Of a stretch of DNA of 64,000 nucleotides, positions 1 to 64,000 are shown one piece after another. How positions within the stretch are numbered: the stretch's first letter is position 1; every line of letters starts with the position of its first letter. Source of the DNA: Anaerolineae bacterium (GTDB taxonomy: Bacteria > Chloroflexota > Anaerolineae > UBA4142 > SHND01); NCBI GenBank assembly GCA_021463195.1, contig JAJTXZ010000012.1, positions 1 to 64,000 of the forward strand, read 5' to 3'. The notes under the pieces are model-generated. The model searched no databases. It was not told where the DNA came from and worked only from the letters and a program-made list of their open reading frames with translations. The position numbers and the translations under genes are program-made.

Positions 1-728
1 GGCGCGAAAAACGATTGTGGCAAGAGAATTATCAACAGGACGCGCTGACAGAAGTCGCGCGGTATGCGCCAAAGCGGAATGCGCGCGTACTTGATTTGGG
101 CGCGGGCATGGGCGGCTTTGCGGTGGCGATGCAGCGCGCGGGCTATGCCGTTAGCGCGTGCGATTACAATTTTGCGTATTGCGAAATCGCGCGCGTGCGC
201 GCGCGGCGTTACGACATCAATTTAGCCGCGCTCGTCGGCGCGGGCGAAGCGCTGCCGTTTACGAAAGCGAGTTTTGACATTGTGGCGTGTTGGGATGTGC
301 TGGAACATGTGCAAGAGCCAACGCATCTATTGAGTGAAATTGCGCGCGTGTTGAACGATGAAGGCGTTGCGTTTATGACTGTCATCAATCGTTTTGCGCT
401 CGTGGATCCGCATTACCATTTACGCTTTGTCAATTATCTGCCGCGCTCGCTCGGCGAAAAATATATCGCGCTGCGGCAGCGCACGAAAAATTCCGCGCTG
501 CGCGACAAACAAAAATTGAGCGAGATGCACTATTATACGTACAGCGCGTTTGAAAAATTCGCCGCGCAGTTTGGTTTTGAGATTCACGACTTGAATCACG
601 AAAAATCGCGTTTCAGAAAATATCCGCGCGTTGCGGGTGATGCGTTGTACGATTCATGGCGCACATTCGGGATGGGGACATACCGCATTGTGCTGCAAAA
701 ACGGTTGGACGCGGATGGACGCGGATGA
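1..728 (+). CDS. Class I SAM-dependent methyltransferase (5'-truncated by window edge)
   Basis: A Rossmann-type methyltransferase. The SAM-binding motif I, VLDLGAGMGGF, lies near residues 24-35. An acidic residue closes strand 2 (SACDYN), and the post-II motif DIVACWDVLEHV is typical of the Methyltransf_11/UbiE superfamily. The frame is open to the left edge, so the TTG at 15 is probably not the true start and the gene begins before the window. The C-terminal codons run into a 10-base direct repeat (ACGCGGATGG type, about 703-731). It is first in a plus-strand run of polysaccharide genes and probably methylates a sugar or lipid carrier; the substrate cannot be told. Confidence 0.85.
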   Translation, partial: REKRLWQENYQQDALTEVARYAPKRNARVLDLGAGMGGFAVAMQRAGYAVSACDYNFAYCEIARVRARRYDINLAALVGAGEALPFTKASFDIVACWDVLEHVQEPTHLLSEIARVLNDEGVAFMTVINRFALVDPHYHLRFVNYLPRSLGEKYIALRQRTKNSALRDKQKLSEMHYYTYSAFEKFAAQFGFEIHDLNHEKSRFRKYPRVAGDALYDSWRTFGMGTYRIVLQKRLDADGRG

Positions 729-747
729 ACGCGGAAAACTTCAAATA

Positions 748-2271
748 ATGCCGAAAGCATCTACTTCGTCATCGCTTAGTCATCGCGTCTCCAGCGCGAT
801 GCTTTGGAACAGCGCGTTATTTCCCGTCAAACTCGGTTTGGCGCTCGGTTCGGGCATGGTCTTGACGCGCGTGTTGAATAAACATGATTTCGCGCAATAT
901 ATTTTGATCGCGAGCGTCGCCGCGCTAATTGGCACATATGTGGATTTGGGCATGGAGCGCAGCGTGTCGCGCTTTACGCCTGAAATCGAAGTGAGCGCGG
1001 GGCGCGCGGGGCTGAAAAAATTTTTCGCGCAATTGTTTGGCATCAAGCTGCTGTTCATCTTGCCGGTGATCGTTGCCTTTACGCTGGCGCCGGATTTTTT
1101 CATCCGCATCTTGGCGTTGGGCGAAGACGGCCCCATTTTGTTGTGGGGGATTGCGCTGCTGGTCATACTCGGCGTGGTCGCCGACGTTTTTGTCCAATTC
1201 CTTTATACGCACTTTAAACAGATCGCGACGAACCTGCTGGATATTGTCGCCTCGATTGTCCAGCCGCTGTTGGTCACCGGCGCGGCGCTCTTGACGACGG
1301 GCGTGGTGGGCGTGGTCGCGGCGATGGTGTTTTCGAGCGCGCTGCTCGACGGTTTGGCGGCGTGGCGCGCGCGCGCGCTGGTGAATCAAATTCCGCTGCG
1401 CGATGGCGCGCTGCCGCATCGTCTCTGGCAGCGTTTCGCGCATGTGTCGGCATTGAATTTTATTGTGACCGCGACGGCGGCATTGGGCGAACCGGGCTTT
1501 GCGGCGCTGATCTTGACCGGGACAAAACAACTAACCGCTGTCGCGGTGTTGGCGGTGGGCTATCGCTTTACGCAATATTTTTTGCGTTTTCTGGTCGCGC
1601 CGCTCACCGGCATTCAAACGCCATTATTTGCGCGTTTGTACGCCGAAAATAAAATGGACCAGGTGCGCGCAGCGTACTCGACGCTGACCAAATTTTTTGT
1701 GTTCATGTTAACGCCGTGCGGAATCGTCCTGGGTCTGCTCGCGCCGCGGCTTATTCCTTTTTTGTTCACCGAGACGTACGAACAATCCGCCATCATCGCC
1801 ATCATTTTGATTGTCTTTTTATTCGGCGAAACGTTGACGAGCATTCCACAATCCATGCTCATCGTCTTTCAATCCTCGCGCGCGGTGTTGTGGTCGCGTT
1901 TGATTACATTGTTGATTATTCCGCTCTTGCTCTGGCTCGCGCCATCGTGGGGCGCGGTCGGCGCCGCCATCGCGCTGGGCGCGCCGCGTTTTGGCGCGCG
2001 CGTATACGCCACGCTATACACCGCGCGACATTACGGCATCCAGTTCCCCTTTGGGTTTTTGCTGCGCGTAAGCGCGGCGGCGGGTTTGGCGGCGCTCCCC
2101 ATGCTGCTGGCGCGCGATTTGGATTGGTGGTGGCTGGGCGGCGCCACCGCGTTATTTGGAATTTTATTTTTGAGTTTGTTTAAATTATTCGGCGGCTTTG
2201 ACGCGTCCGAAAAAGAGCGGCTCAAAACATTGAATCTGCCGCGCAAAGAGTTGTTCTTGAAATGGCTGTGA
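748..2271 (+). CDS. Polysaccharide flippase (Wzx/MATE-like, MOP superfamily)
   Basis: A protein of about 507 residues with 12-14 hydrophobic segments spread over its length and short charged loops, as in Wzx-type lipid-linked oligosaccharide flippases. The N-terminus (SSAMLWNSALFPVKLGLALG) and the conserved Arg/Glu in the first loops fit the polysaccharide biosynthesis family. The frame is open upstream to 631, but the ATG at 748 is preferred: the earlier part overlaps the preceding gene and is repeat-derived. It overlaps the next gene by 10 bases. It presumably moves the glycan made by the neighbouring glycosyltransferases across the cytoplasmic membrane. Confidence 0.85.
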   Translation: MPKASTSSSLSHRVSSAMLWNSALFPVKLGLALGSGMVLTRVLNKHDFAQYILIASVAALIGTYVDLGMERSVSRFTPEIEVSAGRAGLKKFFAQLFGIKLLFILPVIVAFTLAPDFFIRILALGEDGPILLWGIALLVILGVVADVFVQFLYTHFKQIATNLLDIVASIVQPLLVTGAALLTTGVVGVVAAMVFSSALLDGLAAWRARALVNQIPLRDGALPHRLWQRFAHVSALNFIVTATAALGEPGFAALILTGTKQLTAVAVLAVGYRFTQYFLRFLVAPLTGIQTPLFARLYAENKMDQVRAAYSTLTKFFVFMLTPCGIVLGLLAPRLIPFLFTETYEQSAIIAIILIVFLFGETLTSIPQSMLIVFQSSRAVLWSRLITLLIIPLLLWLAPSWGAVGAAIALGAPRFGARVYATLYTARHYGIQFPFGFLLRVSAAAGLAALPMLLARDLDWWWLGGATALFGILFLSLFKLFGGFDASEKERLKTLNLPRKELFLKWL

Positions 2272-2930
2272 GTTACGACGAAAAATATTTTCAAAATCAA
2301 TTAAATAAATCCGACGCCAAAGTCGCATTTCAGTACGGGCGTTTGCTGCAGCATATTGCGAATGTATCGCCAAACGCGCGCATTCTCGACGCGGGCTGTG
2401 GCGCGGGCCCTGCGCTGCGCTATTTGAAACAGCGCGGTTATATTCCGTTCGGCGCCGATTTGATTGAATATCCATTGATGCAGGCGCGGCAGTTAATTCC
2501 CGACGCGCGGCTCACGCAATGCGATTCCGATGTCGCGCTGCCCTTTGCGGCAAATTCGTTTGACGTGATTTTATTGAGCGAAGTGATTGAACATGTCGCG
2601 GCGCCCGAATTTACCTTGCGCGAATGTTGGCGCGTCTTGAGGGGGGGGGGCGCGGTGGCGCTGACCACGCCCAATTTGTGGGACGCGCGCCGCGCCTATT
2701 ATCCCCTCTTGGGCAAAGTGTGGTCCGGCGACGCGGACGCGACGCATCAAACGTTGTTCAATCCGCAAACGTTAAAGGCGGTCTTGCGGCGCGCTGGTTT
2801 CCGCGATGCGCGCGTGCGCGCCGGTTTTAAACCGCTGCGATATCTTTCATCGCGCAAATTGAATTTACGCGCAGTTGTGCCGGGTTTGCCGCTAATCGGC
2901 AACTCGCTGGCGGGTGTCGGATACAAATGA
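2262..2930 (+). CDS. Class I SAM-dependent methyltransferase with internal poly-G run
   Basis: 222 residues with motif I ILDAGCGAGPALRYL, a strand-2 acid (GADLIEY) and the segment DVILLSEVIEHV, which places it in the Methyltransf_11/23 group. The start overlaps the flippase stop and the TGA overlaps the next ATG (ATGA), so translation is probably coupled. A run of ten G at 2641-2650 encodes part of RVLRGGGAVAL, where family members usually have RVLRPGG. Length variation in this run would switch the frame, so the gene could be phase-variable. It probably modifies a sugar in the surface glycan. Confidence 0.85.
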   Translation: MAVSYDEKYFQNQLNKSDAKVAFQYGRLLQHIANVSPNARILDAGCGAGPALRYLKQRGYIPFGADLIEYPLMQARQLIPDARLTQCDSDVALPFAANSFDVILLSEVIEHVAAPEFTLRECWRVLRGGGAVALTTPNLWDARRAYYPLLGKVWSGDADATHQTLFNPQTLKAVLRRAGFRDARVRAGFKPLRYLSSRKLNLRAVVPGLPLIGNSLAGVGYK

Positions 2931-4075
2931 AAGTTTGCCTGTACAATGTAACCACAACGGCACAATACGGCGGCGTCGAAAGTTTTGTCTGGGAAGTGGC
3001 GCGCGGGTTGGCGCAACGCGGCGTGCAAACGACGATTGTTGGGGGCGACGGCAACATTCGTCGCGCGTACGAAAATGTGCGCGTCGTGACCTTTCCTTTT
3101 ACACCGCGCGAAACGCTGCGAAAAATTCCGGGATTCGCAAAACAATACACGCTGACAAAATTATTCGAACGCTTGAGTTTTGGCAAAAATGCGCGCGCAT
3201 TCATGCAGCGCGAACACTTTGACATTATTCATATTCAAAAGCCCTACGATTTGCCCGCGATGAAATGGCTCAAACGTCATGCATCAAGTAAAATCATTTT
3301 CGGCTGCCACGGCACCGATTTTTTTCCGGGCGATACGCGTTTTGCGAACGCGAGCGATATTGCCGTTTCCTGTTCCGCCTTCAACGCCAACCAAGTGCGC
3401 GAACATTACAACCTCACGCCGCGCGTCGTGTATAACGGCATTGACCCCGCGCAATTTTTTCCGCAAACGCCCAACGTCGAACTGCGAAAAAAAATCGCGG
3501 GCGACGCGCAAACGATTTTGTACGCGGGACGTTTGGTGCGTTGGAAAGGCGTGCAGTATTTGCTTGATGCTGTCGCGCCGCTGTCAAAAACGCGCAATGT
3601 GCAACTGCTCATCGCAGGCGAAGGCGAATACCGCGCGATTTTGGAGCAGCGCGCGCGCGAACTTGGAATTTCTGACCGCGTAAAGTTTCTGGGTTATATT
3701 TCGTCCGACGCGCTCGCGCCGTATTATGCGCTCGCGGACGTTGTTGCGCTCGCGAGTTATGCGAATGAAACGTTCAGCATCATGTCCACCGAAGCGATGG
3801 CGTGCGCGCGTCCCGTCGTCGGTTCACGTTTCGGCGGGATTCCCGAAGTGATTGCCGACGGCGAAACGGGCTTTCTCGCCGAGCCCGAAAACGCGAACGA
3901 TTTTGCAGAAAAAATCGCGCGTTTGCTCGACGATGAAAATTTGCGCGAACGTTTTGGCAAGTGCGGACGCGAGCGCGTGTTGAAACTTTTTACGTGGGAT
4001 GCAGTGACGGAACGCGTACTCGACGCATACAATACGATTTTGAAGCAGGGAATCGAGCCTTTAGGCGGTCTATAG
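2927..4075 (+). CDS. Glycosyltransferase family 4 (GT-B fold)
   Basis: 382 residues. The N-terminal acceptor domain starts with CLYNVTTTAQYGGVESF, where GG binds at the active-site cleft. The C-terminal Glycos_transf_1 domain has ILYAGRLVRWKG, the basic donor-phosphate motif (R and K), and the EX7E-type motif NETFSIMSTEAMACARPVVG. These are hallmarks of retaining GT4 enzymes that use nucleotide sugars. It starts at an ATGA overlap with the methyltransferase. It most likely adds a hexose to the lipid-linked oligosaccharide; donor and linkage are unknown. Confidence 0.9.
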   Translation: MKVCLYNVTTTAQYGGVESFVWEVARGLAQRGVQTTIVGGDGNIRRAYENVRVVTFPFTPRETLRKIPGFAKQYTLTKLFERLSFGKNARAFMQREHFDIIHIQKPYDLPAMKWLKRHASSKIIFGCHGTDFFPGDTRFANASDIAVSCSAFNANQVREHYNLTPRVVYNGIDPAQFFPQTPNVELRKKIAGDAQTILYAGRLVRWKGVQYLLDAVAPLSKTRNVQLLIAGEGEYRAILEQRARELGISDRVKFLGYISSDALAPYYALADVVALASYANETFSIMSTEAMACARPVVGSRFGGIPEVIADGETGFLAEPENANDFAEKIARLLDDENLRERFGKCGRERVLKLFTWDAVTERVLDAYNTILKQGIEPLGGL

Positions 4076-4133
4076 GCAAGTCGTCATCTGGAAAAATGAA
4101 CCCGCTGAAGCGTAGAATCCAAAATATTGTTTA

Positions 4134-4868
4134 ATGATTACCGCCCTCGAAGAACTCTCGCTCAACGCATTTCCCGCGCTCAAAACGGTTTTGTACGACG
4201 GCTGGATTCTGCGTTTTAGCAATGGCTACAGCCGCCGCGCAAACTCGGTTCAACCATTGTATCTTCCAAAACAATCTTTGGATGAAAAAATCGCGTATTG
4301 CGAAAATGTGTATCATGCGCAAAATCTGCCCGTTGTATTCAAAATGACGCGCGCCGCGCAGCCCCCGCAGTTGGACGCGGAATTGGAATCGCGCGGCTAT
4401 CATTTGGAAGCAGACACGCTTGTTCAAACGTGCGAACTTGCGCCGCGCAATTTTTTGCGCGCAGGCGATGTTGAAATTTACGAAACATGGAGCGAGGAAT
4501 GGTTCGACGCGTTTTGCCGAATGAATCAGCCGAATCCCGCGCATCGTGATACGCTCAAACAGATATTCCAAATGATTGTGCCACAAACGGCTTACGCATT
4601 GCTGCGCGAACATGGCGCAGTCTGCGCGTGCGGTTTGGGTGTACACCAAGAAAAATTTTTGGGGTTGTTCGATATTGTCGTGGACAAAGATTTTCGCCAG
4701 CGCGGGTACGGCAGAAAAATTGTTTCGCAGTTGATGGCGTGGGGCAAGCAGAACGGCGCGCAGACCACATATCTCCAAGTGATTGCTAACAACACGCCTG
4801 CGCGCAATTTGTACGCGCAGTTAGGTTTTGTCGAACAGTACGGTTATTGGTACCGCGTGCGCGTGTAG
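4134..4868 (+). CDS. GNAT-family N-acetyltransferase
   Basis: 244 residues. The C-terminal half carries the GNAT acetyl-CoA site: a beta-4 strand GLFDIVVDKDFRQRGYGRK containing the R/Q-x-x-G-x-G/A pyrophosphate loop, followed by IANNTPARNLYAQLGF, the usual motif B. The N-terminal half (about residues 1-120) is a second, degenerate GNAT-like domain beginning ALEELSLNAFPALKTVLYDG, as in many two-domain family members. It lies inside the glycan cluster, so it may acetylate an amino sugar, but general GNAT enzymes turn up in any context. The gap before it is 58 bases. Confidence 0.85.
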   Translation: MITALEELSLNAFPALKTVLYDGWILRFSNGYSRRANSVQPLYLPKQSLDEKIAYCENVYHAQNLPVVFKMTRAAQPPQLDAELESRGYHLEADTLVQTCELAPRNFLRAGDVEIYETWSEEWFDAFCRMNQPNPAHRDTLKQIFQMIVPQTAYALLREHGAVCACGLGVHQEKFLGLFDIVVDKDFRQRGYGRKIVSQLMAWGKQNGAQTTYLQVIANNTPARNLYAQLGFVEQYGYWYRVRV

Positions 4869-4941
4869 GTTGTGATTAAAGATTGAAAACAATTTTGGTG
4901 CTGGGGAGAGGCGATTGGAAATCGCGGCAACAACAACGCCA

Positions 4942-4982
4942 AGTCTGCCTGTGCAGACTCTGACAACATGCGAAGGCATGTT
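4942..4982 (+). repeat. Two adjacent stem-loops, possible weak terminator
   Basis: Within the 159-base gap after the acetyltransferase, AGTCTGC (4942-4948) pairs with GCAGACT (4953-4959), and AACATGC (4965-4971) pairs with GCATGTT (4976-4982) across a GAAG loop. The second hairpin is followed by TTG only, so a terminator role is doubtful. They may instead be small palindromic repeat units. Confidence 0.5.
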
Positions 4983-5027
4983 TTGTGTATTCGTTGTCGC
5001 GAATTCGATTCGCCCGCCAGCTTGTGC

Positions 5028-6242
5028 ATGAACATATTGATTGTCACCACCGGCGGCATCACGCGCATCTTTCGCAACTGGCCCGAAGTCTTGCTGGCGA
5101 AAGCGTTGGCGCAGCGCGGACACACGGTGCGCGCGTTCACGTACTATGACGCGAAATCGGAGGCGCTGAATACGCGCGCAGAAAACATTGAAGGCGTAGA
5201 GGTGGAACGCATTGCGCCGAACGGCTGGCTCACGCGCGAATTTTGGAACGCGTTGACGCGCGCGCCCAAACCCGATGTGATTCACATTCAACATTTACGC
5301 AACCAATTCGCGTTTCAAGCCGCCTATTACGCGCGCCGCGAAAACATTCCCTACGTCGTCACGCCGATTGGTCCGCTGCATGACCACTATCTTTCGCTTG
5401 ACCGCGACAAGCCGCTTGATACAGAACCGTTGTATCACAATTTGATTTGGTCGCGCCGCGAGATTCTGAATCGCGCGGCGCGCGATGGACGCGTCAAGCG
5501 GCATGTCGAAAATTATTTCATGCACTATCCCGTGCATCACGCGAACATGGTGATTGCATGTTCGGAACACGAGCGCGATATTTGGACAAAACTCGGCATC
5601 GAAAGCGAAACGATTCCGCTGTGGGTGGATACGTCATTCATTTCCAAAATGCGCGACGAAAAATTTCCGCAAGAATTTTCGCGTCCGGTGATTTTGTTTG
5701 TCGGACAATTCAAATATCGCAAAGGGTTCGACGTATTGGCGCGCGCGATGCCTGATGTGCTGCGCGATTTTCCACACGCGACATTTTTGTTTGTCGGACA
5801 CAGTCCGATTCATCGCCGCGAGTTGGAACTGATCGCGAAAAAAGACGGAACCAGCGAACACTTGCGAATTTTGGAACGCGTAAGCGAAGAAGACAAAGTG
5901 CGCTTGTACAATTCCGCCGATGTGTATGTTTTGCCGACGCGTTACGAAGGATTCGGTCTGCCGCCGCTCGAAGCGATGGCGGCGGGCTGTCCTGTGATTG
6001 CGTCCGATATTCCCGTCGTGGACGAAGTGGTTCAACATGAATACAATGGACTGCTCGCGCCGCGCGATGAGCCGCGCGCGTTGGCGCACACGATTGCGCG
6101 GCTGCTGCGCGATGAAACTTTGCGCGCGCGTTTGATTCAGAATGGATTTGAAACCTTGAAACGTTTTGGCGAAAATGATTTGGTTGCGCGTAATGAAAAG
6201 GTGTACGAACGCGTGACGCAAAAAGCGACGGTGGCGGCATGA
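5028..6242 (+). CDS. Glycosyltransferase family 4
   Basis: 404 residues starting MNILIVTTGGITRIFRNW. The frame is open from 4968, but the ATG at 5028 begins directly with the first beta strand of the GT-B fold. The C-terminal domain shows ILFVGQFKYRKGFDVLARA, the donor-binding R/K, and the E-rich motif PTRYEGFGLPPLEAMAAGCP with two conserved glutamates about 8 residues apart, followed by DIPVVDEV. It overlaps the epimerase gene by 4 bases (ATGA). It is a likely retaining transferase in surface glycan assembly. Confidence 0.9.
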   Translation: MNILIVTTGGITRIFRNWPEVLLAKALAQRGHTVRAFTYYDAKSEALNTRAENIEGVEVERIAPNGWLTREFWNALTRAPKPDVIHIQHLRNQFAFQAAYYARRENIPYVVTPIGPLHDHYLSLDRDKPLDTEPLYHNLIWSRREILNRAARDGRVKRHVENYFMHYPVHHANMVIACSEHERDIWTKLGIESETIPLWVDTSFISKMRDEKFPQEFSRPVILFVGQFKYRKGFDVLARAMPDVLRDFPHATFLFVGHSPIHRRELELIAKKDGTSEHLRILERVSEEDKVRLYNSADVYVLPTRYEGFGLPPLEAMAAGCPVIASDIPVVDEVVQHEYNGLLAPRDEPRALAHTIARLLRDETLRARLIQNGFETLKRFGENDLVARNEKVYERVTQKATVAA

Positions 6243-7180
6243 AGATTTTAATCACAGGCGGCGCGGGTTTCATCGGTTCGCACTTGGTAGAGGAACTGGT
6301 GAAACGCGGCGAGAACGTTCGCGTGTTGGACAATTTGGCGACGGGACATTTGAAAAATCTCGACGCGGTAAAAAACAAAATCGAATTTATTCAGGGCGAT
6401 ATCGCCGACGAAAACACAACACAAAACGCCGCGCGCGACGTGGACATTATTTTTCACCAAGCCGCGCTGCCGTCCGTGCCGCGTTCCATCAAAAACCCGC
6501 GCGCGTCGCATGACGCGAATCTCACTGGCACGCTGAACGTTTTGATTGCCGCGCGCGACCACGGCGTCAAGCGCGTCGTGCTGGCAAGCAGTTCGTCGGT
6601 GTACGGCAATTCGCCGCAACTTCCCAAAGTCGAAACGTTCGAGCCGTCGCCGCTTTCGCCCTACGCGGTGACGAAACTCGCGTGCGAATATTACGCGCGC
6701 GTTTTTTCCAATCTCTACGGACTCTCGACCATTTGCTTGCGCTATTTCAATGTCTTTGGCCCGCGCCAAGACCCGACCTCGCAATACGCGGGCGCGCTCG
6801 CCAAATTCACGCAATGCGCGCTGCATCACCAACCTTTTCCCATTTACGGCGACGGCGAACAATCGCGCGATTTTACGTACATCGAAAACGTGGTGAACGC
6901 GAATTTACGCGCGGCGTATTCCGAATTCGACGGCGGCGCGGTGGTCAATATCGCGGGCGGCGCGCGCACGACGCTGAACCAAATCGTCGCGTTATTGAAT
7001 GAACTCACGCATCAAAATTTGCCGACGCAATTCGCGCCGCCGCGCGCGGGCGATGTCCTTCATTCGCACGCCGACATTTCACGCGCGCGCGAATTATTGG
7101 GTTACGCGCCGACAGTGGATGTGCGAGAGGGATTGCGGCGAACCGTGGAGTATTACGAGGGGCTGGAGACTGGAGATTAG
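6239..7180 (+). CDS. NAD-dependent nucleotide-sugar epimerase/dehydratase
   Basis: 313 residues of the extended SDR family. The NAD site GGAGFIGSHL is at residues 7-16, D31 binds the ribose of NAD, and the catalytic set is S118-S120, Y142 and K146 in PYAVTK. NVFGPRQDP and the GDGEQSRDFTYIENVV segment are typical of GalE/WbpP-like UDP-sugar 4-epimerases. The product probably feeds the cluster with UDP-galactose or a related sugar; the exact substrate is not clear. The last residues (YYEGLETGD) are encoded by a 7-base repeat tract, and the stop TAG lies inside the first arm of its hairpin. Confidence 0.9.
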   Translation: MKILITGGAGFIGSHLVEELVKRGENVRVLDNLATGHLKNLDAVKNKIEFIQGDIADENTTQNAARDVDIIFHQAALPSVPRSIKNPRASHDANLTGTLNVLIAARDHGVKRVVLASSSSVYGNSPQLPKVETFEPSPLSPYAVTKLACEYYARVFSNLYGLSTICLRYFNVFGPRQDPTSQYAGALAKFTQCALHHQPFPIYGDGEQSRDFTYIENVVNANLRAAYSEFDGGAVVNIAGGARTTLNQIVALLNELTHQNLPTQFAPPRAGDVLHSHADISRARELLGYAPTVDVREGLRRTVEYYEGLETGD

Positions 7181-7221
7181 AGACTGGAGACTCAATCTCC
7201 AGTCTCTAATCTCCAATCTCT
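7165..7221. repeat. Inverted 7-base repeat tract (4 + 4 units) forming a long hairpin
   Basis: Four units of GGAGAYT/AGAGACT type (7165-7192) are followed, after one base, by four units of the complement (AATCTCC/AGTCTCT, 7194-7221). The core arm GGAGATTAGAGACTGGAGA (7172-7190) is perfectly complementary to 7196-7214 with a 5-base loop. The tract covers the end of the epimerase gene and the leader of the next methyltransferase. Related tracts occur at many other places in the window. Confidence 0.85.
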
Positions 7222-7229
7222 TTTCTTTC

Positions 7230-7883
7230 ATGAAACTCCGCTCCCCGCACCCCCAACGTTTGCTCATCGAAACGATTGACGCGCTGTTGCAAAATCCAAA
7301 CGCGCGGATTCTCGATATCGGCGCGGGCAGCGTGGTGGAAAAAAATCGGCGCGCGGGACAATTCGCGCTGGCGGAAAAATACGCGCGCCTTGTCCAACAG
7401 CGCGGTTATTTTGGACTCGATGTGGAGGCGGGCGCGAATGTAATGTTCGTCGCCGACGCGCATTATTTGCCGATGGCGGATGAATCGCTCGACGCAGTGA
7501 TTATGGTTTCCGTGTTGGAGCATTTGTATGACCCGATTCGCGCGGTGAACCAAGTCGCGCGCGTGTTGAAAAAAGGCGGCGTCTATTTTTCATACGCGCC
7601 GTTTTATCATCCCTATCACGCGTCGCCGCACGATTATTTTCGTTTCACGCAAGAGGGCTATCGTTACCTGCTGCGCGATTTTTCGCGCGTTGAAATTGTT
7701 TCGGGCGGAAATTTTTTTGCGGTGACGAACGATGTTTTATCACACGCGTTCGGCGGCAGCCGCGCTGGGCGCGCGCTGGCGCGCGTGTTTGTCGAATTTC
7801 CCATGTCTCTTTTGTTTCGCGCGTTCGATGCCGAACAAACGTCGGACCTCGCCGTCGGTTTCGCGGCGCGCGCCATAAAATAA
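7230..7883 (+). CDS. Class I SAM-dependent methyltransferase
   Basis: About 217 residues. The ATG at 7230 follows the repeat hairpin; the longer open frame upstream is a shadow of the epimerase gene plus repeat. Motif I is ILDIGAGS, the second-strand acid is FGLDVEAG, and the post-II segment DAVIMVSVLEHLYDP is a Methyltransf_11 signature. PFYHPYHASPHDYFRFT resembles methyltransferases that act on sugars or glycolipids in surface clusters. It is followed after 8 bases by a permease gene. Confidence 0.85.
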   Translation: MKLRSPHPQRLLIETIDALLQNPNARILDIGAGSVVEKNRRAGQFALAEKYARLVQQRGYFGLDVEAGANVMFVADAHYLPMADESLDAVIMVSVLEHLYDPIRAVNQVARVLKKGGVYFSYAPFYHPYHASPHDYFRFTQEGYRYLLRDFSRVEIVSGGNFFAVTNDVLSHAFGGSRAGRALARVFVEFPMSLLFRAFDAEQTSDLAVGFAARAIK

Positions 7884-7891
7884 CATCGTCT

Positions 7892-9187
7892 ATGCAATCC
7901 GATTCTCTGCGCGAATCCGCGAATCGCTATGCGGCAAAACATTTGCGTTTTAACGTCACCGTCAGCGTGCTCGACGGCGCGTTCTTTGGCGGCGCGGTTG
8001 GTTTGGCTTCCTTTGTCACAATTATTCCGCTCTTTGTCAATACGCTGACGAGCTCGGCGATTTTAATTGGTTTGATTCCCGCGCTGCATTCCATCGGTTG
8101 GCAGTTGCCGCAGCTCTTTACCGCCGGCCGAGTGAGCCGCTTGCTGCGCTACAAACCGATGGTGTTGGCGATGACAATTCACGAACGCGTGCCGTTTCTC
8201 GCGCTCGCCATTGTCGCGTTATTTTCGCAAATGCTGTCTCCGACTCTGACGCTGCTCATTATTTCTATTCTGCTCGCTTGGCAAGGTCTGGGCGGCGGGC
8301 TGACCGCGACGGCGTGGCAGAGCATGATTGGCAAAATTATTCCGCCGCGTCATCACGGAAAATTTTTCGGGATACAATCAGCCCTCGCGAATTTATTCGC
8401 CAGCGGCGGAGCGCTCTGGGCGGGAATCCTCTTGCTCCGTTTTGATAATCCCGTTAATTTCGCGCTCTGTTTTTTTCTGGCGAGCATTGGCATGGCAATC
8501 TCGTACGCGTTCCTGTCTCTGACGCGCGAAACCGAACACGCGCTTAAACAATCCACCGACGACGCGCGTTCGATTTGGAAACAGGCGGGCCGCGTTTTGC
8601 GGCGCGACAAAAATTTTGGCTGGTTCATCGCGGCGCGTTTTTTCGCGCAATTCGCCATCGCCGCCGCTTCGTTTTACATCATCTATGCGACGCGCGCGTT
8701 TAACATGAACGCGGAAATGGCGGGCGTGATGACGAGCGTTCTGTTGATAACGCAGGTGATTGCGAATCCAATTTTGGGCGCGCTCGGCGATAAATTCGGA
8801 CATCGCGCGATTTTGGCGCTCGGCATGCTTGCCGCATTGCTCGCGCCGCTGCTCGCGTTTGCGAGCCCGCAACTCGAATGGTTTTACCTCGTCTTTGCGC
8901 TGACAGGCGTCGCGAATGTCGCGCTGTGGGCGACGACGATTGCGATGACGCTCGAGTTTGGCGTCGAGACCGAACGTCCATTGTACGTCGGTTTGGCGAA
9001 TACTTTGATTGCGCCCGCCACCATCGCCGCGCCCATTCTCGGCGGATGGGTCGCCGACGCGCTTGGTTTTGGCGCCATGTTTCTGTTCTCGGTCGCGTGC
9101 GCCGCGCTAACCGTCGTCATTCTTTATTTTTTCGTTCACAATGTTCGCGCGCCGCAGCGCCTTGCGAAAGCGAATTCAGCGAGTTGA
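7892..9187 (+). CDS. Major facilitator superfamily permease
   Basis: 431 residues with about 12 hydrophobic helices in two halves separated by a charged central loop (about residues 205-230, RETEHALKQSTDDARSIWKQ). The loop between helices 8 and 9 has the MFS signature variant ILGALGDKFGHRAIL. No substrate-specific motif is recognised. It sits within the glycan cluster and may export or import a small metabolite, but MFS permeases are not normal parts of polysaccharide assembly, so the functional link is uncertain. Confidence 0.85.
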   Translation: MQSDSLRESANRYAAKHLRFNVTVSVLDGAFFGGAVGLASFVTIIPLFVNTLTSSAILIGLIPALHSIGWQLPQLFTAGRVSRLLRYKPMVLAMTIHERVPFLALAIVALFSQMLSPTLTLLIISILLAWQGLGGGLTATAWQSMIGKIIPPRHHGKFFGIQSALANLFASGGALWAGILLLRFDNPVNFALCFFLASIGMAISYAFLSLTRETEHALKQSTDDARSIWKQAGRVLRRDKNFGWFIAARFFAQFAIAAASFYIIYATRAFNMNAEMAGVMTSVLLITQVIANPILGALGDKFGHRAILALGMLAALLAPLLAFASPQLEWFYLVFALTGVANVALWATTIAMTLEFGVETERPLYVGLANTLIAPATIAAPILGGWVADALGFGAMFLFSVACAALTVVILYFFVHNVRAPQRLAKANSAS

Positions 9188-9195
9188 TTTTTGCT

Positions 9196-10371
9196 ATGCG
9201 CCTTTGTTATGTGGCATACTCGCCGCTCAATCTCGAATCCGCGAACTCGGTGCAAACGTTTAATACGCTGCGCGAACTCTCGAAACAACTTGGCGAAAAT
9301 TTGACGACGCTGGTGCCGCGTTTTGGCAATGAAGCCCCCCCCCCTTTTCCGACGCGGCAACTTGCGCGCATTCCCATCAACAAACTCTCGCGCCTTTACA
9401 AAAGCGGACGCTGGTCGTACATGGAACGCGCGCTCTACGCCGAACGCGCGAAACGCATCATCGCTTCCGTAAAACCCGATTTGATTTATACGCGCGATCT
9501 GGTGTGCGCGTATCGTTTTATTCGCGCTGATTTGCCCGTGCTGTACGAAGTGCATGATTTGGAATCGCGGCATCCGGGGCAAAACAAAAGCGCGCGCTTG
9601 CTCGAAACGCTAAAACAGATGGACGAAACAACCTTAAAGGAGTCGCGCGGCATCGCCTCGCTCACCGAAATATTTCGCCAAGAAATCATCGCGCGCGGCT
9701 GGCAGTCGCCCGAACGCGTCTTTGTCATTCCCGACGCGTACGACGACGCGATTTATTTCCCGCGCGCTAAAATGGAAATGCGCGTCAAATTAAATTTGCC
9801 GCGCGACGCGCGTATCGTCACGTACGCGGGGCTTACATTCAAATATCGCGGCTTGGATATTTTGCTGCGCGCGTTCAAACAATGGAACGATTCATCAGCG
9901 CGACTTGTCTTGATTGGCGGGCGCGAATTCGAGGTGGAGGAATTGCAAACGCTGGCGCGCGAGTCGGGAATTGTAGAACGAGTGATATTCGTGAAACGTC
10001 AAACGTCAAACGTGATTGCGGAATATCTCGCCGCAAGCGATGCCTTGGTGATTCCCGACACAGTGACGGACGCGACGGCATCGCCGCTGAAAATGTTTGA
10101 ATATATGGCGATGGCGCGTCCGATTGTTTGCGTTGACCGCGCGTCCCTGCGCGAAATTTTGCAAGACGCCGCGTTCTATTTTCCACGCGGCGAGGTGAAC
10201 GCGTTCGCGGCGCAATTACAAAATGCGGTTCAATCCGCCGCGCAGGATTTGGGCGAACGCGCGCGCGAACGCGTGGGCGATTTTACGTACGCCCGACGCG
10301 CGGAAAAAATCGCGCGCGCGGCAGCAAGCGCTCTTCAAATTTCCGAATTTTTTGAAAATTCGGAAATTTGA
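9196..10371 (+). CDS. Glycosyltransferase family 4 with poly-C run
   Basis: About 391 residues, starting MRLCYVAYSPLNLESANSVQ at the ATG at 9196, 8 bases after the permease stop. The longer upstream frame is a shadow. The C-terminal Glycos_transf_1 domain shows VTYAGLTFKYRGLDILLRA and the glutamate motif DATASPLKMFEYMAMARPIV. A run of ten C (9335-9344) lies in codons of the N-terminal domain (NEAPPPFPT); slippage there would shift the frame. The last codons (ISEFFENSEI) are encoded by a 16-bp hairpin. Confidence 0.87.
   Translation: MRLCYVAYSPLNLESANSVQTFNTLRELSKQLGENLTTLVPRFGNEAPPPFPTRQLARIPINKLSRLYKSGRWSYMERALYAERAKRIIASVKPDLIYTRDLVCAYRFIRADLPVLYEVHDLESRHPGQNKSARLLETLKQMDETTLKESRGIASLTEIFRQEIIARGWQSPERVFVIPDAYDDAIYFPRAKMEMRVKLNLPRDARIVTYAGLTFKYRGLDILLRAFKQWNDSSARLVLIGGREFEVEELQTLARESGIVERVIFVKRQTSNVIAEYLAASDALVIPDTVTDATASPLKMFEYMAMARPIVCVDRASLREILQDAAFYFPRGEVNAFAAQLQNAVQSAAQDLGERARERVGDFTYARRAEKIARAAASALQISEFFENSEI
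10336..10370. repeat. Perfect 16-bp inverted repeat at gene end
   Basis: CAAATTTCCGAATTTT (10336-10351) pairs perfectly with AAAATTCGGAAATTTG (10355-10370) over a 3-base loop. It overlaps the end of the glycosyltransferase gene and lies 10 bases before the TTG start of the next gene, where it could affect its translation. No U-tract follows, so it is not a standard terminator. A sequence-related hairpin is at 43034-43067. Confidence 0.75.
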
Positions 10372-10380
10372 AATCTGAAT

Positions 10381-11790
10381 TTGAATTATTTTTCTTTTGG
10401 ACGTTTTCGCATCGAACGCGGCTTGTTGGTAATGGCGGTGTTGTTTTTGATTTCGCTGCCCTTTGTCACGCCGCGCGTTGCCGCGTCCGATGAAATCGAA
10501 TATTTTGCGTATTTGCCCTCGCTGCTTTTGGATGGCGATTTGAATTTTCGGAATCAGTACGAATATTTTTGCAGTTTGGATTTTGAAAATTGCGTGCGTT
10601 CGCGCTTCAAGGAAACATTTCTGGATATGCGAACGGCGACGGGTTTGCAAATCAATTTCGGTCCGATGGGCACGGCAGTGTTGTGGCTGCCCTTTTATCT
10701 CGCCGCGCATCTGTTCGCGCTCGCCGCGCAAAACCTTAATCCCGCGTTCGCGGCGAACGGGGTTTCGATGCCCTACATTTACGCGGTGAGCATCGGCTCT
10801 GTATTTTTCGGCTGGCTCGGCATTTATCTTTCGTACCGCATCGCGCGCCATTATTTCGCGGAATGGATTGCGCTCGGCGCCGCGCTGACAATACTGTTTG
10901 CGACGAACGCGGTATATTACATGTACGTCGCGCCCGCGTTCAGTCACGCGGCATCGTTGTTCGCGTCCGCGCTGTTTGTGTGGTGGTGGCGGCGCACGCG
11001 CGAAACGCGCGCGCACGGAAAATTGCGCGACTGGTTTTTGTTGGGCGCAAGCGGCGGGCTGATGACAATGGTACGTGAACAAGAGGCGGTTTTTTTCGTG
11101 ATACCGCTTTTGGAAATCGCGTACGCGATGTTTGGCGTTTTGCGTTCGCGCGAAAATTTCGCGGGATTGAAAAAATGGTTTGCGGGCGCGCTCGTAATGC
11201 TCGGCGGCGCGTTCGTGGTGTTTATTCCGCAGTTGCTCACGTATCGCGTGTTGAACGGAAATTTTTTGCCCGCGCGCAACGTGACCGATAAATTTACGTG
11301 GGACGGCGCGCATATTCTCGATGTTTTGTTTTCCAATTTTCACGGCTTGTTCACGTGGACGCCGGTTGTCTTGCTGGCGGTAATTGGGTTATTTTTTCTG
11401 TGGCGCCGCGACAAATTTCTCGCGGCAGCATTTCTCGTCGCGTTAGCCGTTGAAACGTATTTGCTCGGTTCGTTCTCGACGTGGTTCGGCGGCGCGGCGT
11501 ATGGCGGACGCCGTTTCATCAACTGCACCGTTTTGTTTGTCGTCGGACTCGCCGCGTTTGTAGATGTGATTTCAACGCGCGTGTCGCGTCCGTTGATTGT
11601 TGGCGCGGGCGCGGCGTTAATTGTGTGGAATTTATTTTTTATCATTCAATTTGTGACGGGCATGGCGCCGCGCCAACAGCCGGTGGATATGCTCGAAATG
11701 GCGCGCAATCAATTTGTCGGCGTGCCGCCGCGTCTCCTTGAAATCGCGCGGCGGTTTGTGTTGAATCGCGGGTCGTTTTTCAAGCAATAA
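10381..11790 (+). CDS. Multi-span membrane glycosyltransferase (PMT/ArnT-like, GT-C fold)
   Basis: 469 residues with about 11-12 hydrophobic helices. The first periplasmic loop has acidic residues (SDEIEYFAYLPSLLLDGDLN), where the ASDE motif matches the catalytic Asp region of GT-C enzymes that use polyprenyl-phosphate sugars. The start is TTG at 10381; an in-frame TGA at 10369 rules out a much earlier start, while the ATG at 10432 is a shorter option. It probably transfers a sugar from undecaprenyl-phosphate to a glycan or protein outside the membrane. Confidence 0.8.
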   Translation: MNYFSFGRFRIERGLLVMAVLFLISLPFVTPRVAASDEIEYFAYLPSLLLDGDLNFRNQYEYFCSLDFENCVRSRFKETFLDMRTATGLQINFGPMGTAVLWLPFYLAAHLFALAAQNLNPAFAANGVSMPYIYAVSIGSVFFGWLGIYLSYRIARHYFAEWIALGAALTILFATNAVYYMYVAPAFSHAASLFASALFVWWWRRTRETRAHGKLRDWFLLGASGGLMTMVREQEAVFFVIPLLEIAYAMFGVLRSRENFAGLKKWFAGALVMLGGAFVVFIPQLLTYRVLNGNFLPARNVTDKFTWDGAHILDVLFSNFHGLFTWTPVVLLAVIGLFFLWRRDKFLAAAFLVALAVETYLLGSFSTWFGGAAYGGRRFINCTVLFVVGLAAFVDVISTRVSRPLIVGAGAALIVWNLFFIIQFVTGMAPRQQPVDMLEMARNQFVGVPPRLLEIARRFVLNRGSFFKQ

Positions 11791-11792
11791 AG

Positions 11793-11824
11793 GGTAGACA
11801 GGTAGACAGGGAAACGGGTAGACA
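11793..11824. repeat. 8-base tandem repeat (GGTAGACA)
   Basis: Four units in phase, three exact GGTAGACA and one degenerate GGGAAACG, lie in the 52-base gap between two glycan genes. This is a simple-sequence tract with a different period from the 7-base tracts elsewhere. Confidence 0.8.
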
Positions 11825-11842
11825 GGTAGTAGGTTTCATGAA

Positions 11843-12862
11843 ATGTTTTCTGCGGATTTAATTACGCTCTTGTGTTGCCCCACTGACCGCGCGGCGCTCG
11901 AATTGCGCGGCGATATTTTGCGTTGTACGCAATGCGCGAGCGAGTACGCGATTCGCGACGGGTACGCGGAATTATTGCCGCGCGCGGAATTTGAGCATAC
12001 GACGCAATATGCTGACGACGCGGGCGCGCAGATTTTGGATTATCGCGAGTTCGGACAGCCGCTGCTTTCGGCGCAAGTGAAAAACAACGTGCTGAATGAT
12101 TTTTTGAAATTTGAATCAAGCGATGTCGTTTTGGATTTGGGCTGCGGAAACGGAAAATTCGCGTATTGGAATCGCGACAAGGCGCGGACGATGCTCGCGG
12201 CGGACCTTGCGCCGTGGTTCGCCGAACGCGCGTTACAGAAATTGCCGCTGCTGCGCGCCGATTTGCGCGCGCTGCCCCTGCGCGATGAAACGTGCGATAA
12301 AATTTTTTCGATTGATGTGCTGGAACATCTGACGTTGGAAGATATTACGCGCGTGTTGAATCAAGCGCGGCGCGTGTTGAAACCGCGCGGCAAATTTTTT
12401 ATTTTCTCCAACACGCGCGAAAAACAAACGCTCGCGCCGTTGATGAAACCGCAGCAAGCGGTGACGCGCTGGCTCACCCAACGCGGCAGCGTTGATTTTA
12501 CGCGCGACGATTGGCGCAAAGCGGACCACGTCAAAGCGATTCGCACGTACGAGGAATTGCGCGCGGTGTTTGAACAAAACGGTTTCGTCGTGAAACGCGT
12601 CGCATTTTGGAACGGACTATTTCAAGGTTGGATTGAAAATGTGTTTATGAAGTTGGGCGAAAATTATTTGAGCAACAAATCGCGCGGCAAGAACAAGTTG
12701 GAGCAGCAGGTGAATGCGCGAACGCAGGTGCGCGCGGCGATGCAGAATGGCAACAAATATATCGTGCCGTTGGAAATGGCGTCAAAGGTGATGCAGTTAG
12801 ACATTGCGTTGTTTGGCGATTTGCGCGCGGGTCCATATTTTTTATTGGTGGAAAAAAATTGA
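11843..12862 (+). CDS. SAM methyltransferase with N-terminal Trm112-like zinc-ribbon
   Basis: 339 residues. Residues 1-55 hold a CC...CTQC zinc-ribbon-like segment (LLCCPTDRAALELRGDILRC) of the Trm112 type. Residues about 90-200 form a class I methyltransferase with VVLDLGCGNGKFAYW, a strand-2 acid (AADLAPW) and DKIFSIDVLEHL. The Trm112-methyltransferase fusion is common in surface-glycan and quinone-like methyltransferases. The stop overlaps the TTG start of the next gene. The substrate is unknown. Confidence 0.85.
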   Translation: MFSADLITLLCCPTDRAALELRGDILRCTQCASEYAIRDGYAELLPRAEFEHTTQYADDAGAQILDYREFGQPLLSAQVKNNVLNDFLKFESSDVVLDLGCGNGKFAYWNRDKARTMLAADLAPWFAERALQKLPLLRADLRALPLRDETCDKIFSIDVLEHLTLEDITRVLNQARRVLKPRGKFFIFSNTREKQTLAPLMKPQQAVTRWLTQRGSVDFTRDDWRKADHVKAIRTYEELRAVFEQNGFVVKRVAFWNGLFQGWIENVFMKLGENYLSNKSRGKNKLEQQVNARTQVRAAMQNGNKYIVPLEMASKVMQLDIALFGDLRAGPYFLLVEKN

Positions 12863-14031
12863 ATATTTTGTATGTCGCGCTCAAAGAAACGTTGCCCGGT
12901 TCGCACGGCGGCGCGGTGCATGTGACCGAAGTGGCGCAGCAGTTGGCGCGGCGCGGGCATCAAATCACGGTTGTTGTCCAACAAAAAACGGGACAACTCG
13001 CGCGCGAAAAAATAAACGGGTTCGATTTGATTCGCGTGCCAACGCGCTCTAATTTTTTATTGTGGCGGTTAGAGCCGCAAATGCGCGAAATAATCGCAGC
13101 GAAAAAACCGGACGTGGTGATGGAACGCTATTACAATTTCGCGGGCGCGGGGGTGCGCGTCGCGCAGCGCGCCAACACCCCGTCGCTGCTCGAAGTGAAT
13201 GCGCCGATGATGGACCCGCGCGGTTCAAAAAAATATGCCGCCGACAAATTGATGTTTGGTTGGATGACGCGCCGGGCGCGCGAACAAGCGACATTGGCAA
13301 AACGAATCGTCACGCCGCTCGCGGCGACGGTGCCATTTCCCGAACTACGCGACAAAGCGCGCGAGATTGCGTGGGGCGCGAATGTGGAAATGTTTGACCG
13401 AACGCGACTGCAAGAGCAAGAGACTAGAGACTTGAGATTGGAGATTAATCCGAACGGCAAGCGCGTGGTTGGCTTTTTGGGGTCGTTTCGGAGTTGGCAT
13501 GGAGTACGAGAATTTTTTCAAGTGGCGCAAGAGATTTTGAAAACGCGCGAGGATATTTTGTTTTTGATGATTGGAGCGGGAGAATTGTTGGAGGAGACGC
13601 GCGCAAGAGTTGCGCGCGCGGATTCGCAAAATAAAATTATTTTGACGGGCGCGGTAGAATATGCGCGCGTGCCGTATTATCTCGCGTTGTGCGATGTTGG
13701 CGTCGCGCCGTTCAATACGCAGGTTCACCCCCCCCTCCGCGTCGGCTTTTACTGGTCGCCGCTCAAAGTGCATGAATATATGGCGCTGGGATTGCCGGTG
13801 GTGACGATTGATGTAAACGGTTTGAATCAAATCGCGCGCAACGAGCAAGAAGGTTTGTTGTATCCCGAAAATGATTTGGAAAAAATGCGCGCGGCGATTT
13901 TGAGATTGGTTGACGACGCAGAATTAGCGAAACGTTTGGGCGACGCGGGTCGCGCGCGCGTGGTCGAAAATTTTTCATGGCAGAAACACGCGGAATTATT
14001 GGAAAATGTTTTGCGCGAATGCGTTGGATAA
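12859..14031 (+). CDS. Glycosyltransferase family 4 with in-frame 7-base repeat insert
   Basis: 390 residues from a TTG start (MNILYVALKETLPGSHGGAV) that overlaps the preceding stop. It is a GT-B fold with HGGAVH in the N-terminal domain, VVGFLGSFRSWHGV in the donor domain and KVHEYMALGLPVV as the glutamate motif. Residues about 187-196 (ETRDLRLEIN) are encoded by four repeat units at 13419-13446, just before the donor domain, in a place where family members have a linker. A C8 run at 13728-13735 is a possible slippage site. The role is sugar transfer in the surface glycan. Confidence 0.87.
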   Translation: MNILYVALKETLPGSHGGAVHVTEVAQQLARRGHQITVVVQQKTGQLAREKINGFDLIRVPTRSNFLLWRLEPQMREIIAAKKPDVVMERYYNFAGAGVRVAQRANTPSLLEVNAPMMDPRGSKKYAADKLMFGWMTRRAREQATLAKRIVTPLAATVPFPELRDKAREIAWGANVEMFDRTRLQEQETRDLRLEINPNGKRVVGFLGSFRSWHGVREFFQVAQEILKTREDILFLMIGAGELLEETRARVARADSQNKIILTGAVEYARVPYYLALCDVGVAPFNTQVHPPLRVGFYWSPLKVHEYMALGLPVVTIDVNGLNQIARNEQEGLLYPENDLEKMRAAILRLVDDAELAKRLGDAGRARVVENFSWQKHAELLENVLRECVG

Positions 14032-14051
14032 ACGGCAATACGCTCTTGGCA

Positions 14052-16130
14052 ATGATCAATCAGCAATCAAAAATCATAAATCATAAATTGACGCTGCGCC
14101 GCCATGATTGGATTTTGCTCGCGCTGTTTCTCGTCGCGTTCGCCGTGCGGCTCGCGTATTGGGAACGGTCTGCGGCGTTCGGCAGTTATGCCTTGTCGTA
14201 CGACGACGACGAATATTACAAAGCGGGCATTTTGTTCGCGCGCGGCGAATTTTTCCGCGACCCTTATCCGCTGCGCTATACGCGCAGTCCCGGTTTTTCG
14301 CTCGCGTTCGCGCCGCTGCTCGCCGCGTTTGGGCCGCGCCTCGAAATCATTTTATTTTTTCAAGTGTGCGTCAGCGTATTATCCGTCGCGTTGGTGTATG
14401 CGACCGCGCGGCGCGCGTTCGGAAAACAAGCGGGTTTGTGGGCGGCGGCGTTGATGGCAGTCTCGCCGAATTACGCGGCATTAGCGGGTTCGCTCTTGTT
14501 GAGCGAAACCGTGTTTGTATTTTGGGCGCTGCTCGTTATTTATTTATTGTGGCGTTGGACCCAAGAAAATTTGCGCGGCGGCCAAGCGCTATTGCTCGGC
14601 GTTTTGTTCGGCTATATGGCATTGCTGCGCGGGCAAGCGCTCTATTTTTTTGGACTCGCCGCGTTGTGGTACGCGTATGAAATGCGGCGGCGCAAAAAAA
14701 TCGGGTTGGAAAATTTCGCGCCGTTGGGCGTCATGCTGGTCGGATTGATTCTAGTAATCGCGCCGTGGACGTGGCGCAATGCGGTGACGTACAATCGTTT
14801 CATTTTGTTGGACACCAACAGCGGCTGGACGGTGTGGCGCGACCATCGCGTGCCGGGCGATGATTTTTGGGAAACGCTGCCGCGCATCGAGAATCCCGCC
14901 GACCGCGCGAATTACGCGGTGGCGCGCGGCGCGCAAAATATTTTGGCGGATCCCGCGCGACAAATTTTCGCGCAAGGCGCGGCGAACTTGATGGCGCTGC
15001 CGCGTTTGGAATTGGAATCGTTCGCGCGCGGCGGCGGATATTTGGCGGATGTAATCGCGGACGCGCCAACATTGTGGCTTGCGCTCGCCAACGATGTATT
15101 TTTTATCGGCGCGTTGATTTTAGCGCTCGCGGGTTTTTTGCTCAACACGAAACGTTTGCCATGGCTGCTGGTCTTGTGGTTGGCATTGAATCTGGCGATG
15201 TTTTTTTTCTTTCACACGCAATCGCGTTTTCGCGCGCATTATTTATTCGTGTTGATTATTTTCGCGGGCGCGGCGTTGGCGCAGGGACGCGCATTGTGGA
15301 AAAATTTGGCGCCGCGCGCCCGCGCGCTGTGGCTCGGCGCGAGCGCGTTGATTTTGGTCTTGGCGTATTCGCCGCTGCTGCCGCCGTTATTCGCGAGCGA
15401 ATTTTATTTGGCGCAAGCGGGCGATATCGCCACGACGCAAAAAGCGGTGGACGCATTTCCCAATTACGCCGCCGCGCAGGATGCGTTGGGCGACGCATAT
15501 CGCCGCGCGGGCGATTTTGAAAACGCGTTGGCGGCATATGACGCGGCGCTGCAAATCAATCAATTCGAGCTGCAAGCGCGCTTGGGACGCATGGATATTT
15601 TTCGCCAACAGGGCGACGCGCGCAAATTGGCGCGTGAAACACGCGCGGCAGGCATCGCGACGGGCCAAGTGGAAATCCCCGCGTCGCTGTGGTGGAGTTT
15701 TGACCCCGCGCCGACGCGTTTGATTGAACTCGGCGACGACCCAAACAGTTTCGGGTACATTTTGAATTTTCACGCGGCGCAAATGGATGGCGCCGAGCCG
15801 ATGCGTTTTACACGTGACCGTTCGTTCTTGAAATTTCCCGGCGTCACCGGTTGGCAGCCGCAAAAATTGGTGTTTTACGCGCGCGCGGTGCCGCTGCCGA
15901 ACCAACCCTTGCCCATTGTCAACGTGCGATTGAACGGGCGCGAGGTTGCGAAGATTCCACTGACGGCAGAGTGGATGGACTATGAAATTCCGCTCGACGA
16001 CGCCGCGCGCAGTCAAGACACGCTCGTGGTCGAATTTCGCTCGCCCACCTTTCGGCCAAGCGATGTGTTTTCGGATTCCAAAGATACGCGCGATTTGGGA
16101 TTCATGTTGAGTTATGTGGAATTGCGTTGA
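14052..16130 (+). CDS. GT39/PMT-like membrane glycosyltransferase with C-terminal TPR region
   Basis: About 692 residues from the ATG at 14052; other ATGs at 13977 and 14019 overlap the preceding gene. The first 40 residues include a repeat-encoded leader (MINQQSKIINHKL). A GT-C membrane domain follows, with YDDDEYYKAG as the acidic catalytic loop after helix 1 and 10-12 helices to about residue 460. Residues about 465-540 contain TPR-like helices (AAAQDALGDAYRRAGDFENA), and a beta-rich C-terminal part of about 150 residues may bind carbohydrate. The family uses polyprenyl-phosphate sugars; the target is unknown. Confidence 0.82.
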   Translation: MINQQSKIINHKLTLRRHDWILLALFLVAFAVRLAYWERSAAFGSYALSYDDDEYYKAGILFARGEFFRDPYPLRYTRSPGFSLAFAPLLAAFGPRLEIILFFQVCVSVLSVALVYATARRAFGKQAGLWAAALMAVSPNYAALAGSLLLSETVFVFWALLVIYLLWRWTQENLRGGQALLLGVLFGYMALLRGQALYFFGLAALWYAYEMRRRKKIGLENFAPLGVMLVGLILVIAPWTWRNAVTYNRFILLDTNSGWTVWRDHRVPGDDFWETLPRIENPADRANYAVARGAQNILADPARQIFAQGAANLMALPRLELESFARGGGYLADVIADAPTLWLALANDVFFIGALILALAGFLLNTKRLPWLLVLWLALNLAMFFFFHTQSRFRAHYLFVLIIFAGAALAQGRALWKNLAPRARALWLGASALILVLAYSPLLPPLFASEFYLAQAGDIATTQKAVDAFPNYAAAQDALGDAYRRAGDFENALAAYDAALQINQFELQARLGRMDIFRQQGDARKLARETRAAGIATGQVEIPASLWWSFDPAPTRLIELGDDPNSFGYILNFHAAQMDGAEPMRFTRDRSFLKFPGVTGWQPQKLVFYARAVPLPNQPLPIVNVRLNGREVAKIPLTAEWMDYEIPLDDAARSQDTLVVEFRSPTFRPSDVFSDSKDTRDLGFMLSYVELR

Positions 16131-16145
16131 GGAAAAAAAAAGAAA

Positions 16146-17261
16146 ATGATTGATCCAACGCGTCAACAAAAAGCGAAAGCGTATGCGCGCCTGCGACATC
16201 GTTTGTTTGCGGTCGAACTGATAATCGGCGCGTTCGCAATACTGTTTGTATTGGCAACAGGGTTGAGCGTGTGGCTGCGCGATGTGGTGTTGAGAATCAC
16301 AGCCGAGCCGTTTCTCTCGACGCTGCTCTATTTCGTCATTGGCGCGGTGGCGTACGGTTTATTGTTCACGCCGCTGACGTACTATCGCGGTTTTGTCTTG
16401 CCGCGCCGATTCGGACTGTCCACCCAAAATTTTCGCGGCTGGCTGATGGATATGGCAAAAGGCAGCGCGTTGGCGTTAGTCTTGGGCAGCGTGGTGATCG
16501 AAATGATTTATTTTTTGCTTCGCACGACGCCGCAATGGTGGTGGCTGATTGCGAGCGCGTTCATGCTCCTCTTTAGCGTGCTGCTGGCAAATCTCGCGCC
16601 CGTTTTGATTTTTCCAATCTTTTTCAAATTCAAGCCGCTTGAGGACCAAGATTTGGTGAATCGTTTGATGCGCCTCGCCGCGCACGCGAAAACGCGCGTG
16701 AATGGGGTCTATACGATGGTTCTGTCGGACAAGACGACTGCCGCGAACGCCGCGTTCATGGGTCTCGGCAATACCAAGCGAATTGTGTTGGGCGATACGC
16801 TCTACCAAAATTTCACGCCCGATGAAATCGAAACGATTCTCGCGCACGAACTGGGACATCAAGTGCACAACGATATTGTCTGGGGCATTGGCGTGGAAAC
16901 AGTTCTCACGCTGGTCGGCTTTTACATCGCCAACGCGGTGATGCTTTTTGGCGTCGCGTGGTTTGGATTTAATGGCATTGCGGATTTGGCGGGGATGCCG
17001 CTCATGGGACTCGCGCTCGGCGCGTTTGGGTTGCTCACGATGCCGCTGGGGAATTGGTATTCGCGGCGGCGCGAGGTGGCGGCTGACCGCTACGCTCTTG
17101 AAACAACGCGCAATCCGCAAGCGTTCATCAGCGCGTTTGAAAAATTGGCGAATCAAAATTTGGCAGAGGTTGAACCCGAAGCATGGGTGGAATGGCTGCT
17201 GTACGACCATCCATCCATCGGCAGACGCGTCGCGATGGGAAAACAATTCGCGCAAGCGTAA
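16146..17261 (+). CDS. M48-family membrane zinc metalloprotease (Ste24/HtpX-like)
   Basis: 371 residues with several membrane helices and the zinc site HELGH (H234, E235, H238), with E310 in SRRREVAADRYAL as the third ligand. The length and the N-terminal helices resemble CAAX-prenyl-protease-type M48A enzymes more than HtpX. In bacteria these membrane peptidases act in protein quality control. It starts 15 bases after the previous gene and ends just before a strong terminator, so it may be the last gene of the polysaccharide transcript without sharing its function. Confidence 0.88.
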   Translation: MIDPTRQQKAKAYARLRHRLFAVELIIGAFAILFVLATGLSVWLRDVVLRITAEPFLSTLLYFVIGAVAYGLLFTPLTYYRGFVLPRRFGLSTQNFRGWLMDMAKGSALALVLGSVVIEMIYFLLRTTPQWWWLIASAFMLLFSVLLANLAPVLIFPIFFKFKPLEDQDLVNRLMRLAAHAKTRVNGVYTMVLSDKTTAANAAFMGLGNTKRIVLGDTLYQNFTPDEIETILAHELGHQVHNDIVWGIGVETVLTLVGFYIANAVMLFGVAWFGFNGIADLAGMPLMGLALGAFGLLTMPLGNWYSRRREVAADRYALETTRNPQAFISAFEKLANQNLAEVEPEAWVEWLLYDHPSIGRRVAMGKQFAQA

Positions 17262-17265
17262 AATA

Positions 17266-17295
17266 AAAACGGGAGCCCCGCGTGGCTCCCGTTTT
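17266..17295. terminator. Rho-independent terminator, works on both strands
   Basis: AAAACGGGAGCC (17266-17277) pairs with GGCTCCCGTTTT (17284-17295) over a CCGCGT loop. The A-tract and T-tract flanks give a U-tail for transcripts from either side. It closes the plus-strand unit ending with the protease and the minus-strand unit ending with the small membrane protein. Confidence 0.93.
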
Positions 17296-17363
17296 GTTTA
17301 TCACAAATCCATCATATCTTTGCAGGCGAAAAAGGAAATGTGATTTTGCGATTCAGTCGAAAT

Positions 17364-17588
17364 TTACGCGCACTCGCTGGTCGGAAGCATTTGGACCGGG
17401 GTGACCGTTTCAACATTGTCTTGGAGGCGATTGCCCAAGGCTACAAGTTTGACGCCGACGACAATGAGCGCAGATTTGTAAAACGACTTGTGGCGCTGCG
17501 CCGCTTTCGCCGCGCGGACTTGGCTCTCATGCTCTGCTTCCCGAAGCATATCGGCGTATCGTTCCTGTTGATAAAGTTCGTCATACAT
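17364..17588 (-). CDS. Small membrane protein, unknown function
   Basis: 74 residues. A charged N-terminal half (MYDELYQQERYADMLREAEH) predicted to be helical is followed by one possible membrane segment (SALIVVGVKLVALGN, about residues 41-55) and a short polar tail. A good ribosome-binding site (AAGGAGAA) precedes the ATG at 17588 on the minus strand, which supports a real gene. It lies downstream of the ArsR-type regulator in the same direction with a gap of about 109 bases, so the two may share a transcript. No family is recognised. Confidence 0.65.
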   Translation of the reverse strand: MYDELYQQERYADMLREAEHESQVRAAKAAQRHKSFYKSALIVVGVKLVALGNRLQDNVETVTPVQMLPTSECA

Positions 17589-17697
17589 TGCTCTGTTCTC
17601 CTTGATTCGCTAATCGCATCGCCCGGCTGAGTGCGGAACGCTGCTGTTTTCTCAAGCCATTTCTCGGCGCCGCAGCGCGCATTCAACAAACGCTGTT

Positions 17698-18792
17698 TTA
17701 TTCTCTGCCCAAGAACTGATTCAAAAGTTCGCACGTCTCATCGAGACGCTCGCGGTTCAAGGCATAACATTTGTTGCCTTCGCGCCGCCGTTCGGTGACG
17801 TATCCGGTCGCGCTCAGCTGTTTAAGATGCCGCGATGCGGCGGGCTGCGACAAATCGAGCAGCGTAATCATGTCTTGCGCGCACAGTTCTTTGCGCTGCG
17901 ACAGCAATTCCAAAATTCGCAAGCGCGTGTCATCATTCAGAGCGGACAAACGCACGACCAGCTCTGAACGCGCCAACGCGGGCGAAACGGCGCGCGTGCC
18001 GGCGGGCAAGCGCGCGCCAAACAACAACCACAACGTATCGTCATTTGAAAATTTTCCAAAATACGGTCCCATGTGCGCGGACGGAACCATGACGAGATGA
18101 CGCGCGCGCTGAATCATTTCTTCCCAATATGGTTTCAGCTCTTGTCCCGTCACGCGCTTTGCCATCTCAATCACGTCGAGTCGGCTATACCCTTGGGCGC
18201 GAAAAACGCTGACCGCTTCTTCCAGTATCGGGCGTACGCGCTTCCATTCTTGTTGCAGCGTCTCGCGCCACATCGTTTGCAAATGATAGACAATCAACGC
18301 TTTCATGCGCGGGGGGTCAGTGAAATAATCGTGCGCTTCGCGTTCCAATGCTTGATCATATTTACCCGAAAATTTTTCACTCAACCAGTTAATGTAGATT
18401 TCTTTGTCCAATAATTTTTGGATGTCGAATGCGGGTTCCGCGCGCACGCCGCGCGGCAGATCGCGTATTTTCGTCGTCAAGCGGCGCAGCAAGCGCTCGC
18501 GCAGCGCAACCGCGTCAGTCGCTTCTAAATCATTCATATACTCGTCAAACGATTTGTAGCTGCGAATCGGCGCGACGGCGAAATGCAATCCTTCCAGCAC
18601 AAGGCGATTGTTGTGGCGTCGTTCAGGCGAGAGCGCGTTATAAGTGCGCGTGACCCAATCGTCCAGCCCCGGCATTTGCTCGACATAATTGAGGAGCATC
18701 AGACTGTAAAGAAGATTTTGGGCAGGTTCGAGCTCAAAGGTGACGGTGGGAGAAATTGTCTGAGCGAGTTCCGCTTGGAGTTCTGCTGGCAT
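17698..18792 (-). CDS. ArsR-type transcriptional regulator with long N-terminal domain
   Basis: 364 residues. The winged helix lies at the C-terminus (about 280-364), with DDTRLRILELLSQRKELCAQ and the recognition helix LSQPAASRHLKQLSATGYV typical of ArsR/SmtB repressors. The first 270 residues are helical, of a type seen fused to ArsR domains, with unknown ligand. No metal-binding Cys/His pattern is evident. The ATG at 18792 has a GGAA site and is preferred over the open frame to 18897, because that stretch contains the promoter. The gene probably represses itself through the operator at 18814-18835. Confidence 0.85.
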   Translation of the reverse strand: MPAELQAELAQTISPTVTFELEPAQNLLYSLMLLNYVEQMPGLDDWVTRTYNALSPERRHNNRLVLEGLHFAVAPIRSYKSFDEYMNDLEATDAVALRERLLRRLTTKIRDLPRGVRAEPAFDIQKLLDKEIYINWLSEKFSGKYDQALEREAHDYFTDPPRMKALIVYHLQTMWRETLQQEWKRVRPILEEAVSVFRAQGYSRLDVIEMAKRVTGQELKPYWEEMIQRARHLVMVPSAHMGPYFGKFSNDDTLWLLFGARLPAGTRAVSPALARSELVVRLSALNDDTRLRILELLSQRKELCAQDMITLLDLSQPAASRHLKQLSATGYVTERRREGNKCYALNRERLDETCELLNQFLGRE

Positions 18793-18813
18793 CGTATATT
18801 TCCTATTATTTAT

Positions 18814-18869
18814 ATTATTCACTAAATCGAATAATGAGCATAGTATAAGCGACTTTTTCCATTTGTCAA
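18814..18869 (-). promoter_or_regulatory. Consensus sigma-70 promoter with overlapping ArsR-type operator
   Basis: On the minus strand TTGACA (18869-18864) and TATACT (18847-18842) are 16 bases apart, close to the sigma-70 consensus. Immediately downstream, covering the expected transcription start, lies an inverted repeat ATTATTC-N8-GAATAAT (18835-18814). Its size and AT-rich half-sites match ArsR-family operators. It ends 22 bases before the ATG of the ArsR-type gene, so autorepression is likely. Confidence 0.8.
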
Positions 18870-18927
18870 GCGCCAATTTATAACTTGATTTCGTCAATTA
18901 TTCATACCAACGCATAAAAAGAAAAAA

Positions 18928-18946
18928 CCGAAGCGGATTGCTTCGG
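18928..18946 (-). terminator. Rho-independent terminator for the two-component operon
   Basis: On the minus strand CCGAAGC pairs with GCTTCGG over a 5-base loop (18946-18928), followed by TTTTTTCTTTTT. It lies about 80 bases after the response regulator stop at 19027 and upstream of the ArsR promoter. Confidence 0.88.
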
Positions 18947-19026
18947 ATTTTCTACGCTTTTGAATTTGCGGTGGATTCCTACCCTGCCGAACATCTGCAA
19001 AGATTAGTCGGCGCGCGCCCATTAGT

Positions 19027-19686
19027 TCAACTCGGTTTCGGTTTGAGCAAGCCGCTTTGCACCGCATAGACCACCGCTTGCGCGCGATTGCGGAGATGCA
19101 GTTTTTCGAGAATATTTTTGAAATGATATTTGATGGTGTTTTCGCTCAAGTTGATGCGCGCGGCGATTTCGCGATTGGTGAGACCTTCGGCTGCCAACAA
19201 AAGCACCTCTTTTTCGCGCTCGCTCAACGCATCTTCCGCCGCCCGTTCTACGCCTTGCGTATTCATGCGCTTGGCAAACTCGCGCAAAATGCGCGACGCG
19301 AGCCGTCCCGACAGCGGCGTTTCGCCGCGCGCCGCGCCTTCGATTAAATCAAAAAAAGCGCGCGTGTCCGTATTTTTTAATAAATACCCTTGCGCGCCGC
19401 TTTTGATCGCTTCAAATACATCGTCGTCATCATCTGAAATGGTGAGAATGACAACGCGCACGTTGGGCAATTCACTCGTCAAGATACGCGTCGCCGTCAA
19501 ACCATCGAGCTCGGGCATATGAATATCCATCAGCACCAAATCGGGCTGCGTCCGCCGAATCAGTTCAAGCGCTTCGCGTCCATTGCTCGCCTCGCCCACA
19601 ATTTCAAAACCGCGCGCGCGGAGCAGCGAAGCGACACCGTCGCGAAATAAAGGATGATCGTCCGCCAATACAACTCGTGAATTCAT
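19027..19686 (-). CDS. NarL/LuxR-family response regulator
   Basis: 219 residues. The receiver domain (1-120) carries the acidic pair D9/D10, the phosphoacceptor D54 in VLMDIHMPELDG and K106 in YLLKNTD. The LuxR/GerE HTH (about 145-210) contains LSEREKEVLLLAAEGLTNRE and LSENTIKYHFKNILEKLHL. Its start overlaps the stop of the histidine kinase gene by 4 bases (ATGA), which identifies the partner. The target genes are unknown; the nearby FAD oxidase and the nar operon are candidates only by inference. Confidence 0.93.
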   Translation of the reverse strand: MNSRVVLADDHPLFRDGVASLLRARGFEIVGEASNGREALELIRRTQPDLVLMDIHMPELDGLTATRILTSELPNVRVVILTISDDDDDVFEAIKSGAQGYLLKNTDTRAFFDLIEGAARGETPLSGRLASRILREFAKRMNTQGVERAAEDALSEREKEVLLLAAEGLTNREIAARINLSENTIKYHFKNILEKLHLRNRAQAVVYAVQSGLLKPKPS

Positions 19687-21335
19687 TCGTTATGTCCTCG
19701 ATAAATTAACGGAATCGTTACTTGAATCCGCGCGCCCTGCCCCGGCGTCGAATGCACCATAAACGTCCCATGAATAGATTCCACTCGTTCGCGCATGGAT
19801 TGCAAACCAAAGCGCGGACCGAAACTGCGCGCGGGCCGCGCGGGATCAAAACCTCGCCCGTCATCGCGAATTTCTAAATGCAAATCGTCTTGGACGCGTG
19901 TCAGCGAAACCCACGCGTGCTTGGCGCGCGCATGTTTGCGCACATTGCTCAACGCCTCTTGCGCCACGCGCAGCAGCTGCACTTCAACGGCAGGCGACAG
20001 AGTCACGTTCCAATCGGAAGCATCGAACGTGACAGGCAAATCGCAAAAGCGGCTAAAGCGTTCGATATAGCTTGCCAACATTTGAGTAATGCCGCGTTCC
20101 GCGTTGGTCTCGCCGTGCAGACCCAACACCAGTTCGCGCGTATCTTGATACAATTCTTGCGACAACAGCGACAGCTCTTCCAATTCAGCTTGCGCCTGCG
20201 GCACATTGTCCTGCGCGAGCCATTCGCGCACGACGCCGGTTTTGATATTCACAAAACCGAGAATCTGCGCGAGCGTATCGTGAATCTCGCGCGCGAGCCG
20301 TTCGCGTTCCGCCGTCGCCGCGCGGCTGCCCATCGTCTCTAACGCGCGCACGCGCTCCACCGCCAACGCGGCTTGCGCGGCAATGCCCATCAACAGCGCG
20401 CGCTCTTCGGCTGAATATTCGCGCGGCCCTTGACTGGCCACGCACAGACAACCGACAATATGTCCGTTGCGGCGCACGGGCAAATCGAGATGCGCCTGCC
20501 GATATTTAAAACGCACGACCGGACAAGCGACTTGCACGCCATCGCCGCGTTCAAATTGCGCGACCTGAAGCTCGAACGCTTCATCCGCGCCGCTGGTGCC
20601 TTGCACCACCCACATCTTTTGGTCTTGATTCCACAAACACAGCGCCGACGCTTCCGCATGAATCAGTTCGCGCGCGCGCTTGACAATCGTGCGCAGCACT
20701 TGATTATAATCTTCGGTCGCCGTGACTTCGAGGCCCGCGTCCCACAAACGTTTTTCATCTGTCAACTGTTTTTGCGTCCGCGCCAGCGCCTTTTCATGCG
20801 CCAACGTGATGGCAAACACACGCGCGACCGCTTGATACCATTCATCGGCAAACGCCTGCAATTCGCCGCGATGGCGCGCGCCAATTTCGAGAACGCCAAT
20901 ATTTTGTTCATCCCAGCGCAAAGGAATTCGAATCAGTTCGACAAACCCTTTGGCGCGCAATTCGGGGAATGGATCGAGCGAGTACAAGCGCGCAATATTT
21001 TCCGTCTCGGCGGGCGCCGTCACAAAACTTTCGGGGAACAAGCCGCGCTGCGCATAGCGCGTAAAAGGCGCCATCGTTTCCGGTCTGGTCCAGACAAGCG
21101 CTGTCGCGGCGTGAGAAAATTCGATCACCAGATCGAGCGCGTTCGCGACGGCTTGCGCTGAATCTGAACTTGCCAGAACCGCTTCGACGCGCGCCAACAT
21201 TTCCAGCGCGCGGGTTTTCTGCCGCGCCCGCGCGCGCGCGCGGCGCAGCGCCACAGCAAGAACTATGAGCGCCGCGAGACTGACCGCCACAAGGATACTC
21301 GACACCAATCCCAAAATCGGTTCGCTCCCAAACAC
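19683..21335 (-). CDS. GAF-domain sensor histidine kinase (HisKA_3, NarX-like)
   Basis: About 550 residues. One membrane helix at the N-terminus (LVSSILVAVSLAALIVLAVA) is followed by two GAF-like domains (about 40-165 and 185-315), a HisKA_3 dimerisation helix with the phosphoacceptor His in LAREIHDTLAQILGF, and a HATPase domain with DDGRGFDP and FGLQSMRERV. The frame is open from a TTG at 21359, but a GTG at 21335 preceded by GGGAG is a better start. The GAF domains suggest a soluble small-molecule or redox signal. It is coupled to the response regulator by a 4-base overlap. Confidence 0.9.
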   Translation of the reverse strand: MFGSEPILGLVSSILVAVSLAALIVLAVALRRARARARQKTRALEMLARVEAVLASSDSAQAVANALDLVIEFSHAATALVWTRPETMAPFTRYAQRGLFPESFVTAPAETENIARLYSLDPFPELRAKGFVELIRIPLRWDEQNIGVLEIGARHRGELQAFADEWYQAVARVFAITLAHEKALARTQKQLTDEKRLWDAGLEVTATEDYNQVLRTIVKRARELIHAEASALCLWNQDQKMWVVQGTSGADEAFELQVAQFERGDGVQVACPVVRFKYRQAHLDLPVRRNGHIVGCLCVASQGPREYSAEERALLMGIAAQAALAVERVRALETMGSRAATAERERLAREIHDTLAQILGFVNIKTGVVREWLAQDNVPQAQAELEELSLLSQELYQDTRELVLGLHGETNAERGITQMLASYIERFSRFCDLPVTFDASDWNVTLSPAVEVQLLRVAQEALSNVRKHARAKHAWVSLTRVQDDLHLEIRDDGRGFDPARPARSFGPRFGLQSMRERVESIHGTFMVHSTPGQGARIQVTIPLIYRGHNE

Positions 21336-21556
21336 GCGCACTCCCTTTCCAGCCCCCAACCCGAGTTGGATATATTTACCGCATCGCGACCGGCTAATGT
21401 TTCAAAACCCGAGTGGGGAGTGGACAGCCATACAAAGGATAGGAAAATCCCGCTAGTGTACTATACTGAAAGTTAAATATAATTACCACATGGTGGGTGC
21501 AATCTGCAACAAAGGATAGTATACTCTGCATTATACCCACCTTACGGATAAAGTCT

Positions 21557-22747
21557 ATGGCTCATTCAAATTCAAACCAAGCAGATGTTGTCATTATCGG
21601 CGGCGGCGTCACGGGAACGAGCGCGGCGTTGCAATTAACGTCGCGCGGAATACGCGTGATTCTCGTCGAAAAGAAATTTCTCGCGGCGGGTTCGACCGGA
21701 CGTTCGTCCGCTGTCATTCGCCAACACTATTCCAACGAAATTACCGCGCGCATGGCAAAGTATTCGCTGCGCGTGTTTCAAAATTTCGCGGAGGTTGTCG
21801 GCGGCACGGCGGATTTCAACCACACGGGGTTTCTGGTGTTGGTCGCGGCGCAAGACGAAGCGGGGCTGCGCGAAAATATCGCGCTGCAGCAAAGCGTTGG
21901 CATCAACACCAAAATCATTTCGCTGGCCGAGTTGCGTGAAATAGAACCGTCCATCGCCGCGACCGATTTGGTCACTGCCGCGTATGAACCCGAAGGCGGC
22001 TACGCGGACCCTGTAGCGACGACGCAGAGTTTTGCCGACGCGGCGCGGGCGCGCGGCGCGGAAATTTGGCAGGATACGCGTGTGACGCGCGTCGTGATGG
22101 AAAAAGAACGCGTGGTCGGCGTGGAAACGACGCGCGGTTTTATTTCAACGCCAAACGTCATCAACTGCGCGAACGCGTGGGCGCCGGGCATCGCCGCGCC
22201 GTTGGGCATTGCGCTGCCGATTCAACCCGAACGCCACCAAATCGCCATGTTCCAACAACTGCCGCCGCGCGAAAAACCGCGCGTCGTCATTGGCGATTTC
22301 GTGCATCAAATTTATTATCGTCCCGAAGGGCCCGTGCAGACGCTCGTCGGCTCGGTCGCGCCCGATGGACAGCCGATTGCGAATCCCGATGAATACAACA
22401 CGGGCGCGGACGACGAATATATCATTCACGTCGGCGAATCTCTCGCGGAACGACATCCCGCGATGGCGCACGCCTTTTCCAAAGGCGGCTATTCGGGAAT
22501 GTACGGCGTGACGCCCGACTGGCATCCGATCATTGATGAGATTCCGCAGGGGAGTGGTTTTTTTGTCGCGGCAGGATTTTCGGGACACGGTTTCAAATTG
22601 AGTCCCGCCGTCGGCGTGATGATTGCGGATATGGTCACGCGTCAAGCGCAGCCCACCGCGCAATTAGAGCGCGCGCTCTTTCGCTACGCGCGTTTCGCGG
22701 AAAATGATTTGGTGCGCGGAAAATACGAATACAGCATTATCGGCTAA
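21557..22747 (+). CDS. FAD-dependent amine/amino-acid oxidoreductase (DadA/SoxB family)
   Basis: 396 residues. The N-terminal dinucleotide motif is VVIIGGGVTGTSAALQL, followed by EKKFLAAGSTGRSSAVIRQH, the sarcosine oxidase-beta-like FAD loop, and the C-terminal SGHGFKLSPAVG motif. Family members oxidise secondary amines, glycine, proline or D-amino acids to imines. The ATG at 21557 is chosen because the upstream 20 codons are not family-like. It is divergent from the histidine kinase across about 220 bases that contain AT-rich promoter-like sequence (TATAAT at 21478). The C-terminus KYEYSIIG recurs as a remnant at 27743. Confidence 0.88.
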   Translation: MAHSNSNQADVVIIGGGVTGTSAALQLTSRGIRVILVEKKFLAAGSTGRSSAVIRQHYSNEITARMAKYSLRVFQNFAEVVGGTADFNHTGFLVLVAAQDEAGLRENIALQQSVGINTKIISLAELREIEPSIAATDLVTAAYEPEGGYADPVATTQSFADAARARGAEIWQDTRVTRVVMEKERVVGVETTRGFISTPNVINCANAWAPGIAAPLGIALPIQPERHQIAMFQQLPPREKPRVVIGDFVHQIYYRPEGPVQTLVGSVAPDGQPIANPDEYNTGADDEYIIHVGESLAERHPAMAHAFSKGGYSGMYGVTPDWHPIIDEIPQGSGFFVAAGFSGHGFKLSPAVGVMIADMVTRQAQPTAQLERALFRYARFAENDLVRGKYEYSIIG

Positions 22748-22765
22748 TGCGGCGATGCTGCGTAA

Positions 22766-22800
22766 AAAAACTGACGCGTGAAAATCACGCGTCAGTTTTT
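22766..22800. terminator. Rho-independent bidirectional terminator
   Basis: AAAAACTGACGCGTGA (22766-22781) pairs perfectly with TCACGCGTCAGTTTTT (22785-22800) over an AAA loop. It ends the FAD oxidoreductase transcript on the plus strand and can also serve the minus-strand gene ending at 22832. Confidence 0.95.
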
Positions 22801-22831
22801 ATTTAAAGCGATTTCGTTTCGCTCGCATAGC

Positions 22832-23125
22832 TCATGCTGATACGGGCACATACAAATGCGGTTTCGCGCGCTTCCAATCCAAACGACGCGCGGACCTGAT
22901 GCGCGCAAAGACGACGGGTTTGCCTTCCGTTCCAAAGCGATCCAGCAATTCAAGATTGTACAAGCGAATCTCTGGATCGTCTTCGGGCAAAATCACAAGT
23001 TCAAAATTGTCGGGCAGCGCGGAAAAAATGCGCGGTTCAGTGACAAGATAACGCATCAGTTTTTCTAACAGTGCGATATTGCGTTCAACAACCCGACGCG
23101 GTTTGCGGTCTATGAATTTAGCCAT
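22832..23125 (-). CDS. Conserved small protein, possibly DUF5647-like
   Basis: 97 residues, soluble, with an N-terminal helix (RNIALLEKLMRYLVTEPRIF) followed by DNFELVILPEDDPEIRLYNL and GKPVVFARI. The pattern recalls small DUF5647-type proteins from filamentous and related bacteria, but this family name is from memory and unverified. Its ATG overlaps the end of the upstream frame-disrupted gene (stop at 23110) by 16 bases, so the pair was built as an operon. The function is unknown; a toxin-antitoxin-like role is possible but not supported by any catalytic motif. Confidence 0.75.
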   Translation of the reverse strand: MAKFIDRKPRRVVERNIALLEKLMRYLVTEPRIFSALPDNFELVILPEDDPEIRLYNLELLDRFGTEGKPVVFARIRSARRLDWKRAKPHLYVPVSA

Positions 23126-23423
23126 TGTTCGTACCTTTCACGATATTTTTCCCAATTCGCCGCGAGATCTTTGAGCGCAAAAGTTAGTCCCTCGTTGAAA
23201 TCTTTGACTTGCATTTCCTTTTTTACGGGCGAACGCGCCGGGCGCATAAGTCACGATGCGCAAACCCATGGGCGGTGTCGTAGCGTACGATAGGGATCCA
23301 TTTCCCTTCGATGAAACATTCCAACTGCACGACAAACTCGGTGACGCGATCTCGTTCCACCAGGAAACGAACCCGCGCGGCATTCTTGTCATCAAACATG
23401 CGACGAAACTCAACAATGCGCAT
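23110..23423 (-). pseudogene. Frame-disrupted small conserved gene (two frameshifts), partner of the next gene
   Basis: Reading from the ATG at 23423, the first frame gives MRIVEFRRMFDD and then VRYDTAHGFAHRDL, and ends early. The second frame continues YAPGAFARKK. The third frame, after an A6 run, gives EMQVKDFNEGLTFALKDL and then ANWEKYRERYEQWLNS with a stop at 23110. Joined, these make one coherent protein of about 103 residues, so two +1 shifts have broken the gene, or the assembly has two indel errors. It resembles small proteins of unknown function often paired with the downstream family. A promoter lies just upstream (23450-23478). Confidence 0.75.
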
Positions 23424-23449
23424 ACGCTCACCGAGAACTTGCAACAAAG

Positions 23450-23478
23450 ATTATAGCAGATTGTCTCTAGTCTGCGAA
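23450..23478 (-). promoter_or_regulatory. Predicted sigma-70 promoter
   Basis: On the minus strand TTCGCA (23478-23473) and TATAAT (23455-23450) are separated by 17 bases. The expected start of transcription is about 20 bases upstream of the ATG at 23423. The -10 box is perfect and the -35 matches 4 of 6. Confidence 0.65.
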
Positions 23479-23593
23479 CAACTGTTGAGCGAACGCGCGT
23501 TAGAGGAATTGGGCGCGCAACGGGTAGAACTATGCGGGCTGAACTTGGAAAACGTGTGGGTAAACATATTTTGATTTTGGCAAAAGCGATTCG

Positions 23594-24868
23594 TCAGTGA
23601 ATGGATGCCGCTAACGCGCGCGTGTTGGCGCCGCCGGTATTATCGAACGTAATCCAAACTTGATAGGACACTTTCGGATAACCTGCAAAGGGTTCGCCTG
23701 TATCGTCGCTTGTTTTGTTTGTGCCAACATACGGCGCGCTGCCCCACGCGATTTTTTTCGCCGCGCTCGGATTCGCGTTAAAATCTTCGTATTGAATAGA
23801 TTGGTACGTCCATTCCCAATCGCACGGCATTCGCCAGCCCGCATCGGGACAGCCCATTCCGTCCGCGCTCGTCTTGCCGCGATCGTCCGACCATCCACTC
23901 CCGCTTTTGCTTGCCGCATACGGAACGGTTTGCACCAAACCGAATTCGTATGCGCCTGCCACCAAAAGATTGTAACGCGCGCCGCCATTCAACCCATTCC
24001 ACGTCCAATCCGAATTCGTCAAAACATTCGCGCCGCTCGTCGCAAATTTGTATTGGTCGCCCCACTCGAGCTGGGTGAGCGGCGCGTCGGTTTTGTCAAA
24101 AATGAGATAGCCGTAGGGTCCGCGTAAATCTACGCTTACTGTATTCGCGGGCGCATTCGCCAGATTGTATGTGACGCTCCACAATGGATAATCCTGCCCC
24201 GCGCTAAATTTCCACTTGATGGTCACGGGCAAATCGTATTTTTTGTGCGCGTTGAGATTACTCGGCGTTGGGTCATAAATATCCGCGAGCGCGGTCTTGG
24301 TACCCCAATGCGGATAATTTTGCGTGAACTTGTGAACCGCGCGCTGGTTCGTGACGGAAACGGTCTTGCCGCTGCCGGGCATGGACAAGCCCAAAGGGGA
24401 ATCATCCTGTCCGTGCAAACTCGCAATCGTGCAATAGTTGGAATCGTCCGCGCAAACATTCGCGTCGAAATAGCGATAGAGTTCGTGCGAAACAAAATAG
24501 CCAAAGCCCGCGTCGCCGCGAAATGAGGGCGGATTGAGATAGACAGTTTTCCACTTGCGCTTAACTGTATCAAAAATTTGGTACGAAAACTGAATCGCGT
24601 AGCCGCCGCGCGGTTGACCATCCAATTGTTGTCCAAAGCGCACGAGCGACGCGCTGCGCGGGCGTCCATGTGAATCGCGCCAGGTGTAACGATCCACGAT
24701 GAGCTTGTTCACGATGCCGGTTTGCAAAAGAACGTTTTGTCCGGCTTGGAGCTTGGGTCTGCCAAGTTTATTGTAGGCGGGCGCAGCGTCTGCCGTAAAT
24801 GCGAACGTGACAAAGCACGCGATGCCCAACGCCAACGCGCGCTTGAAAAACCATTTTGGATTCATCAT
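23594..24868 (-). CDS. Secreted protein of unknown function
   Basis: 424 residues with a clear Sec signal peptide (FFKRALALGIACFVTFAFTADA, cut near ADA-AP). The mature part is rich in aromatic residues and Asn/Gly, with blocks such as GYAIQFSYQIFD, VDLRGPYGYLIFD and WGDQYKFATSG that suggest an all-beta extracellular fold. Two to three Cys pairs (CADDSNYC, CPDAGWRMPC) could form disulfides. No catalytic motif is recognised. The start overlaps the stop of the GAF-LuxR regulator (ATGA, 24865-24868), so the two are translationally coupled. This is an unusual pairing of regulator and exported product. Confidence 0.8.
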   Translation of the reverse strand: MMNPKWFFKRALALGIACFVTFAFTADAAPAYNKLGRPKLQAGQNVLLQTGIVNKLIVDRYTWRDSHGRPRSASLVRFGQQLDGQPRGGYAIQFSYQIFDTVKRKWKTVYLNPPSFRGDAGFGYFVSHELYRYFDANVCADDSNYCTIASLHGQDDSPLGLSMPGSGKTVSVTNQRAVHKFTQNYPHWGTKTALADIYDPTPSNLNAHKKYDLPVTIKWKFSAGQDYPLWSVTYNLANAPANTVSVDLRGPYGYLIFDKTDAPLTQLEWGDQYKFATSGANVLTNSDWTWNGLNGGARYNLLVAGAYEFGLVQTVPYAASKSGSGWSDDRGKTSADGMGCPDAGWRMPCDWEWTYQSIQYEDFNANPSAAKKIAWGSAPYVGTNKTSDDTGEPFAGYPKVSYQVWITFDNTGGANTRALAASIH

Positions 24869-25620
24869 GGCCCCTCTCTATTTACCCCCAAAACACGCTG
24901 ATGCCGCGCCCACTCGACCACCTCATAGCGCGACGCCAATCTTAATTTTTTCAAAATCGCGCTGACGTGGTGTTCGACGGTGTGCGGTTTGATGTTCAGC
25001 CCACGCGCAATCTCGACATTGCGCTTGCCCCGCGCGAGTTCGCGCAGCACTTGGATTTCGCGCGGCGAGATACAGTGGAATTTTTCTTGAGAGATGTAGG
25101 CGCTGTTCTCTTGGCGCTGTATCCGCGCCAAGACGGCGCTGGCGCCATTTGCCAAAGAAGTCAAGAGCGAAACATCGTGTTCGCCAAACGCATTCACTTG
25201 CGGACTTTCGACATTGATAACCCCAATAGTCAGCGCGCGCGTTTTGAGCGGCACGCAAAGTTCAGAGCGTATTTTAGGCACAAGACCGCGATAGCGCGGC
25301 TCTTGCGACACATCCGCAACCAGCAGCGGCGCGCCGTGTTCCAGCACCCACCCGACTACACCTTGACCGGGCGCAACGGTCAAACTATTTTGAAGGGATT
25401 CGGAAATTCCAAAACCCGCCGCAAATCGCAGCAAACCATCTGCGCCGACCAAGCCAACGCCAAATTGAGCATAGCCAATTTCTACGCGCACGATTTCGGC
25501 GAGGGCGCGGAGCGCCTCCGCCGACGAAGCAAATTCAAGATTGCTCCACGCGATGAGTTGACTCAAGACGCGCAGATGCGTTTGCATAATCTGTATGTGG
25601 CGCAAGTCCAGCTCTGACAT
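24865..25620 (-). CDS. GAF-domain LuxR-type transcriptional regulator
   Basis: 251 residues from the ATG at 25620, which has a strong GGAGGG site; the frame is open 9 codons further. Residues about 20-170 form a GAF domain (ALTIGVINVESPQVNAFGEH). The C-terminus is a GerE/LuxR HTH with ISPREIQVLRELARGKRNVE and IKPHTVEHHVSAILKKL. There is no receiver domain, so it probably senses a ligand directly through GAF. It shares an operon with the secreted protein and is a likely activator of it. The 355-base region upstream (25621-25975) holds no gene, only a poly-A run near 25677 and a palindrome. Confidence 0.9.
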   Translation of the reverse strand: MSELDLRHIQIMQTHLRVLSQLIAWSNLEFASSAEALRALAEIVRVEIGYAQFGVGLVGADGLLRFAAGFGISESLQNSLTVAPGQGVVGWVLEHGAPLLVADVSQEPRYRGLVPKIRSELCVPLKTRALTIGVINVESPQVNAFGEHDVSLLTSLANGASAVLARIQRQENSAYISQEKFHCISPREIQVLRELARGKRNVEIARGLNIKPHTVEHHVSAILKKLRLASRYEVVEWARHQRVLGVNREGP

Positions 25621-25852
25621 GGATACCCTCCAAATATAGCTGCTCAATCAGGCGAACCTGTGGTTTACGCCGCTGCAAAAAAAAAGTCATCCTGGCGCAC
25701 AGCAAGTCAAGCAATATTGGGAATTATAGTCACGCGAACGGCAGAAGACAAGCGCGCGAAATTTTGAAATTCCGCGAAAATGCAGCAGCGCACCGTGCGC
25801 TGAAAATCTTGTGCCGCGCGCTGCAAACCGCGCCGCGCCAAAAATGGGCGCT

Positions 25853-25888
25853 GTCTATAGCGGAAACTTGCGGTAATCCGCTATAGAC
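25853..25888. repeat. Palindromic element with CTATAGAC core
   Basis: GTCTATAGCGGA (25853-25864) pairs perfectly with TCCGCTATAGAC (25877-25888) around a 12-base loop. The half-sequence CCGCTATAGACG recurs at about 32159-32170 in the livJ-livH gap. It lies in the 355-base gap between two regulator genes and may be a member of a dispersed REP-like family. Nothing else recognisable fills that gap. Confidence 0.7.
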
Positions 25889-25975
25889 GGCGCCCCTGCT
25901 CTGGCTTGGAATCAAAGCGCATTATTTATTATTGGAACGGATCCTTGGCAGTGTACATGAGGCGCGGAGGTCAGC

Positions 25976-26188
25976 TTGGTTGCATTGACTGCGTTGGAAA
26001 AAGAAATCGTGATTCTGGTCGCGCAAGGATGCGCGAGTCGCGAGATTGCAGAGAAACTGTGTTTGGCGGAACAGACGGTAAAGAATTATTTGTGCGTGAT
26101 TTATGACAAGACTTGCACCAAGAATCGCGCAGAGTTAACGGTATTTGCTTTCCGCGCGGGTCTGGTTGACGCGACGAACAAGAAATAA
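25976..26188 (+). CDS. Stand-alone LuxR/GerE-type HTH protein (copy 1)
   Basis: 70 residues, almost entirely one GerE HTH: TALEKEIVILVAQGCASREI, then LAEQTVKNYLCVIYDKTCTK. A strong GGAGG site lies 5 bases before a TTG start at 25976. It has no sensory domain. A close relative is encoded at 27523; by hand count 43 of 63 aligned residues are identical. Such mini-regulators may act as DNA-binding modules or as dominant-negative partners. Copy 1 has four cysteines absent from copy 2. Confidence 0.75.
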   Translation: MVALTALEKEIVILVAQGCASREIAEKLCLAEQTVKNYLCVIYDKTCTKNRAELTVFAFRAGLVDATNKK

Positions 26189-26200
26189 TTTTCGGAAAAA

Positions 26201-26251
26201 GTACGAATGTACTCTCTTTTTCACGCGAGGCAAAAGAGAGTACGTTCGTAC
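26201..26251. repeat. Long inverted repeat downstream of HTH gene
   Basis: GTACGAATGTACTCTCTTTT (26201-26220) pairs with 26232-26251 with a single G-T wobble, over an 11-base loop. There is no U-tract after the right arm, so it is more likely a palindromic repeat or mRNA-stabilising hairpin than a terminator. Confidence 0.75.
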
Positions 26252-26324
26252 CTTGTAATTGGCCGGATGTACCGTTAGAATCTCTCCAACGTGCTCTATC
26301 ACGAATCTCAGTGGAGGGAAAACA

Positions 26325-26737
26325 ATGTCACATCTGCCTCGCGGCATCTTTAAGGTACTTGCGGTTTTTGCATTTGTTTCACTCACATTCTTGACCGTGC
26401 TACCATCTTTTCAAGTTCAAGCCGCGCCGACAGCTTTGTGGAATACGTTTGGCGCCAAAAAGAAAATTTCAAAGAAGGGCGTCCCACAGGTGCAGGGGGT
26501 TGACGCATATATGACAACACCTGACACGCCGACTGCAAGACTAACCGCGTGAAATATGCCGCTGCTGGTGGGGAGAGAATTGATACCAACTTTGGACCTG
26601 TGACCTCCGCCGCCTTCAAATGGAGAAATGTGAAGGGAGTTTGGGCTAACGCCTGCTACACCGACGTATTACGGACAGTAGATGGACAAATAACTCCTTG
26701 CGGCGGCAATTTTGACTGGACCGTTCAATTTCCATGA
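26325..26737 (+). pseudogene. Frameshifted gene for a small secreted protein
   Basis: The ATG at 26325 follows GGAGGG and starts a signal peptide (MSHLPRGIFKVLAVFAFVSL, cut near VQA-AP) plus 40 residues, and then stops at 26552. The following frame is open from 26529 and reads DCKTNRVKYAAAGGERIDTN, then SAAFKWRNVKGVW and a C-terminal Cys pair (CYTD, CGGNFDW), ending at 26737. Joining them gives a plausible exported protein of about 135 residues with disulfides. The reading is one gene broken by a frameshift; the alternative is two overlapping small genes (the second from a GTG at 26549). No family is recognised. Confidence 0.6.
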
Positions 26738-26750
26738 GAGGGAGGACATG

Positions 26751-27308
26751 ATGAAGAAAATGGTCTTTATGGCAATCGTACTCGTGGGCATCATCGCCCC
26801 GCTGGCTATTTGGGGGGGGCGCCAAGCGCAAACACTCTTTGCTGGTTGTCAATTCGTACCCGGCTCGCTGGAAAACAAGTCCGCGGCAGAAATCGAAAGA
26901 GCTGCATTGGACTATGCCTGCGCGAACTTTAAATCGGTTAACGCACCGCGTGTTCGTCTGAATCGCACCATTTCACCAAACGAGTACATGTCCTTTTTTG
27001 GAGGTAATAACGCCCTATGCAAGGGTCAGAGGTTAGCGCTGGTGATTCTCGAAGGCGGTTTCGAAAGCGTCAATGTACCCGGAATGAGACCAAAACCAGC
27101 AAGCGCAAAGTTTATTGGATTGCTCTTTGATCTCAAGTCGGGCGAACCGACAAGCATAATGGGATCAAAAACGGGGGAGGGCTTTGCGGAAATTTTAAAC
27201 GACCCGAATCTGCCGCCACGAACATCTCAGCGCGCTCCCATTCCCGAAAAACTGCGCGCCTGTACATACGGGCAGATTGTGCCCACTATCATGCCCCCGA
27301 ATCACTGA
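26751..27308 (+). CDS. Exported or membrane-anchored protein of unknown function
   Basis: About 185 residues. The second of two adjacent ATGs (26751) is best placed behind GGGAGG. It begins with a signal anchor (MKKMVFMAIVLVGIIAPLAI) and continues as a polar domain with FAGCQFVPGS, ALDYACANFKSV, GGNNALCKGQRLALVILEGG and a C-terminal CTYGQIV. Four cysteines suggest two disulfides outside the cytoplasm. A run of eight G lies in the codons for IWGG. It lies 13 bases after the frameshifted secreted gene, so both probably belong to one exported system. No homologous family is recognised. Confidence 0.7.
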   Translation: MKKMVFMAIVLVGIIAPLAIWGGRQAQTLFAGCQFVPGSLENKSAAEIERAALDYACANFKSVNAPRVRLNRTISPNEYMSFFGGNNALCKGQRLALVILEGGFESVNVPGMRPKPASAKFIGLLFDLKSGEPTSIMGSKTGEGFAEILNDPNLPPRTSQRAPIPEKLRACTYGQIVPTIMPPNH

Positions 27309-27383
27309 AATGTAGCACATTTGCTTTTGCACGCGCCCAAATGTCTGCGTAATTCAATCAGCCAACATTGTCAAAACAAAAAT

Positions 27384-27408
27384 GCGGTGTGAAAACTTTT
27401 CACGCCGC
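27384..27408. terminator. Rho-independent terminator, bidirectional
   Basis: GCGGTGTGAAAA (27384-27395) pairs with TTTTCACGCCGC (27397-27408). TCTTTCTATTT follows on the plus strand, and ATTTTTGTTTTG follows when read on the minus strand. It would end the plus-strand gene stopping at 27308 and the minus-strand remnant stopping at 27414. Confidence 0.85.
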
Positions 27409-27413
27409 TCTTT

Positions 27414-27516
27414 CTATTTCACCTCTATTTGTTGACTCAACGTCACAAAATCCCTCACCTCCTTCCCACTCGCATCAAACATACGCAAGCGCGCGAACGC
27501 GGAGGCGCTCGCCTCC
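27414..27516 (-). pseudogene. 3' remnant of a truncated gene
   Basis: The minus-strand frame reads ASAFARLRMFDASGKEVRDF, then VTLSQQIEVK and a stop, directly in front of a terminator. This looks like the natural C-terminus and terminator of a gene whose upstream part is gone; it breaks off near the GC-rich hairpin at 27499-27518. The reading is based on codon quality and the terminator position; no family is recognised. Confidence 0.45.
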
Positions 27517-27522
27517 GCCCTT

Positions 27523-27732
27523 ATGAATCCGACGGCAGGGGAAAAGCAAATCGTGATTCTGGTCGCGCAGGGACGCACGAATCGCGAGATTGCGGACAAA
27601 TTAGGATTGGCGGAGCAGACGGTGCGGAATTATTTGAGCGAAATTTACGCCAAGACGGAAAATAAGAATCGCGTGGAATTGACACTGTTCGCTGTGCGCG
27701 CAGGATGGGTTGAGGCGGCGGGAGAAAAGTAG
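27523..27732 (+). CDS. Stand-alone LuxR/GerE-type HTH protein (copy 2)
   Basis: 69 residues, one GerE HTH (EKQIVILVAQGRTNREIADK, then LAEQTVRNYLSEIYAKTENK), paralogous to the protein at 25976. The ATG at 27523 sits 4 bases after a GC-rich hairpin (GCGGAGGCG/CGCCTCCGC, 27499-27518) that hides the only GGAGG-like site, so translation may be controlled by this structure. The gene lies between a gene remnant and the V4R gene and may have arrived by duplication of the segment around copy 1. Confidence 0.72.
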   Translation: MNPTAGEKQIVILVAQGRTNREIADKLGLAEQTVRNYLSEIYAKTENKNRVELTLFAVRAGWVEAAGEK

Positions 27733-27742
27733 TTTTTGGCGC

Positions 27743-27769
27743 GAGTACGAATACAGTATTATCGGTTAA
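27743..27769 (+). pseudogene. C-terminal remnant of an FAD oxidoreductase gene
   Basis: Nine codons, EYEYSIIG plus stop, match the last codons of the FAD oxidoreductase at 21557-22747 (KYEYSIIG plus stop) with only a few base differences. It looks like the tail of a second oxidase copy replaced by the HTH gene copy 2. The remnant is short, so chance or a shared repeat cannot be excluded. It overlaps the stop of the V4R gene on the other strand. Confidence 0.4.
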
Positions 27770-28269
27770 CCATGAATGACGATGCGACACAGCGCGTCGC
27801 CCATCGCCGCGCATTCCACTTCGCGCGAATCAACCTCGCAGTCAAAGATGCCGCTCGCCAAGCCCGCAAACACGCCGCGCAGTAAATGACAGACGCCGTG
27901 TTTTGAAGCGCCATGCGCGAGGGCGAACGGCGAACTTGCGACAGTGATTTCCAAAACGCGGGCGTCCAAATCCAAACGCGCGATTTCGATTTTGCCCCAA
28001 CCGATTTCGGCGCCCATGCGCGCCATGAATTCAACCGATTCGCGCGCATTCAATCCAAACACCTCGCGATATTTTTTTGCGCTCAAACTGCCGCCCGTGA
28101 ATCCGCCTTGATGCATCGCGTCGTGCGCGCCTTTGCCGATTTTTTCTTCTACCGCCTTGTAAAACATATCCAGCGTTTCGGGACGAATCAGCAGATAGCG
28201 CACGCCTTGATACAGCAGCGCGCCGCGCGCAGGGTCGAATTCAAGTTCGGAGAGAATCGAGTTGTCCAT
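27766..28269 (-). CDS. Stand-alone V4R (4-vinyl reductase) domain protein
   Basis: 167 residues matching the V4R fold: GALLYQGVRYLLIRPETLDM, GARESVEFMARMGAEIGWG-like segments, ALAHGASKHGVCHLLRGVFA, and a C-terminal Cys motif (FDCEVDSREVECAAMGDALC). V4R domains bind small, often aromatic, ligands in XylR/DmpR-type regulators and occur alone as sensors or chaperone-like proteins. It is the last gene of the Liv transporter run (4 bases after the cupin gene), at the end of the aromatic catabolic cluster, so it may sense or handle the substrate. That role is inference. Confidence 0.8.
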   Translation of the reverse strand: MDNSILSELEFDPARGALLYQGVRYLLIRPETLDMFYKAVEEKIGKGAHDAMHQGGFTGGSLSAKKYREVFGLNARESVEFMARMGAEIGWGKIEIARLDLDARVLEITVASSPFALAHGASKHGVCHLLRGVFAGLASGIFDCEVDSREVECAAMGDALCRIVIHG

Positions 28270-28272
28270 AAT

Positions 28273-28596
28273 TCACAACGGCGGATTAAAAATCGCGAGC
28301 GCTTCGAGCTCTTGATCGCCCGTATTGCGGACGGAATGAACGATGCCCGGCGGCGCATAATTAGAGCTGCCCGGTTCGAGCGCGAATTCCTCCGCGCCGA
28401 TATTGCACATGCCGCGCCCGCGCAAAATATAAAATGTTTCGGTGGACGCTTCGTGCGTGTGCGGCGGAATGGCGGCGCCGGGCGCGAGCAATATCCGATG
28501 CAGCGTCAGCCCCGGATTCATTTCGCGCGTAATCAAGGTTTTCATCCGCACGCCTTCAAAACGCGGATGCGGCATCCAATCGTCAGTAGCGTTCAT
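28273..28596 (-). CDS. Cupin-domain protein
   Basis: About 107 residues from the ATG at 28596, which overlaps the livF stop by 4 bases. It is a single conserved beta-barrel: motif 1 is PPHTHEASTETFYILRGRG with H, H and E in metal-binding positions, and motif 2 is NYAPPGIVHSVRNTG with the second His. Small cupins of this kind act as isomerases, dioxygenase-like enzymes or ligand sensors; the sequence does not say which. It sits between the ABC transporter and the V4R gene and may be part of substrate handling. Confidence 0.85.
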   Translation of the reverse strand: MNATDDWMPHPRFEGVRMKTLITREMNPGLTLHRILLAPGAAIPPHTHEASTETFYILRGRGMCNIGAEEFALEPGSSNYAPPGIVHSVRNTGDQELEALAIFNPPL

Positions 28597-29291
28597 ACCA
28601 ATAAATATTTGTTCCGCACCTCTTGATTTTCCCACAACTCTTGTACGCTCGCGGTGTAGCGAATATGCCCGTCGTCAATCACGTAACCGCGATTGCTGAC
28701 GCGCAGCGCCGAATTGATATTTTGTTCCGCCAGCAGCACGGTCAAGCCCGCCGCTTTGAGCTGGAGAATTTGGTCTTCGATGGCGCGCACCAGCAATGGC
28801 GCAAGTCCTTCCATCGGCTCGTCCAACAAAATAAAATCGGGATTGGTCATGAGCGCGCGTCCAATCGCCAACATTTTCTGTTCGCCGCCGCTCAAGTGTC
28901 CGCCTTTGCGCGAACGTTTTTCTTGCAACACGGGAAAGAGTTCAAAGACGCGCGCAAGATTCCATTCCCCTTTTTGATTTGCGTCGCGCGCGGCAATCTC
29001 TAAATTTTCGCCCACCGTCAGTTCGGCGAAAATTCTGCGGTTGTCGGGAACGTACGCGATGCCTTGCCGCGCCAATTTGTACGGTTCCACGCCCGCCGTC
29101 GGCTGTCCTTTGAAGCGAATGGCGCCGCGACGCGGCGGCGTCAAGCCCATGATGCTGCGCATCGTCGTCGTCTTGCCCGCGCCATTTCGTCCAAGCAAAC
29201 ACACCACTTCGCCGCGTTCGACGCGCAGCGAAATGCCAAAGAGGATGTGGCTCAAACCGTAATAGGTGTCAATGTCCGCGACTTCAAGCAT
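28593..29291 (-). CDS. livF: Liv-type ABC transporter ATP-binding protein
   Basis: 232 residues. Walker A is GRNGAGKTTTMRSIMGL, the signature is LSGGEQKMLAIGRALM and Walker B is PDFILLDEPMEG, followed by the switch His region (LLAEQNINSAL). Length and motifs match LivF of the HAAT family. It powers import together with LivG. The ATG at 29291 overlaps the livG stop by 8 bases; the longer upstream frame is inside livG. In this context the importer could carry tryptophan, indole-3-acetate or another aromatic acid rather than leucine. Confidence 0.93.
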   Translation of the reverse strand: MLEVADIDTYYGLSHILFGISLRVERGEVVCLLGRNGAGKTTTMRSIMGLTPPRRGAIRFKGQPTAGVEPYKLARQGIAYVPDNRRIFAELTVGENLEIAARDANQKGEWNLARVFELFPVLQEKRSRKGGHLSGGEQKMLAIGRALMTNPDFILLDEPMEGLAPLLVRAIEDQILQLKAAGLTVLLAEQNINSALRVSNRGYVIDDGHIRYTASVQELWENQEVRNKYLLV

Positions 29292-30024
29292 CGGCGCCTC
29301 CGAGATATGCTTCTTGCACTTGATGATTCTGACGCACCTCGTCCGGCGTTGCTTGAATAATCGTCTCGCCGTGACGCATGACCATAATGCTTTGCGCGAC
29401 AGAAAATACAATATCCATATCGTGTTCGCAAAATAGAATCGTGATGCCGCGCGCGCGCGCGAGCTGCTGAACCAAATTCATCGTCTTGGCGGTCTCTTCG
29501 GGCGACATGCCTGCGGTGGGTTCATCGAGAATGAGTAGATGCGGCTGGCTGCCGAGCGCGATGGCGATTTCGAGAATGCGCTGGTCGCCGTGCGAGAGCG
29601 CGCCCGCGACGCGCCGCGCTTGCGACTCTAGTCCGGTGCTTTGCAAAATCGCATCGGTCTCGGCGCGCGCGAGTTTTTGCGCGGGCTGAAATAAATTGTG
29701 GCTTTGGCGCTGCCGCGCAAAAACGGCGACCTGAACATTTTCAAAAACCGAGAGCCGCGGAAAGATATTGGCGATCTGAAACGCGCGCGCGACGCCGCGC
29801 CGACAAATTTCGTATGGCGCAAGTCCGCCGATTTCTTGGCCCTCGAAAATAATTTTGCCGCGATCTGGCTTGTGTAACCCAGTGATTAAATTAAACAACG
29901 TCGTTTTTCCCGCGCCATTGGGGCCAATGACCGCGACCAGCGCGCCGCGTTCGACCGTGAGACACGCGCCATTCACCGCCATAAAATCGTCGAACGATTT
30001 GTAAATGCTTTCGACGCGCAACAT
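29284..30024 (-). CDS. livG: Liv-type ABC transporter ATP-binding protein
   Basis: 246 residues. Walker A is GPNGAGKTTLFNLITG, the region after the Q-loop includes ARAFQIANIFPRLSVFENV, a LivG hallmark, and the signature ALSHGDQRILEIAIAL shows the usual LivG variation (SHG for SGG). Walker B is LLILDEPTAGM. It lies directly after livM (0 bases) and overlaps livF by 8 bases, in the standard order J-H-M-G-F. Confidence 0.93.
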   Translation of the reverse strand: MLRVESIYKSFDDFMAVNGACLTVERGALVAVIGPNGAGKTTLFNLITGLHKPDRGKIIFEGQEIGGLAPYEICRRGVARAFQIANIFPRLSVFENVQVAVFARQRQSHNLFQPAQKLARAETDAILQSTGLESQARRVAGALSHGDQRILEIAIALGSQPHLLILDEPTAGMSPEETAKTMNLVQQLARARGITILFCEHDMDIVFSVAQSIMVMRHGETIIQATPDEVRQNHQVQEAYLGGADA

Positions 30025-31002
30025 TTAGCTCACGCCTCCTTGGTCCGCTTTTGACGCGCGTGGTTTAAAGCGTTCGCGCGCCCAGCCCATCACGCCTTCG
30101 GGCAAAAAGAAAATCAGCAGAATCAATACAATTCCCAAAATCGTCGTCCAGTAATCGGTGTAGCGACTAGCAACCGTGCGCAGCGCGACGACGATTGCCG
30201 CGCCGAGAATGGGCCCCGCAAAGGTAAACCAGCCGCCGAGCAGGCACATGACAAGAATTTCGAGCGAGAGAACCCAGAACAAAAGTCCTGGAAAAACCGA
30301 ACGCTCCAACGCGACAAACAGCACGCCGGCGACGCCGCCAAAAAACGAAGCGATGACGATGCCGATTAACTGATGCTGTCGCACATTGACGCCAATCGCC
30401 TCGCAGCGTTCGGGATTATCGCGAATCGCTTGCAGCGTCGCGCCGAATGGCGAGTTGAGGATGAGATACATGAGCGCCACGCACACAACAGTGATGATAA
30501 GAATAAAATAGTACGCGCCTTGAAACGACATCAAAAATTCCGGCATGGGAATATCGTGGATGCCGTTATCGCCGCCCGTCACATCATACCAACGATAGGC
30601 GATGACCCAAACCAACGAGCCGAGCGCGATTTGCAACATGCCAAAATACAACTTGGTGAGCCGCACGCAGAACCAGCCAATAAGCAGTCCCGTAAAAGCT
30701 GCGACCACCGGACCGGCGGCAAACGCCAACCACGCGGGCATGGCAAGCTCCGTGATGAGCAATGTCGCCGTATATGCGCCAACGCCATAAAAAACCGCAT
30801 GATGAAATTGATAGACGCCGCCATAACCCAGCACGAGATTGAGACTCATCGCCAGCAGCGCGGTGACAAAGATGACCGAAATAATATAAATGTAAAAAAG
30901 CGGCGCGGCGAGCGGCAAAAGCAATAGCGCGAGCAAGAGCGCCAAAGTGAGCCAGAGCCAGCGCGGCGCGGCAAGTTTAATGGGCATGTGTTTTGGAAGC
31001 AT
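30025..31002 (-). CDS. livM: Branched-chain-type ABC transporter permease LivM
   Basis: About 325 residues with 9-10 membrane helices and the conserved LivM segments MSLNLVLGYGGVYQFHHAVFYGVGAY (start of the core) and RCEAIGVNVRQHQLI (coupling loop, EAIG motif). The frame is open to 31092, but the first 25-30 codons there come from a 10-base repeat (GCACGCGGAT type, 31030-31105); starts at 31014, 31002 or 30987 are all possible and 31002 is chosen. It forms the membrane channel with LivH. Confidence 0.88.
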   Translation of the reverse strand: MLPKHMPIKLAAPRWLWLTLALLLALLLLPLAAPLFYIYIISVIFVTALLAMSLNLVLGYGGVYQFHHAVFYGVGAYTATLLITELAMPAWLAFAAGPVVAAFTGLLIGWFCVRLTKLYFGMLQIALGSLVWVIAYRWYDVTGGDNGIHDIPMPEFLMSFQGAYYFILIITVVCVALMYLILNSPFGATLQAIRDNPERCEAIGVNVRQHQLIGIVIASFFGGVAGVLFVALERSVFPGLLFWVLSLEILVMCLLGGWFTFAGPILGAAIVVALRTVASRYTDYWTTILGIVLILLIFFLPEGVMGWARERFKPRASKADQGGVS

Positions 31003-31159
31003 GACACCGTACATCACAATTTCATTTTTTGAACGTGGGTTTTCGCGGATGCACGCGGATTCATAAACTGTTTTTTCATTTTCCGCGCTCATCCGCGTTT
31101 ATCAGCGTCCCAAGCTGTAATGTACTGTGACAGATTTCTCAATGCGCGCGTCGCGCCGA

Positions 31160-32044
31160 TTACCAGACGGAACGCAACAAGCCGCGCGGACGCAGCAGCA
31201 ACACGATGACGACGATAGCGTACGGAAAGACGATAGCGAATTGAGGCAAAACGAGCAGCCCGAGCGATTGGCTCACGCCGAACAAGAGCGCGCCAATCAA
31301 CGCGCCCCACGTATTGCCCAAGCCGCCGATGGTGACGATAAGAAACGATTCGATGATGATGGTCTGGTCCATGCCGAGCGAGATACTCGTCGTTGGAGCG
31401 ACGAGCGCGCCGCCCAAGCCCGCGAGCAAACAGCCGATGACGAATGCCGCCGCAAAGACCCAGCTCACATTAATGCCCAACACGCCCACCATCTCGCGAT
31501 CCACCGCCGCCGCGCGTGAAATTTTGCCAAGCCGCGTCTTGTTCGAGAGCAGCCATAAACTCAACGCGACCAGTGGACCGAGAATTAAAAGGAATATACT
31601 GTAACGCGGAATCGCGAAATCAAAAAGCGTGAACGATCCGTCCAAAATTTCCGGCGGCGTCACCGAACGATAATCCGCGCCCCACACGAACTTTACCATA
31701 TCATTCAGAATCAGCATGAGGCCAAAGGTAAAGAGGATGAGCATCAGATGTTCGCGCTGATAAAGATGCGACAACAATGCGCGTTCAATAATCAGACCCA
31801 CTGCCGCCACCACCAACGGCGCGGTCACGAGCGCAATCCAAAAACCGGCGGGATTATTTCCAAACGCATCGGTGATGGAAAACGCGGCAAACGCGCCAAT
31901 CATGTAGAGCGAGCCATGCGCCACATTCGGCACGCGCAGCACGCCCAGCACGAACGTCAAGCCCGCCGCAACGATGAACAGAATCATTGCGCGCGCCAGT
32001 CCAACCAACAGCAAACTCGCTACCGTACTGGGGTCCACCACCAT
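31160..32044 (-). CDS. livH: Branched-chain-type ABC transporter permease LivH
   Basis: 294 residues from the ATG at 32044, with an AGGAGA site upstream; the frame is open further but not family-like. It has eight to nine helices. Early conserved motifs are ILFIVAAGLTFVLGVLRVPN and AHGSLYMIGAFAA, and the coupling loop is DREMVGVLGINVSWVFAAAF. It follows the binding protein gene after a 245-base gap that holds a strong hairpin, and precedes livM by 157 bases. Confidence 0.92.
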   Translation of the reverse strand: MVVDPSTVASLLLVGLARAMILFIVAAGLTFVLGVLRVPNVAHGSLYMIGAFAAFSITDAFGNNPAGFWIALVTAPLVVAAVGLIIERALLSHLYQREHLMLILFTFGLMLILNDMVKFVWGADYRSVTPPEILDGSFTLFDFAIPRYSIFLLILGPLVALSLWLLSNKTRLGKISRAAAVDREMVGVLGINVSWVFAAAFVIGCLLAGLGGALVAPTTSISLGMDQTIIIESFLIVTIGGLGNTWGALIGALLFGVSQSLGLLVLPQFAIVFPYAIVVIVLLLRPRGLLRSVW

Positions 32045-32234
32045 CGTGATTCTCCTGTGATAACAACTTGTTGTCCACGCAGAAACGCAAAGGGGCGCCA
32101 AGAAAACTCTTTTGAATTCCTTTGCGTTCCCTTGCGTTTCTTTACGAAAATTTTCATGCCGCTATAGACGAGTCACCGCTCATGGGAAACTCTTGGCAAA
32201 AGCGAATTCTAATTTCGTGTACGGCAGCATACGC

Positions 32235-32271
32235 CTTGCGCGCGCCGCTTTGCGTCCAAAGCGCGCGCAAG
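32235..32271 (-). promoter_or_regulatory. GC-rich stem-loop between binding-protein and permease genes
   Basis: CTTGCGCGCGC (32235-32245) pairs perfectly with GCGCGCGCAAG (32261-32271). An alternative inner stem (CGCTTTG/CAAAGCG) shares bases with the right arm, so two structures compete. It lies 19 bases after the livJ stop. Hairpins at this place often stabilise the upstream mRNA or attenuate transcription, so that binding protein exceeds permease. The rest of the 245-base gap (32045-32289) contains repeat-like ACGCAAAG-type sequence and no gene. Confidence 0.7.
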
Positions 32272-32289
32272 ACGCGATGCTACTTTTTC

Positions 32290-33576
32290 TTATTGCGTGC
32301 GTTGCTTGAGCACATCCTCGCAGCTGGGCATGAGATCTTTGCTCGAAACGTCTACAATGTCACCGGCAATCAAAAATTCGAACCGTGGATCCTTTTTGGT
32401 GACGCCCATGAACATGTTTTCCGCCACTTGATGATCGCACGCGCGCATTTCGATTTCGCCGGTGGGCGAATCAATTTTGAGTCCCGCGAGCGCGTCAATG
32501 AATTTTTCCTTGTCCAACGCGCCCGCTTTTTTGAACGCCTCCGCGATAAAGTGGGCGGTATTGTACGCATGGAACGCGGGGAATCCGGGCGGCGCGCCGT
32601 ACGCATCCTGATACGCTTTGACGAACGCTTGATTCTCCGGCGTTTCAGGATAATAGAATAAATAATCCATCGTCCCCATCACGCCTTCAGGTCCATTCTC
32701 GCCCAGCGGCTTGAGCACCGATGTGTCAATCGCGGTGTGAATCCACATCGGAATCTTGTCGGACAGCCCCATCGCTTTGGCGGTCTTGAGCACGTTGGTC
32801 ATGCCCGCGCCGCCGGTGGCGAAAATAATCGCGTCCGGTTTGGCAGCCATGATGGCGGTCAAGTACGGCGTAAGATCCGGTTCGCCTGTTTTCCACCACG
32901 TCTCGCCCGCTTTTTTCACATTGGGATTGAGCGCCGTCAAGTTATTCCAAGCGGAATTGGCGATCGCGTGACCGTATTCGTAATCTTCGCCCGCAATCCA
33001 ATAGTTGATATACGGTTTCTTTGCCAATGCTTCCGCGCCCGCCTTGCCCGCCATCGCGGTATTCTCGCTCGTCGAAAAGACATAGCGATGTCCTTTCGCG
33101 CCGGTAATCGCTTCGCTCTTGGCAATCCACACGATGTACGGCACCTTTTGTTCTTTGGCAAAGGACGAAATCGCCAACGCCGCCGCGCTATTTACGGTGC
33201 CGACGACGACATCCACATTTTCTTGCAGCACCAATTCTTTCGCCATGCTGAGCGCGGTGTCGGGCTGATATTTGTCATCGCGCGTGACAAATTCGATTTG
33301 CGAACCCAGCACGCCTTCTTTGTTGATTTCATTCAGCGCGAGTTTAAAACCGTTCAGCGCGTCATTACCGAATGCGGCGGGAGGTCCGCTGTACGTGTCC
33401 ACAATCCCGACTTTGATGGCGCGTGCGGCGGGTGGCGCGGTGGTGGCAGCAGGAACGGTAGTAGCCGCCGGAGCGCTGGTCGGCGGTGCGCTCGTTGGCG
33501 CCGCGGCGCCGCCGCAAGCAATCAAGACCGCTGTGAGCAAAAGCGCGGTCAACAAGATGAAAAATTTTCCTCGCAT
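32290..33576 (-). CDS. livJ: ABC transporter substrate-binding lipoprotein (LivJ-like)
   Basis: 428 residues. A lipoprotein signal with lipobox LIAC (Cys about 20) is followed by a Pro/Thr/Ala linker (PTSAPPTSAPAATT), then a Peripla_BP_6 domain: IKVGIVDTYSGPPAAFG, DDKYQPDTALSMAKEL and the VVVGTVNSAAALAISS hinge region. The start at 33576 has GGAGA upstream. Family members bind branched-chain or aromatic amino acids, urea or aromatic acids. Its place at the end of the aromatic cluster suggests an aromatic ligand; this is inference. Confidence 0.9.
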   Translation of the reverse strand: MRGKFFILLTALLLTAVLIACGGAAAPTSAPPTSAPAATTVPAATTAPPAARAIKVGIVDTYSGPPAAFGNDALNGFKLALNEINKEGVLGSQIEFVTRDDKYQPDTALSMAKELVLQENVDVVVGTVNSAAALAISSFAKEQKVPYIVWIAKSEAITGAKGHRYVFSTSENTAMAGKAGAEALAKKPYINYWIAGEDYEYGHAIANSAWNNLTALNPNVKKAGETWWKTGEPDLTPYLTAIMAAKPDAIIFATGGAGMTNVLKTAKAMGLSDKIPMWIHTAIDTSVLKPLGENGPEGVMGTMDYLFYYPETPENQAFVKAYQDAYGAPPGFPAFHAYNTAHFIAEAFKKAGALDKEKFIDALAGLKIDSPTGEIEMRACDHQVAENMFMGVTKKDPRFEFLIAGDIVDVSSKDLMPSCEDVLKQRTQ

Positions 33577-33633
33577 TTTCTCTTCTCCTTTTCGTGGATG
33601 GTTCAATCGTCGTGGTAAATACAAGTAACTCGC

Positions 33634-33683
33634 GTTACGCACAAACGTACGACAAATTTGAAATTTGCCCTACCATTGCGCAA
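33634..33683. repeat. Palindromic repeat, degenerate copy of the 61207 element
   Basis: CTCGCGTTACGCA (33629-33641) is shared with 61202-61214. It is followed by an imperfect palindrome of GTAC...ACAAATTTGAAATTTG type and a degenerate right end (ATTGCGCAA). It lies in the 275-base gap between livJ and the hydantoinase B gene, where no gene is seen. Confidence 0.6.
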
Positions 33684-33851
33684 GGCGCAAGTAAATTGAT
33701 TGATTGGAATGTCGAGCGCGCATCACCTCCTCTGGAAATATCTCGTAATGACGAATTCATGCGTCCGGCGGAACAATTGAAATCGTTACTACGTATGGCT
33801 CGCGTTTTCATTCGCTGCGGCCAAGTCAACGGCTTGTGTCGTATTTTGATC

Positions 33852-35639
33852 CTATTTGCGCGTCACATGCGTTGCCGCCTTGTCCACGCTCAAAGTCTGG
33901 TCGTCAATCACAACACCGTATTCGCTTTCCGCCGCCGCGCGCGAAACTTTGCCATCGCGCACATCGCGCAATACGGCCTGCGGGTCGCGTTCGCTCGGTT
34001 CGCCGTAACCGCCGCCGCCGGGCAAGCGCAGCGAAACGACATCGCCCTTTTTCAATTTGTCGAGACCTTTGGATTTCAATGGACGTTCGTCGGGCGAATC
34101 GGGATTCAAAATAAATTTCCCCTTTGCGCCCTCTTTGCCGCCGAATAAACCAAACGCGCCGTACACCTGACGATCGCCATAGCGCGCGAATGACATATCG
34201 TCAATCAACACGCGAATATCGCGCCGCAAGCCCAACGCGCCGCGATATTTTCCCGCGCCGCCCGTGTCGGGAATGAATTCGTAACATTCGACGCGCGCGG
34301 GAAATTCCAATTCCACCGCCTCAACCGGCGTATTCAAAAAACGCGCGAGATGCGAATCCTGCCCGTCGCGTCCATCGCGGCAAAACCGCGCGCCCGCGCC
34401 GCCGCCTTGAATGTCAATGTACACAAAGCGTTTGCCGGTTTCGGGATGATAGCCGCTGAAACCGCAGTTGGTGATTTGTCCGTGCGAACCCGCCATCACG
34501 CGTTCGGGCAGCGCCTGCGCGAGCGCGAGCAGCATCGCTTCGGCGATTTTTTGCGATGTTTGCGTGCGCGCGCCGCACGCGCGCGGCAATTTCGGATTCA
34601 CCACCAACCCTTCACGCGCGCGCACCTCGAACGGGCGATAGCATCCTGAATTCGGCGCGACGTGCGGGTCAACGACGGCGATGAGCGCGTAATACACCGC
34701 CGCGTGCACCGTCGCCAATGGACAATTCACATTGCCCGGCACCTGTTCGTCGGTTCCGTCGAAATCCACAATCGCGCGGTCGCCCTCTTTGTGAATGTTC
34801 ACTTGCAGCTTAATCGGCTTGCCCGTCAAGCCGTCGTCGTCCACGTAATCTACGCCGGTGTACGTTCCATCGGGAATTCTTTCCAAGCCCGCGCGAATTC
34901 TTTTTTCGGAATAATCCAACAGCGCGTCGGTGTGTGTTTGAACGACGATAGGCGTGTAACGTTCAAAAATCTCGCGCAGCCGCCGCGCGCCGACAAAATT
35001 CGCGGACGCTTGCGCGCGAATGTCGCCGAGCGTTTTGTCAGGGACGCGAATGTTATTGTTCAAAATGCCGAACAGTTCCGCGTCCTCTTGTCCTTTTTTG
35101 TACAATTTCACCATTGGCAAGCGCAGACCTTCTTGATAAATTTCGGTCAGCCCCCCCTGCGTGCCGCCGGGCGCCGCGCCGCCCAAATCGGCGTGATGCG
35201 CCATCGAACCGACGAATCCGACGAGTAGGGGCGAAGCATTTGCCGAGCCACCGTTTGTCTTGCCGCGCCGCGACTGCAAATGCTTCGCCCCAACAAAAAC
35301 AGGCGCGAACGTGACCAAATCCATGACGTGCTGTCCGCCGCTGTACGGGTCGTTGAACACAATCACATCGCCGTCGTTCAAATCCTCGTCGCGGAATTGC
35401 GCGCGCAGCTGCCGCATCCCCAACTCGAAACCGGTGAGCAGCATCGGCGCGTGATGCGCTTGCGCGATAGTGTTGCCGTTGCGGTCAAAGACCGCGCACG
35501 AAATATCTTTGATTTCTTTGATGACCGTCGAACGCGCGGTGCGAATCAACGTGTGTCCCATCTCGTCCGCGATTTGTTCCATCGCGTAACGAAGGACTTG
35601 GATAAGAACGGGGTCGGCGTGCAATTTTTTCTTGGGCAT
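33852..35639 (-). CDS. hyuB: Hydantoinase/oxoprolinase-type subunit B carrying an in-frame palindromic insert
   Basis: 595 residues of the HyuB/N-methylhydantoinase B family: DPVLIQVLRYAMEQIADEMG at the N-terminus, NDPYSGGQHVMDLVTFAPVF, MAHHADLGGAAPGG and AVYYALIAVVDPHVAPNSGC. With HyuA it forms an ATP-dependent lactam hydrolase or carboxylase. In the proposed pathway it would open 2-oxoindole-3-acetate (or its CoA ester) to 2-aminophenylsuccinate. Residues about 116-138 (AKHLQSRRGKTNGGSANASP region) are an extra segment encoded by a palindromic repeat, placed just before the conserved GFVGSMAHH. Its partner hyuA is 1.7 kb upstream, split off by plus-strand genes. Confidence 0.9.
   Translation of the reverse strand: MPKKKLHADPVLIQVLRYAMEQIADEMGHTLIRTARSTVIKEIKDISCAVFDRNGNTIAQAHHAPMLLTGFELGMRQLRAQFRDEDLNDGDVIVFNDPYSGGQHVMDLVTFAPVFVGAKHLQSRRGKTNGGSANASPLLVGFVGSMAHHADLGGAAPGGTQGGLTEIYQEGLRLPMVKLYKKGQEDAELFGILNNNIRVPDKTLGDIRAQASANFVGARRLREIFERYTPIVVQTHTDALLDYSEKRIRAGLERIPDGTYTGVDYVDDDGLTGKPIKLQVNIHKEGDRAIVDFDGTDEQVPGNVNCPLATVHAAVYYALIAVVDPHVAPNSGCYRPFEVRAREGLVVNPKLPRACGARTQTSQKIAEAMLLALAQALPERVMAGSHGQITNCGFSGYHPETGKRFVYIDIQGGGAGARFCRDGRDGQDSHLARFLNTPVEAVELEFPARVECYEFIPDTGGAGKYRGALGLRRDIRVLIDDMSFARYGDRQVYGAFGLFGGKEGAKGKFILNPDSPDERPLKSKGLDKLKKGDVVSLRLPGGGGYGEPSERDPQAVLRDVRDGKVSRAAAESEYGVVIDDQTLSVDKAATHVTRK
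35225..35294. repeat. Palindromic element inserted in frame in the hydantoinase B gene
   Basis: GGGGCGAAGCATTTGC (35228-35243) pairs perfectly with GCAAATGCTTCGCCCC (35276-35291), with a 32-base loop. The element adds about 23 codons to the enzyme without changing the frame. A related element (GGGGCGAAGCATTGACA) lies between genes at 49643-49714. This resembles the way palindromic elements sit inside Rickettsia genes. Confidence 0.85.
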
Positions 35640-35685
35640 GAATTCCTCTGTTATTGCGTGATATAATTTGAACGGAGGCGCAAAA

Positions 35686-36108
35686 ATGTCTATGACCGTT
35701 ATAAAAGAATCGTCCGTCGGCTATACGGCGGAAATTGAGCGAGTCAAAGCAACAGGCGAGCCGCTTGTAATTGAAGGCGACGGCAAGCCCCTGCTCATCG
35801 TTCTGCCTTATGCGGAATACGACGCGTTGGTCAGGCAAAAGCAACAAGAACAACGCAAGACATACATGGAAGCGTTTGAACGCGAACGCGCCGCCTTTGA
35901 AACCTTAAAGCCACAGCTTTTGAAAACGCAGCTGGGTCAATACGTTGCCATTCATGGTGGACAGGTTGTAGATTCGGATGCATCCGATATTGAACTTGCC
36001 AAGCGCGTCTTGCCGCATTATCCAAAACAAGCTGTCTACATCCAACTCGTGCAAAACGAACTGCCCGTGTATGAAATTACAGCGCGCGAGGAACTAACTC
36101 GTGCCTGA
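35686..36108 (+). CDS. Phd-like N-terminal plus DUF5678-like protein, paired with an aspartyl protease
   Basis: 140 residues from the ATG at 35686 behind a strong GGAGG and 18 bases after a perfect TATAAT box (35662-35667). Residues 1-45 (SVGYTAEIERVKATGEPLVI, then GDGKPLLIVLPYAEYDAL) resemble the Phd/YefM antitoxin N-terminus. The C-terminal part, GQYVAIHGGQVVDSDASDIE and YIQLVQNELPVYEI, resembles DUF5678 modules. The stop overlaps the GTG of the protease-like gene. This two-gene layout is recurrent in bacteria but its role is not established. Confidence 0.75.
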   Translation: MSMTVIKESSVGYTAEIERVKATGEPLVIEGDGKPLLIVLPYAEYDALVRQKQQEQRKTYMEAFERERAAFETLKPQLLKTQLGQYVAIHGGQVVDSDASDIELAKRVLPHYPKQAVYIQLVQNELPVYEITAREELTRA

Positions 36109-36475
36109 TTACGACTCCCGTGAACGTCCTCCCGCGCCAATTGTTTCACTTGTTGTGACAAACTCGGAGAGCGGAACAAGCATTGTCCTCCGCGGCAAAC
36201 TGGATACGGGAGCTTCCATTTCTGTTCTGCCGATGTCCGCGCTCGAACCTCTGGAACTTTATCCGAAAGGTGAAACCGCAATCATTGGCTACGATGGCGC
36301 GCGGACTGTGCGTGAAACATATTATGCGGATTTGGAAATAGAAAGCGTGCGTTTGGCAAGCGTGCGTTTGGTAACAACATCGCGCGTAGAGATGCTCTTG
36401 GGGCGCGATGTTCTAAATCAATTCCTCATTCTCCTCGACGGCAAAGCGCTCACGTTTGAAATGCGCGAACCGTAA
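36101..36475 (+). CDS. Retropepsin-like (clan AA) aspartic protease
   Basis: 124 residues from a GTG at 36101 with GAGGA upstream. The catalytic triplet LDTGAS (D35) and the later hydrophobic-hydrophobic-Gly motif LLGRDVLNQFLILLDG are the two hallmarks of retropepsin-fold proteases. The size fits a homodimer of one-lobe subunits. The gene overlaps the upstream DUF5678-like gene by 8 bases, so they are translated together. The substrate is unknown. Confidence 0.82.
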   Translation: MPDYDSRERPPAPIVSLVVTNSESGTSIVLRGKLDTGASISVLPMSALEPLELYPKGETAIIGYDGARTVRETYYADLEIESVRLASVRLVTTSRVEMLLGRDVLNQFLILLDGKALTFEMREP

Positions 36476-36510
36476 TTCAAAAATAGCCCCAATTTAGTGA
36501 GGTGATGCAA

Positions 36511-36849
36511 ATGGCGAGAAAAATTGTGCGAGAGAGTCAAACTAGTTACACCGTGCAGTTGAAATCGAACGAGCCGTTCGACAAACCCAAGATTATCCGC
36601 CGGAATGGCAAACGTGTTGGCGCGTTCATTCCGCTTGCCGATTATCAAGAGTTTGTCGCATGGAAGAGAAAGCAGCGCGTGCTTACACCAAAATCAACGC
36701 GGCGCACGCGTGTTCCGCGCAAGCGCAAACAAAACAAGCTTACTGACTTGATTGGAATCATTCAAGCCGAGCCAAGCGGTCAAAAGATTGATCTTTCACA
36801 ATTCATGAACAAACATGGCTACGAACAACTTGACCGCGATGATACTTGA
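36511..36849 (+). CDS. Antitoxin with Phd-like N-terminus and HGYEQL tail
   Basis: 112 residues; the ATG at 36511 is preferred (AGGTGA site), with a GTG at 36502 and an ATG at 36505 as alternatives. N-terminal region TVQLKSNEPFDKPKIIRRNG and GAFIPLADYQEFVAWK recalls Phd/YefM-type DNA-binding antitoxins. A basic linker (RRTRVPRKRKQ) leads to the tail LTDLIGIIQAEPSGQKIDLS, then FMNKHGYEQL. The same tail type ends the unrelated-looking antitoxin at 45732, whose PIN partner is homologous, so the tail is the probable toxin-binding part. The stop overlaps the toxin gene by 35 bases. Confidence 0.78.
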   Translation: MARKIVRESQTSYTVQLKSNEPFDKPKIIRRNGKRVGAFIPLADYQEFVAWKRKQRVLTPKSTRRTRVPRKRKQNKLTDLIGIIQAEPSGQKIDLSQFMNKHGYEQLDRDDT

Positions 36850-37372
36850 TTTTTACGCGTCTCTCCCGCCAACGATTTATTGGGATGCAAGCTTCATCAT
36901 CAATTTCTCGCATGCCGACAACCCGTTTTACAGCGAATGTACGGAATTTTTGGCGCGCCTTGAATCTTCCGATACGCAATGTTTTGTCTCCGCTCTGGCC
37001 TTGGATGAAGTCTGGTTTGTCCTTTTGCAATTATTTGTCGCGCGTGATTATGCTCCCAGAAAATTTTGGAAGGTGTATGAGCAAGAACCCGCAGTGATTC
37101 TTGCCTACCTTGATCAAATTGAAAAAATTACAGCCAAAATTTACGCGGTACCACAGCTACGAGTTCTTGGCGTAACCCCACGCTCTCCGTTGCTGGCTCT
37201 TGAGAACATGCGCCAATTTCATCTCTTGCCGCGCGACGCGATGCATCTGGCAATCATGCGCCAACACCAAATCCCCGCCATCGCAACTCTCGACGCCGAT
37301 TTTCAATCGGTAGAAAGCATCACGATTTTCACCTGCAACCCAAATCTCCTCAACGCGTCTGCCCAAGCGTAA
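36815..37372 (+). CDS. PIN-domain toxin (VapC-like)
   Basis: 185 residues with PIN-fold acidic residues in IYWDASFIINF, ALALDEVWFVL, RDAMHLAIM and TLDADFQSV, as expected for a metal-dependent RNase. Starts at 36815 or 36839 are possible; both overlap the antitoxin gene, which implies translational coupling. It ends inside the 3' end of the convergent hyuA gene (23-base overlap), so this module was inserted or retained very tightly between hyuA and hyuB. About half of its residues match the PIN protein at 46027. Confidence 0.85.
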   Translation: MATNNLTAMILDFYASLPPTIYWDASFIINFSHADNPFYSECTEFLARLESSDTQCFVSALALDEVWFVLLQLFVARDYAPRKFWKVYEQEPAVILAYLDQIEKITAKIYAVPQLRVLGVTPRSPLLALENMRQFHLLPRDAMHLAIMRQHQIPAIATLDADFQSVESITIFTCNPNLLNASAQA

Positions 37373-39419
37373 TCACGATATTCCCCCACCCATCCAATTT
37401 CGCCGTCGCGCCCGGAATCACCACTGTGCTCGAAATAATTTCCTCAATCATGCACGGACCTGGCAGCGTCATCCCCGGTTTCAATAAATCGCGTTCGTAC
37501 ACCGGCACGTTCACAAAACCGCGTCCCGCAAAATAGACGCGGCGTTTGTTTTTCAATGCCGCGCGCGCAGAATCTTGCGCGCGTTTGCGTTTTGGCAATT
37601 TCACATCCGGGACTTGGCCGATGCCCGTGAGCCGCACGTTGATAACATCCACGCCCTCTTTTTCGGAACTGTAGGCGTACACCTTTTGATGCAGCGCGTG
37701 AAAGCGCGCCACCGTCGCGTCAATTTCTTTGCGCGTTAAATGCCCGTTGTGAACGACCGGCACATTCAACTCATACGCTTGCCCCGCGTAACGCAAATCC
37801 GCGGTCCATTGAATCGCAATATCCTCCGCCCCGATTTTTTCTTGCGCCAACGCGGCGCGCGCTTGCGCTTCCATCGTCTTGTACGCGCGCTCCAACGCGT
37901 CCAAATCCAACGCCGACGCGGATTTCGCCACCGTCTGCACGTAATCGTGACGAATGTCGCTCGTGACGAGACCGAACGCCGAGAACGCGCCGGGATACAA
38001 TGGCACAACCACTTTTTTCATTCCAATCTCTTGCGCCAATTCGCACGCGTGCAGCGCGCCCGCGCCGCCGAACGCGAGTAGCGTGAATTCGCGCGGGTCG
38101 AATCCTTTTTCAATCGAACTGCCCGCCATCCCTTTGACCATGTTCGCATTGACGACGCGAATAATGCCATACGCGGCTTGTTCCACCGACATGCCCAACG
38201 GCTGCGCGACATGTTTTTCAATCGCCGCGTGCGCGCGTTCGGGATAGAGTTTGATCTCGCCGCCGAGAAAATAATCGGGGTTCAATCTGCCCAAAACCAA
38301 ATTCGCATCGGTGACCGTTGGCAATTCGCCGCCGACGCCGTAACACGCGGGCCCCGGGTCGGACGACGCGGATTGCGGACCGACATTCAACGCGCCGCCC
38401 GCGTCCACCCACGCGATACTCCCCCCCCCCGCGCCGAGCGCGTGAACGTCCACCGCCGGAATTTTGACGGGATAGCCCTCGAACTTGCCTTCGGACGAAA
38501 TGCGCGGCACGCCGTCAATGACGAGCCCAATGTCGAAACTCGTGCCGCCCATGTCAACCGTCATCACATATTTATCGCCGATGAGTCCGCCGATGAACGC
38601 GCCCGCGACGGTGCCGCCTGCCGGACCCGAATTGACAATGTTGACCGCGTGTTCGCGCGCCGCCTCCGCCGAAATCGCGCCGCCGCTCGCTTGCATGATT
38701 CGCACCTGCACCGCGCCGTATTTTTCATTCAGCATCGCAGTCAAATTTTTCAGATAGCGTTCGACAATTGGCTGCAAGTACGCGTTGATGACCGTCGTTG
38801 ACGTGCGCTCGAATTCGCGGAACTCGGGACAGATGCTCGATGAAAGCGAAACGGGCGCTTCGGGATAAATTTCGTTGCAAATTTCTTTGACGCGCTGTTC
38901 GTGCGCTGGATTCAAAAACGAAAAGAGCAAGCACACCGCAATCGTTTCGACGCGCTGCGCCTTGAGATAATTCACCGCGCGCACAACGGAATCTTCATCC
39001 AACGGATGCACCACATTGCCGTGCGCGTCCACGCGTTCGTCCACTTCGGCGCGCAAAAAACGCGGCGCGAGCGGCGCGGGCAAATCCACGAGGAAATCGT
39101 ACAATCCTTCGTCGGGGCGCTCGACGCGCGCGATTTCCAACACATCGCGAAAGCCGCGCGTCGTCAGCAGCCCCGTGCGCGCCCCTTTGCGCTCAATCAG
39201 CGCGTTCGTCCCAATCGTCGTGCCGTGTCCATGCACCATGTAATCCAAATCCGCGATGGACGCGTTCGCGATGTTCAATATTTTTTCGATGCCGTTGAGT
39301 ACGCCCTGCGCGGGATTTTTGGGCGTGGTAAATGTTTTGGTGTAATGAATTTTTCCGCGCTGGTCATCAATGAGAACAACATCGGTAAATGTTCCGCCTA
39401 CGTCAATGCCAATACGCAT
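37350..39419 (-). CDS. hyuA: Hydantoinase/oxoprolinase-type subunit A (ATP-dependent)
   Basis: 689 residues from the ATG at 39419 (GGAGA upstream). The N-terminal actin-like ATPase begins RIGIDVGGTFTDVVLID; further motifs are HGHGTTIGTNALIERKGA, VDMGGTSFDIGLV and FGGAGALHACELA. Together with HyuB it hydrolyses or carboxylates lactam/ketone substrates using ATP. In the indoleacetate pathway known from denitrifiers an enzyme of this type opens the 2-oxoindole ring. A run of ten C (38421-38430) lies in the codons for GAGGGS. It overlaps the PIN toxin gene convergently. Confidence 0.92.
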   Translation of the reverse strand: MRIGIDVGGTFTDVVLIDDQRGKIHYTKTFTTPKNPAQGVLNGIEKILNIANASIADLDYMVHGHGTTIGTNALIERKGARTGLLTTRGFRDVLEIARVERPDEGLYDFLVDLPAPLAPRFLRAEVDERVDAHGNVVHPLDEDSVVRAVNYLKAQRVETIAVCLLFSFLNPAHEQRVKEICNEIYPEAPVSLSSSICPEFREFERTSTTVINAYLQPIVERYLKNLTAMLNEKYGAVQVRIMQASGGAISAEAAREHAVNIVNSGPAGGTVAGAFIGGLIGDKYVMTVDMGGTSFDIGLVIDGVPRISSEGKFEGYPVKIPAVDVHALGAGGGSIAWVDAGGALNVGPQSASSDPGPACYGVGGELPTVTDANLVLGRLNPDYFLGGEIKLYPERAHAAIEKHVAQPLGMSVEQAAYGIIRVVNANMVKGMAGSSIEKGFDPREFTLLAFGGAGALHACELAQEIGMKKVVVPLYPGAFSAFGLVTSDIRHDYVQTVAKSASALDLDALERAYKTMEAQARAALAQEKIGAEDIAIQWTADLRYAGQAYELNVPVVHNGHLTRKEIDATVARFHALHQKVYAYSSEKEGVDVINVRLTGIGQVPDVKLPKRKRAQDSARAALKNKRRVYFAGRGFVNVPVYERDLLKPGMTLPGPCMIEEIISSTVVIPGATAKLDGWGNIVITLGQTR

Positions 39420-39450
39420 GTGTGGTCTCCATGAGGAATAGTGAACCAGA

Positions 39451-40662
39451 TTACGGCTTCGCTGTCCGAGCCGCATCATATTCCTCGTGCAATGTTTTCA
39501 AATGTTGAATTTTCTGTCGCGCAACTTTGATAAATTTTGGGTCATTTAGCAATTCATAGGTCACGCCTTTATAAAGCAACTTGACCTCGATTTCTTCCAG
39601 AATATCTTGCGCGGAACCAAAGACGTTACTCAATTCCTCGTCCAGCATTCTTCTAATGTCTTGCTCTTTTGGTTGTTTGCCAAGATATTTCTGCCAACGC
39701 GAGGGCCAGTTATCGCGAACACTGGGCCAGAGTGCATTCGCGAGCGTGTCCCGATTCGCCTTGATTTCATTTTCCAATTTTGATCTAGTTTGACGTTGAA
39801 AGCGCATTACCCATTTACGCAATGTCTTTACTGCCACTTCAAAATCATCTTTATTCGAGCGCAATATCACGGAGCCATACCCCTGCAAAGAAATCAAGTA
39901 ACGTTTAGTAATATACTCCTTGAGTTTGCTCACACTGTTTGCAGAAAACGGGCCCGTTTCGTCCACCAATCGAAAAGAACTTTTTAACAGCCGTTTGGTT
40001 TTGTCATCACGCGCTAGACCCATCAAGTCGCTCGAAATTGGAACGCGTTTCTGCTGGAGTCTTCCACCCTTGAGTTCAAACTCGACGAACTCGAACTGCG
40101 TACTGAATACGCGCACGATACGCGCAATATCAAATTTCACGGGAGGATTCTTGTGCAAATCATTTTTGACTTGCTCGATTTGCTTTGGAGTTACGGTATC
40201 CAATCCAATTGTTTGGCTTTGTACTCCACTCTCGCTTTGACCCAAGTCTTCCAAGATGTTTAGAGGCGCAGAAAATAGAGTGACCGCATTTGGATGTTCG
40301 GACTGCGTTGTTCCTGCTTCGATGAGTAATGGCGTTGGCGCGTAGATAATTGTTTTGTCGTCCACGATGATGACACCGACACGAATACCTGGCTGATGCG
40401 TTATGAGCGTCTTTAGTTCTGCTGCTGTCGCTTGCAGTAATTCAAGCCCCTCCAGCGTACCGTACCCTAAACGCGACACTTCGGGGTCAATATCTAAAGT
40501 AATCTTTACTGAAGATGCGCCCAACATCCGCCAACGTTCTTGAATTGCCCGCGCAACTGACAGACTCAAACCTGGTGTTACGATAATCAAACGTTGTGTC
40601 GCCGATTGAATCAAACGAATCAAAGAATCGTCATTGATGCTTGTGAATGAGGATGATTGCAT
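39451..40662 (-). CDS. Conserved protein of unknown function, N-terminal PLD-like fold suspected
   Basis: 403 residues from the ATG at 40662 (TTGGAGA site; the TTG at 40674 is a weaker start). The N-terminus NDDSLIRLIQSATQRLIIVT looks like the start of a phospholipase-D-like domain, but no HKD motif is visible. Middle: LDIDPEVSRLGYGTLEGLEL and VDDKTIIYAPTPLLIEAGTT. C-terminal half is helical (QRQTRSKLENEIKANRDTLA) and ends LHEEYDAA. Codon use is less GCG-rich than in the neighbouring enzymes, which with the adjacent mazEF-like pair suggests acquired DNA. A defence or nucleic-acid role is only a guess. Confidence 0.75.
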   Translation of the reverse strand: MQSSSFTSINDDSLIRLIQSATQRLIIVTPGLSLSVARAIQERWRMLGASSVKITLDIDPEVSRLGYGTLEGLELLQATAAELKTLITHQPGIRVGVIIVDDKTIIYAPTPLLIEAGTTQSEHPNAVTLFSAPLNILEDLGQSESGVQSQTIGLDTVTPKQIEQVKNDLHKNPPVKFDIARIVRVFSTQFEFVEFELKGGRLQQKRVPISSDLMGLARDDKTKRLLKSSFRLVDETGPFSANSVSKLKEYITKRYLISLQGYGSVILRSNKDDFEVAVKTLRKWVMRFQRQTRSKLENEIKANRDTLANALWPSVRDNWPSRWQKYLGKQPKEQDIRRMLDEELSNVFGSAQDILEEIEVKLLYKGVTYELLNDPKFIKVARQKIQHLKTLHEEYDAARTAKP

Positions 40663-40790
40663 GGTGTTCTCCAATTATGGAATCGTTTCTCCAAACCATT
40701 TTATCATCCAAATTCTCTGTGGGAATCTTCTTCTCCATCCGCACCATGTTATAATCCTTCGCAGCAAGTTAGAGAGGTGGAGGTACCAAG

Positions 40791-40997
40791 ATGATGCAGC
40801 AAACTGCGCTCAAGTATGATGTTCAAGTATCCGAAGACGGGCATATCGAATTGCCAGTTCCGTTCCCCGCGGGCTCACATCTCATTGTCTTTATCCTTCC
40901 AGCCGACGATGCGTTTGATGACTTGTTCGCCGCATCTGAGAGCAGTCTCGATTTCTGGAACAATGCTTGGGACGACGAGGATTGGAACGATGCCTAA
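40791..40997 (+). CDS. MazE-like antitoxin with acidic C-terminal tail
   Basis: 68 residues; ATG at 40791 seven bases after GGAGG, with a TATAAT box at 40750-40755. The N-terminal strand-rich part (YDVQVSEDGHIELPVPFPAG) resembles small AbrB/MazE-like or related antitoxins. The very acidic, Trp-containing tail (SLDFWNNAWDDEDWNDA) is suited to block a basic RNA-binding groove. The stop overlaps the toxin ATG by 8 bases. Confidence 0.8.
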   Translation: MMQQTALKYDVQVSEDGHIELPVPFPAGSHLIVFILPADDAFDDLFAASESSLDFWNNAWDDEDWNDA

Positions 40998-41331
40998 ACA
41001 AGGTGAGATCGTCCTCATTCCAATTCCGTTCACCGATCTTTCATCGCAAAAACGGCGACCTGTTGTTATCGTATCCAACGACGCGTATAACAGCAAGAGC
41101 GCTGATATTGTTGTCGTGGCAATGACGTCGAATCCCGCCGCAGTGGACTATAGTTTCACGATTACGTCTGCGGATTTAGAAAAAGGCACGCTCAATCGCC
41201 CCTCGAAAATACGCGTAGACAAGATTTACACACTCTCTCAATCCATCATTGTCAAAACGTTTGGACAGGTGAATGCGAAAACACTTGACCGAATCTGCAA
41301 GACACTGAAAGAGTTGACGGATAAATCATAG
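40990..41331 (+). CDS. MazF/PemK-family mRNA endoribonuclease toxin
   Basis: 113 residues, starting MPKQGEIVLIPIPFTDLSSQ. The family motifs are KRRPVVIVSNDAYN, the conserved Ser/Thr region VVVAMTSNPA and the C-terminal KIRVDKIYTLSQSIIVKTFG. MazF enzymes cleave mRNA at short sites when freed from antitoxin. It follows the antitoxin with an 8-base overlap and ends 17 bases before the stop of the convergent mutase gene, again inside the catabolic cluster. Confidence 0.92.
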   Translation: MPKQGEIVLIPIPFTDLSSQKRRPVVIVSNDAYNSKSADIVVVAMTSNPAAVDYSFTITSADLEKGTLNRPSKIRVDKIYTLSQSIIVKTFGQVNAKTLDRICKTLKELTDKS

Positions 41332-41348
41332 TGGCGCACTCGTGACAA

Positions 41349-42959
41349 CTACCACCGCACCGGCTCCTTAAACTCCCCAAACACCTCTTTCAACACATTC
41401 GTAATCTCGCCCACCGTCGCGTACGCGCGCACCGCTTGCAACATCGCGGGCATCACGTTCACGCCTGACTGCGCGTCGTCGCGCACGCGCGCCAACGCCG
41501 CGTCCACCGCGTTCGCGTCGCGTTCCGCTTTCACTTGAGCGAGACGCGCTAATTGTTCCGCCGTCGCTTCGGGTTTGTATTGGTGCAGTTCCACCTCTTG
41601 CGAAACGCTGCCTTCTTCGGTGCGATATTTGTTCACGCCGACTTTGATCATTTCGCCGCTTTGGATTTTTTGCTCGTACGCCAATGCTTGCCGCGACACT
41701 TCGGCTTGCACGAATCCCTTGCTCACCCCGTTCACGATGCCGCCCATCTCGTCGTCCACGCGTTTCATTTCGGCGACCATGCGCGATTCCATTTCATTCG
41801 TCAGCCATTCGATATAATACGAACCCGCGAGCGGGTCAACCGTGTCAGTCAATCCCATCTCATCCGCGAGAATTTGCATCGTCCTTAACGAAATCAGCGA
41901 CGCCTTTTCGCTCGGAATCGTGTACGCCTCGTCGTAACAGCACAGCGCCATCGTCTGCGCGCCGCCCAACGCCGAAATCAACGCGTAATACGCGCCGCGC
42001 ACGATATTGTTTTCCGGTTCCTCAATCGTCAAGCCGCCGCCGCCGCCGCCCGCAATCATTTTCATTTGCAGCGTGTCGGGATTTTGCGCGCCAAATTCTT
42101 CGCGCAGCAATTTCGCCCACAATCGGCGCGCCGCGCGAAATTTCGCCACCTGTTCCCACAAGTTGCCGAAAATATCAAAGTTGAACGACAGCCGTCCCGC
42201 GAATTCATCCACGTTCAAGCCGCGCGCGACGACGCGTTGAATGTACGCGCGCGCGATGCAAAACGCGTACGCGATTTCTTGCACCGGATTCGCGCCCGAT
42301 TCGCGGATGTGATAGCCGCACACGGAAACGGGATAATATTTTTGCGCGTGCTTGGCGCAAAACTCCATCGTGTCCGCAATCAGACGAATCGCCGGTTCAA
42401 CGGGAAAAATCCACGCGCCGCGTCCGATATATTCTTTTAAAATATCGTTCTGCGTCGTCCCGCGCACCTCGTTCAACGGCACGCCCTGTTTTTCCGCGAC
42501 CGCGAGATACATCGCCAAAATAATCGGCGTCACCGCGTTGATGGTCAGCGACACGCTCACCTTGTCAATCGGAATCCCGTCGAACGCCACTTCCATGTCG
42601 CGCAGCGAATCAATCGCCATGCCGACGCGCCCGACTTCGCCATGCGCGCGCGGGTCATCGGAATCGAGTCCCATCTGCGTCGGCAAATCGAACGCGACGT
42701 TGAGAGCGTTTTGTCCGTGTTCGATAAGAAAACGAAATCGTCCATTTGTGTCATGGGGCGTGCCGAATCCCGCGTACTGCCGCATCGTCCACGGCCGCGC
42801 GCGATACATCAGCGGATGAATCCCGCGCGTGAACGGAAATTCGCCCGGTTTGCCCAAATCGCGCGTGTATTCCATCTGCGCGACATCTTCGGGTCCATAC
42901 ACCGGTTTGATTGGGATGCCCGATTCCAAAATCACTTCACGACTAGTTTTATTTGACAT
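41349..42959 (-). CDS. Adenosylcobalamin-dependent acyl-CoA mutase, large subunit (atypical active site)
   Basis: 536 residues from the ATG at 42959. The fold is that of the methylmalonyl-CoA mutase catalytic domain: RQYAGFGTPHDTN (Y62), GTTQNDILKEYIGRGAWIFP, and CGYHIRESGA with H217. The segment that in methylmalonyl-CoA mutases reads like RFHxQTGG is replaced by a glycine run, MKMIAGGGGGGLTIEEPENN (300-319), and the later HTNSYDEA is ALCCYDEA. Substrate-pocket changes of this size point to another substrate. By context this is a (2-aminophenyl)succinyl-CoA mutase giving 2-aminobenzylmalonyl-CoA. The B12 domain is a separate gene at 43186. Confidence 0.88.
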   Translation of the reverse strand: MSNKTSREVILESGIPIKPVYGPEDVAQMEYTRDLGKPGEFPFTRGIHPLMYRARPWTMRQYAGFGTPHDTNGRFRFLIEHGQNALNVAFDLPTQMGLDSDDPRAHGEVGRVGMAIDSLRDMEVAFDGIPIDKVSVSLTINAVTPIILAMYLAVAEKQGVPLNEVRGTTQNDILKEYIGRGAWIFPVEPAIRLIADTMEFCAKHAQKYYPVSVCGYHIRESGANPVQEIAYAFCIARAYIQRVVARGLNVDEFAGRLSFNFDIFGNLWEQVAKFRAARRLWAKLLREEFGAQNPDTLQMKMIAGGGGGGLTIEEPENNIVRGAYYALISALGGAQTMALCCYDEAYTIPSEKASLISLRTMQILADEMGLTDTVDPLAGSYYIEWLTNEMESRMVAEMKRVDDEMGGIVNGVSKGFVQAEVSRQALAYEQKIQSGEMIKVGVNKYRTEEGSVSQEVELHQYKPEATAEQLARLAQVKAERDANAVDAALARVRDDAQSGVNVMPAMLQAVRAYATVGEITNVLKEVFGEFKEPVRW

Positions 42960-42990
42960 ATGAATTGTTAGCTCAAGTTGCGCCATCGAA

Positions 42991-43198
42991 TGGAATTCGA
43001 CGCCTAGAGCGAATTCCATTTTGATTTGTGGATAGACTTTTCGGGTTTTCGAAAATCCGAAAGGTCTTGCCCAAACAAATTAGGAATTCGACGCCTAAAT
43101 AAAGCGGTTAAAAGAACAATGCGAAAAGAACTTTTGCGTAATTCGCGCGCGTTCTTATTCAAAACGCATTGTTTTGCCATCGAATTCAATTCGATGGC
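42991..43198. repeat. Cluster of palindromes between the two mutase-subunit genes
   Basis: This 226-base gap holds at least three inverted repeats: TGGAATTCG/CGAATTCCA (42991-42999, 43010-43018), a 16-bp stem with two wobbles at 43034-43067 around TTTTCGAAAA, and GCCATCGAATT/AATTCGATGGC (43176-43186, 43188-43198). The string GAATTCGACGCCTA occurs twice (about 42993 and 43083). The last palindrome contains the stop codon of the B12-binding gene. No gene is seen in the gap. Confidence 0.75.
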
Positions 43199-43599
43199 AC
43201 GCGCGCCGCCTCGCGCACCCCGCGCGCGATTTCATCGAAATTGGCGCTTGTCGGAAACACGCCCGCGATGCCGAGCGCGCGCAGCGCGTCATGGTCGCGC
43301 ACGGGAATGTTGCCGCCGACGACGACGGGGATGTCCGCGCCCGCCGCGCGTAATTGCGCCAAAATTTTTTCGCTCAACGGCAAATGCGCGCCCGACAAAA
43401 TCGAAAGCCCGATGACATCCACATCTTCTTGAATCGCCGCTTCGGCGATTTGCTCCACCGTGCGATGCAGTCCCGAATAAATCACTTCGAACCCCGCATC
43501 GCGCAAAGCCAACGCAACGACTTTAGCTCCGCGATCATGTCCATCGAGTCCCGGTTTGGCAATTAATACACGTATCGGTTTCACGCCTTCAATCTCCAA
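43186..43599 (-). CDS. B12-binding subunit of acyl-CoA mutase
   Basis: 137 residues matching the C-terminal cobalamin domain of methylmalonyl-CoA mutase. The base-off/His-on motif DxHxxG is present (LDGHDRG, D19-H21-G24), as are [12 protein letters not shown] and [15 protein letters not shown]. The start may be the TTG at 43599, which lies in a 7-base repeat, or the GTG at 43584. It is the small partner of the mutase at 41349, separated from it by palindromic DNA. It carries adenosylcobalamin. Confidence 0.92.
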
Positions 43600-43602
43600 T
43601 CT

Positions 43603-44799
43603 CTAGTCTCCAACCCTCACCACCCACGCCATCGCCGTATCGCCCGCCGCGCAGCCGGTGAACAAACCATAGCCGCCGCCGCGCAGCGCGAGCTCTTCAA
43701 TCAACTCGATGACGAGCCGCATCCCCGTCGGTCCTTGCGGATGTCCAAAGATGAGCGACGAGCCATAGTTGTTCATCGCTTCCGGTTTCACCTTCAGCTG
43801 TTCGCAAAAATAAATATCGTTCACCGCGAACGGATTGTGCGATTTAATCGCGCGCACATCGTCAAGCGAAATTCCCGCGCTGCTTAACGCGCGCTGCGCG
43901 GCAGGCACGGGCGCTTGGCCCATGAACCCTTTTTTCGCGCGCGCCGTGCCAACCGCGACGAGTTGAATCGAAATATTTTCAGCGCGGCTCAATTCGCGCG
44001 CGCGTTCGCGCGTCGTCACAATCATCCCCGCGTTGCCATCGGCGGGAAATGTTTGTCCGCCGTATGTCACCGTGCCGCCATCCAACACCGGTTTCAATTT
44101 TTCCAAACCTTCGCGCGTCGTCGGAAAAATTCCTTCGTCGTCTTGGATCAAAACGCTTTTGCGCGCGTTCCCCACGTCAATCGGCGTCACCATGTATTTG
44201 CGATGAAACGCGGCATCGTCCTTGAGCGCGTCTTGATATTGCGCGTAACGCAGCAGCGCCATTTCGTCCTGCTGTTCTTTAGAAATGTCATTTTCACGCG
44301 CGACATTTTCCGCCGTCTGAATCATCGCAATGCCCGCGTGCGGATCGCAGTTGAAATTGTCCCACACCCAGTCTTCGGTCTCGCCCTTGCCGCCGGGTCC
44401 GAGCGGATTCGGATAATAAATGTGCGGACCATTCGACGTGCGGTCGAGCGTGACGCCGAGAATCGCCTCATGCGTCCCCGTTTCAATTTCGGTCGCGGCA
44501 GAGGCAATCACCCGCGCGCTCGTCGCGCACGCTTGCGAAAATGTGGGACCCGTGATTTCCGGCGCGCCAATCAGCGCGGCGAGCCACGGCGCGGCATAGA
44601 ACGCGCCTTTTTGCGGCACCGTCATGCCCAAAAACAACGCGTCAAAATTTTGCGCGTCAATGTTCCGTTCCTTTAACGCGCGCGCGGCAACCTCACCCGC
44701 AAACCGAATCGGATGCAGATTCGCGAATTTGCCCTGCCATTTCGCAAACGGCGTTGACCAGTAACCGCCGTACGGGATAAAAACATTTTCAAATTTCAT
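43603..44799 (-). CDS. Thiolase family acyl-CoA acetyltransferase
   Basis: 398 residues. The acyl-binding Cys is C91 (SQACATSAR). Family blocks are KSHNPFAVND in place of the usual NEAFA block, GSSLIFGHPQGPTGMR with the catalytic His, and LFTGCAAGDTAMAWV with the second Cys. Changes at these blocks are typical of thiolases that act on aromatic beta-ketoacyl-CoAs. By context it would split 2-aminobenzoylacetyl-CoA into 2-aminobenzoyl-CoA and acetyl-CoA. It lies 3 bases before the B12-subunit gene. Confidence 0.88.
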   Translation of the reverse strand: MKFENVFIPYGGYWSTPFAKWQGKFANLHPIRFAGEVAARALKERNIDAQNFDALFLGMTVPQKGAFYAAPWLAALIGAPEITGPTFSQACATSARVIASAATEIETGTHEAILGVTLDRTSNGPHIYYPNPLGPGGKGETEDWVWDNFNCDPHAGIAMIQTAENVARENDISKEQQDEMALLRYAQYQDALKDDAAFHRKYMVTPIDVGNARKSVLIQDDEGIFPTTREGLEKLKPVLDGGTVTYGGQTFPADGNAGMIVTTRERARELSRAENISIQLVAVGTARAKKGFMGQAPVPAAQRALSSAGISLDDVRAIKSHNPFAVNDIYFCEQLKVKPEAMNNYGSSLIFGHPQGPTGMRLVIELIEELALRGGGYGLFTGCAAGDTAMAWVVRVGD

Positions 44800-44853
44800 T
44801 TCACGCTTCTCGGATTCGGCGTTAGAGAACGCCTACTACGCACACTTGTTTCC

Positions 44854-44895
44854 ACTTTTAGCTTTTAACTTTTAACTTTGAACTTTTTACTTTCA
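44854..44895. repeat. 7-base repeat tract (ACTTTTA type, 6 units)
   Basis: Six units in strict 7-base phase (ACTTTTA, GCTTTTA, ACTTTTA, ACTTTGA, ACTTTTT, ACTTTCA) fill the gap between the SDR and thiolase genes and run into the SDR stop. The sequence family differs from the GGAGAYT tracts but the period is the same. Confidence 0.85.
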
Positions 44896-45660
44896 ATGCC
44901 CCACCGTCACGCCGCCATTCACATCCAACACTTGCCCCGTGATGTAACTCGAATCATCGCTCACGAGAAAGAGATGCGCGCGCGCGATTTCTTCCGGTTC
45001 GGCAAAGCGGCGCAGCGGAATGCGTTCGGTCAGCGCGGTCTGCAATTTTTCGGGAATCGCGGCGGTCATGCGCGTTTTCACCGCGCCCGGCGCGACGCAG
45101 TTGACCCGAATATTGAATCGCGCCCATTCCAGCGCATGCGTTTTCGTCAAGCCAATCACGCCCGCTTTCGACGCGGAATAATTCGCCTGCCCAATGTTGC
45201 CGTACGCGCCGACCGACGCGGTGTTGACGATGCGTCCGTAATTTTGTTTTATCATCGGAACTGCCGCGAGCTGCGACATGAGCCACGTGCCTTTCAAGTT
45301 CACGCCCAACACCGCGTCCCACTGCTCGTCGCTCATCATTTTCGTTTCGCCGTCTTTGATGCGTAACGTCAACGCGTCGCGCGTGATGCCCGCGTTGTTG
45401 ATGAGAATGTCGAGCCGTCCAAATTTTTCCAGCGCGGCATCAACGATTTTTTGCGCGTCCGCGCGTTCCGCCACATTGCCGATGACGGCGATACATTGTC
45501 CGCCGCTATCGTTAATCATTTGCGCCGTTTCATTCGCGCCCGCTTCGTCCATGTCGCATACGACGACGCGCGCGCCTTCATTCGCAAAACATATTGCCGT
45601 CGCGCGTCCGATGCCGCTGCCGCCGCCGGTGATTAAAGCAACCTTGTCTTGTAGTTTCAT
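44893..45660 (-). CDS. Short-chain dehydrogenase/reductase (3-hydroxyacyl-CoA dehydrogenase role)
   Basis: 255 residues of the classical SDR family. The NAD(P) motif is TGGGSGIG (11-18), with NNAG at 88-91 and the catalytic set N121, S149, Y161 and K165 (YSASK). D36 after strand 2 (VCDMDEAG) favours NAD. The FabG/3-hydroxyacyl-CoA dehydrogenase-like C-terminus is DVNGGVTVGH. Within this cluster it probably oxidises 3-hydroxy-3-(2-aminophenyl)propionyl-CoA. It is upstream of the thiolase gene in the same direction. The plus-strand antitoxin gene starts 71 bases upstream. Confidence 0.9.
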   Translation of the reverse strand: MKLQDKVALITGGGSGIGRATAICFANEGARVVVCDMDEAGANETAQMINDSGGQCIAVIGNVAERADAQKIVDAALEKFGRLDILINNAGITRDALTLRIKDGETKMMSDEQWDAVLGVNLKGTWLMSQLAAVPMIKQNYGRIVNTASVGAYGNIGQANYSASKAGVIGLTKTHALEWARFNIRVNCVAPGAVKTRMTAAIPEKLQTALTERIPLRRFAEPEEIARAHLFLVSDDSSYITGQVLDVNGGVTVGH

Positions 45661-45731
45661 TTTCTGCTCCGTAAAAATTTCATTGCGTAATCCAATTCGC
45701 TATGTTACAATTTTATCGAGAGGTAAAAATT

Positions 45732-46070
45732 ATGAAAACGCAATCGGTTGTTTCGGATGTTACAGTTCAGGTTTCCAGCGAACCCGTCTTGACGCTGCCC
45801 AGACAATTAAGCCGCGAGTTGGGTCTGCGCTCCGGGCAAAAAGTCAGCGTGCGCGTGCGGAATGGCGTGCTGAAAATTCACAAAAACGGAAAACGGACCA
45901 CGCGTGGACGGCCCTCGAATGGGACGCGCAAACGTAAGCGACGCGATGCCAAGTTAATGGACTGGGCAGGCGCCATCAAAAGCAAGTCAGAGCAGGTCAT
46001 CCAAATCGAAGATTTCATGGAACATCATGGTTATGAACAACTCGAAGGCAAAAAAAACTTGGGTTATTGA
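45732..46070 (+). CDS. AbrB/MazE-type antitoxin with HGYEQL tail
   Basis: 112 residues from the ATG at 45732. The N-terminus is a swapped-hairpin AbrB domain (VLTLPRQLSRELGLRSGQKV, then SVRVRNGVLKIH). A basic linker (RPSNGTRKRKRRDAK) joins the tail MDWAGAIKSKSEQVIQIEDF, then MEHHGYEQLE. The tail matches that of the Phd-like antitoxin at 36511, while the DNA-binding part is of another fold. The stop lies 44 bases inside the PIN toxin gene. Confidence 0.82.
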   Translation: MKTQSVVSDVTVQVSSEPVLTLPRQLSRELGLRSGQKVSVRVRNGVLKIHKNGKRTTRGRPSNGTRKRKRRDAKLMDWAGAIKSKSEQVIQIEDFMEHHGYEQLEGKKNLGY

Positions 46071-46584
46071 TTTCAATAGCGCGCTGCCAACCGCGCTCTA
46101 TTGGGATTCGAGCTTTATCATCAATTTTGCCCACGCCGATGCGCGTTGGCACTCCGAGTGCGTCGAATTTGGCGCGCGCCTCGACAATAGCGAAACGCTC
46201 TCCTACGTTTCAACGCTTGCGCTTGATGAAGCTTGGTTTGTTCTCTTGCAGCTCATGATCCAAGATGATTATTCAGGCAAGTCATTTTGGCGCGTCGTGA
46301 ACGATAATCCGCGTGTGATTGTCAATTACATTGACCGTCTCGAAAAAATCAGCGACGACATTTACGCGAATCCACGCGTGCGCGTCGTCACAATCGGTTC
46401 ACGCACGCCGCGCCTCGCCTTGAACAACATGCGCGATTTTTATCTACTGCCGCGCGACGCGCTGCATCTCGCCACAATGCGCCAATACAAACTCACTCAC
46501 CTCGTCACCACCGACGCCGATTTTCTCCCCGTTCAAAATATTTTCATTTATACGTGTAATCCCGCGCTGAATCCATCGCGTTAG
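46027..46584 (+). CDS. PIN-domain toxin (VapC-like), paralogue of 36815
   Basis: 185 residues with PIN acidic positions in LYWDSSFIINF, LALDEAWFVLLQL, RDALHLATM and TTDADFLPV. It starts at the ATG at 46027 or 46033 within the antitoxin gene. It is clearly homologous along its length to the PIN protein at 36815 (shared SFIINF, LALDE, WFVLLQL, LLPRDA, DADF, YTCNP/FTCNP). It is the probable RNase of a toxin-antitoxin pair placed between the SDR and MaoC genes of the catabolic cluster, on the opposite strand. Confidence 0.86.
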   Translation: MVMNNSKAKKTWVIDFNSALPTALYWDSSFIINFAHADARWHSECVEFGARLDNSETLSYVSTLALDEAWFVLLQLMIQDDYSGKSFWRVVNDNPRVIVNYIDRLEKISDDIYANPRVRVVTIGSRTPRLALNNMRDFYLLPRDALHLATMRQYKLTHLVTTDADFLPVQNIFIYTCNPALNPSR

Positions 46585-46585
46585 A

Positions 46586-46685
46586 GACCTGACAGGTTTT
46601 CAAGGCGTACGTTTTACTTGGCGAAAGCGCGATGTACAACGCGTCTGGTGTATCCCACGCGCACGCGATAGAAACCTGTCAGGTC
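46586..46685. repeat. Paired ACCTGACAGGT elements between convergent genes
   Basis: GACCTGACAGGTTT (46586-46599) is complementary to AAACCTGTCAGGTC (46672-46685), with 72 bases between. Each arm is itself near-palindromic (ACCT-GAC-AGGT). They fill the gap between the PIN toxin stop and the MaoC stop and could form a shared terminator-like structure or be a miniature mobile element. Confidence 0.65.
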
Positions 46686-46688
46686 TTG

Positions 46689-47138
46689 TTAGCGTTTCAT
46701 CAACGTCGTCCACGTTCCTTCAATCACCGCTTTATTTTCTTGATTGCATACGCGCGTCGTAAAAATCACCACGCCGCGGTCCGCTTTCGACGATTCTTTT
46801 TTCTCCGCGACGGTCAATTCCAAATGCACCGTGTCGCCAAATTTCACCGCGCCCTTGTATTGAATCACCTGCTCCATCAGCGCAATCGTCGTGCCTTCAA
46901 AAATCCCAAGCCAATTCGCCATGCCCGTTGACATTGCCGCAATCAACATGCCGTGCGCGATGCGTTCGCCGAACGGCGTCGTCTTGCCAAATTCGGCGTC
47001 GGTGTGCAGTGGATTGAAATCGCCCGACACGCCCGCGAACGTCACCACATCCGCTTCCGTCACCGTCCGCGCCTGCGAAACAAAAACATCGCCCACCTTG
47101 AATTCATCAAACATCAACCCGCGCGCTTTATTTGACAC
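46689..47138 (-). CDS. MaoC-like (R)-specific enoyl-CoA hydratase
   Basis: 149 residues, hot-dog fold. The hydratase-2 motif is intact: GDFNPLHTDAEFGKTTPFGE with the catalytic Asp and His, followed by RIAHGMLIAAMSTGM. The start is a GTG at 47138 with GGAGG 5 bases upstream. It would hydrate an enoyl-CoA, by context 2-aminocinnamoyl-CoA. It is upstream of the SDR gene in transcription order, from which it is separated by the plus-strand toxin-antitoxin pair. Confidence 0.9.
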   Translation of the reverse strand: MSNKARGLMFDEFKVGDVFVSQARTVTEADVVTFAGVSGDFNPLHTDAEFGKTTPFGERIAHGMLIAAMSTGMANWLGIFEGTTIALMEQVIQYKGAVKFGDTVHLELTVAEKKESSKADRGVVIFTTRVCNQENKAVIEGTWTTLMKR

Positions 47139-47156
47139 AATCGCCTCCGTTGCAAA

Positions 47157-47232
47157 GGAGACTAGAGACTAGAGATTGGAGAGTGTCATTGCGAGGAACG
47201 AAGCAATCTCTAATCTCCAGTCTCCAATCTCC
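47157..47232. repeat. Inverted 7-base repeat tract flanking a GTCATTGCGAGG element
   Basis: Four GGAGACT-type units (47157-47184) and four complementary units (47205-47232) enclose GTCATTGCGAGGAACGAAG, a sequence type found as a dispersed repeat in several anaerobes. It fills the gap between the acyl-CoA dehydrogenase and MaoC genes and can fold into a long hairpin. Confidence 0.82.
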
Positions 47233-47236
47233 ACTG

Positions 47237-48379
47237 CTACATCCCCATCTCTTTCGCGATAATATTTTTCAAAAGTTCGCTCGTGCCGCCGCCGTACAAT
47301 AAAAAGCGCGAATCGCGGTACAAACGCTGCGGCGTCATTTCCATCGCCATGCCATACGCGCCGAAAACGCGCGTCGCTTCGTCCGCGCATTTCGCCGCGT
47401 GTTCGGTTGGAAAAAGTTTCGCGATCGCCGCCTCTTTGTTGCACGCGCGTTTTTGGTCGAGCAGCCACGCGGCGTAATACACCATCCAGCGCGACGTTTC
47501 AATGCCGACTTCCATGTCCGCGAGTTTGTGTTGAATCGCCTGAAAGTCGCCAATCTTGTGACCGAACGCGCTGCGCTCTTGCGAATAACGCAGCGCTTCA
47601 TCGCGCGCCGCGCGCGCCAGCCCAATGCCCAACGCGCCCGTCATGACGCGAATTTCATTCAACGTCGCGCGCAGCGCGCCGAAACCCGAACCCTCTTTGC
47701 CGCCGAATAAATTTTCTTTTGGCACGCGCACGCCGTCGAGCGTGATTTCCGCCGTCTCGGACGCGACGACGCCCACTTTCGGAATTTTTTTGCTCACGGC
47801 GAGTCCGGGCGTTCCTTTTTCGACGAGGAACATGTCAATCCCTTTGAAACCCGCGTCGGGATTTGTTTTCGCGGCGATGCTGAAAAAATCGGCGCGCGTC
47901 GCGGAGGTGATAAAAGTTTTCGTCCCCGTCAAAATATAATCGTCGCCGTCGCGCACCGCCCGCGTCGTAATCGCGCCGAGGTCGCTGCCCGCGTTCGGTT
48001 CCGTCATCGCGATTGTGCCAATTTTTTCGCCGCGTATCGCCGGCACGAGCAGACGCTGTTTTTGTTCTTGCGAGCCGTAGCGAAAAATAAACGTCGTCCC
48101 CATCAAACACTGCATCATCACCGCCGCCGCGAGCGACAAGTAACCGCGCGCGAATTCTTCGAGCATCAGCGCAAACATCAACGCGTCGCCGTTCGCGCCG
48201 CCGTACTCTTCGGGATAGCGCAAACCGAAATAACCGAGCGCGCCGATGCGTTGAAACAATTCCGCGTCGAGCGTCTGCCGTTCTTCCATCGCGCCAATGC
48301 GCGGCGTCACCTCACGCGCCACAAAATCGGCGACGGATTCTTGAAAAGCGATGTGTTCGGGAGAAAGTTGGAAATCCAT
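47237..48379 (-). CDS. Acyl-CoA dehydrogenase
   Basis: 380 residues from the ATG at 48379; upstream codons are repeat-derived. Signatures are IGTIAMTEPNAGSDLGAITT (FAD/substrate loop), YILTGTKTFIT and RSAFGHKIGDFQAIQHKLAD. The C-terminal motif, usually YEGTSE, is YGGGTSE, so the catalytic Glu is not there. E242 (LNEIR) aligns with the alternative catalytic Glu of isovaleryl- and long-chain-type enzymes. In context it would oxidatively decarboxylate 2-aminobenzylmalonyl-CoA to 2-aminocinnamoyl-CoA, passing electrons to an ETF not present in the window. Confidence 0.9.
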   Translation of the reverse strand: MDFQLSPEHIAFQESVADFVAREVTPRIGAMEERQTLDAELFQRIGALGYFGLRYPEEYGGANGDALMFALMLEEFARGYLSLAAAVMMQCLMGTTFIFRYGSQEQKQRLLVPAIRGEKIGTIAMTEPNAGSDLGAITTRAVRDGDDYILTGTKTFITSATRADFFSIAAKTNPDAGFKGIDMFLVEKGTPGLAVSKKIPKVGVVASETAEITLDGVRVPKENLFGGKEGSGFGALRATLNEIRVMTGALGIGLARAARDEALRYSQERSAFGHKIGDFQAIQHKLADMEVGIETSRWMVYYAAWLLDQKRACNKEAAIAKLFPTEHAAKCADEATRVFGAYGMAMEMTPQRLYRDSRFLLYGGGTSELLKNIIAKEMGM

Positions 48380-48381
48380 GA

Positions 48382-48449
48382 AAAGATTGGAGATTGGAGA
48401 TTGGAGATTGGAGACTGATGAAATCTCTAATCTCCAGTCTCTACTCTCT
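48382..48449. repeat. Inverted 7-base repeat tract (GGAGATT type)
   Basis: Five units in phase from 48382 to 48416 (AAAGATT, three GGAGATT, GGAGACT) are followed by four complementary units (48422-48449). It occupies the gap between the acyl-CoA dehydrogenase and CoA-transferase genes and folds into a hairpin. Confidence 0.85.
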
Positions 48450-48453
48450 TTTC

Positions 48454-49632
48454 TCAAATCACGCCGCGTTCCTTTAACTCGCGCGCATCATACCCCAGCG
48501 CGCCGAAAATTTTCTCATTGTCCTCGCCGAGACGCGGAGGAAATTTGATTTGCATCTTTTGCGCGCGCAAATGTTCGGTGACGACGACGGGCGCGGGAAA
48601 GCGCAGGGTCGTATTCGTTTGCGCGTCGTGCGCGGTGAGCAGGTTGCGCTGCACCGCTGGTTCCGCAATCGTTTCGCGCATCGTGTTGACGCGCGAGACC
48701 GGAACGCCGAGCGCGTTGAAAAATTCGAGCCATTCGTTTGTCGCGCGCGTTTGCATGACTTGGGCAAGCGCGTGATTCAACTCTTTAAGGTCTGCCATGC
48801 GTCCCGCGTTGCGTTCATATTTTTCGAGCGCGAGTTGTTTAAATTCTTGCGTCGCGGCAATGTTCGCCCACTGCTTGTCGTTGCCGACGGCGATGTAAAT
48901 GAATCCGTCGCGCGTGGGATACACCGAAACAGGTCCGAAAAATTGATGCGTGTTGCCGCGCCGCGAAACGTTTTGGTTAAAATCATTGGCGAGCAAGAAC
49001 GGGCTGACCATCCACGACACCGCGCTCTGTAACATCGAAATATCAACGCGCGAACCTTTGCCCGTGCGTTCGCGCAGATACAACGCGCGCATCACTTGTC
49101 CATAGCCCTGTTCGCCTGCGCCCAAATCCACCAGCGGCAGACCAAACACCATCGGTGCGCCGTCCGGTTCGCCCGTAATGTCCATCCAGCCCGCGCGCGC
49201 TTGAATCACCGGGTCGTACGCGGGTTCATTGCTGTCGGGACCAAAACCGGTGATGCCCACCCAAATCAAATCAGGTTTCAACGCGCGCAGCGTTTCGTAA
49301 TCAATGCCCAGTTTCGCGTAATCTTTCGGACGCTGATTCGTGGCGAAAATATCCACTGGCAACTTTTGAATCAGCGCGTGCAAAATTTCGCGCCCCTCTT
49401 GACACGCGAGATTGAGCGTAAGCGCTTCTTTGCCCGCGTTATTGGGGAAAAAATAAATGTTCATCCCTTCTTCGCCCAACGCGTTCGCGCCAATCCAGCG
49501 ATTCGGGTCGCCGCGCGGCGGATTCTCGACGCGAATCACGCGCGCCCCTTCCTGCGCGAGATGCATCGTCAAGTACGGCAGCGTCGTCGCCTGTTCAAGC
49601 GAGAGGACGGTGAGATGGGAAAAGGAATCCAT
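48454..49632 (-). CDS. Class III (CaiB/BaiF-type) CoA-transferase with Gln at the catalytic position
   Basis: 392 residues from the ATG at 49632. Family features are AQEGARVIRVENPPRGDPNR, NLACQEGREILHALIQKLPV, PVIQARAGWMDITGEPDG, and RGNTHQFFGPVSVYPTRDGF. In most members the sequence VDVSMLDA supplies the aspartyl nucleophile; here it reads VDISMLQSAV, putting Q202 at that position. Either another residue serves, or the alignment shifts by one. By context it would move CoA onto 2-aminophenylsuccinate. It starts downstream of a palindromic element. Confidence 0.87.
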   Translation of the reverse strand: MDSFSHLTVLSLEQATTLPYLTMHLAQEGARVIRVENPPRGDPNRWIGANALGEEGMNIYFFPNNAGKEALTLNLACQEGREILHALIQKLPVDIFATNQRPKDYAKLGIDYETLRALKPDLIWVGITGFGPDSNEPAYDPVIQARAGWMDITGEPDGAPMVFGLPLVDLGAGEQGYGQVMRALYLRERTGKGSRVDISMLQSAVSWMVSPFLLANDFNQNVSRRGNTHQFFGPVSVYPTRDGFIYIAVGNDKQWANIAATQEFKQLALEKYERNAGRMADLKELNHALAQVMQTRATNEWLEFFNALGVPVSRVNTMRETIAEPAVQRNLLTAHDAQTNTTLRFPAPVVVTEHLRAQKMQIKFPPRLGEDNEKIFGALGYDARELKERGVI

Positions 49633-49642
49633 TTTGCGATTG

Positions 49643-49714
49643 GTAGGGGCGAAGCATTGACATTCGCGTTGGTGAATCAAGTCGCGTTCGCGCCTGTCAA
49701 TGCTTCGCCCTTAC
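49643..49714. repeat. Palindromic element, GGGGCGAAGCATT family
   Basis: A 20-base arm beginning GTAGGGGCGAAGCATTGACA (49643-49662) pairs with 49695-49714 with one G-T wobble. It separates the CoA-transferase and VOC genes. The same GGGGCGAAGCATT core is found inside the hydantoinase B gene (35225-35294), so this is a dispersed, probably mobile, palindromic family. Confidence 0.85.
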
Positions 49715-50146
49715 TCACGCGGGTTTTTTCTCGGCGAGATGAATGAGAACGCCAAACGCGTCTTTGGGATGCACGAACGCTTCGCGCCACAGTTTGCCTT
49801 CAAACGTGACGCCGGGCGCGTAGGTGTGGCGATACGCGATTTTGCCGCCGCGCTGTTCAAATTCCGCGATCGCCGCGTCGAGGTCGTCCACTTCAAAGGT
49901 GATGTGATGCACGCCGGGCCCGCCGCGCGCTTTGATAAATTTCGCCACTGGCGAATCGTCGCGCGTCGCCTCCAAAAGTTCCATCATGCTTTCGCCAACT
50001 CGAAACGGCTGATAGCGAATGCCCATGTCTTCGATATTTTCTTCGGGCGAGAATTCCGCGCCGAAACATTGTTCAAAATACGCGCGCGCCGCTTCCAGAT
50101 TTGGCACCGCGAGCGCGACGCGTTCGATGCGTTTTACAAAAGTCAT
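49715..50146 (-). CDS. VOC-fold epimerase-like protein (methylmalonyl-CoA epimerase family, altered ligands)
   Basis: 143 residues, two glyoxalase-type repeats. The block AKFIKARGGPGVHHITFEVD is typical of methylmalonyl-CoA epimerase. The first metal His of that family (IDHIGIAV) is R9 here (IERVALAV), and the last metal Glu (GVLIEL) is H136 (GVLIHL). H80/H81 and E56 are kept. So metal binding differs from the canonical enzyme. By context it may epimerise the acidic carbon of 2-aminobenzylmalonyl-CoA or its succinyl isomer, but a lyase or dioxygenase-like role cannot be excluded. Confidence 0.82.
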   Translation of the reverse strand: MTFVKRIERVALAVPNLEAARAYFEQCFGAEFSPEENIEDMGIRYQPFRVGESMMELLEATRDDSPVAKFIKARGGPGVHHITFEVDDLDAAIAEFEQRGGKIAYRHTYAPGVTFEGKLWREAFVHPKDAFGVLIHLAEKKPA

Positions 50147-50224
50147 TTTTTTTTGTCCACGCGCGACACAACACGCCGCGAAGCGAATTAAAAAATTCGC
50201 GTGCTTTGTGTTATGCGCGGCTTG

Positions 50225-51355
50225 TCAAGCGCTGTCCGTATTGCGCAATACATCTTTGAGCGCGCTCAGGAATTTTTCGTTTTCGGCGTGCGTGCCAATC
50301 GAAACGCGCAGCGCGTCAGGCAAGCCGAAACCGGTGGGGACGCGCACGATGACGCCGCGTCGGAGCAATGCTTCGTAAATGTATTTTGCCTCACGCGGCA
50401 AATCCACGAGCAAAACAAAATTCGCGGCGGTGGGAATGAACGTCAAATCCAAATCGGACAAACCCTCGTACAAAAAATGTTTTTCCGCCGCAATCAACGC
50501 GCGCACCTTTTCGATGTGCGCGCGGTCATCAAGCGCCGCAATCGCCGCATATAAAACGGGATCGCCAGTGTTAAAGGTGAGCTGCGCGTGACGTAAATAT
50601 TCAATCATCGCGCGCGTGCCGAGCGCGTAACCGAGTCGCAAATTCGCCATGCCGTGCACTTTGGAAAAACCGCGCAAAAGCAAAACTTGATCGCGGCCCT
50701 GTTGGATATATTCCGCCGCGTTGGAATAGCGCGGATCTTCGACGATTTCATAATACGATTCGTCAAAGACGACGATGACATGCGGCGGCACGCGCGCCAT
50801 AAATTCTTCCACATGATCGCGCGAAATCAACGTGCCGGTCGGATTGTTCGGATTGCAGAAAATCACGAGCCGCGTATCGGACGTAATCGCGTCAAGCATC
50901 GCGGGCAAATCGTGATGATAATGTTTGTGCGGCACGGCGATGGTTTTGCCGCCGTACTGGGCGCTCAAAATGCGATACAGCGGAAAGGTCGCCGAACAAA
51001 TCACCATCTCGCCGCCGTCAAAGATAAACGCTTCCGTAATCATGCGCAGCACATCGCTGATGCCGTTGCCCGTCAAAAAATTATCTTGGGTAAATGTCGC
51101 GTTGTGCTGCGCGTTGTGCAGCGCCGCGAGCTTGCGCCGCAAAGCGCGGTCGCCCAGCGCGGGATAATGATGCGCTTCCGCCAACGCTTGCTCAAACGCC
51201 GCGCGCGCGATGGACGACAAGCCAAGCGGATTCTCATTCGACGCGAGTTTCACCACTTCGGTCAAGCCATATTCCTCTTGCACCTCTTCAATCGGCTTGC
51301 CCGCGACGTAGAGGGGGACGTTGAGAAGATTGGGGTTGAGACGGATGTTTTGCAT
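50225..51355 (-). CDS. PLP-dependent aminotransferase, HisC/aromatic type
   Basis: 376 residues from the ATG at 51355. Fold-type I motifs are KLASNENPLG, VIFCNPNNPTG (168-174), FDESYYEI and LLLRGFSKVHGMANLRLGYA, with K232 as the PLP lysine. It is nearest to histidinol-phosphate aminotransferase in pattern, a group that also includes aromatic amino acid aminotransferases. No other histidine genes are here; it lies between the VOC and molybdenum-hydroxylase genes. A tryptophan-to-indolepyruvate role fits the indolepyruvate oxidoreductase downstream in the pathway. Confidence 0.87.
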   Translation of the reverse strand: MQNIRLNPNLLNVPLYVAGKPIEEVQEEYGLTEVVKLASNENPLGLSSIARAAFEQALAEAHHYPALGDRALRRKLAALHNAQHNATFTQDNFLTGNGISDVLRMITEAFIFDGGEMVICSATFPLYRILSAQYGGKTIAVPHKHYHHDLPAMLDAITSDTRLVIFCNPNNPTGTLISRDHVEEFMARVPPHVIVVFDESYYEIVEDPRYSNAAEYIQQGRDQVLLLRGFSKVHGMANLRLGYALGTRAMIEYLRHAQLTFNTGDPVLYAAIAALDDRAHIEKVRALIAAEKHFLYEGLSDLDLTFIPTAANFVLLVDLPREAKYIYEALLRRGVIVRVPTGFGLPDALRVSIGTHAENEKFLSALKDVLRNTDSA

Positions 51356-51375
51356 CAGCGTTAGTGAGAGAGACG

Positions 51376-51480
51376 GGAGACTAGAGATTGGAACTTGGAG
51401 ATTGGGTGATTGATTATTGATTACAAATTCCAAATTCCAAATTCTCGGTTCTCTAGTCTCTAGTCTCCATTCTCCATTCT
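51376..51480. repeat. Continuous 105-base heptamer tract (15 units, mixed families)
   Basis: From GGAGACT at 51376 to CCATTCT at 51480 every unit keeps 7-base phase while its sequence drifts: GGAGATT types, then TGATTAT/TGATTAC, then three AAATTCC-like units, then CTAGTCT and CCATTCT pairs. It fills the space between the aminotransferase and molybdenum subunit genes and encodes the last residues of the latter (KEKERMENGD). Confidence 0.88.
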
Positions 51481-53820
51481 CTCTTTTTCCTTTAACGCGC
51501 GCAGAACTCTTTCCCCCGTCATCGGCAGTTGATTCATACGAATACCCACCGCGTTGTACAGCGCGTTCGCAATCGCGGCGGCGGTCGGATTACCGCCCAT
51601 TTCGCCAACGCCTTTGGCGCCGAAGGGTCCTTCCGGGTCCGCCGTTTCTATAATCACGCTTTCAATCGGCGGCATATCGAGCGCGGTGGGCATCCGATAA
51701 TCCAACAGCGACGGGTTCAAGATGCGTCCTTCGCGCACTTGCAATTCTTCGCTCAACGCATAACCGACGCCCATTTGCGCGCCGCCTTCAATTTGCCCCT
51801 CGACATACATCGGATTAATCGCGCGCCCCACATCATGCGCGGCGACAATTTTCAAAACGCGCACTTGGCCCGTTTCCGTATCCACTTCGATTTCAACCGC
51901 TTGCGCGCCAAAGCCATACGCGGCAGAAATATTTCCCTTGTACGTGTCTTTATCCACAAGTTTTGTGGGCGGGTCGTACCAGCCCGTGCCGCTCACGACG
52001 TTGCCATCTTCGCGATAGTGCATCGCGCGCACCACTTTGTCATACGCGATGCCCTTGCCTGCCGCGTCGCCTTGCACGCGCACCATGCCATCGCGCATTT
52101 CCAAATGATTAGGCGAAACATTCAACATCTGCGCGGCATGATCAAGAATTTTTTCGCGCACCTGATTCGCCGCAATCCATGCCGCATTGCCCGCGATAAA
52201 GGTCGTGCGACTCGCGTGCGTGCCAACGTCCCACGGTTTCACCGACGTATCGGAATTGATGACGGTCACATCGTCCACGCGCACACCCAATACTTCTGCC
52301 ACAATTTGCGCGAGCGCGGTTTCCGAACCTTGACCGATTTCCGTCGAACCCGAAATAAGCGTCACGCGCCCGAAATCATCCACTTTGACGGTCGCGCCGC
52401 AGCCGTCACTGCGATAAATGCGCGCGCCGCCGCCGACGTTGAGCGTGCAGGCGATGCCGATGCCGCGACGAATTGGAGATTGGGGATTGGAGACTGGAGA
52501 TTGATTACTGCTGACTGATGACTGATTACTGACTACTGATAACTGATTACTGCTTACCGATGACCGTCGTTCCCATCCAATTCTCTCCGCCACTTCGGTG
52601 ATACATTCGCGCAAACCGCAACTTGTAATTTTCAAACCTTGCGGCGTTTCTGAATTCGGAATATTCGCGTTTTTCAAACGAAATTCGACAGGGTCCATGC
52701 CGAGTTTTTCCGCAAGCATGTCCATTTGCGTTTCGACAAAAAAGGTGGATTGCGGATTGCCATAACCGCGCATCGCGCCCGTCGGCGGATTGTTCGAATA
52801 CACGACGTCCGCCACAAATTTCGCGTGCGGCACCCGATACAAACTCGCGGTCGTCTCCATCATCACTAGCGGCGTCACCGCGCCCCACGAAATGTACGCG
52901 CCCGCGTCAAGCAAAACGCTCGCGTCGCGCGCCCACAACGTGCCATCGCGTTTCACGCCGGTGCGCATTTTCACGTGCGCGGGTTGACGCGTTGCGGTGG
53001 CGAAAAATTCTTCGTCGCGCGTAAACGCGAGGCGCACGGGCTTGCCGCTGTGTTTTGCCAAGAGCGCGCAAATCGGCTCGAACGGATAAACATCCAAGCC
53101 GCGTCCGAACGCGCCGCCGATGGTCGGTTGGATGATCCGAATATCGCGCCCGGGCATCCCCAGCGCTTCGGATAAATCGCGCTGCAAGAGAAAAGGAATT
53201 TGCGTCGTGCTCCACATCGTCAAACGATTTTGCAAATCAAACACGGCGAGCGCAAAAGAGGTCTCCATCGCCGCGTGCGTGACATAGGGCAAAAAATATT
53301 CTTCTTCCACAATTTCGTCCGCGTCGTCAAACGCGCGTTCCGCGTCGCCATGCGCATAATTGTAGCGTAAGAATAAATTGTTGGCGCGTTCCTCATGCAC
53401 CAACGGCGCGCCCGCCGCGAGCGCGGCTTCCGCCGAATACAACGGCGGCAATTCCGCGTATTCGACGCGAATCAATGCCAACGCTTCGTTCGCCGCGTCA
53501 TCGTCCATCGCCGCGACGGCAGCCACTTCATCGCGGCGACTGCGCACCTTGTCCGCTTTGAGCGGCGTGTTATCCGCGCCATAGCCGAATTTATGCACGG
53601 GATTATGTTCGCCCGTGATAACGGCTTTGACGCCGCGCACCTTTTCCGCGCGTGAAATGTCAATATTGAGAATGCGCGCGTGCGGCACATTGGCGTACAA
53701 AATTTTGCCGACGAGCATGCCGGGCAAATTAAGGTCATGGCCATATTGCGCGCGCCCTGTCGCTTTATCCAACGCATCGAGTTTGGGCACGCGTTTGCCG
53801 ATTACAGAATAATTATTCAC
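51460..53820 (-). CDS. Molybdopterin-binding large subunit of a xanthine-dehydrogenase-family hydroxylase
   Basis: About 786 residues. The start is taken as the GTG at 53820, overlapping the iron-sulfur subunit stop. Family motifs are VIGKRVPKLDALDKATGRAQ, TIGGAFGRGLDVYPFEPICA (Moco binding), GAMRGYGNPQSTFFVE, and GAKGVGEMGGNPTAAAIANA with the catalytic Glu. It hydroxylates N-heterocycles or aldehydes using water and Mo=S. By context it oxidises C2 of the indole ring of indoleacetate or its CoA ester. Residues about 419-449 (SVSSNQLSVVSNQSSVSSNQ) are a repeat-encoded insert. Confidence 0.9.
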   Translation of the reverse strand: MNNYSVIGKRVPKLDALDKATGRAQYGHDLNLPGMLVGKILYANVPHARILNIDISRAEKVRGVKAVITGEHNPVHKFGYGADNTPLKADKVRSRRDEVAAVAAMDDDAANEALALIRVEYAELPPLYSAEAALAAGAPLVHEERANNLFLRYNYAHGDAERAFDDADEIVEEEYFLPYVTHAAMETSFALAVFDLQNRLTMWSTTQIPFLLQRDLSEALGMPGRDIRIIQPTIGGAFGRGLDVYPFEPICALLAKHSGKPVRLAFTRDEEFFATATRQPAHVKMRTGVKRDGTLWARDASVLLDAGAYISWGAVTPLVMMETTASLYRVPHAKFVADVVYSNNPPTGAMRGYGNPQSTFFVETQMDMLAEKLGMDPVEFRLKNANIPNSETPQGLKITSCGLRECITEVAERIGWERRSSVSSNQLSVVSNQSSVSSNQSPVSNPQSPIRRGIGIACTLNVGGGARIYRSDGCGATVKVDDFGRVTLISGSTEIGQGSETALAQIVAEVLGVRVDDVTVINSDTSVKPWDVGTHASRTTFIAGNAAWIAANQVREKILDHAAQMLNVSPNHLEMRDGMVRVQGDAAGKGIAYDKVVRAMHYREDGNVVSGTGWYDPPTKLVDKDTYKGNISAAYGFGAQAVEIEVDTETGQVRVLKIVAAHDVGRAINPMYVEGQIEGGAQMGVGYALSEELQVREGRILNPSLLDYRMPTALDMPPIESVIIETADPEGPFGAKGVGEMGGNPTAAAIANALYNAVGIRMNQLPMTGERVLRALKEKERMENGD
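52475..52565. repeat. Heptamer tract of 13 units inside the molybdenum-subunit gene
   Basis: Units run in unbroken phase: four GGAGATT-like units (52475-52502), then nine GATTACT/GATGACT-like units (52503-52565). Two sequence families join without loss of the 7-base register. The tract is translated in frame as a Ser/Asn/Gln-rich stretch of about 30 residues that other family members lack. Confidence 0.9.
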
Positions 53821-54277
53821 GTCCCACCGCCACGATCGCATCCACAATTTTTTGATATCCGGTGCAGCGGCATAGATTGCCCGCAATCGCTTCGCGCGCT
53901 TCAAGTTCGTTCGGATGCGGATTTTCATTGAGCAGCGCGACCGACGAAATCACAATCCCCGGCGTGCAGTAACCGCATTGAGTGCCGCCGTGCGTAACGA
54001 TCGCTTTTTGAACCGCGTGCGGCTCGCCGTTTTGCACCAATCCTTCGACCGTGACAACTTGGCGCCCGTCCGCGTCCGCCGCAAGCACGAGACACGACGG
54101 CACGGGTTCATTGTCAAGCAGCACCGTGCACGCGCCGCAATCGCCGCTGCCGCAACCCTCGTGCGTGCCATGCAATTCCAAATCTTCGCGCAAAATTTCC
54201 ATTAACGTGCGGCGCGGTTCAATGTTTAATTCGTGAACGTCGCCATTGACTGTCAATGAAATATAAAGTTGCTGCAC
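53813..54277 (-). CDS. [2Fe-2S] subunit of the molybdenum hydroxylase
   Basis: 154 residues. The N-terminal plant-ferredoxin cluster is GCGSGDCGACTVLLDNEPVPSC-like (CxxxxCxxC...C) and the C-terminal helical cluster is CGYCTPG plus CRCTGYQKI. The size and order match CoxS/XdhC-type small subunits that pass electrons from Mo to FAD. It sits between the FAD and Mo subunit genes, with an 8-base overlap with the latter. The ATG at 54277 is followed by MQQLYISLTVNGDVHEL. Confidence 0.93.
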   Translation of the reverse strand: MQQLYISLTVNGDVHELNIEPRRTLMEILREDLELHGTHEGCGSGDCGACTVLLDNEPVPSCLVLAADADGRQVVTVEGLVQNGEPHAVQKAIVTHGGTQCGYCTPGIVISSVALLNENPHPNELEAREAIAGNLCRCTGYQKIVDAIVAVGRE

Positions 54278-54280
54278 GAT

Positions 54281-55165
54281 TCAATCTCCAATCTCCAGTC
54301 TCAAGTCTCTAATCTCCATCAATTGTCGCCGCGTCAGCGCCTCAACCATTTCGCGGCGATACCATGCGCTGGAACGCACATCATCAATCGGTCGCGCCTC
54401 TTCCGCCGCGACGCGCGCCGCGTGCGCGATGTTTTCTTTATTTAGAATATTGCCGCGTAAAATTTCTTCGGCGCGTTTCGCGCGCAAGGGCGTCGGAGCC
54501 ACCGCGCCGAGAACGATTCGCGCATCCGCGCAGTTTCGATTTCCAAATTCCGCTTTCTGAAATTCCACCGCGACGCTGACGCCCACCATCGCAATATCCA
54601 TCGCCGCGCGATGTTCCAATTTTTTGTACGACGCGCGCGCCGCGCGCGAGTTATACGGCACAATGAGTTCGCGCAAAATTTCATCGGACTGTAAAACCGA
54701 TTTGCCGGGGCCGACAAAAAATTCGTCCAGCGACACGACGCGTTCACCCGCGGCGCCGACAATGACCGCGCGCGCGTTCAACGCCATCAGCGGCGGCGAC
54801 ATATCGGCGGACGGCGACGCGTTGCACAAATTCCCGCCGACGGTCGCGAGCGTACGCACTTGGACGCCTGCCATATTGCGCGCGGTTGCAGCGAGTACGG
54901 GAAAATATTCGCGGATGATGGGCGAGCGAATCAGTTGATTCAGCGTTACGCGCGCGCCGAGTTTCAATTCGCCGTTCAACGCGATTTCGTTCAAACCCGC
55001 GATGCGATTCAGGCTGACGACGGCGCGCGGTGTCCACTGTCCGCGTTTCATCCGAATCAACAAATCGGTCCCGCCCGCGAGCGCGCGTCCGTTGCCGTTG
55101 TGGTCGGCGAGAATGCGCGACGCTTCGGCGAGAGTGCGCGGTGAGAAAAAAGTAAATGGTTTCAT
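54281..55165 (-). CDS. FAD-binding subunit of the molybdenum hydroxylase
   Basis: 294 residues of the CoxM/XdhB family: FTFFSPRTLAEASRILADH, ALAGGTDLLIRMKRG (FAD phosphate loop), ATVGGNLCNASPSADMSPPL and the C-terminal CO_deh_flav domain. It is the first of the three hydroxylase genes. The last eleven residues (EIRDLRLEIGD) are encoded by a 7-base repeat tract (54283-54317), so the natural C-terminus has been extended by repeat DNA. Electrons leave the enzyme through this subunit. Confidence 0.93.
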   Translation of the reverse strand: MKPFTFFSPRTLAEASRILADHNGNGRALAGGTDLLIRMKRGQWTPRAVVSLNRIAGLNEIALNGELKLGARVTLNQLIRSPIIREYFPVLAATARNMAGVQVRTLATVGGNLCNASPSADMSPPLMALNARAVIVGAAGERVVSLDEFFVGPGKSVLQSDEILRELIVPYNSRAARASYKKLEHRAAMDIAMVGVSVAVEFQKAEFGNRNCADARIVLGAVAPTPLRAKRAEEILRGNILNKENIAHAARVAAEEARPIDDVRSSAWYRREMVEALTRRQLMEIRDLRLEIGD

Positions 55166-55170
55166 GTAGC

Positions 55171-55254
55171 GGAGATTGGAGCCTAGAGACTGGAGATTTT
55201 TTTCTAATCTCTAGTCTCTAATCTCTAATCGCTGACCTCCAACCGCCAGTCTCT
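55171..55254. repeat. Inverted 7-base repeat tract at the end of the oxidoreductase beta gene
   Basis: Four GGAGATT-type units (55171-55198) face complementary units from 55206 to 55254 (AATCTCT, AGTCTCT and degenerates). The tract fills the gap before the FAD subunit gene and encodes the C-terminal residues of the beta subunit (DWRLEVSD), whose stop is at 55225. Confidence 0.82.
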
Positions 55255-55794
55255 CGTTCTTCCTGTTTCAAACGCTTGATCATTCAAGGCGGCGTAACGC
55301 GGATGCGCGACGCGATGAATCGCGGCGCGCACGCTTTCGGCGTTGAATGGAAAATTGGCGCAGGTTACCGCAAAACCGAGCAGCGCCACATTCGCCGCCG
55401 ACGCGCGTTCCAGCTTGCGCGCGATGCCGTCCGCGTCGCACGCGTGTACGCTAATGTTCCACGCGTCGAGTTGGGATTGTACGCGCGCGTCGGGAAATGT
55501 TTCGGGCGCGGCATTGACGACAAGCGCGCCGCCGCGTTTCAAAAAAGGGAGCGCGCGGTACGCTTCCACCGTATCGAACGCAATCACAAAATCGGCTGTG
55601 CCGTGTCGAATCATCGGCGCAGAGGTGTCGCCAATTTTCAAATGCGAAACGACCGCGCCGCCGCGTTGGCTCATGCCGTGCGTTTCCGCGCCCGTCACGT
55701 TAAATCCTTGCGCCAGCGCGCATTCCGCCAAAACATTGTGCGCGAATAAAACACCTTGCCCACCAATGCCAGCCAGCAAAATTTTCGCATCCAT
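55225..55794 (-). CDS. iorB: Indolepyruvate ferredoxin oxidoreductase, beta subunit
   Basis: 189 residues from the ATG at 55794. It is a pyruvate/ketoisovalerate oxidoreductase gamma-type domain: KILLAGIGGQGVLFAHNVLA, HGMSQRGGAVVSHLKIG and RALPFLKRGGALVVNA. IorB pairs with IorA to convert arylpyruvates to aryl-acetyl-CoA plus CO2 with ferredoxin as acceptor. It follows the alpha gene by 39 bases. The C-terminal tail is repeat-encoded. Confidence 0.92.
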   Translation of the reverse strand: MDAKILLAGIGGQGVLFAHNVLAECALAQGFNVTGAETHGMSQRGGAVVSHLKIGDTSAPMIRHGTADFVIAFDTVEAYRALPFLKRGGALVVNAAPETFPDARVQSQLDAWNISVHACDADGIARKLERASAANVALLGFAVTCANFPFNAESVRAAIHRVAHPRYAALNDQAFETGRTRDWRLEVSD

Positions 55795-55833
55795 TTTAAT
55801 TTCCGAATCACATATCGCCAAATCCGAATTCGC

Positions 55834-57828
55834 TTACGCCACCTGTCCCTTCTCGCTCCCCACTTTTTCCGCGAGTTCCAAAATCGTCATCGGTTTCGAT
55901 TCCACGATGAAACCTTTATAACACGAATCAATGCACTGTCCGCAATCCACGCACGTTTGATAATTGATTTCGACTTTGTTCGTTTTCACATTCATCACCA
56001 GCGCGGGACATTCGAATGCGACGAGACAATACTTGCAACCGTCACATTCGTCCGTCACTTCGACGCGAATGGGCTGCGCGTCAATTGGCGAACGATCATT
56101 CAACACGCATGGCCGCTGCGCGATGATGACGGCGATGCCGCCATCGGGCGCGCGCGTAAATTCATCCGCTTGTTTCAAAATGTGTTGAAAAGCATCGAGT
56201 TCGTACGGGTCCGCCGTCCGCAAAAATTTTACGCCGCACGCGCGCGCTAAATCGGGGATGCCGACGCGCGCGCCTTCTGTGCCATCCGCCAACTGCGTTT
56301 GATGCGCGGTGGGTTGAAAGCCCGTCATCGCCGTCGTGCTGTTATCGAGAATGACCAAGATAAAACGCGCGCCCGTATGCACCGCATTCGCCAAGCCGGT
56401 GACGCCCGAATGAATAAAAGTGGAATCGCCAATCGTCGCGACGATGGGTTTCGTTTTGTTGTCGAGGCGATATGCTTGATACAAACCGCTCGCAATCGTA
56501 ATCGCCGCGCCCATGTCCACGACGGTATCCACCGCGCGCAAGTTGATGCCTAGCGTATAGCAGCCAATATCGCTCGTATAGAACGCGCCGGGAAAGGTGC
56601 GGCGAATTGTATAGAACGCGGAGCGATGACCGCAGCCGGGACAGAGACGCGGACCGCGCGCGGGCAATTTCAAATCTTCCAACGCGCTATGCCACGCGGG
56701 CAAAGCGGATTCGGTCGTTTCCGGCAGCAAACCCGCTTGACGCAAAAGGCGCGCGAGAATCGGCGCGATTACATCCGGCGTGAGCTCGCCCGCGTTTGGA
56801 ATCGTGCCGTCGAGGCGTCCAAGCACGGCGCGGCGGTCGGGCAGCTGCGTTTCCATCGCGGCGTCAGGTTCTTCCAATACCAGCACGCGCTCGCAAGACG
56901 CTAGAAATTCAGCGACGCGTTTTTGCGGCAGCGGATACACTGTGCTGATTTGGAGCAGCGGAATGGGCGCGTCAAATTCTTGCAATAATTCTTGCGCGGT
57001 CGCGGCGGGAACGCCGGCGGCGAGAATGCCGAGAGGGAATTTTCGATTTTTGTTTTTTGCTTTACGCTTTTTGCTTTCCGCTTTGCGATTTTTGAATGCC
57101 GCAGGCCCAATTTCAAATCCCGCATTTTGAATTTCAAAATTAAATTGGGATGTTTCAAACTCTTGTTCGATGCGGGCGAGTTTGTCATTCAATTCTTGAT
57201 GCAGCTGCACGCGCAAGCGCGGCGTGGCAGCCCAGTGCGTCGGGTCTTTGACAAAGTTAGCGTGACGCGCGGAATGAATAATGGGTTCGAGCGAAATATT
57301 TTGGCGCGCGTGAGATACGCGCAGCGAAGAACGCAGGATGACAGGGATACGATATTTTTCCGAAAGTTCAAACGCGGCAGCGATCAGCTCTTTGGCTTGA
57401 CGCGGCGTCGCAGGATCGAATACCGGGATTTTGGCAAAGAGCGCAAAGAGCCGCGTATCCTGCTCCGTTTGCGAAGAATAGGCGCCGGGATCATCGCACA
57501 CAATCAAGAGCAAGCCACCCACCACGCCCGAATATGCCGAATTCAACAAAGGGTCGCTGGCGACGTTCAAGCCCACCTGTTTCATCGTCACTGCCGCGCG
57601 TTTGCGCGCCCAACTCGCCGCGAGCGCGACTTCGAACGCGACCTTTTCGTTCACCGACCATTCGACATAGGTGTTGAGCGCGAATTCTTTTTTGAGCGCA
57701 ATGATTTCGGGAATAATTTCCGAGCTCGGAGTGCCAGGGTAGCCCGTGACGACATTCACGTCCGCTTCGACAAGGCCGCGCGCGATGGCTTCATTGCCGA
57801 GCGCCACTTTTCGATTTGGCTTGTGCAT
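55834..57828 (-). CDS. iorA: Indolepyruvate ferredoxin oxidoreductase, alpha subunit
   Basis: 664 residues. The Pyr domain starts GNEAIARGLVEADVNVVTGY with GYPGTPSSE. The TPP domain has LCPGCGHRSAFYTIRR, SDIGCYTLGINLRAVDTV and TIGDSTFIHSGVTGLANAV. The C-terminus carries two [4Fe-4S] sites: CDGCKYCLVAFECP and CVDCGQCIDSC. This layout is specific for IorA. It makes indole-3-acetyl-CoA from indolepyruvate, and related arylpyruvates. Residues about 245-263 (KNRKAESKKRKAKNKNRKF) are a Lys-rich repeat-encoded insert between domains. It is the first gene of the catabolic run. Confidence 0.94.
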   Translation of the reverse strand: MHKPNRKVALGNEAIARGLVEADVNVVTGYPGTPSSEIIPEIIALKKEFALNTYVEWSVNEKVAFEVALAASWARKRAAVTMKQVGLNVASDPLLNSAYSGVVGGLLLIVCDDPGAYSSQTEQDTRLFALFAKIPVFDPATPRQAKELIAAAFELSEKYRIPVILRSSLRVSHARQNISLEPIIHSARHANFVKDPTHWAATPRLRVQLHQELNDKLARIEQEFETSQFNFEIQNAGFEIGPAAFKNRKAESKKRKAKNKNRKFPLGILAAGVPAATAQELLQEFDAPIPLLQISTVYPLPQKRVAEFLASCERVLVLEEPDAAMETQLPDRRAVLGRLDGTIPNAGELTPDVIAPILARLLRQAGLLPETTESALPAWHSALEDLKLPARGPRLCPGCGHRSAFYTIRRTFPGAFYTSDIGCYTLGINLRAVDTVVDMGAAITIASGLYQAYRLDNKTKPIVATIGDSTFIHSGVTGLANAVHTGARFILVILDNSTTAMTGFQPTAHQTQLADGTEGARVGIPDLARACGVKFLRTADPYELDAFQHILKQADEFTRAPDGGIAVIIAQRPCVLNDRSPIDAQPIRVEVTDECDGCKYCLVAFECPALVMNVKTNKVEINYQTCVDCGQCIDSCYKGFIVESKPMTILELAEKVGSEKGQVA
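57039..57094. repeat. Heptamer tract of 8 units inside iorA
   Basis: Eight units in phase (ATTTTCG, ATTTTTG, TTTTTTG, CTTTACG, CTTTTTG, CTTTCCG, CTTTGCG, ATTTTTG). Read on the coding strand this gives a Lys/Arg/Asn-rich linker. It is a third sequence family with the same 7-base period. Confidence 0.87.
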
Positions 57829-57893
57829 ATTTATTTACCCGTTCGCGTTTTCATCAGTTCAATTTTAAATTATATGGTCGCGCGCAACGTGAA

Positions 57894-59003
57894 TTAACTT
57901 GACAGGGGCGCGCTAAAAAATAGTTTGTTGCCGATGCGACGAAGCAAGCCCGCGAATGTCACGAGCCACGCCAACAGCGCGAGGTATATAAAATTATGCG
58001 AGATAAAATATAGGAATTCCAGTTCCATGGACTGGCCGATTTGAAAGGTAGCGACGGTATACATGCCGAGCGGAAAGACCGCGCCCCAATAGAGCGGGTC
58101 GTATTCGAGTGGAAAACGTTTGTAAAGATGTCGCCAAACCGCCAAGATGACCAGCATAGGAATCCACCAAGTGCCAGTAGCCCAATAAAAAATCGTAAAA
58201 CCTTTGAGAAAGGGTAACAGCGAGTTGAGAAACGGCGCGTCGGGGCTGTTCAAGATAAGCAAACCGCCGGCGAGCGCCGAGATTGCCATCGCGCCCATGT
58301 TAATCCAATACGGCGGCGATAAATCGCCCGGAAAAAATTTAAAAAAAGTGTAACGATAAAAGATGAGCGAGATCATCCAAATGTAGAGCATCCCGCCCCA
58401 TAGCCACATGGACAATGCCAAAAAATTTGTTTCAAGCCGATACGGTTGCGCCCAGTGCGCCGCCAGCAGCGCGCTCAAGACCGAGATGGCTTGCGTAGCC
58501 ACAACCGCAAGCAGCCAGGCGCCGGAAATTCCCTCCGCCAACGACGGTTTATTTTCTTTGACCGTAAAAACGGTAAAGATGATATAGGTCAAGCCAACCC
58601 AGAGAGCTACGCCCAAAACCCATAAAATCGCCGCGATAAAATAATTATCCAAAATGCGGATAAACTGCCCGCCCAGCAAACAGGTCGCCGCGACAAGCGT
58701 AAAAAAGCCGGGTCCGCGCTGATGGTCTGCCATGTCATGCAAGAATTCACGGCGATACCAAATCACGCGCAGAATCGTCATCACCCACAAGATCAGATAC
58801 GCAATGACATTGAGCCAAAACAACGCGATGGCGATAAATTGTAAATCTAAAAAATGCGCGGCGATGGAGACAATCCCCGTCGCCATCACGAGCGCAAAAT
58901 ACGCCGGCGACAGGTCTCGAATCTCGGTTCGCACGACAGCCAGATTCAAACGCGCCGCTCTACCCGACGAGCTGGTTACACCGCGTAAATTACGTGGAGG
59001 CAT
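57894..59003 (-). CDS. TDT-family (TehA/SLAC1-type) anion transporter
   Basis: 369 residues from the ATG at 59003, with ten predicted helices. Family segments are LSPAYFALVMATGIVSIAAH at the N-terminus, then helices with FFTLVAATCLLGGQFI, FYWATGTWWIPMLVILAVWR and YWGAVFPLGMYTVATFQIG. The TDT family covers tellurite-resistance/dicarboxylate carriers and S-type anion channels for chloride and nitrate. It is the last gene of the nar operon, 16 bases after narK, so nitrate or nitrite traffic is a reasonable inference. Confidence 0.85.
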   Translation of the reverse strand: MPPRNLRGVTSSSGRAARLNLAVVRTEIRDLSPAYFALVMATGIVSIAAHFLDLQFIAIALFWLNVIAYLILWVMTILRVIWYRREFLHDMADHQRGPGFFTLVAATCLLGGQFIRILDNYFIAAILWVLGVALWVGLTYIIFTVFTVKENKPSLAEGISGAWLLAVVATQAISVLSALLAAHWAQPYRLETNFLALSMWLWGGMLYIWMISLIFYRYTFFKFFPGDLSPPYWINMGAMAISALAGGLLILNSPDAPFLNSLLPFLKGFTIFYWATGTWWIPMLVILAVWRHLYKRFPLEYDPLYWGAVFPLGMYTVATFQIGQSMELEFLYFISHNFIYLALLAWLVTFAGLLRRIGNKLFFSAPLSS

Positions 59004-59019
59004 AATCGAGTCTCGATGG

Positions 59020-60558
59020 TCATGGCAACGGTTCGGATTGGCGTGGATTCTCCAAACTTGTTTCTTCCATCCGTCGGACTGGGGTGGAAGCGGTTGCGCG
59101 TTCCATGCCCCGAACGACAAAGTGCATCCAAAGCAGCGAAATTAAAGCCACGAACGCTAAAAAAATCCAAGTTGTAGTCCAGATCTTGGTGATGGAAAGA
59201 AGATAGCCAAAAATGAGCGGGCTAAAGAATCCGCCGAGCGCGCCCAAGACGCCCACAGTGCCGCCGACCACGCCTACGTTTGTTGGAAAATAATCGGCGA
59301 CGTGTTTGAAAACAGCGGCGGTCCCCATGCCCATCATGATGCCGACGATAAAAATCAAGCCGGTAAAAATCCACACATTCGCCTGAAAATAAATGTGGCT
59401 GACGCCGCGCGCGAGCATCTGACCCTTTTCCACCTTGTCGCCTATTTGCACAACGGGCTCGTCCCAAGTCGAGACGATGGGAAAAACGAGCAAGAACTCG
59501 CCTTTGTCATTATGCAATCCTCTAACATCTAACTTGGGGTCGAATTTGTATTCGTCTTGACCGACGACGATTTCGTCATCTTTAATCGCAGTGACTATGC
59601 CGGGGCGGCTTGCCGAGATACTCTCGCCGGGCAGGGAAATCTCCATGCGCGGCACAAACAAGAGAATCAAACAAATCAATCCAATGCCCAGCGCGCCATA
59701 CATAATCGTCCGCGCGCCCCATTTATCCGCCGCCCAGCCGCCAAAAATCCGAATGAGCGCCGCCGGCAAACTAAAAATCGCGGCAATCAAACCGGCGGTA
59801 ACCAAGCTCATCGAATATACATTCACATAATACGGAATCAACCACAGCGATAGACCGACAAAACCGCCGAACGCGAAAAAATAATACAAGCCAAAACGCC
59901 AAACTCGAATGTTCTTGAGCGGGGACAGACGCTGCGCGAGCGTTTGCGTACGCGTCTGTTCGACCAATTTGGTCGGCGCCACAATATAAAAAATAACCGC
60001 CGTGATGACTAACAAAAGCGCATAGATTTTGGGCAGCGTCCGCCACCCGTCCAAATCAGTCCCCTGACTTGTAATGATTCCCAAGATCAGCGGCGCGCCA
60101 ATACTCGTAAACGCCGCGCCAACATTGCCAACGCCAAAAATTCCCAGCGCCGTGCCTTGCTGTTCACGTTTGAACCAGAGCGAAACATAGGCGATGCCCG
60201 CCGCAAAACCCGCGCCGCTCAAGCCAAAACACAACCCCGCCAACATAAATGCGCCAAACGAGTTAGCGTAACTGGTCAAAAACATCGGGACGGCGGCGAT
60301 TAGCATCAAGATTGGAAATACGATGCGCCCGCCATATTTATCGGTAATCACGCCAATCGGCATACGCATCACCGCGCCCGTCAACACGGGAATACCAATG
60401 AGCCAGCCCATCTCGGCGGTGGTCCATGGGTATATGCCTTTGTCCACCAGAAACGTGACCAGCACGCCATTCATCGTCCATGCGGCAAAGCACACGGTAA
60501 ACGCCAAAGCGCTCATCCCTAGAGCTCGATATGCGCGGGACTGTTCAGTCATCGGCAT
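59020..60558 (-). CDS. narK: NarK-type nitrate/nitrite transporter with inserted soluble domain
   Basis: 512 residues, 12 helices, MFS fold. Nitrate-porter features are MPIGVITDKYGGRI (loop 2-3), FGLSGAGFAAGIAYVSLWFK (NS-type glycine-rich segment), and NVGVVGGTVGVLGALGGFFSP late in the second half. Residues about 305-392 between helices are not membrane-like (PGIVTAIKDDEIVVGQDEYK, then EPVVQIGDKVEKGQMLARGV) and resemble a biotinyl/lipoyl-type barrel without a visible modified lysine. The start at 60558 has GGGAG and overlaps the fmdE stop. It lies in the nar operon. Confidence 0.9.
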   Translation of the reverse strand: MPMTEQSRAYRALGMSALAFTVCFAAWTMNGVLVTFLVDKGIYPWTTAEMGWLIGIPVLTGAVMRMPIGVITDKYGGRIVFPILMLIAAVPMFLTSYANSFGAFMLAGLCFGLSGAGFAAGIAYVSLWFKREQQGTALGIFGVGNVGAAFTSIGAPLILGIITSQGTDLDGWRTLPKIYALLLVITAVIFYIVAPTKLVEQTRTQTLAQRLSPLKNIRVWRFGLYYFFAFGGFVGLSLWLIPYYVNVYSMSLVTAGLIAAIFSLPAALIRIFGGWAADKWGARTIMYGALGIGLICLILLFVPRMEISLPGESISASRPGIVTAIKDDEIVVGQDEYKFDPKLDVRGLHNDKGEFLLVFPIVSTWDEPVVQIGDKVEKGQMLARGVSHIYFQANVWIFTGLIFIVGIMMGMGTAAVFKHVADYFPTNVGVVGGTVGVLGALGGFFSPLIFGYLLSITKIWTTTWIFLAFVALISLLWMHFVVRGMERATASTPVRRMEETSLENPRQSEPLP

Positions 60559-61193
60559 AATCTCCCTTCCGTCTCGGGAAACAAATTGTTCAAACTATCC
60601 GCTTGAGCAATCTCCGCCGTCAGCGAATGATAATAGGATGAACCCGCGCAACTCTGACACAGTGTTTTAGCATGATAGACAACTTGACGTCCGTTCATGA
60701 TTTCTTCGTCGCATTGTTGACAGGTCACGCGGACGCCCGCGCGTCCGATAATCTTCTCAATGGAAGTGTTCAACTCGACCCATTGATATACCAACAGCAA
60801 ATCGTCCGGCATTAACTGATAGCCAACGAGTTGCGCCTCCCAGCGGTCGCACGTTTGCGGCGCATAATCACGCGCCATGACGCGCGCATCATGCCGCGGC
60901 GCAATCCGCACCGCGCGCCCGGTTTCGGTGTCCACAAACACCGCCGCGACTTTGCCGTAATCTTGAACGCGCAGCGTGCGCCGCCCCACCGAGCAGCCCG
61001 TCGCCTCGACGATGCCATCCGCCGCGCAGCCGTCCGTCTCGACAATGACGAGCAACCGCTTGTCCGACTGCGGCAATTCCAATCCGAGCAAGTCACCGGC
61101 ATAACCGCCCATGCGCGCGCCCAACACTTGGCGCGGACACAAGCGCGAGTGTCGGGCGGCGCAGCGTCGCAAAAGCTCGTCCAGCTCTTTCAT
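60549..61193 (-). CDS. FmdE-family protein with C-terminal zinc ribbon
   Basis: 214 residues from the ATG at 61193. The N-terminal FmdE domain has HSRLCPRQVLGARMGGYAGD, VIVETDGCAADGIVEATGCS and GKVAAVFVDTETGRAVRI. The C-terminus has a CQQC...CQSC zinc ribbon. FmdE was named for molybdenum formylmethanofuran dehydrogenase, and relatives turn up beside many molybdoenzymes. Here it lies between narI and narK, so a role in nitrate reductase molybdenum-cofactor handling is plausible, though not proven. Confidence 0.85.
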   Translation of the reverse strand: MKELDELLRRCAARHSRLCPRQVLGARMGGYAGDLLGLELPQSDKRLLVIVETDGCAADGIVEATGCSVGRRTLRVQDYGKVAAVFVDTETGRAVRIAPRHDARVMARDYAPQTCDRWEAQLVGYQLMPDDLLLVYQWVELNTSIEKIIGRAGVRVTCQQCDEEIMNGRQVVYHAKTLCQSCAGSSYYHSLTAEIAQADSLNNLFPETEGRLCR

Positions 61194-61206
61194 CTTGTTT
61201 ACTCGC

Positions 61207-61276
61207 GTTACGCAGAGGTAGAACAAACTTGAATTTGTCCTACGTTTGTAAAATTTTTTTTAGCGCAATGCGTAAC
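61207..61276. repeat. Miniature element with 8-bp terminal inverted repeats
   Basis: GTTACGCA (61207-61214) and TGCGTAAC (61269-61276) flank a 70-base element with an internal palindrome (GTAGAACAAACTTG/ATTTGTCCTAC type). It fills the 88-base gap between narI and fmdE. A degenerate relative is at 33634-33683. It looks like a MITE or REP-type unit. Confidence 0.7.
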
Positions 61277-61281
61277 AACAG

Positions 61282-61956
61282 TTATTTAGCGACACGACGA
61301 TTCCAAATTACGACTTGGATGGGACGCCACAGATAGGTGAGCGGATATGTGACGATATGCACCAAGCGCGTAAACGGAAAGAGCAAGACGAGCAAAAAGC
61401 CGCCCAGCATGTGAAACTTTACTTCCCACGGCAACGCCGTGACATGCTGGATTTCCGGATTGAGCAGGAGCAGCGAATATAGCCATGGCACGGCGGTATG
61501 CAGATACCAATCCGAACCCCAGCGATACACGAGCGCGGTCCAAAAACCTAAAATGACCTGTGTGAGCAGCGCGAATAACAAGACCCAATCCATGAACGAC
61601 ATGACAGCTTTGGCGCGCACATTGCGAAATCGGCGGGCGATGAGAATCGTGATGCCGACGATTGACATCAACGCCAGAGACAAACCGGTCAGTTCCATGA
61701 TATAGAGGCGCGTCTGGTCCGCAATCAAATCGCCCCACAGGACAGGCACGAGAAACGCGAATAGATGCGCGCTCAAAATAATGATAACGCCGTAATGCCA
61801 CGGCACTGTGCCAAAGAACAAGATTCGATTCTCAAGGAACTGCGACGAGAGACTCGAATAGGTGAAACGGTCATTAAAGTAACGGTAAAGCCCCACGACG
61901 ACGGCAATAATCACCGCCACATATGGAAAGACTGCGAACAGCACAATGTCAAACAT
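61282..61956 (-). CDS. narI: Respiratory nitrate reductase gamma subunit (cytochrome b)
   Basis: 224 residues with five helices. The ATG at 61956 fits an AAGGAGA site best; 61962 and 61974 are alternatives. NarI features are FDIVLFAVFPYVAVIIAVVV, FGTVPWHYGVIIILSAHLFA with the first haem His, and WEVKFHMLGGFLLVLLFPFT with the C-terminal haem His. It takes electrons from quinol to NarH. The frame overlaps the narJ stop region. Confidence 0.94.
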   Translation of the reverse strand: MFDIVLFAVFPYVAVIIAVVVGLYRYFNDRFTYSSLSSQFLENRILFFGTVPWHYGVIIILSAHLFAFLVPVLWGDLIADQTRLYIMELTGLSLALMSIVGITILIARRFRNVRAKAVMSFMDWVLLFALLTQVILGFWTALVYRWGSDWYLHTAVPWLYSLLLLNPEIQHVTALPWEVKFHMLGGFLLVLLFPFTRLVHIVTYPLTYLWRPIQVVIWNRRVAK

Positions 61957-61970
61957 CGTCATTTCTCCTT

Positions 61971-62594
61971 TCAAGCATATGCCGTCGGCATAGCATATTC
62001 AACAGTCTCTTCGTTCAGCAAGGACGCGTCATCCAGAGCCACAGTCAAAAGCGTCATGCGCAGAGCTTCCAACACGCACCGATATTCATCGCCTTTGGCG
62101 CGCGGTTTAGGAATATCGGGGTCGGGTAGTTCTTCGTCGCTGCCCTTGAGCATCTTTTTCAAGGTCGGATGCAGCGCTTCACGAATAATTTCTTCGGTCT
62201 CGGTCGCGTCATCATTTACGGCGAGAAAACGCAAGAGCGCCGCCAGATGGTCAGGCAATTCCGCGCCATATTCAATGGCATAGGGGCGATAGAGCTCTTT
62301 TAACGCCAAGAGAAACGTGCTGCGTTTGTACGATTCGCCAAAGAGATGATAGCCGACGTAGGGATGACAAGTCGCGTCAAGTTCAAAGACGGCGGTGTAC
62401 ACTTCTTCCAGTTGAGATAGCGTAGTTGTCGCGGCGAATGCTTCAAACTCGCGCAAGAGCGCAGCCGCTTCCGCGCTGCGTCCGGCGACGAGCGCAGCGC
62501 ATTCGGCAGCTATGCCGATGCGCTCGGAGCGAGGATAATCGAGCAATTCGCCAAAGAGCCAAAAGACGCGCCCTTTAATCGGTTCGCCAATCAT
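61971..62594 (-). CDS. narJ: Nitrate reductase assembly chaperone
   Basis: 207 residues, all-helical TorD/NarJ family: FWLFGELLDYPRSERIGIAA, LEEVYTAVFELDATCHPYVG, HLFGESYKRSTFLLALKELY and LPDHLAALLRFLA. It guides molybdenum-cofactor insertion into NarG and membrane attachment. It starts 2 bases after the narH stop and precedes narI, the usual order. Confidence 0.93.
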   Translation of the reverse strand: MIGEPIKGRVFWLFGELLDYPRSERIGIAAECAALVAGRSAEAAALLREFEAFAATTTLSQLEEVYTAVFELDATCHPYVGYHLFGESYKRSTFLLALKELYRPYAIEYGAELPDHLAALLRFLAVNDDATETEEIIREALHPTLKKMLKGSDEELPDPDIPKPRAKGDEYRCVLEALRMTLLTVALDDASLLNEETVEYAMPTAYA

Positions 62595-62596
62595 AT

Positions 62597-64000
62597 TTAT
62601 CCTCCCCGCTGCGGCGCATGACGAAAGCCAAAACCGCCTTCGCGTTTGCGCGTGAATGGGTCTATCGTCTGTTCGATGGCGACTTCGCGCGCGAGCGGCG
62701 GAACCACAAAACGTTCTTCCATCGTGGGTTTGGCGGTCAACTGATAAATCGCTTCGACCTCTTCAGCGGTTGTGCCGCCCGCTCTTAACGCCTCTAACGC
62801 TTCTTCTTCCGAAATATCTCCGACGGTTTTATGGCGCATATAGATTCGCACCGCGATTAATTTACGATACGAAGCCGCCACAACTTCATCGTTCCCCGCC
62901 GAAAAGAGACTCGCCATATATTGCAAGGGGAGGCGCGCCCGTTCCAACGAGCTCAAGAGCGGCGCCAGACTCTTGCTGGCAACATCGGCGTTATCGTATT
63001 TGCCGTCCTTGATTTTCGCCAACACGGGGAGCATCGGCGGAACGTAAAACAACATCGGCATGGTGCGAAATTCGGGGTGCAGCGGCAGCGCGAGGCGCCA
63101 TTCTTTTACGAATTTGTACACCGGCGATTTTTGCGCGGCGTCAATCATCCCGTCTGGGATACCGTTCGCTTTGGCGGCGGCGATAATTTGCGGATCAAAC
63201 GGGTCTTGGATAATGGAGCGATGCGCTTCCACCAAATCACGATTGGGGACAGAAGCCGCGTTCTTGATTTGGTCGGCGTCATACAATAACACGCCGAGAT
63301 AACGAATGCGACCCACGCACGAATGAAAACAGGCGGGCGCTTGGCCGCTTTCGAGACGCGGATAGCACAAAATACACTTTTCGGATTTGCCGGTTGACCA
63401 GTTAAAGTAGGTCTTTTTGTACGGGCAGCCGGAAATGCACATGCGCCACGCGCGACATTTTTCTTGACTGAGCAGCACGATGCCGTCTTCACCGCGTTTG
63501 TAAATCGCGCCCGCCGGACATGCCGCCACACAGCCGGGATTAAGACAATGGTTGCAGATGCGCGGCAGGTAGAAAAAGACCACGCGTTCAATTTCGCTCA
63601 TCTGCTCGCGCTCGTCGTCGGTCAATGCTTCGAGATTCGGGTCATTGCTGGCGTACACCGGCGAACCGCCGTAATCATCATCCCAATTCGGACCGGCTTC
63701 GATTTCCATGTGCTTGCCAGTAATCATCGAGATTGCGCGGGCAGTGGGCTGGTCGTCGCCTTCGGGCGCGGTAAAGAGGTTCTCGTAATCATACGTCCAC
63801 GGCTCGTAATAATCGTCCACCGTCGGCAGATATGGATTGAAAAAGATATTGGTCAGCGCGCCTAACCGTCCCTGTAATTTCAGGCGCAGTTCGCCGCCCT
63901 TTTTTTCCCAACCGCCTTTGTATTTTTCTTGGTCTTCCCACAACGTCGGATACCCGGTGCCGGGTTTGGTCTCGACGTTATTCCACCACATATACTCGGT
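62597..64000 (-). CDS. narH: Respiratory nitrate reductase beta subunit (5'-truncated by window edge)
   Basis: The visible part is 467 residues, and the frame stays open to base 64000 (TEYMWWNNVETKPGTGYP), so the true start and narG lie beyond the window. The iron-sulfur sites are clear: CNHCLNPGCVAACP, CRAWRMCISGCPYKKTYFNW with Trp in place of one Cys (the [3Fe-4S] site), and CILCYPRLESGQAPACFHSC. NarH carries electrons from NarI to NarG. It is part of a narGHJI-type operon on the minus strand. Confidence 0.96.
   Translation of the reverse strand, partial: TEYMWWNNVETKPGTGYPTLWEDQEKYKGGWEKKGGELRLKLQGRLGALTNIFFNPYLPTVDDYYEPWTYDYENLFTAPEGDDQPTARAISMITGKHMEIEAGPNWDDDYGGSPVYASNDPNLEALTDDEREQMSEIERVVFFYLPRICNHCLNPGCVAACPAGAIYKRGEDGIVLLSQEKCRAWRMCISGCPYKKTYFNWSTGKSEKCILCYPRLESGQAPACFHSCVGRIRYLGVLLYDADQIKNAASVPNRDLVEAHRSIIQDPFDPQIIAAAKANGIPDGMIDAAQKSPVYKFVKEWRLALPLHPEFRTMPMLFYVPPMLPVLAKIKDGKYDNADVASKSLAPLLSSLERARLPLQYMASLFSAGNDEVVAASYRKLIAVRIYMRHKTVGDISEEEALEALRAGGTTAEEVEAIYQLTAKPTMEERFVVPPLAREVAIEQTIDPFTRKREGGFGFRHAPQRGG

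Follow-up and report, generated by a model that had tools for sequence, protein, structure and literature searches.

A GTAG-tagged palindrome read in frame within hyuB of an Anaerolineae bacterium and its association with a RAYT-type transposase

The palindrome at positions 35225–35294 of the window (the whole stretch of 64,000 nucleotides analyzed here, from contig JAJTXZ010000012.1 of an Anaerolineae bacterium) lies in frame in a hyuB-like gene and is very probably a non-autonomous, GTAG-tagged, REP-like mobile hairpin that is dispersed by a RAYT-type HUH/Y1 transposase of the same genome, the copy in a surface turn of HyuB having survived as a stop-free change of a multiple of three nucleotides. 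In such a scheme, the RAYT would presumably recognize the hairpin as a folded single strand, through its stem and GTAG foot, and would move it without duplicating the target. One copy would then have landed in the surface turn of HyuB, where the insertion would have survived because it contains no stop in the frame used and because the net change is a multiple of three, leaving a HyuB with a 19-residue disordered loop, and the modified protein presumably works.

The palindrome in hyuB and its host protein

The 70-bp element (GTAG...CAAC), referred to below as a member of family A, was recognized both as a palindrome and by a cmsearch match (65.8 bits on the plus strand, 58.4 bits on the minus strand). 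Its layout is GTAGGGGCGAAGCATTTGC-32 nt-GCAAATGCTTCGCCCCAAC, with a left arm GGGGCGAAGCATTTGC at 35228–35243 on the plus strand and an exact inverted copy of it at 35276–35291 on the minus strand; these arms are perfect over 16 bp around the 32-nt loop, and extension to the full 35225–35294 gives 19-bp arms at 95%. The host gene (33852–35639, minus strand; Hydantoinase_B/oxoprolinase) encodes 595 residues in a frame that stays open throughout the element, and its full-length product matches Pfam Hydantoinase_B with E=6e-172 over residues 9–548, which bears out the sequence-only reading of a genuine palindrome in an uninterrupted host frame. Upstream on the same strand lies a hyuA-like gene (37350–39479). 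Between the two, on the opposite strand (35668–37372, plus), there are four small ORFs, namely a Phd/YefM-like antitoxin (weak), a retroviral-type aspartyl protease domain, a hitless ORF and a PIN-domain protein.

The insert, with the peptide GGSANASPLLVGF, corresponds to about residues 116–138 of HyuB and is flanked by predicted strands at 107–116 and 138–148. In an AlphaFold2 model with a mean pLDDT of 86 it falls exactly between two beta strands, and pLDDT drops below 50 at residues 122–134, so that the insert is predicted to be a disordered loop in a beta-turn. The filled site reads PV-FVGAKHLQSRRGKTNGGSANASPL-LVGF and its empty counterpart PV-RYQGK-LVGF. While an insertion is thus confirmed, the size of about 23 added residues first proposed for it is too large, since the net gain over the empty sites is 19, about 4–5 residues of the original turn being gone or overwritten.

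A dispersed family with a paired stem and sharp ends

A second, 72-bp copy at 49643–49714 lies between two co-directional genes; on the minus strand, its start adjoins the TGA of the preceding gene, and about 11 nt separate its end from the ATG of the following one, a CoA-transferase family III gene. Copies were gathered by pattern and model searches of the window's own assembly (G000), an Anaerolineae MAG of 4.72 Mb in 143 contigs. A strict two-arm pattern occurs at 6 places, as opposed to 0 for the reversed control, a single-arm search followed by arm pairing yields 24 copies, and a covariance model gives 62 hits over both strands, or about 31 copies. Given this number of copies and the empty control, the hyuB palindrome is not a product of chance, and the earlier view of a dispersed element with an intergenic copy at 49643–49714 holds. 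Unpaired single-arm matches read like ordinary coding sequence and were not counted as family copies. With the same model, the hits number 20, 0, 34, 126, and 36 in five other members of the genus (all genus genomes being draft assemblies), and 13 of 150 genomes of the class contain matches.

The consensus of the 24-copy alignment is GTAGGGGCRAAGCATT...AATGCTTYGCCCCTAC. Compensatory changes (G-C/A-U, G-C/U-A) occur at three stem positions, and 93.9% of the stem pair cells are kept in the alignment compared to 37–44% with slid partners. Across 67 copies from five genomes, the conserved GTA...TAC ends are sharp and the flanks random, the end tetranucleotide over 134 ends being G in 92%, T in 94%, A in 87%, and G in 80%. 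The structure common to the family is a stem of 19–20 bp and a loop of 32–34 nt with GTAG at both 5' ends, and the length is exactly 72 bp, the mode, in 43 of the 67 copies. Target duplications are absent from 62 of these 67 and show no excess over shuffles. Sharp ends, random flanks and the lack of target duplication characterize a discrete mobile unit.

The window also holds a second class of dispersed, heptamer-type repeats (GGAGACTGGAGATTAGAGA and relatives), often arranged as inverted pairs, at 7147–7239, 43593, 47157–47225, 48385–48446, 51370–51474, 52485, 54282–54310, and 55174–55220.

Association with a RAYT gene

The search for a REP-associated tyrosine transposase that had been suggested from the sequence was successful in the same genome: contig C70 carries a RAYT-type Y1/HUH gene (C70:21783–22379, equivalent to L037:1784–2380, minus strand; Pfam Y1_Tnp) that contains one family-A copy in frame and has two more as immediate neighbors, one on its upstream and one on its downstream side. 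The same arrangement is found at a RAYT gene of G005 (C161), in which the HUH motif reads MPNHLQ instead of MPNHxH. Both proteins score below the 80-bit cut-off of NF047646 (66 bits for C70 and 59 bits for C161), matching the model in two stretches around the insert. From this linkage we infer that the C70 RAYT moves family A. Two observations speak against it, the MPNHLQ motif of G005 and the situation in G004, where copies are most numerous (126 hits, or about 63 copies) and yet no recovered RAYT locus has family A at its side. In its tag, its hairpin and its linkage to a RAYT, family A behaves like a RAYT-mobilized GTAG REP.

In-frame copies and empty sites

When the copies were sorted by position, as had been proposed, most proved to be intergenic. 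Five of the 27 examined in the genome are in frame in recognized genes, namely those for HyuB, an RlmI-like methyltransferase (C82), RlmD/RumA (C2), where the copy sits within the cysteine loop CPHF...CGGC, YchF (C74), and the RAYT (C70); the rest are intergenic or in unsupported ORFs. The ORFs around the copies at C92, C68, C113, C71, C63, and C70:25223 have no or only sub-threshold domains and were dismissed as spurious. Among 33 copies sampled in G004 there was no convincing in-gene case, with one weak codon-usage candidate (L241).

The anticipated empty sites exist in relatives for both HyuB and YchF. For HyuB (PV-xxxxx-LVGF) they occur in L063, L064, L084, G002, and more distant homologues, and the insert segment is likewise absent from related solved hydantoinase chains. 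The YchF site is empty in four genus mates, the net gain at the filled site again being 19 residues.

Relatives carry other palindromes at the same spots, so that the loops of HyuB, RlmI, and RlmD are filled recurrently. Three species, each with a different insert, retain the HyuB frame and its conserved flanking motifs. In G003 (L061), HyuB contains a 70-bp relative with the junctions and length seen in G000, while G001 (L062) has its own 26-bp bulged GTAG REP at the same point, a family with 254 matches in G001. In RlmI, a family-A copy is common to G000 and G001, and the equivalent position in G004 (L168) is taken by an in-frame A+T-rich palindrome, GAAAATTCAAATTCGATTTC-GGA-GAAATCGAATTTGAATTTTC, of a family unrelated to the GTAG element of G000; a palindrome of similar style lies in the window at 10334–10372. 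The RlmD site is empty in G003, G004, and G002, and holds another GTAG REP in G001 (L178), as part of a 54-bp unit that is repeated three times in tandem and adds >50 residues to the Fe-S cysteine loop.

Alternative explanations

How the same site in HyuB came to be filled in several species is a sub-question within the mobile-hairpin reading. A single ancestral insertion, with its interior overwritten by conversion with resident copies, falls just short of an even call against independent insertions. The right junction, CGCCCCTAC followed by CTSGTSGG, is common to G000, G003, and G001, and between G000 and G003, which agree in both junctions and in length, 17 of 32 loop bases differ compared to 24% at fourfold sites (p about 3e-4). 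However, a search for a donor of the HyuB loop yielded nothing closer than 17/32 matches, and the palindromes at the RlmD and RlmI sites are unrelated and inserted at slightly different points. That the in-gene copies are kept for a function of the hairpin (an mRNA hairpin, translation pausing or a protein loop), and not merely tolerated, is unlikely. The RlmI copies of G000 and G001 differ at 1 of 38 arm bases compared to 10 of 35 loop bases, the rest of the gene differing at 20% of bases and 36% of fourfold sites, which hints at selection or conversion acting on the arms, and all 16 stem positions of the G003 HyuB copy still pair on one strand, with G.T wobbles. On the mRNA strand, though, that hairpin has decayed (z -0.8), the clean empty sites in relatives mark the element as dispensable, and the HyuB arms of G000 and G003 differ at 5 of 38 bases, no better conserved than the gene (11% of bases); with one locus behind each comparison, the evidence for arm conservation is mixed. 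The G003 insert is also the sole one similar to that of G000, and since it retains its pairing on one strand, no homologue was found with the residues and without the palindrome, the observation that had been named as fatal to an in-frame element.

Two further explanations concern the nature of the element itself. Its long matching termini, a length of 72 bp within the range of small MITEs and the TA that adjoins the ends of most copies would suit a MITE that arose by deletion from a DDE-type IS with the same terminal inverted repeats and that relies on the transposase of this IS for its movement. This origin is nevertheless improbable, even more so than a retained hairpin function, because the target-site duplication typical of such elements does not rise above the shuffled level in the 67 copies, because no gene flanked by distant arms was seen, lone arm matches looking like coding sequence, and because the element clusters at a RAYT instead. 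Scarcely credible is the notion that HyuB simply has a variable loop here, inherited vertically and palindromic by chance: its position in a turn between two strands would be in keeping with it, but the arms recur at about 30 dispersed loci with 0 control matches, and the sister species G001 has its own abundant REP at the same point. A RAYT-mobilized hairpin remains the preferred explanation for the palindrome in hyuB.

Palindromes resident in RAYT genes

RAYT relatives were gathered across the order via the N-terminal half, and 14 genes were readable past the HUH motif. Thirteen of these 14 genes, all of one subgroup, carry in-frame GTAGGGGC palindrome ends, 10 of them at both ends. All of these ends lie within about 175 nt after the HUH codons, such ends occurring elsewhere only near the 3' end of two genes. 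The resident sequences vary by species, with CAAAGCATTGGCA, GACCGG, GTTCAA, GGGGTCATCCCGCC, and CCTTGTG types. An insert is absent from L261 and from the RAYT of a Leptolinea plasmid, which matches NF047646 above the cut-off in one piece and has its own GTAG repeats flanking the gene. Of the genomes checked, G000, G005, G159 (12 in 298 kb), and G163 also contain the resident type in dispersed form. In a 393-kb sample of the G044 genome, the resident REP (GTAGGGGCGACCGG) was not found, hence not every RAYT-resident REP is shown to be dispersed. The more distant Y1 transposases L278, L280, and L281 contain GTAGAGAC-type palindromes (e.g., GTAGAGACGCAA) in the same post-HUH loop. In the text consulted from PMC3733652, PMC2817692, PMC6006769, and PMC8266576, REPs are described as flanking or overlapping the ends of RAYT genes, and no description of an in-frame REP inside a RAYT gene was found.

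In the frame AGG-GGC-GAA..., 83% of oriented copies are free of stops compared to 40% of shuffles, and 72-bp copies outside the in-frame host genes have 3 stops in 858 loop codons of that frame compared to about 3.7% in shuffled loops. The samples behind these counts are not independent, because the copies are related by descent and each was counted on both strands. A stop-free frame fits a family seeded by a translated RAYT-resident copy, and it also fits an ancestor that lacked stops by chance. The presence of in-frame palindromes in 13 of 14 RAYT genes points, short of proof, to resident copies as what renders their progeny translatable. We tentatively propose, with more doubt than conviction, that the RAYTs of this subgroup as a rule carry, in frame and directly behind the HUH motif, a copy of the palindrome on which they act, and that the progeny may be pre-adapted to read-through because the resident copy must stay stop-free. 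The family would in this way come to decorate conserved proteins such as HyuB, and the resident would turn over with the REP family of each species.

REPs in genes are usually treated as accidents and are already known; what is unusual here is that the hairpin is long and single, that the same loops are filled recurrently, and that RAYT genes have resident copies. Filled, empty and differently filled turns, together with a RAYT-resident copy, form a natural series for how a mobile palindrome comes to encode protein, which also bears on whether RAYT-resident copies are the source and on the loop tolerance of an enzyme. Annotators should be warned that peptides like RGEAL...NASPL or GAKHL...NASPL are signatures of mobile DNA and not protein domains.

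Comparison with known palindromic elements

In-frame palindromes in genes likely to encode functional proteins are a feature shared with the Rickettsia palindromic elements (RPEs), to which the element had been likened from its sequence. The likeness extends to the in-frame position, but not to kinship: PMC3733652 gives CGTC as the terminus of the R. conorii RPEs and describes repeats with this tag as apparently lacking a dedicated transposase, whereas family A carries the GTAG tag and is linked to a RAYT, so that RPEs are not its closest relatives. The 62 of 67 copies without any target-site duplication set the family apart from MITEs of DDE-type IS elements.

Family A has more in common with the GTAG REPs and their RAYT/TnpA-REP genes (REPtrons), as presented in Di Nocera et al., 2013 (PMC3733652) and Nunvar et al., 2010 (PMC2817692), with Chloroflexi among the named hosts. 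The GTAG end, a hairpin with compensatory changes, a mostly intergenic location, RAYT flanking (seen at C70 of G000 and C161 of G005) and species-specific families are all shared. So are occasional copies within genes, which were reported for GTAG REPs of several species in 2013; in recB of two Xanthomonas, different REPs occupy nearly the same position (PMC3733652). Size is where they part, as the published GTAG REPs measure 20–40 bp with stems of 5–13 bp and loops of 2–20 (PMC3733652) and family A has a mode of 72 bp, a stem of 19–20 bp and a loop of 32–34 nt. Family A further differs in having GTAG at both 5' ends; unlike REPtrons as described there, the family-A RAYT also holds a copy inside its own frame. 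With REPINs (Bertels and Rainey, 2011; PMC3116915) the family shares a long inverted structure, seemingly mobilized as a unit and tied to a RAYT. REPINs, however, are inverted pairs of REPs, each palindromic, and the family-A halves are not; family A is not a standard REPIN because its half-elements do not fold on their own beyond shuffles (z -1.1, +0.4, -1.8). It is therefore filed as a long-hairpin variant, outside both the size range of GTAG REPs and the definition of REPINs.
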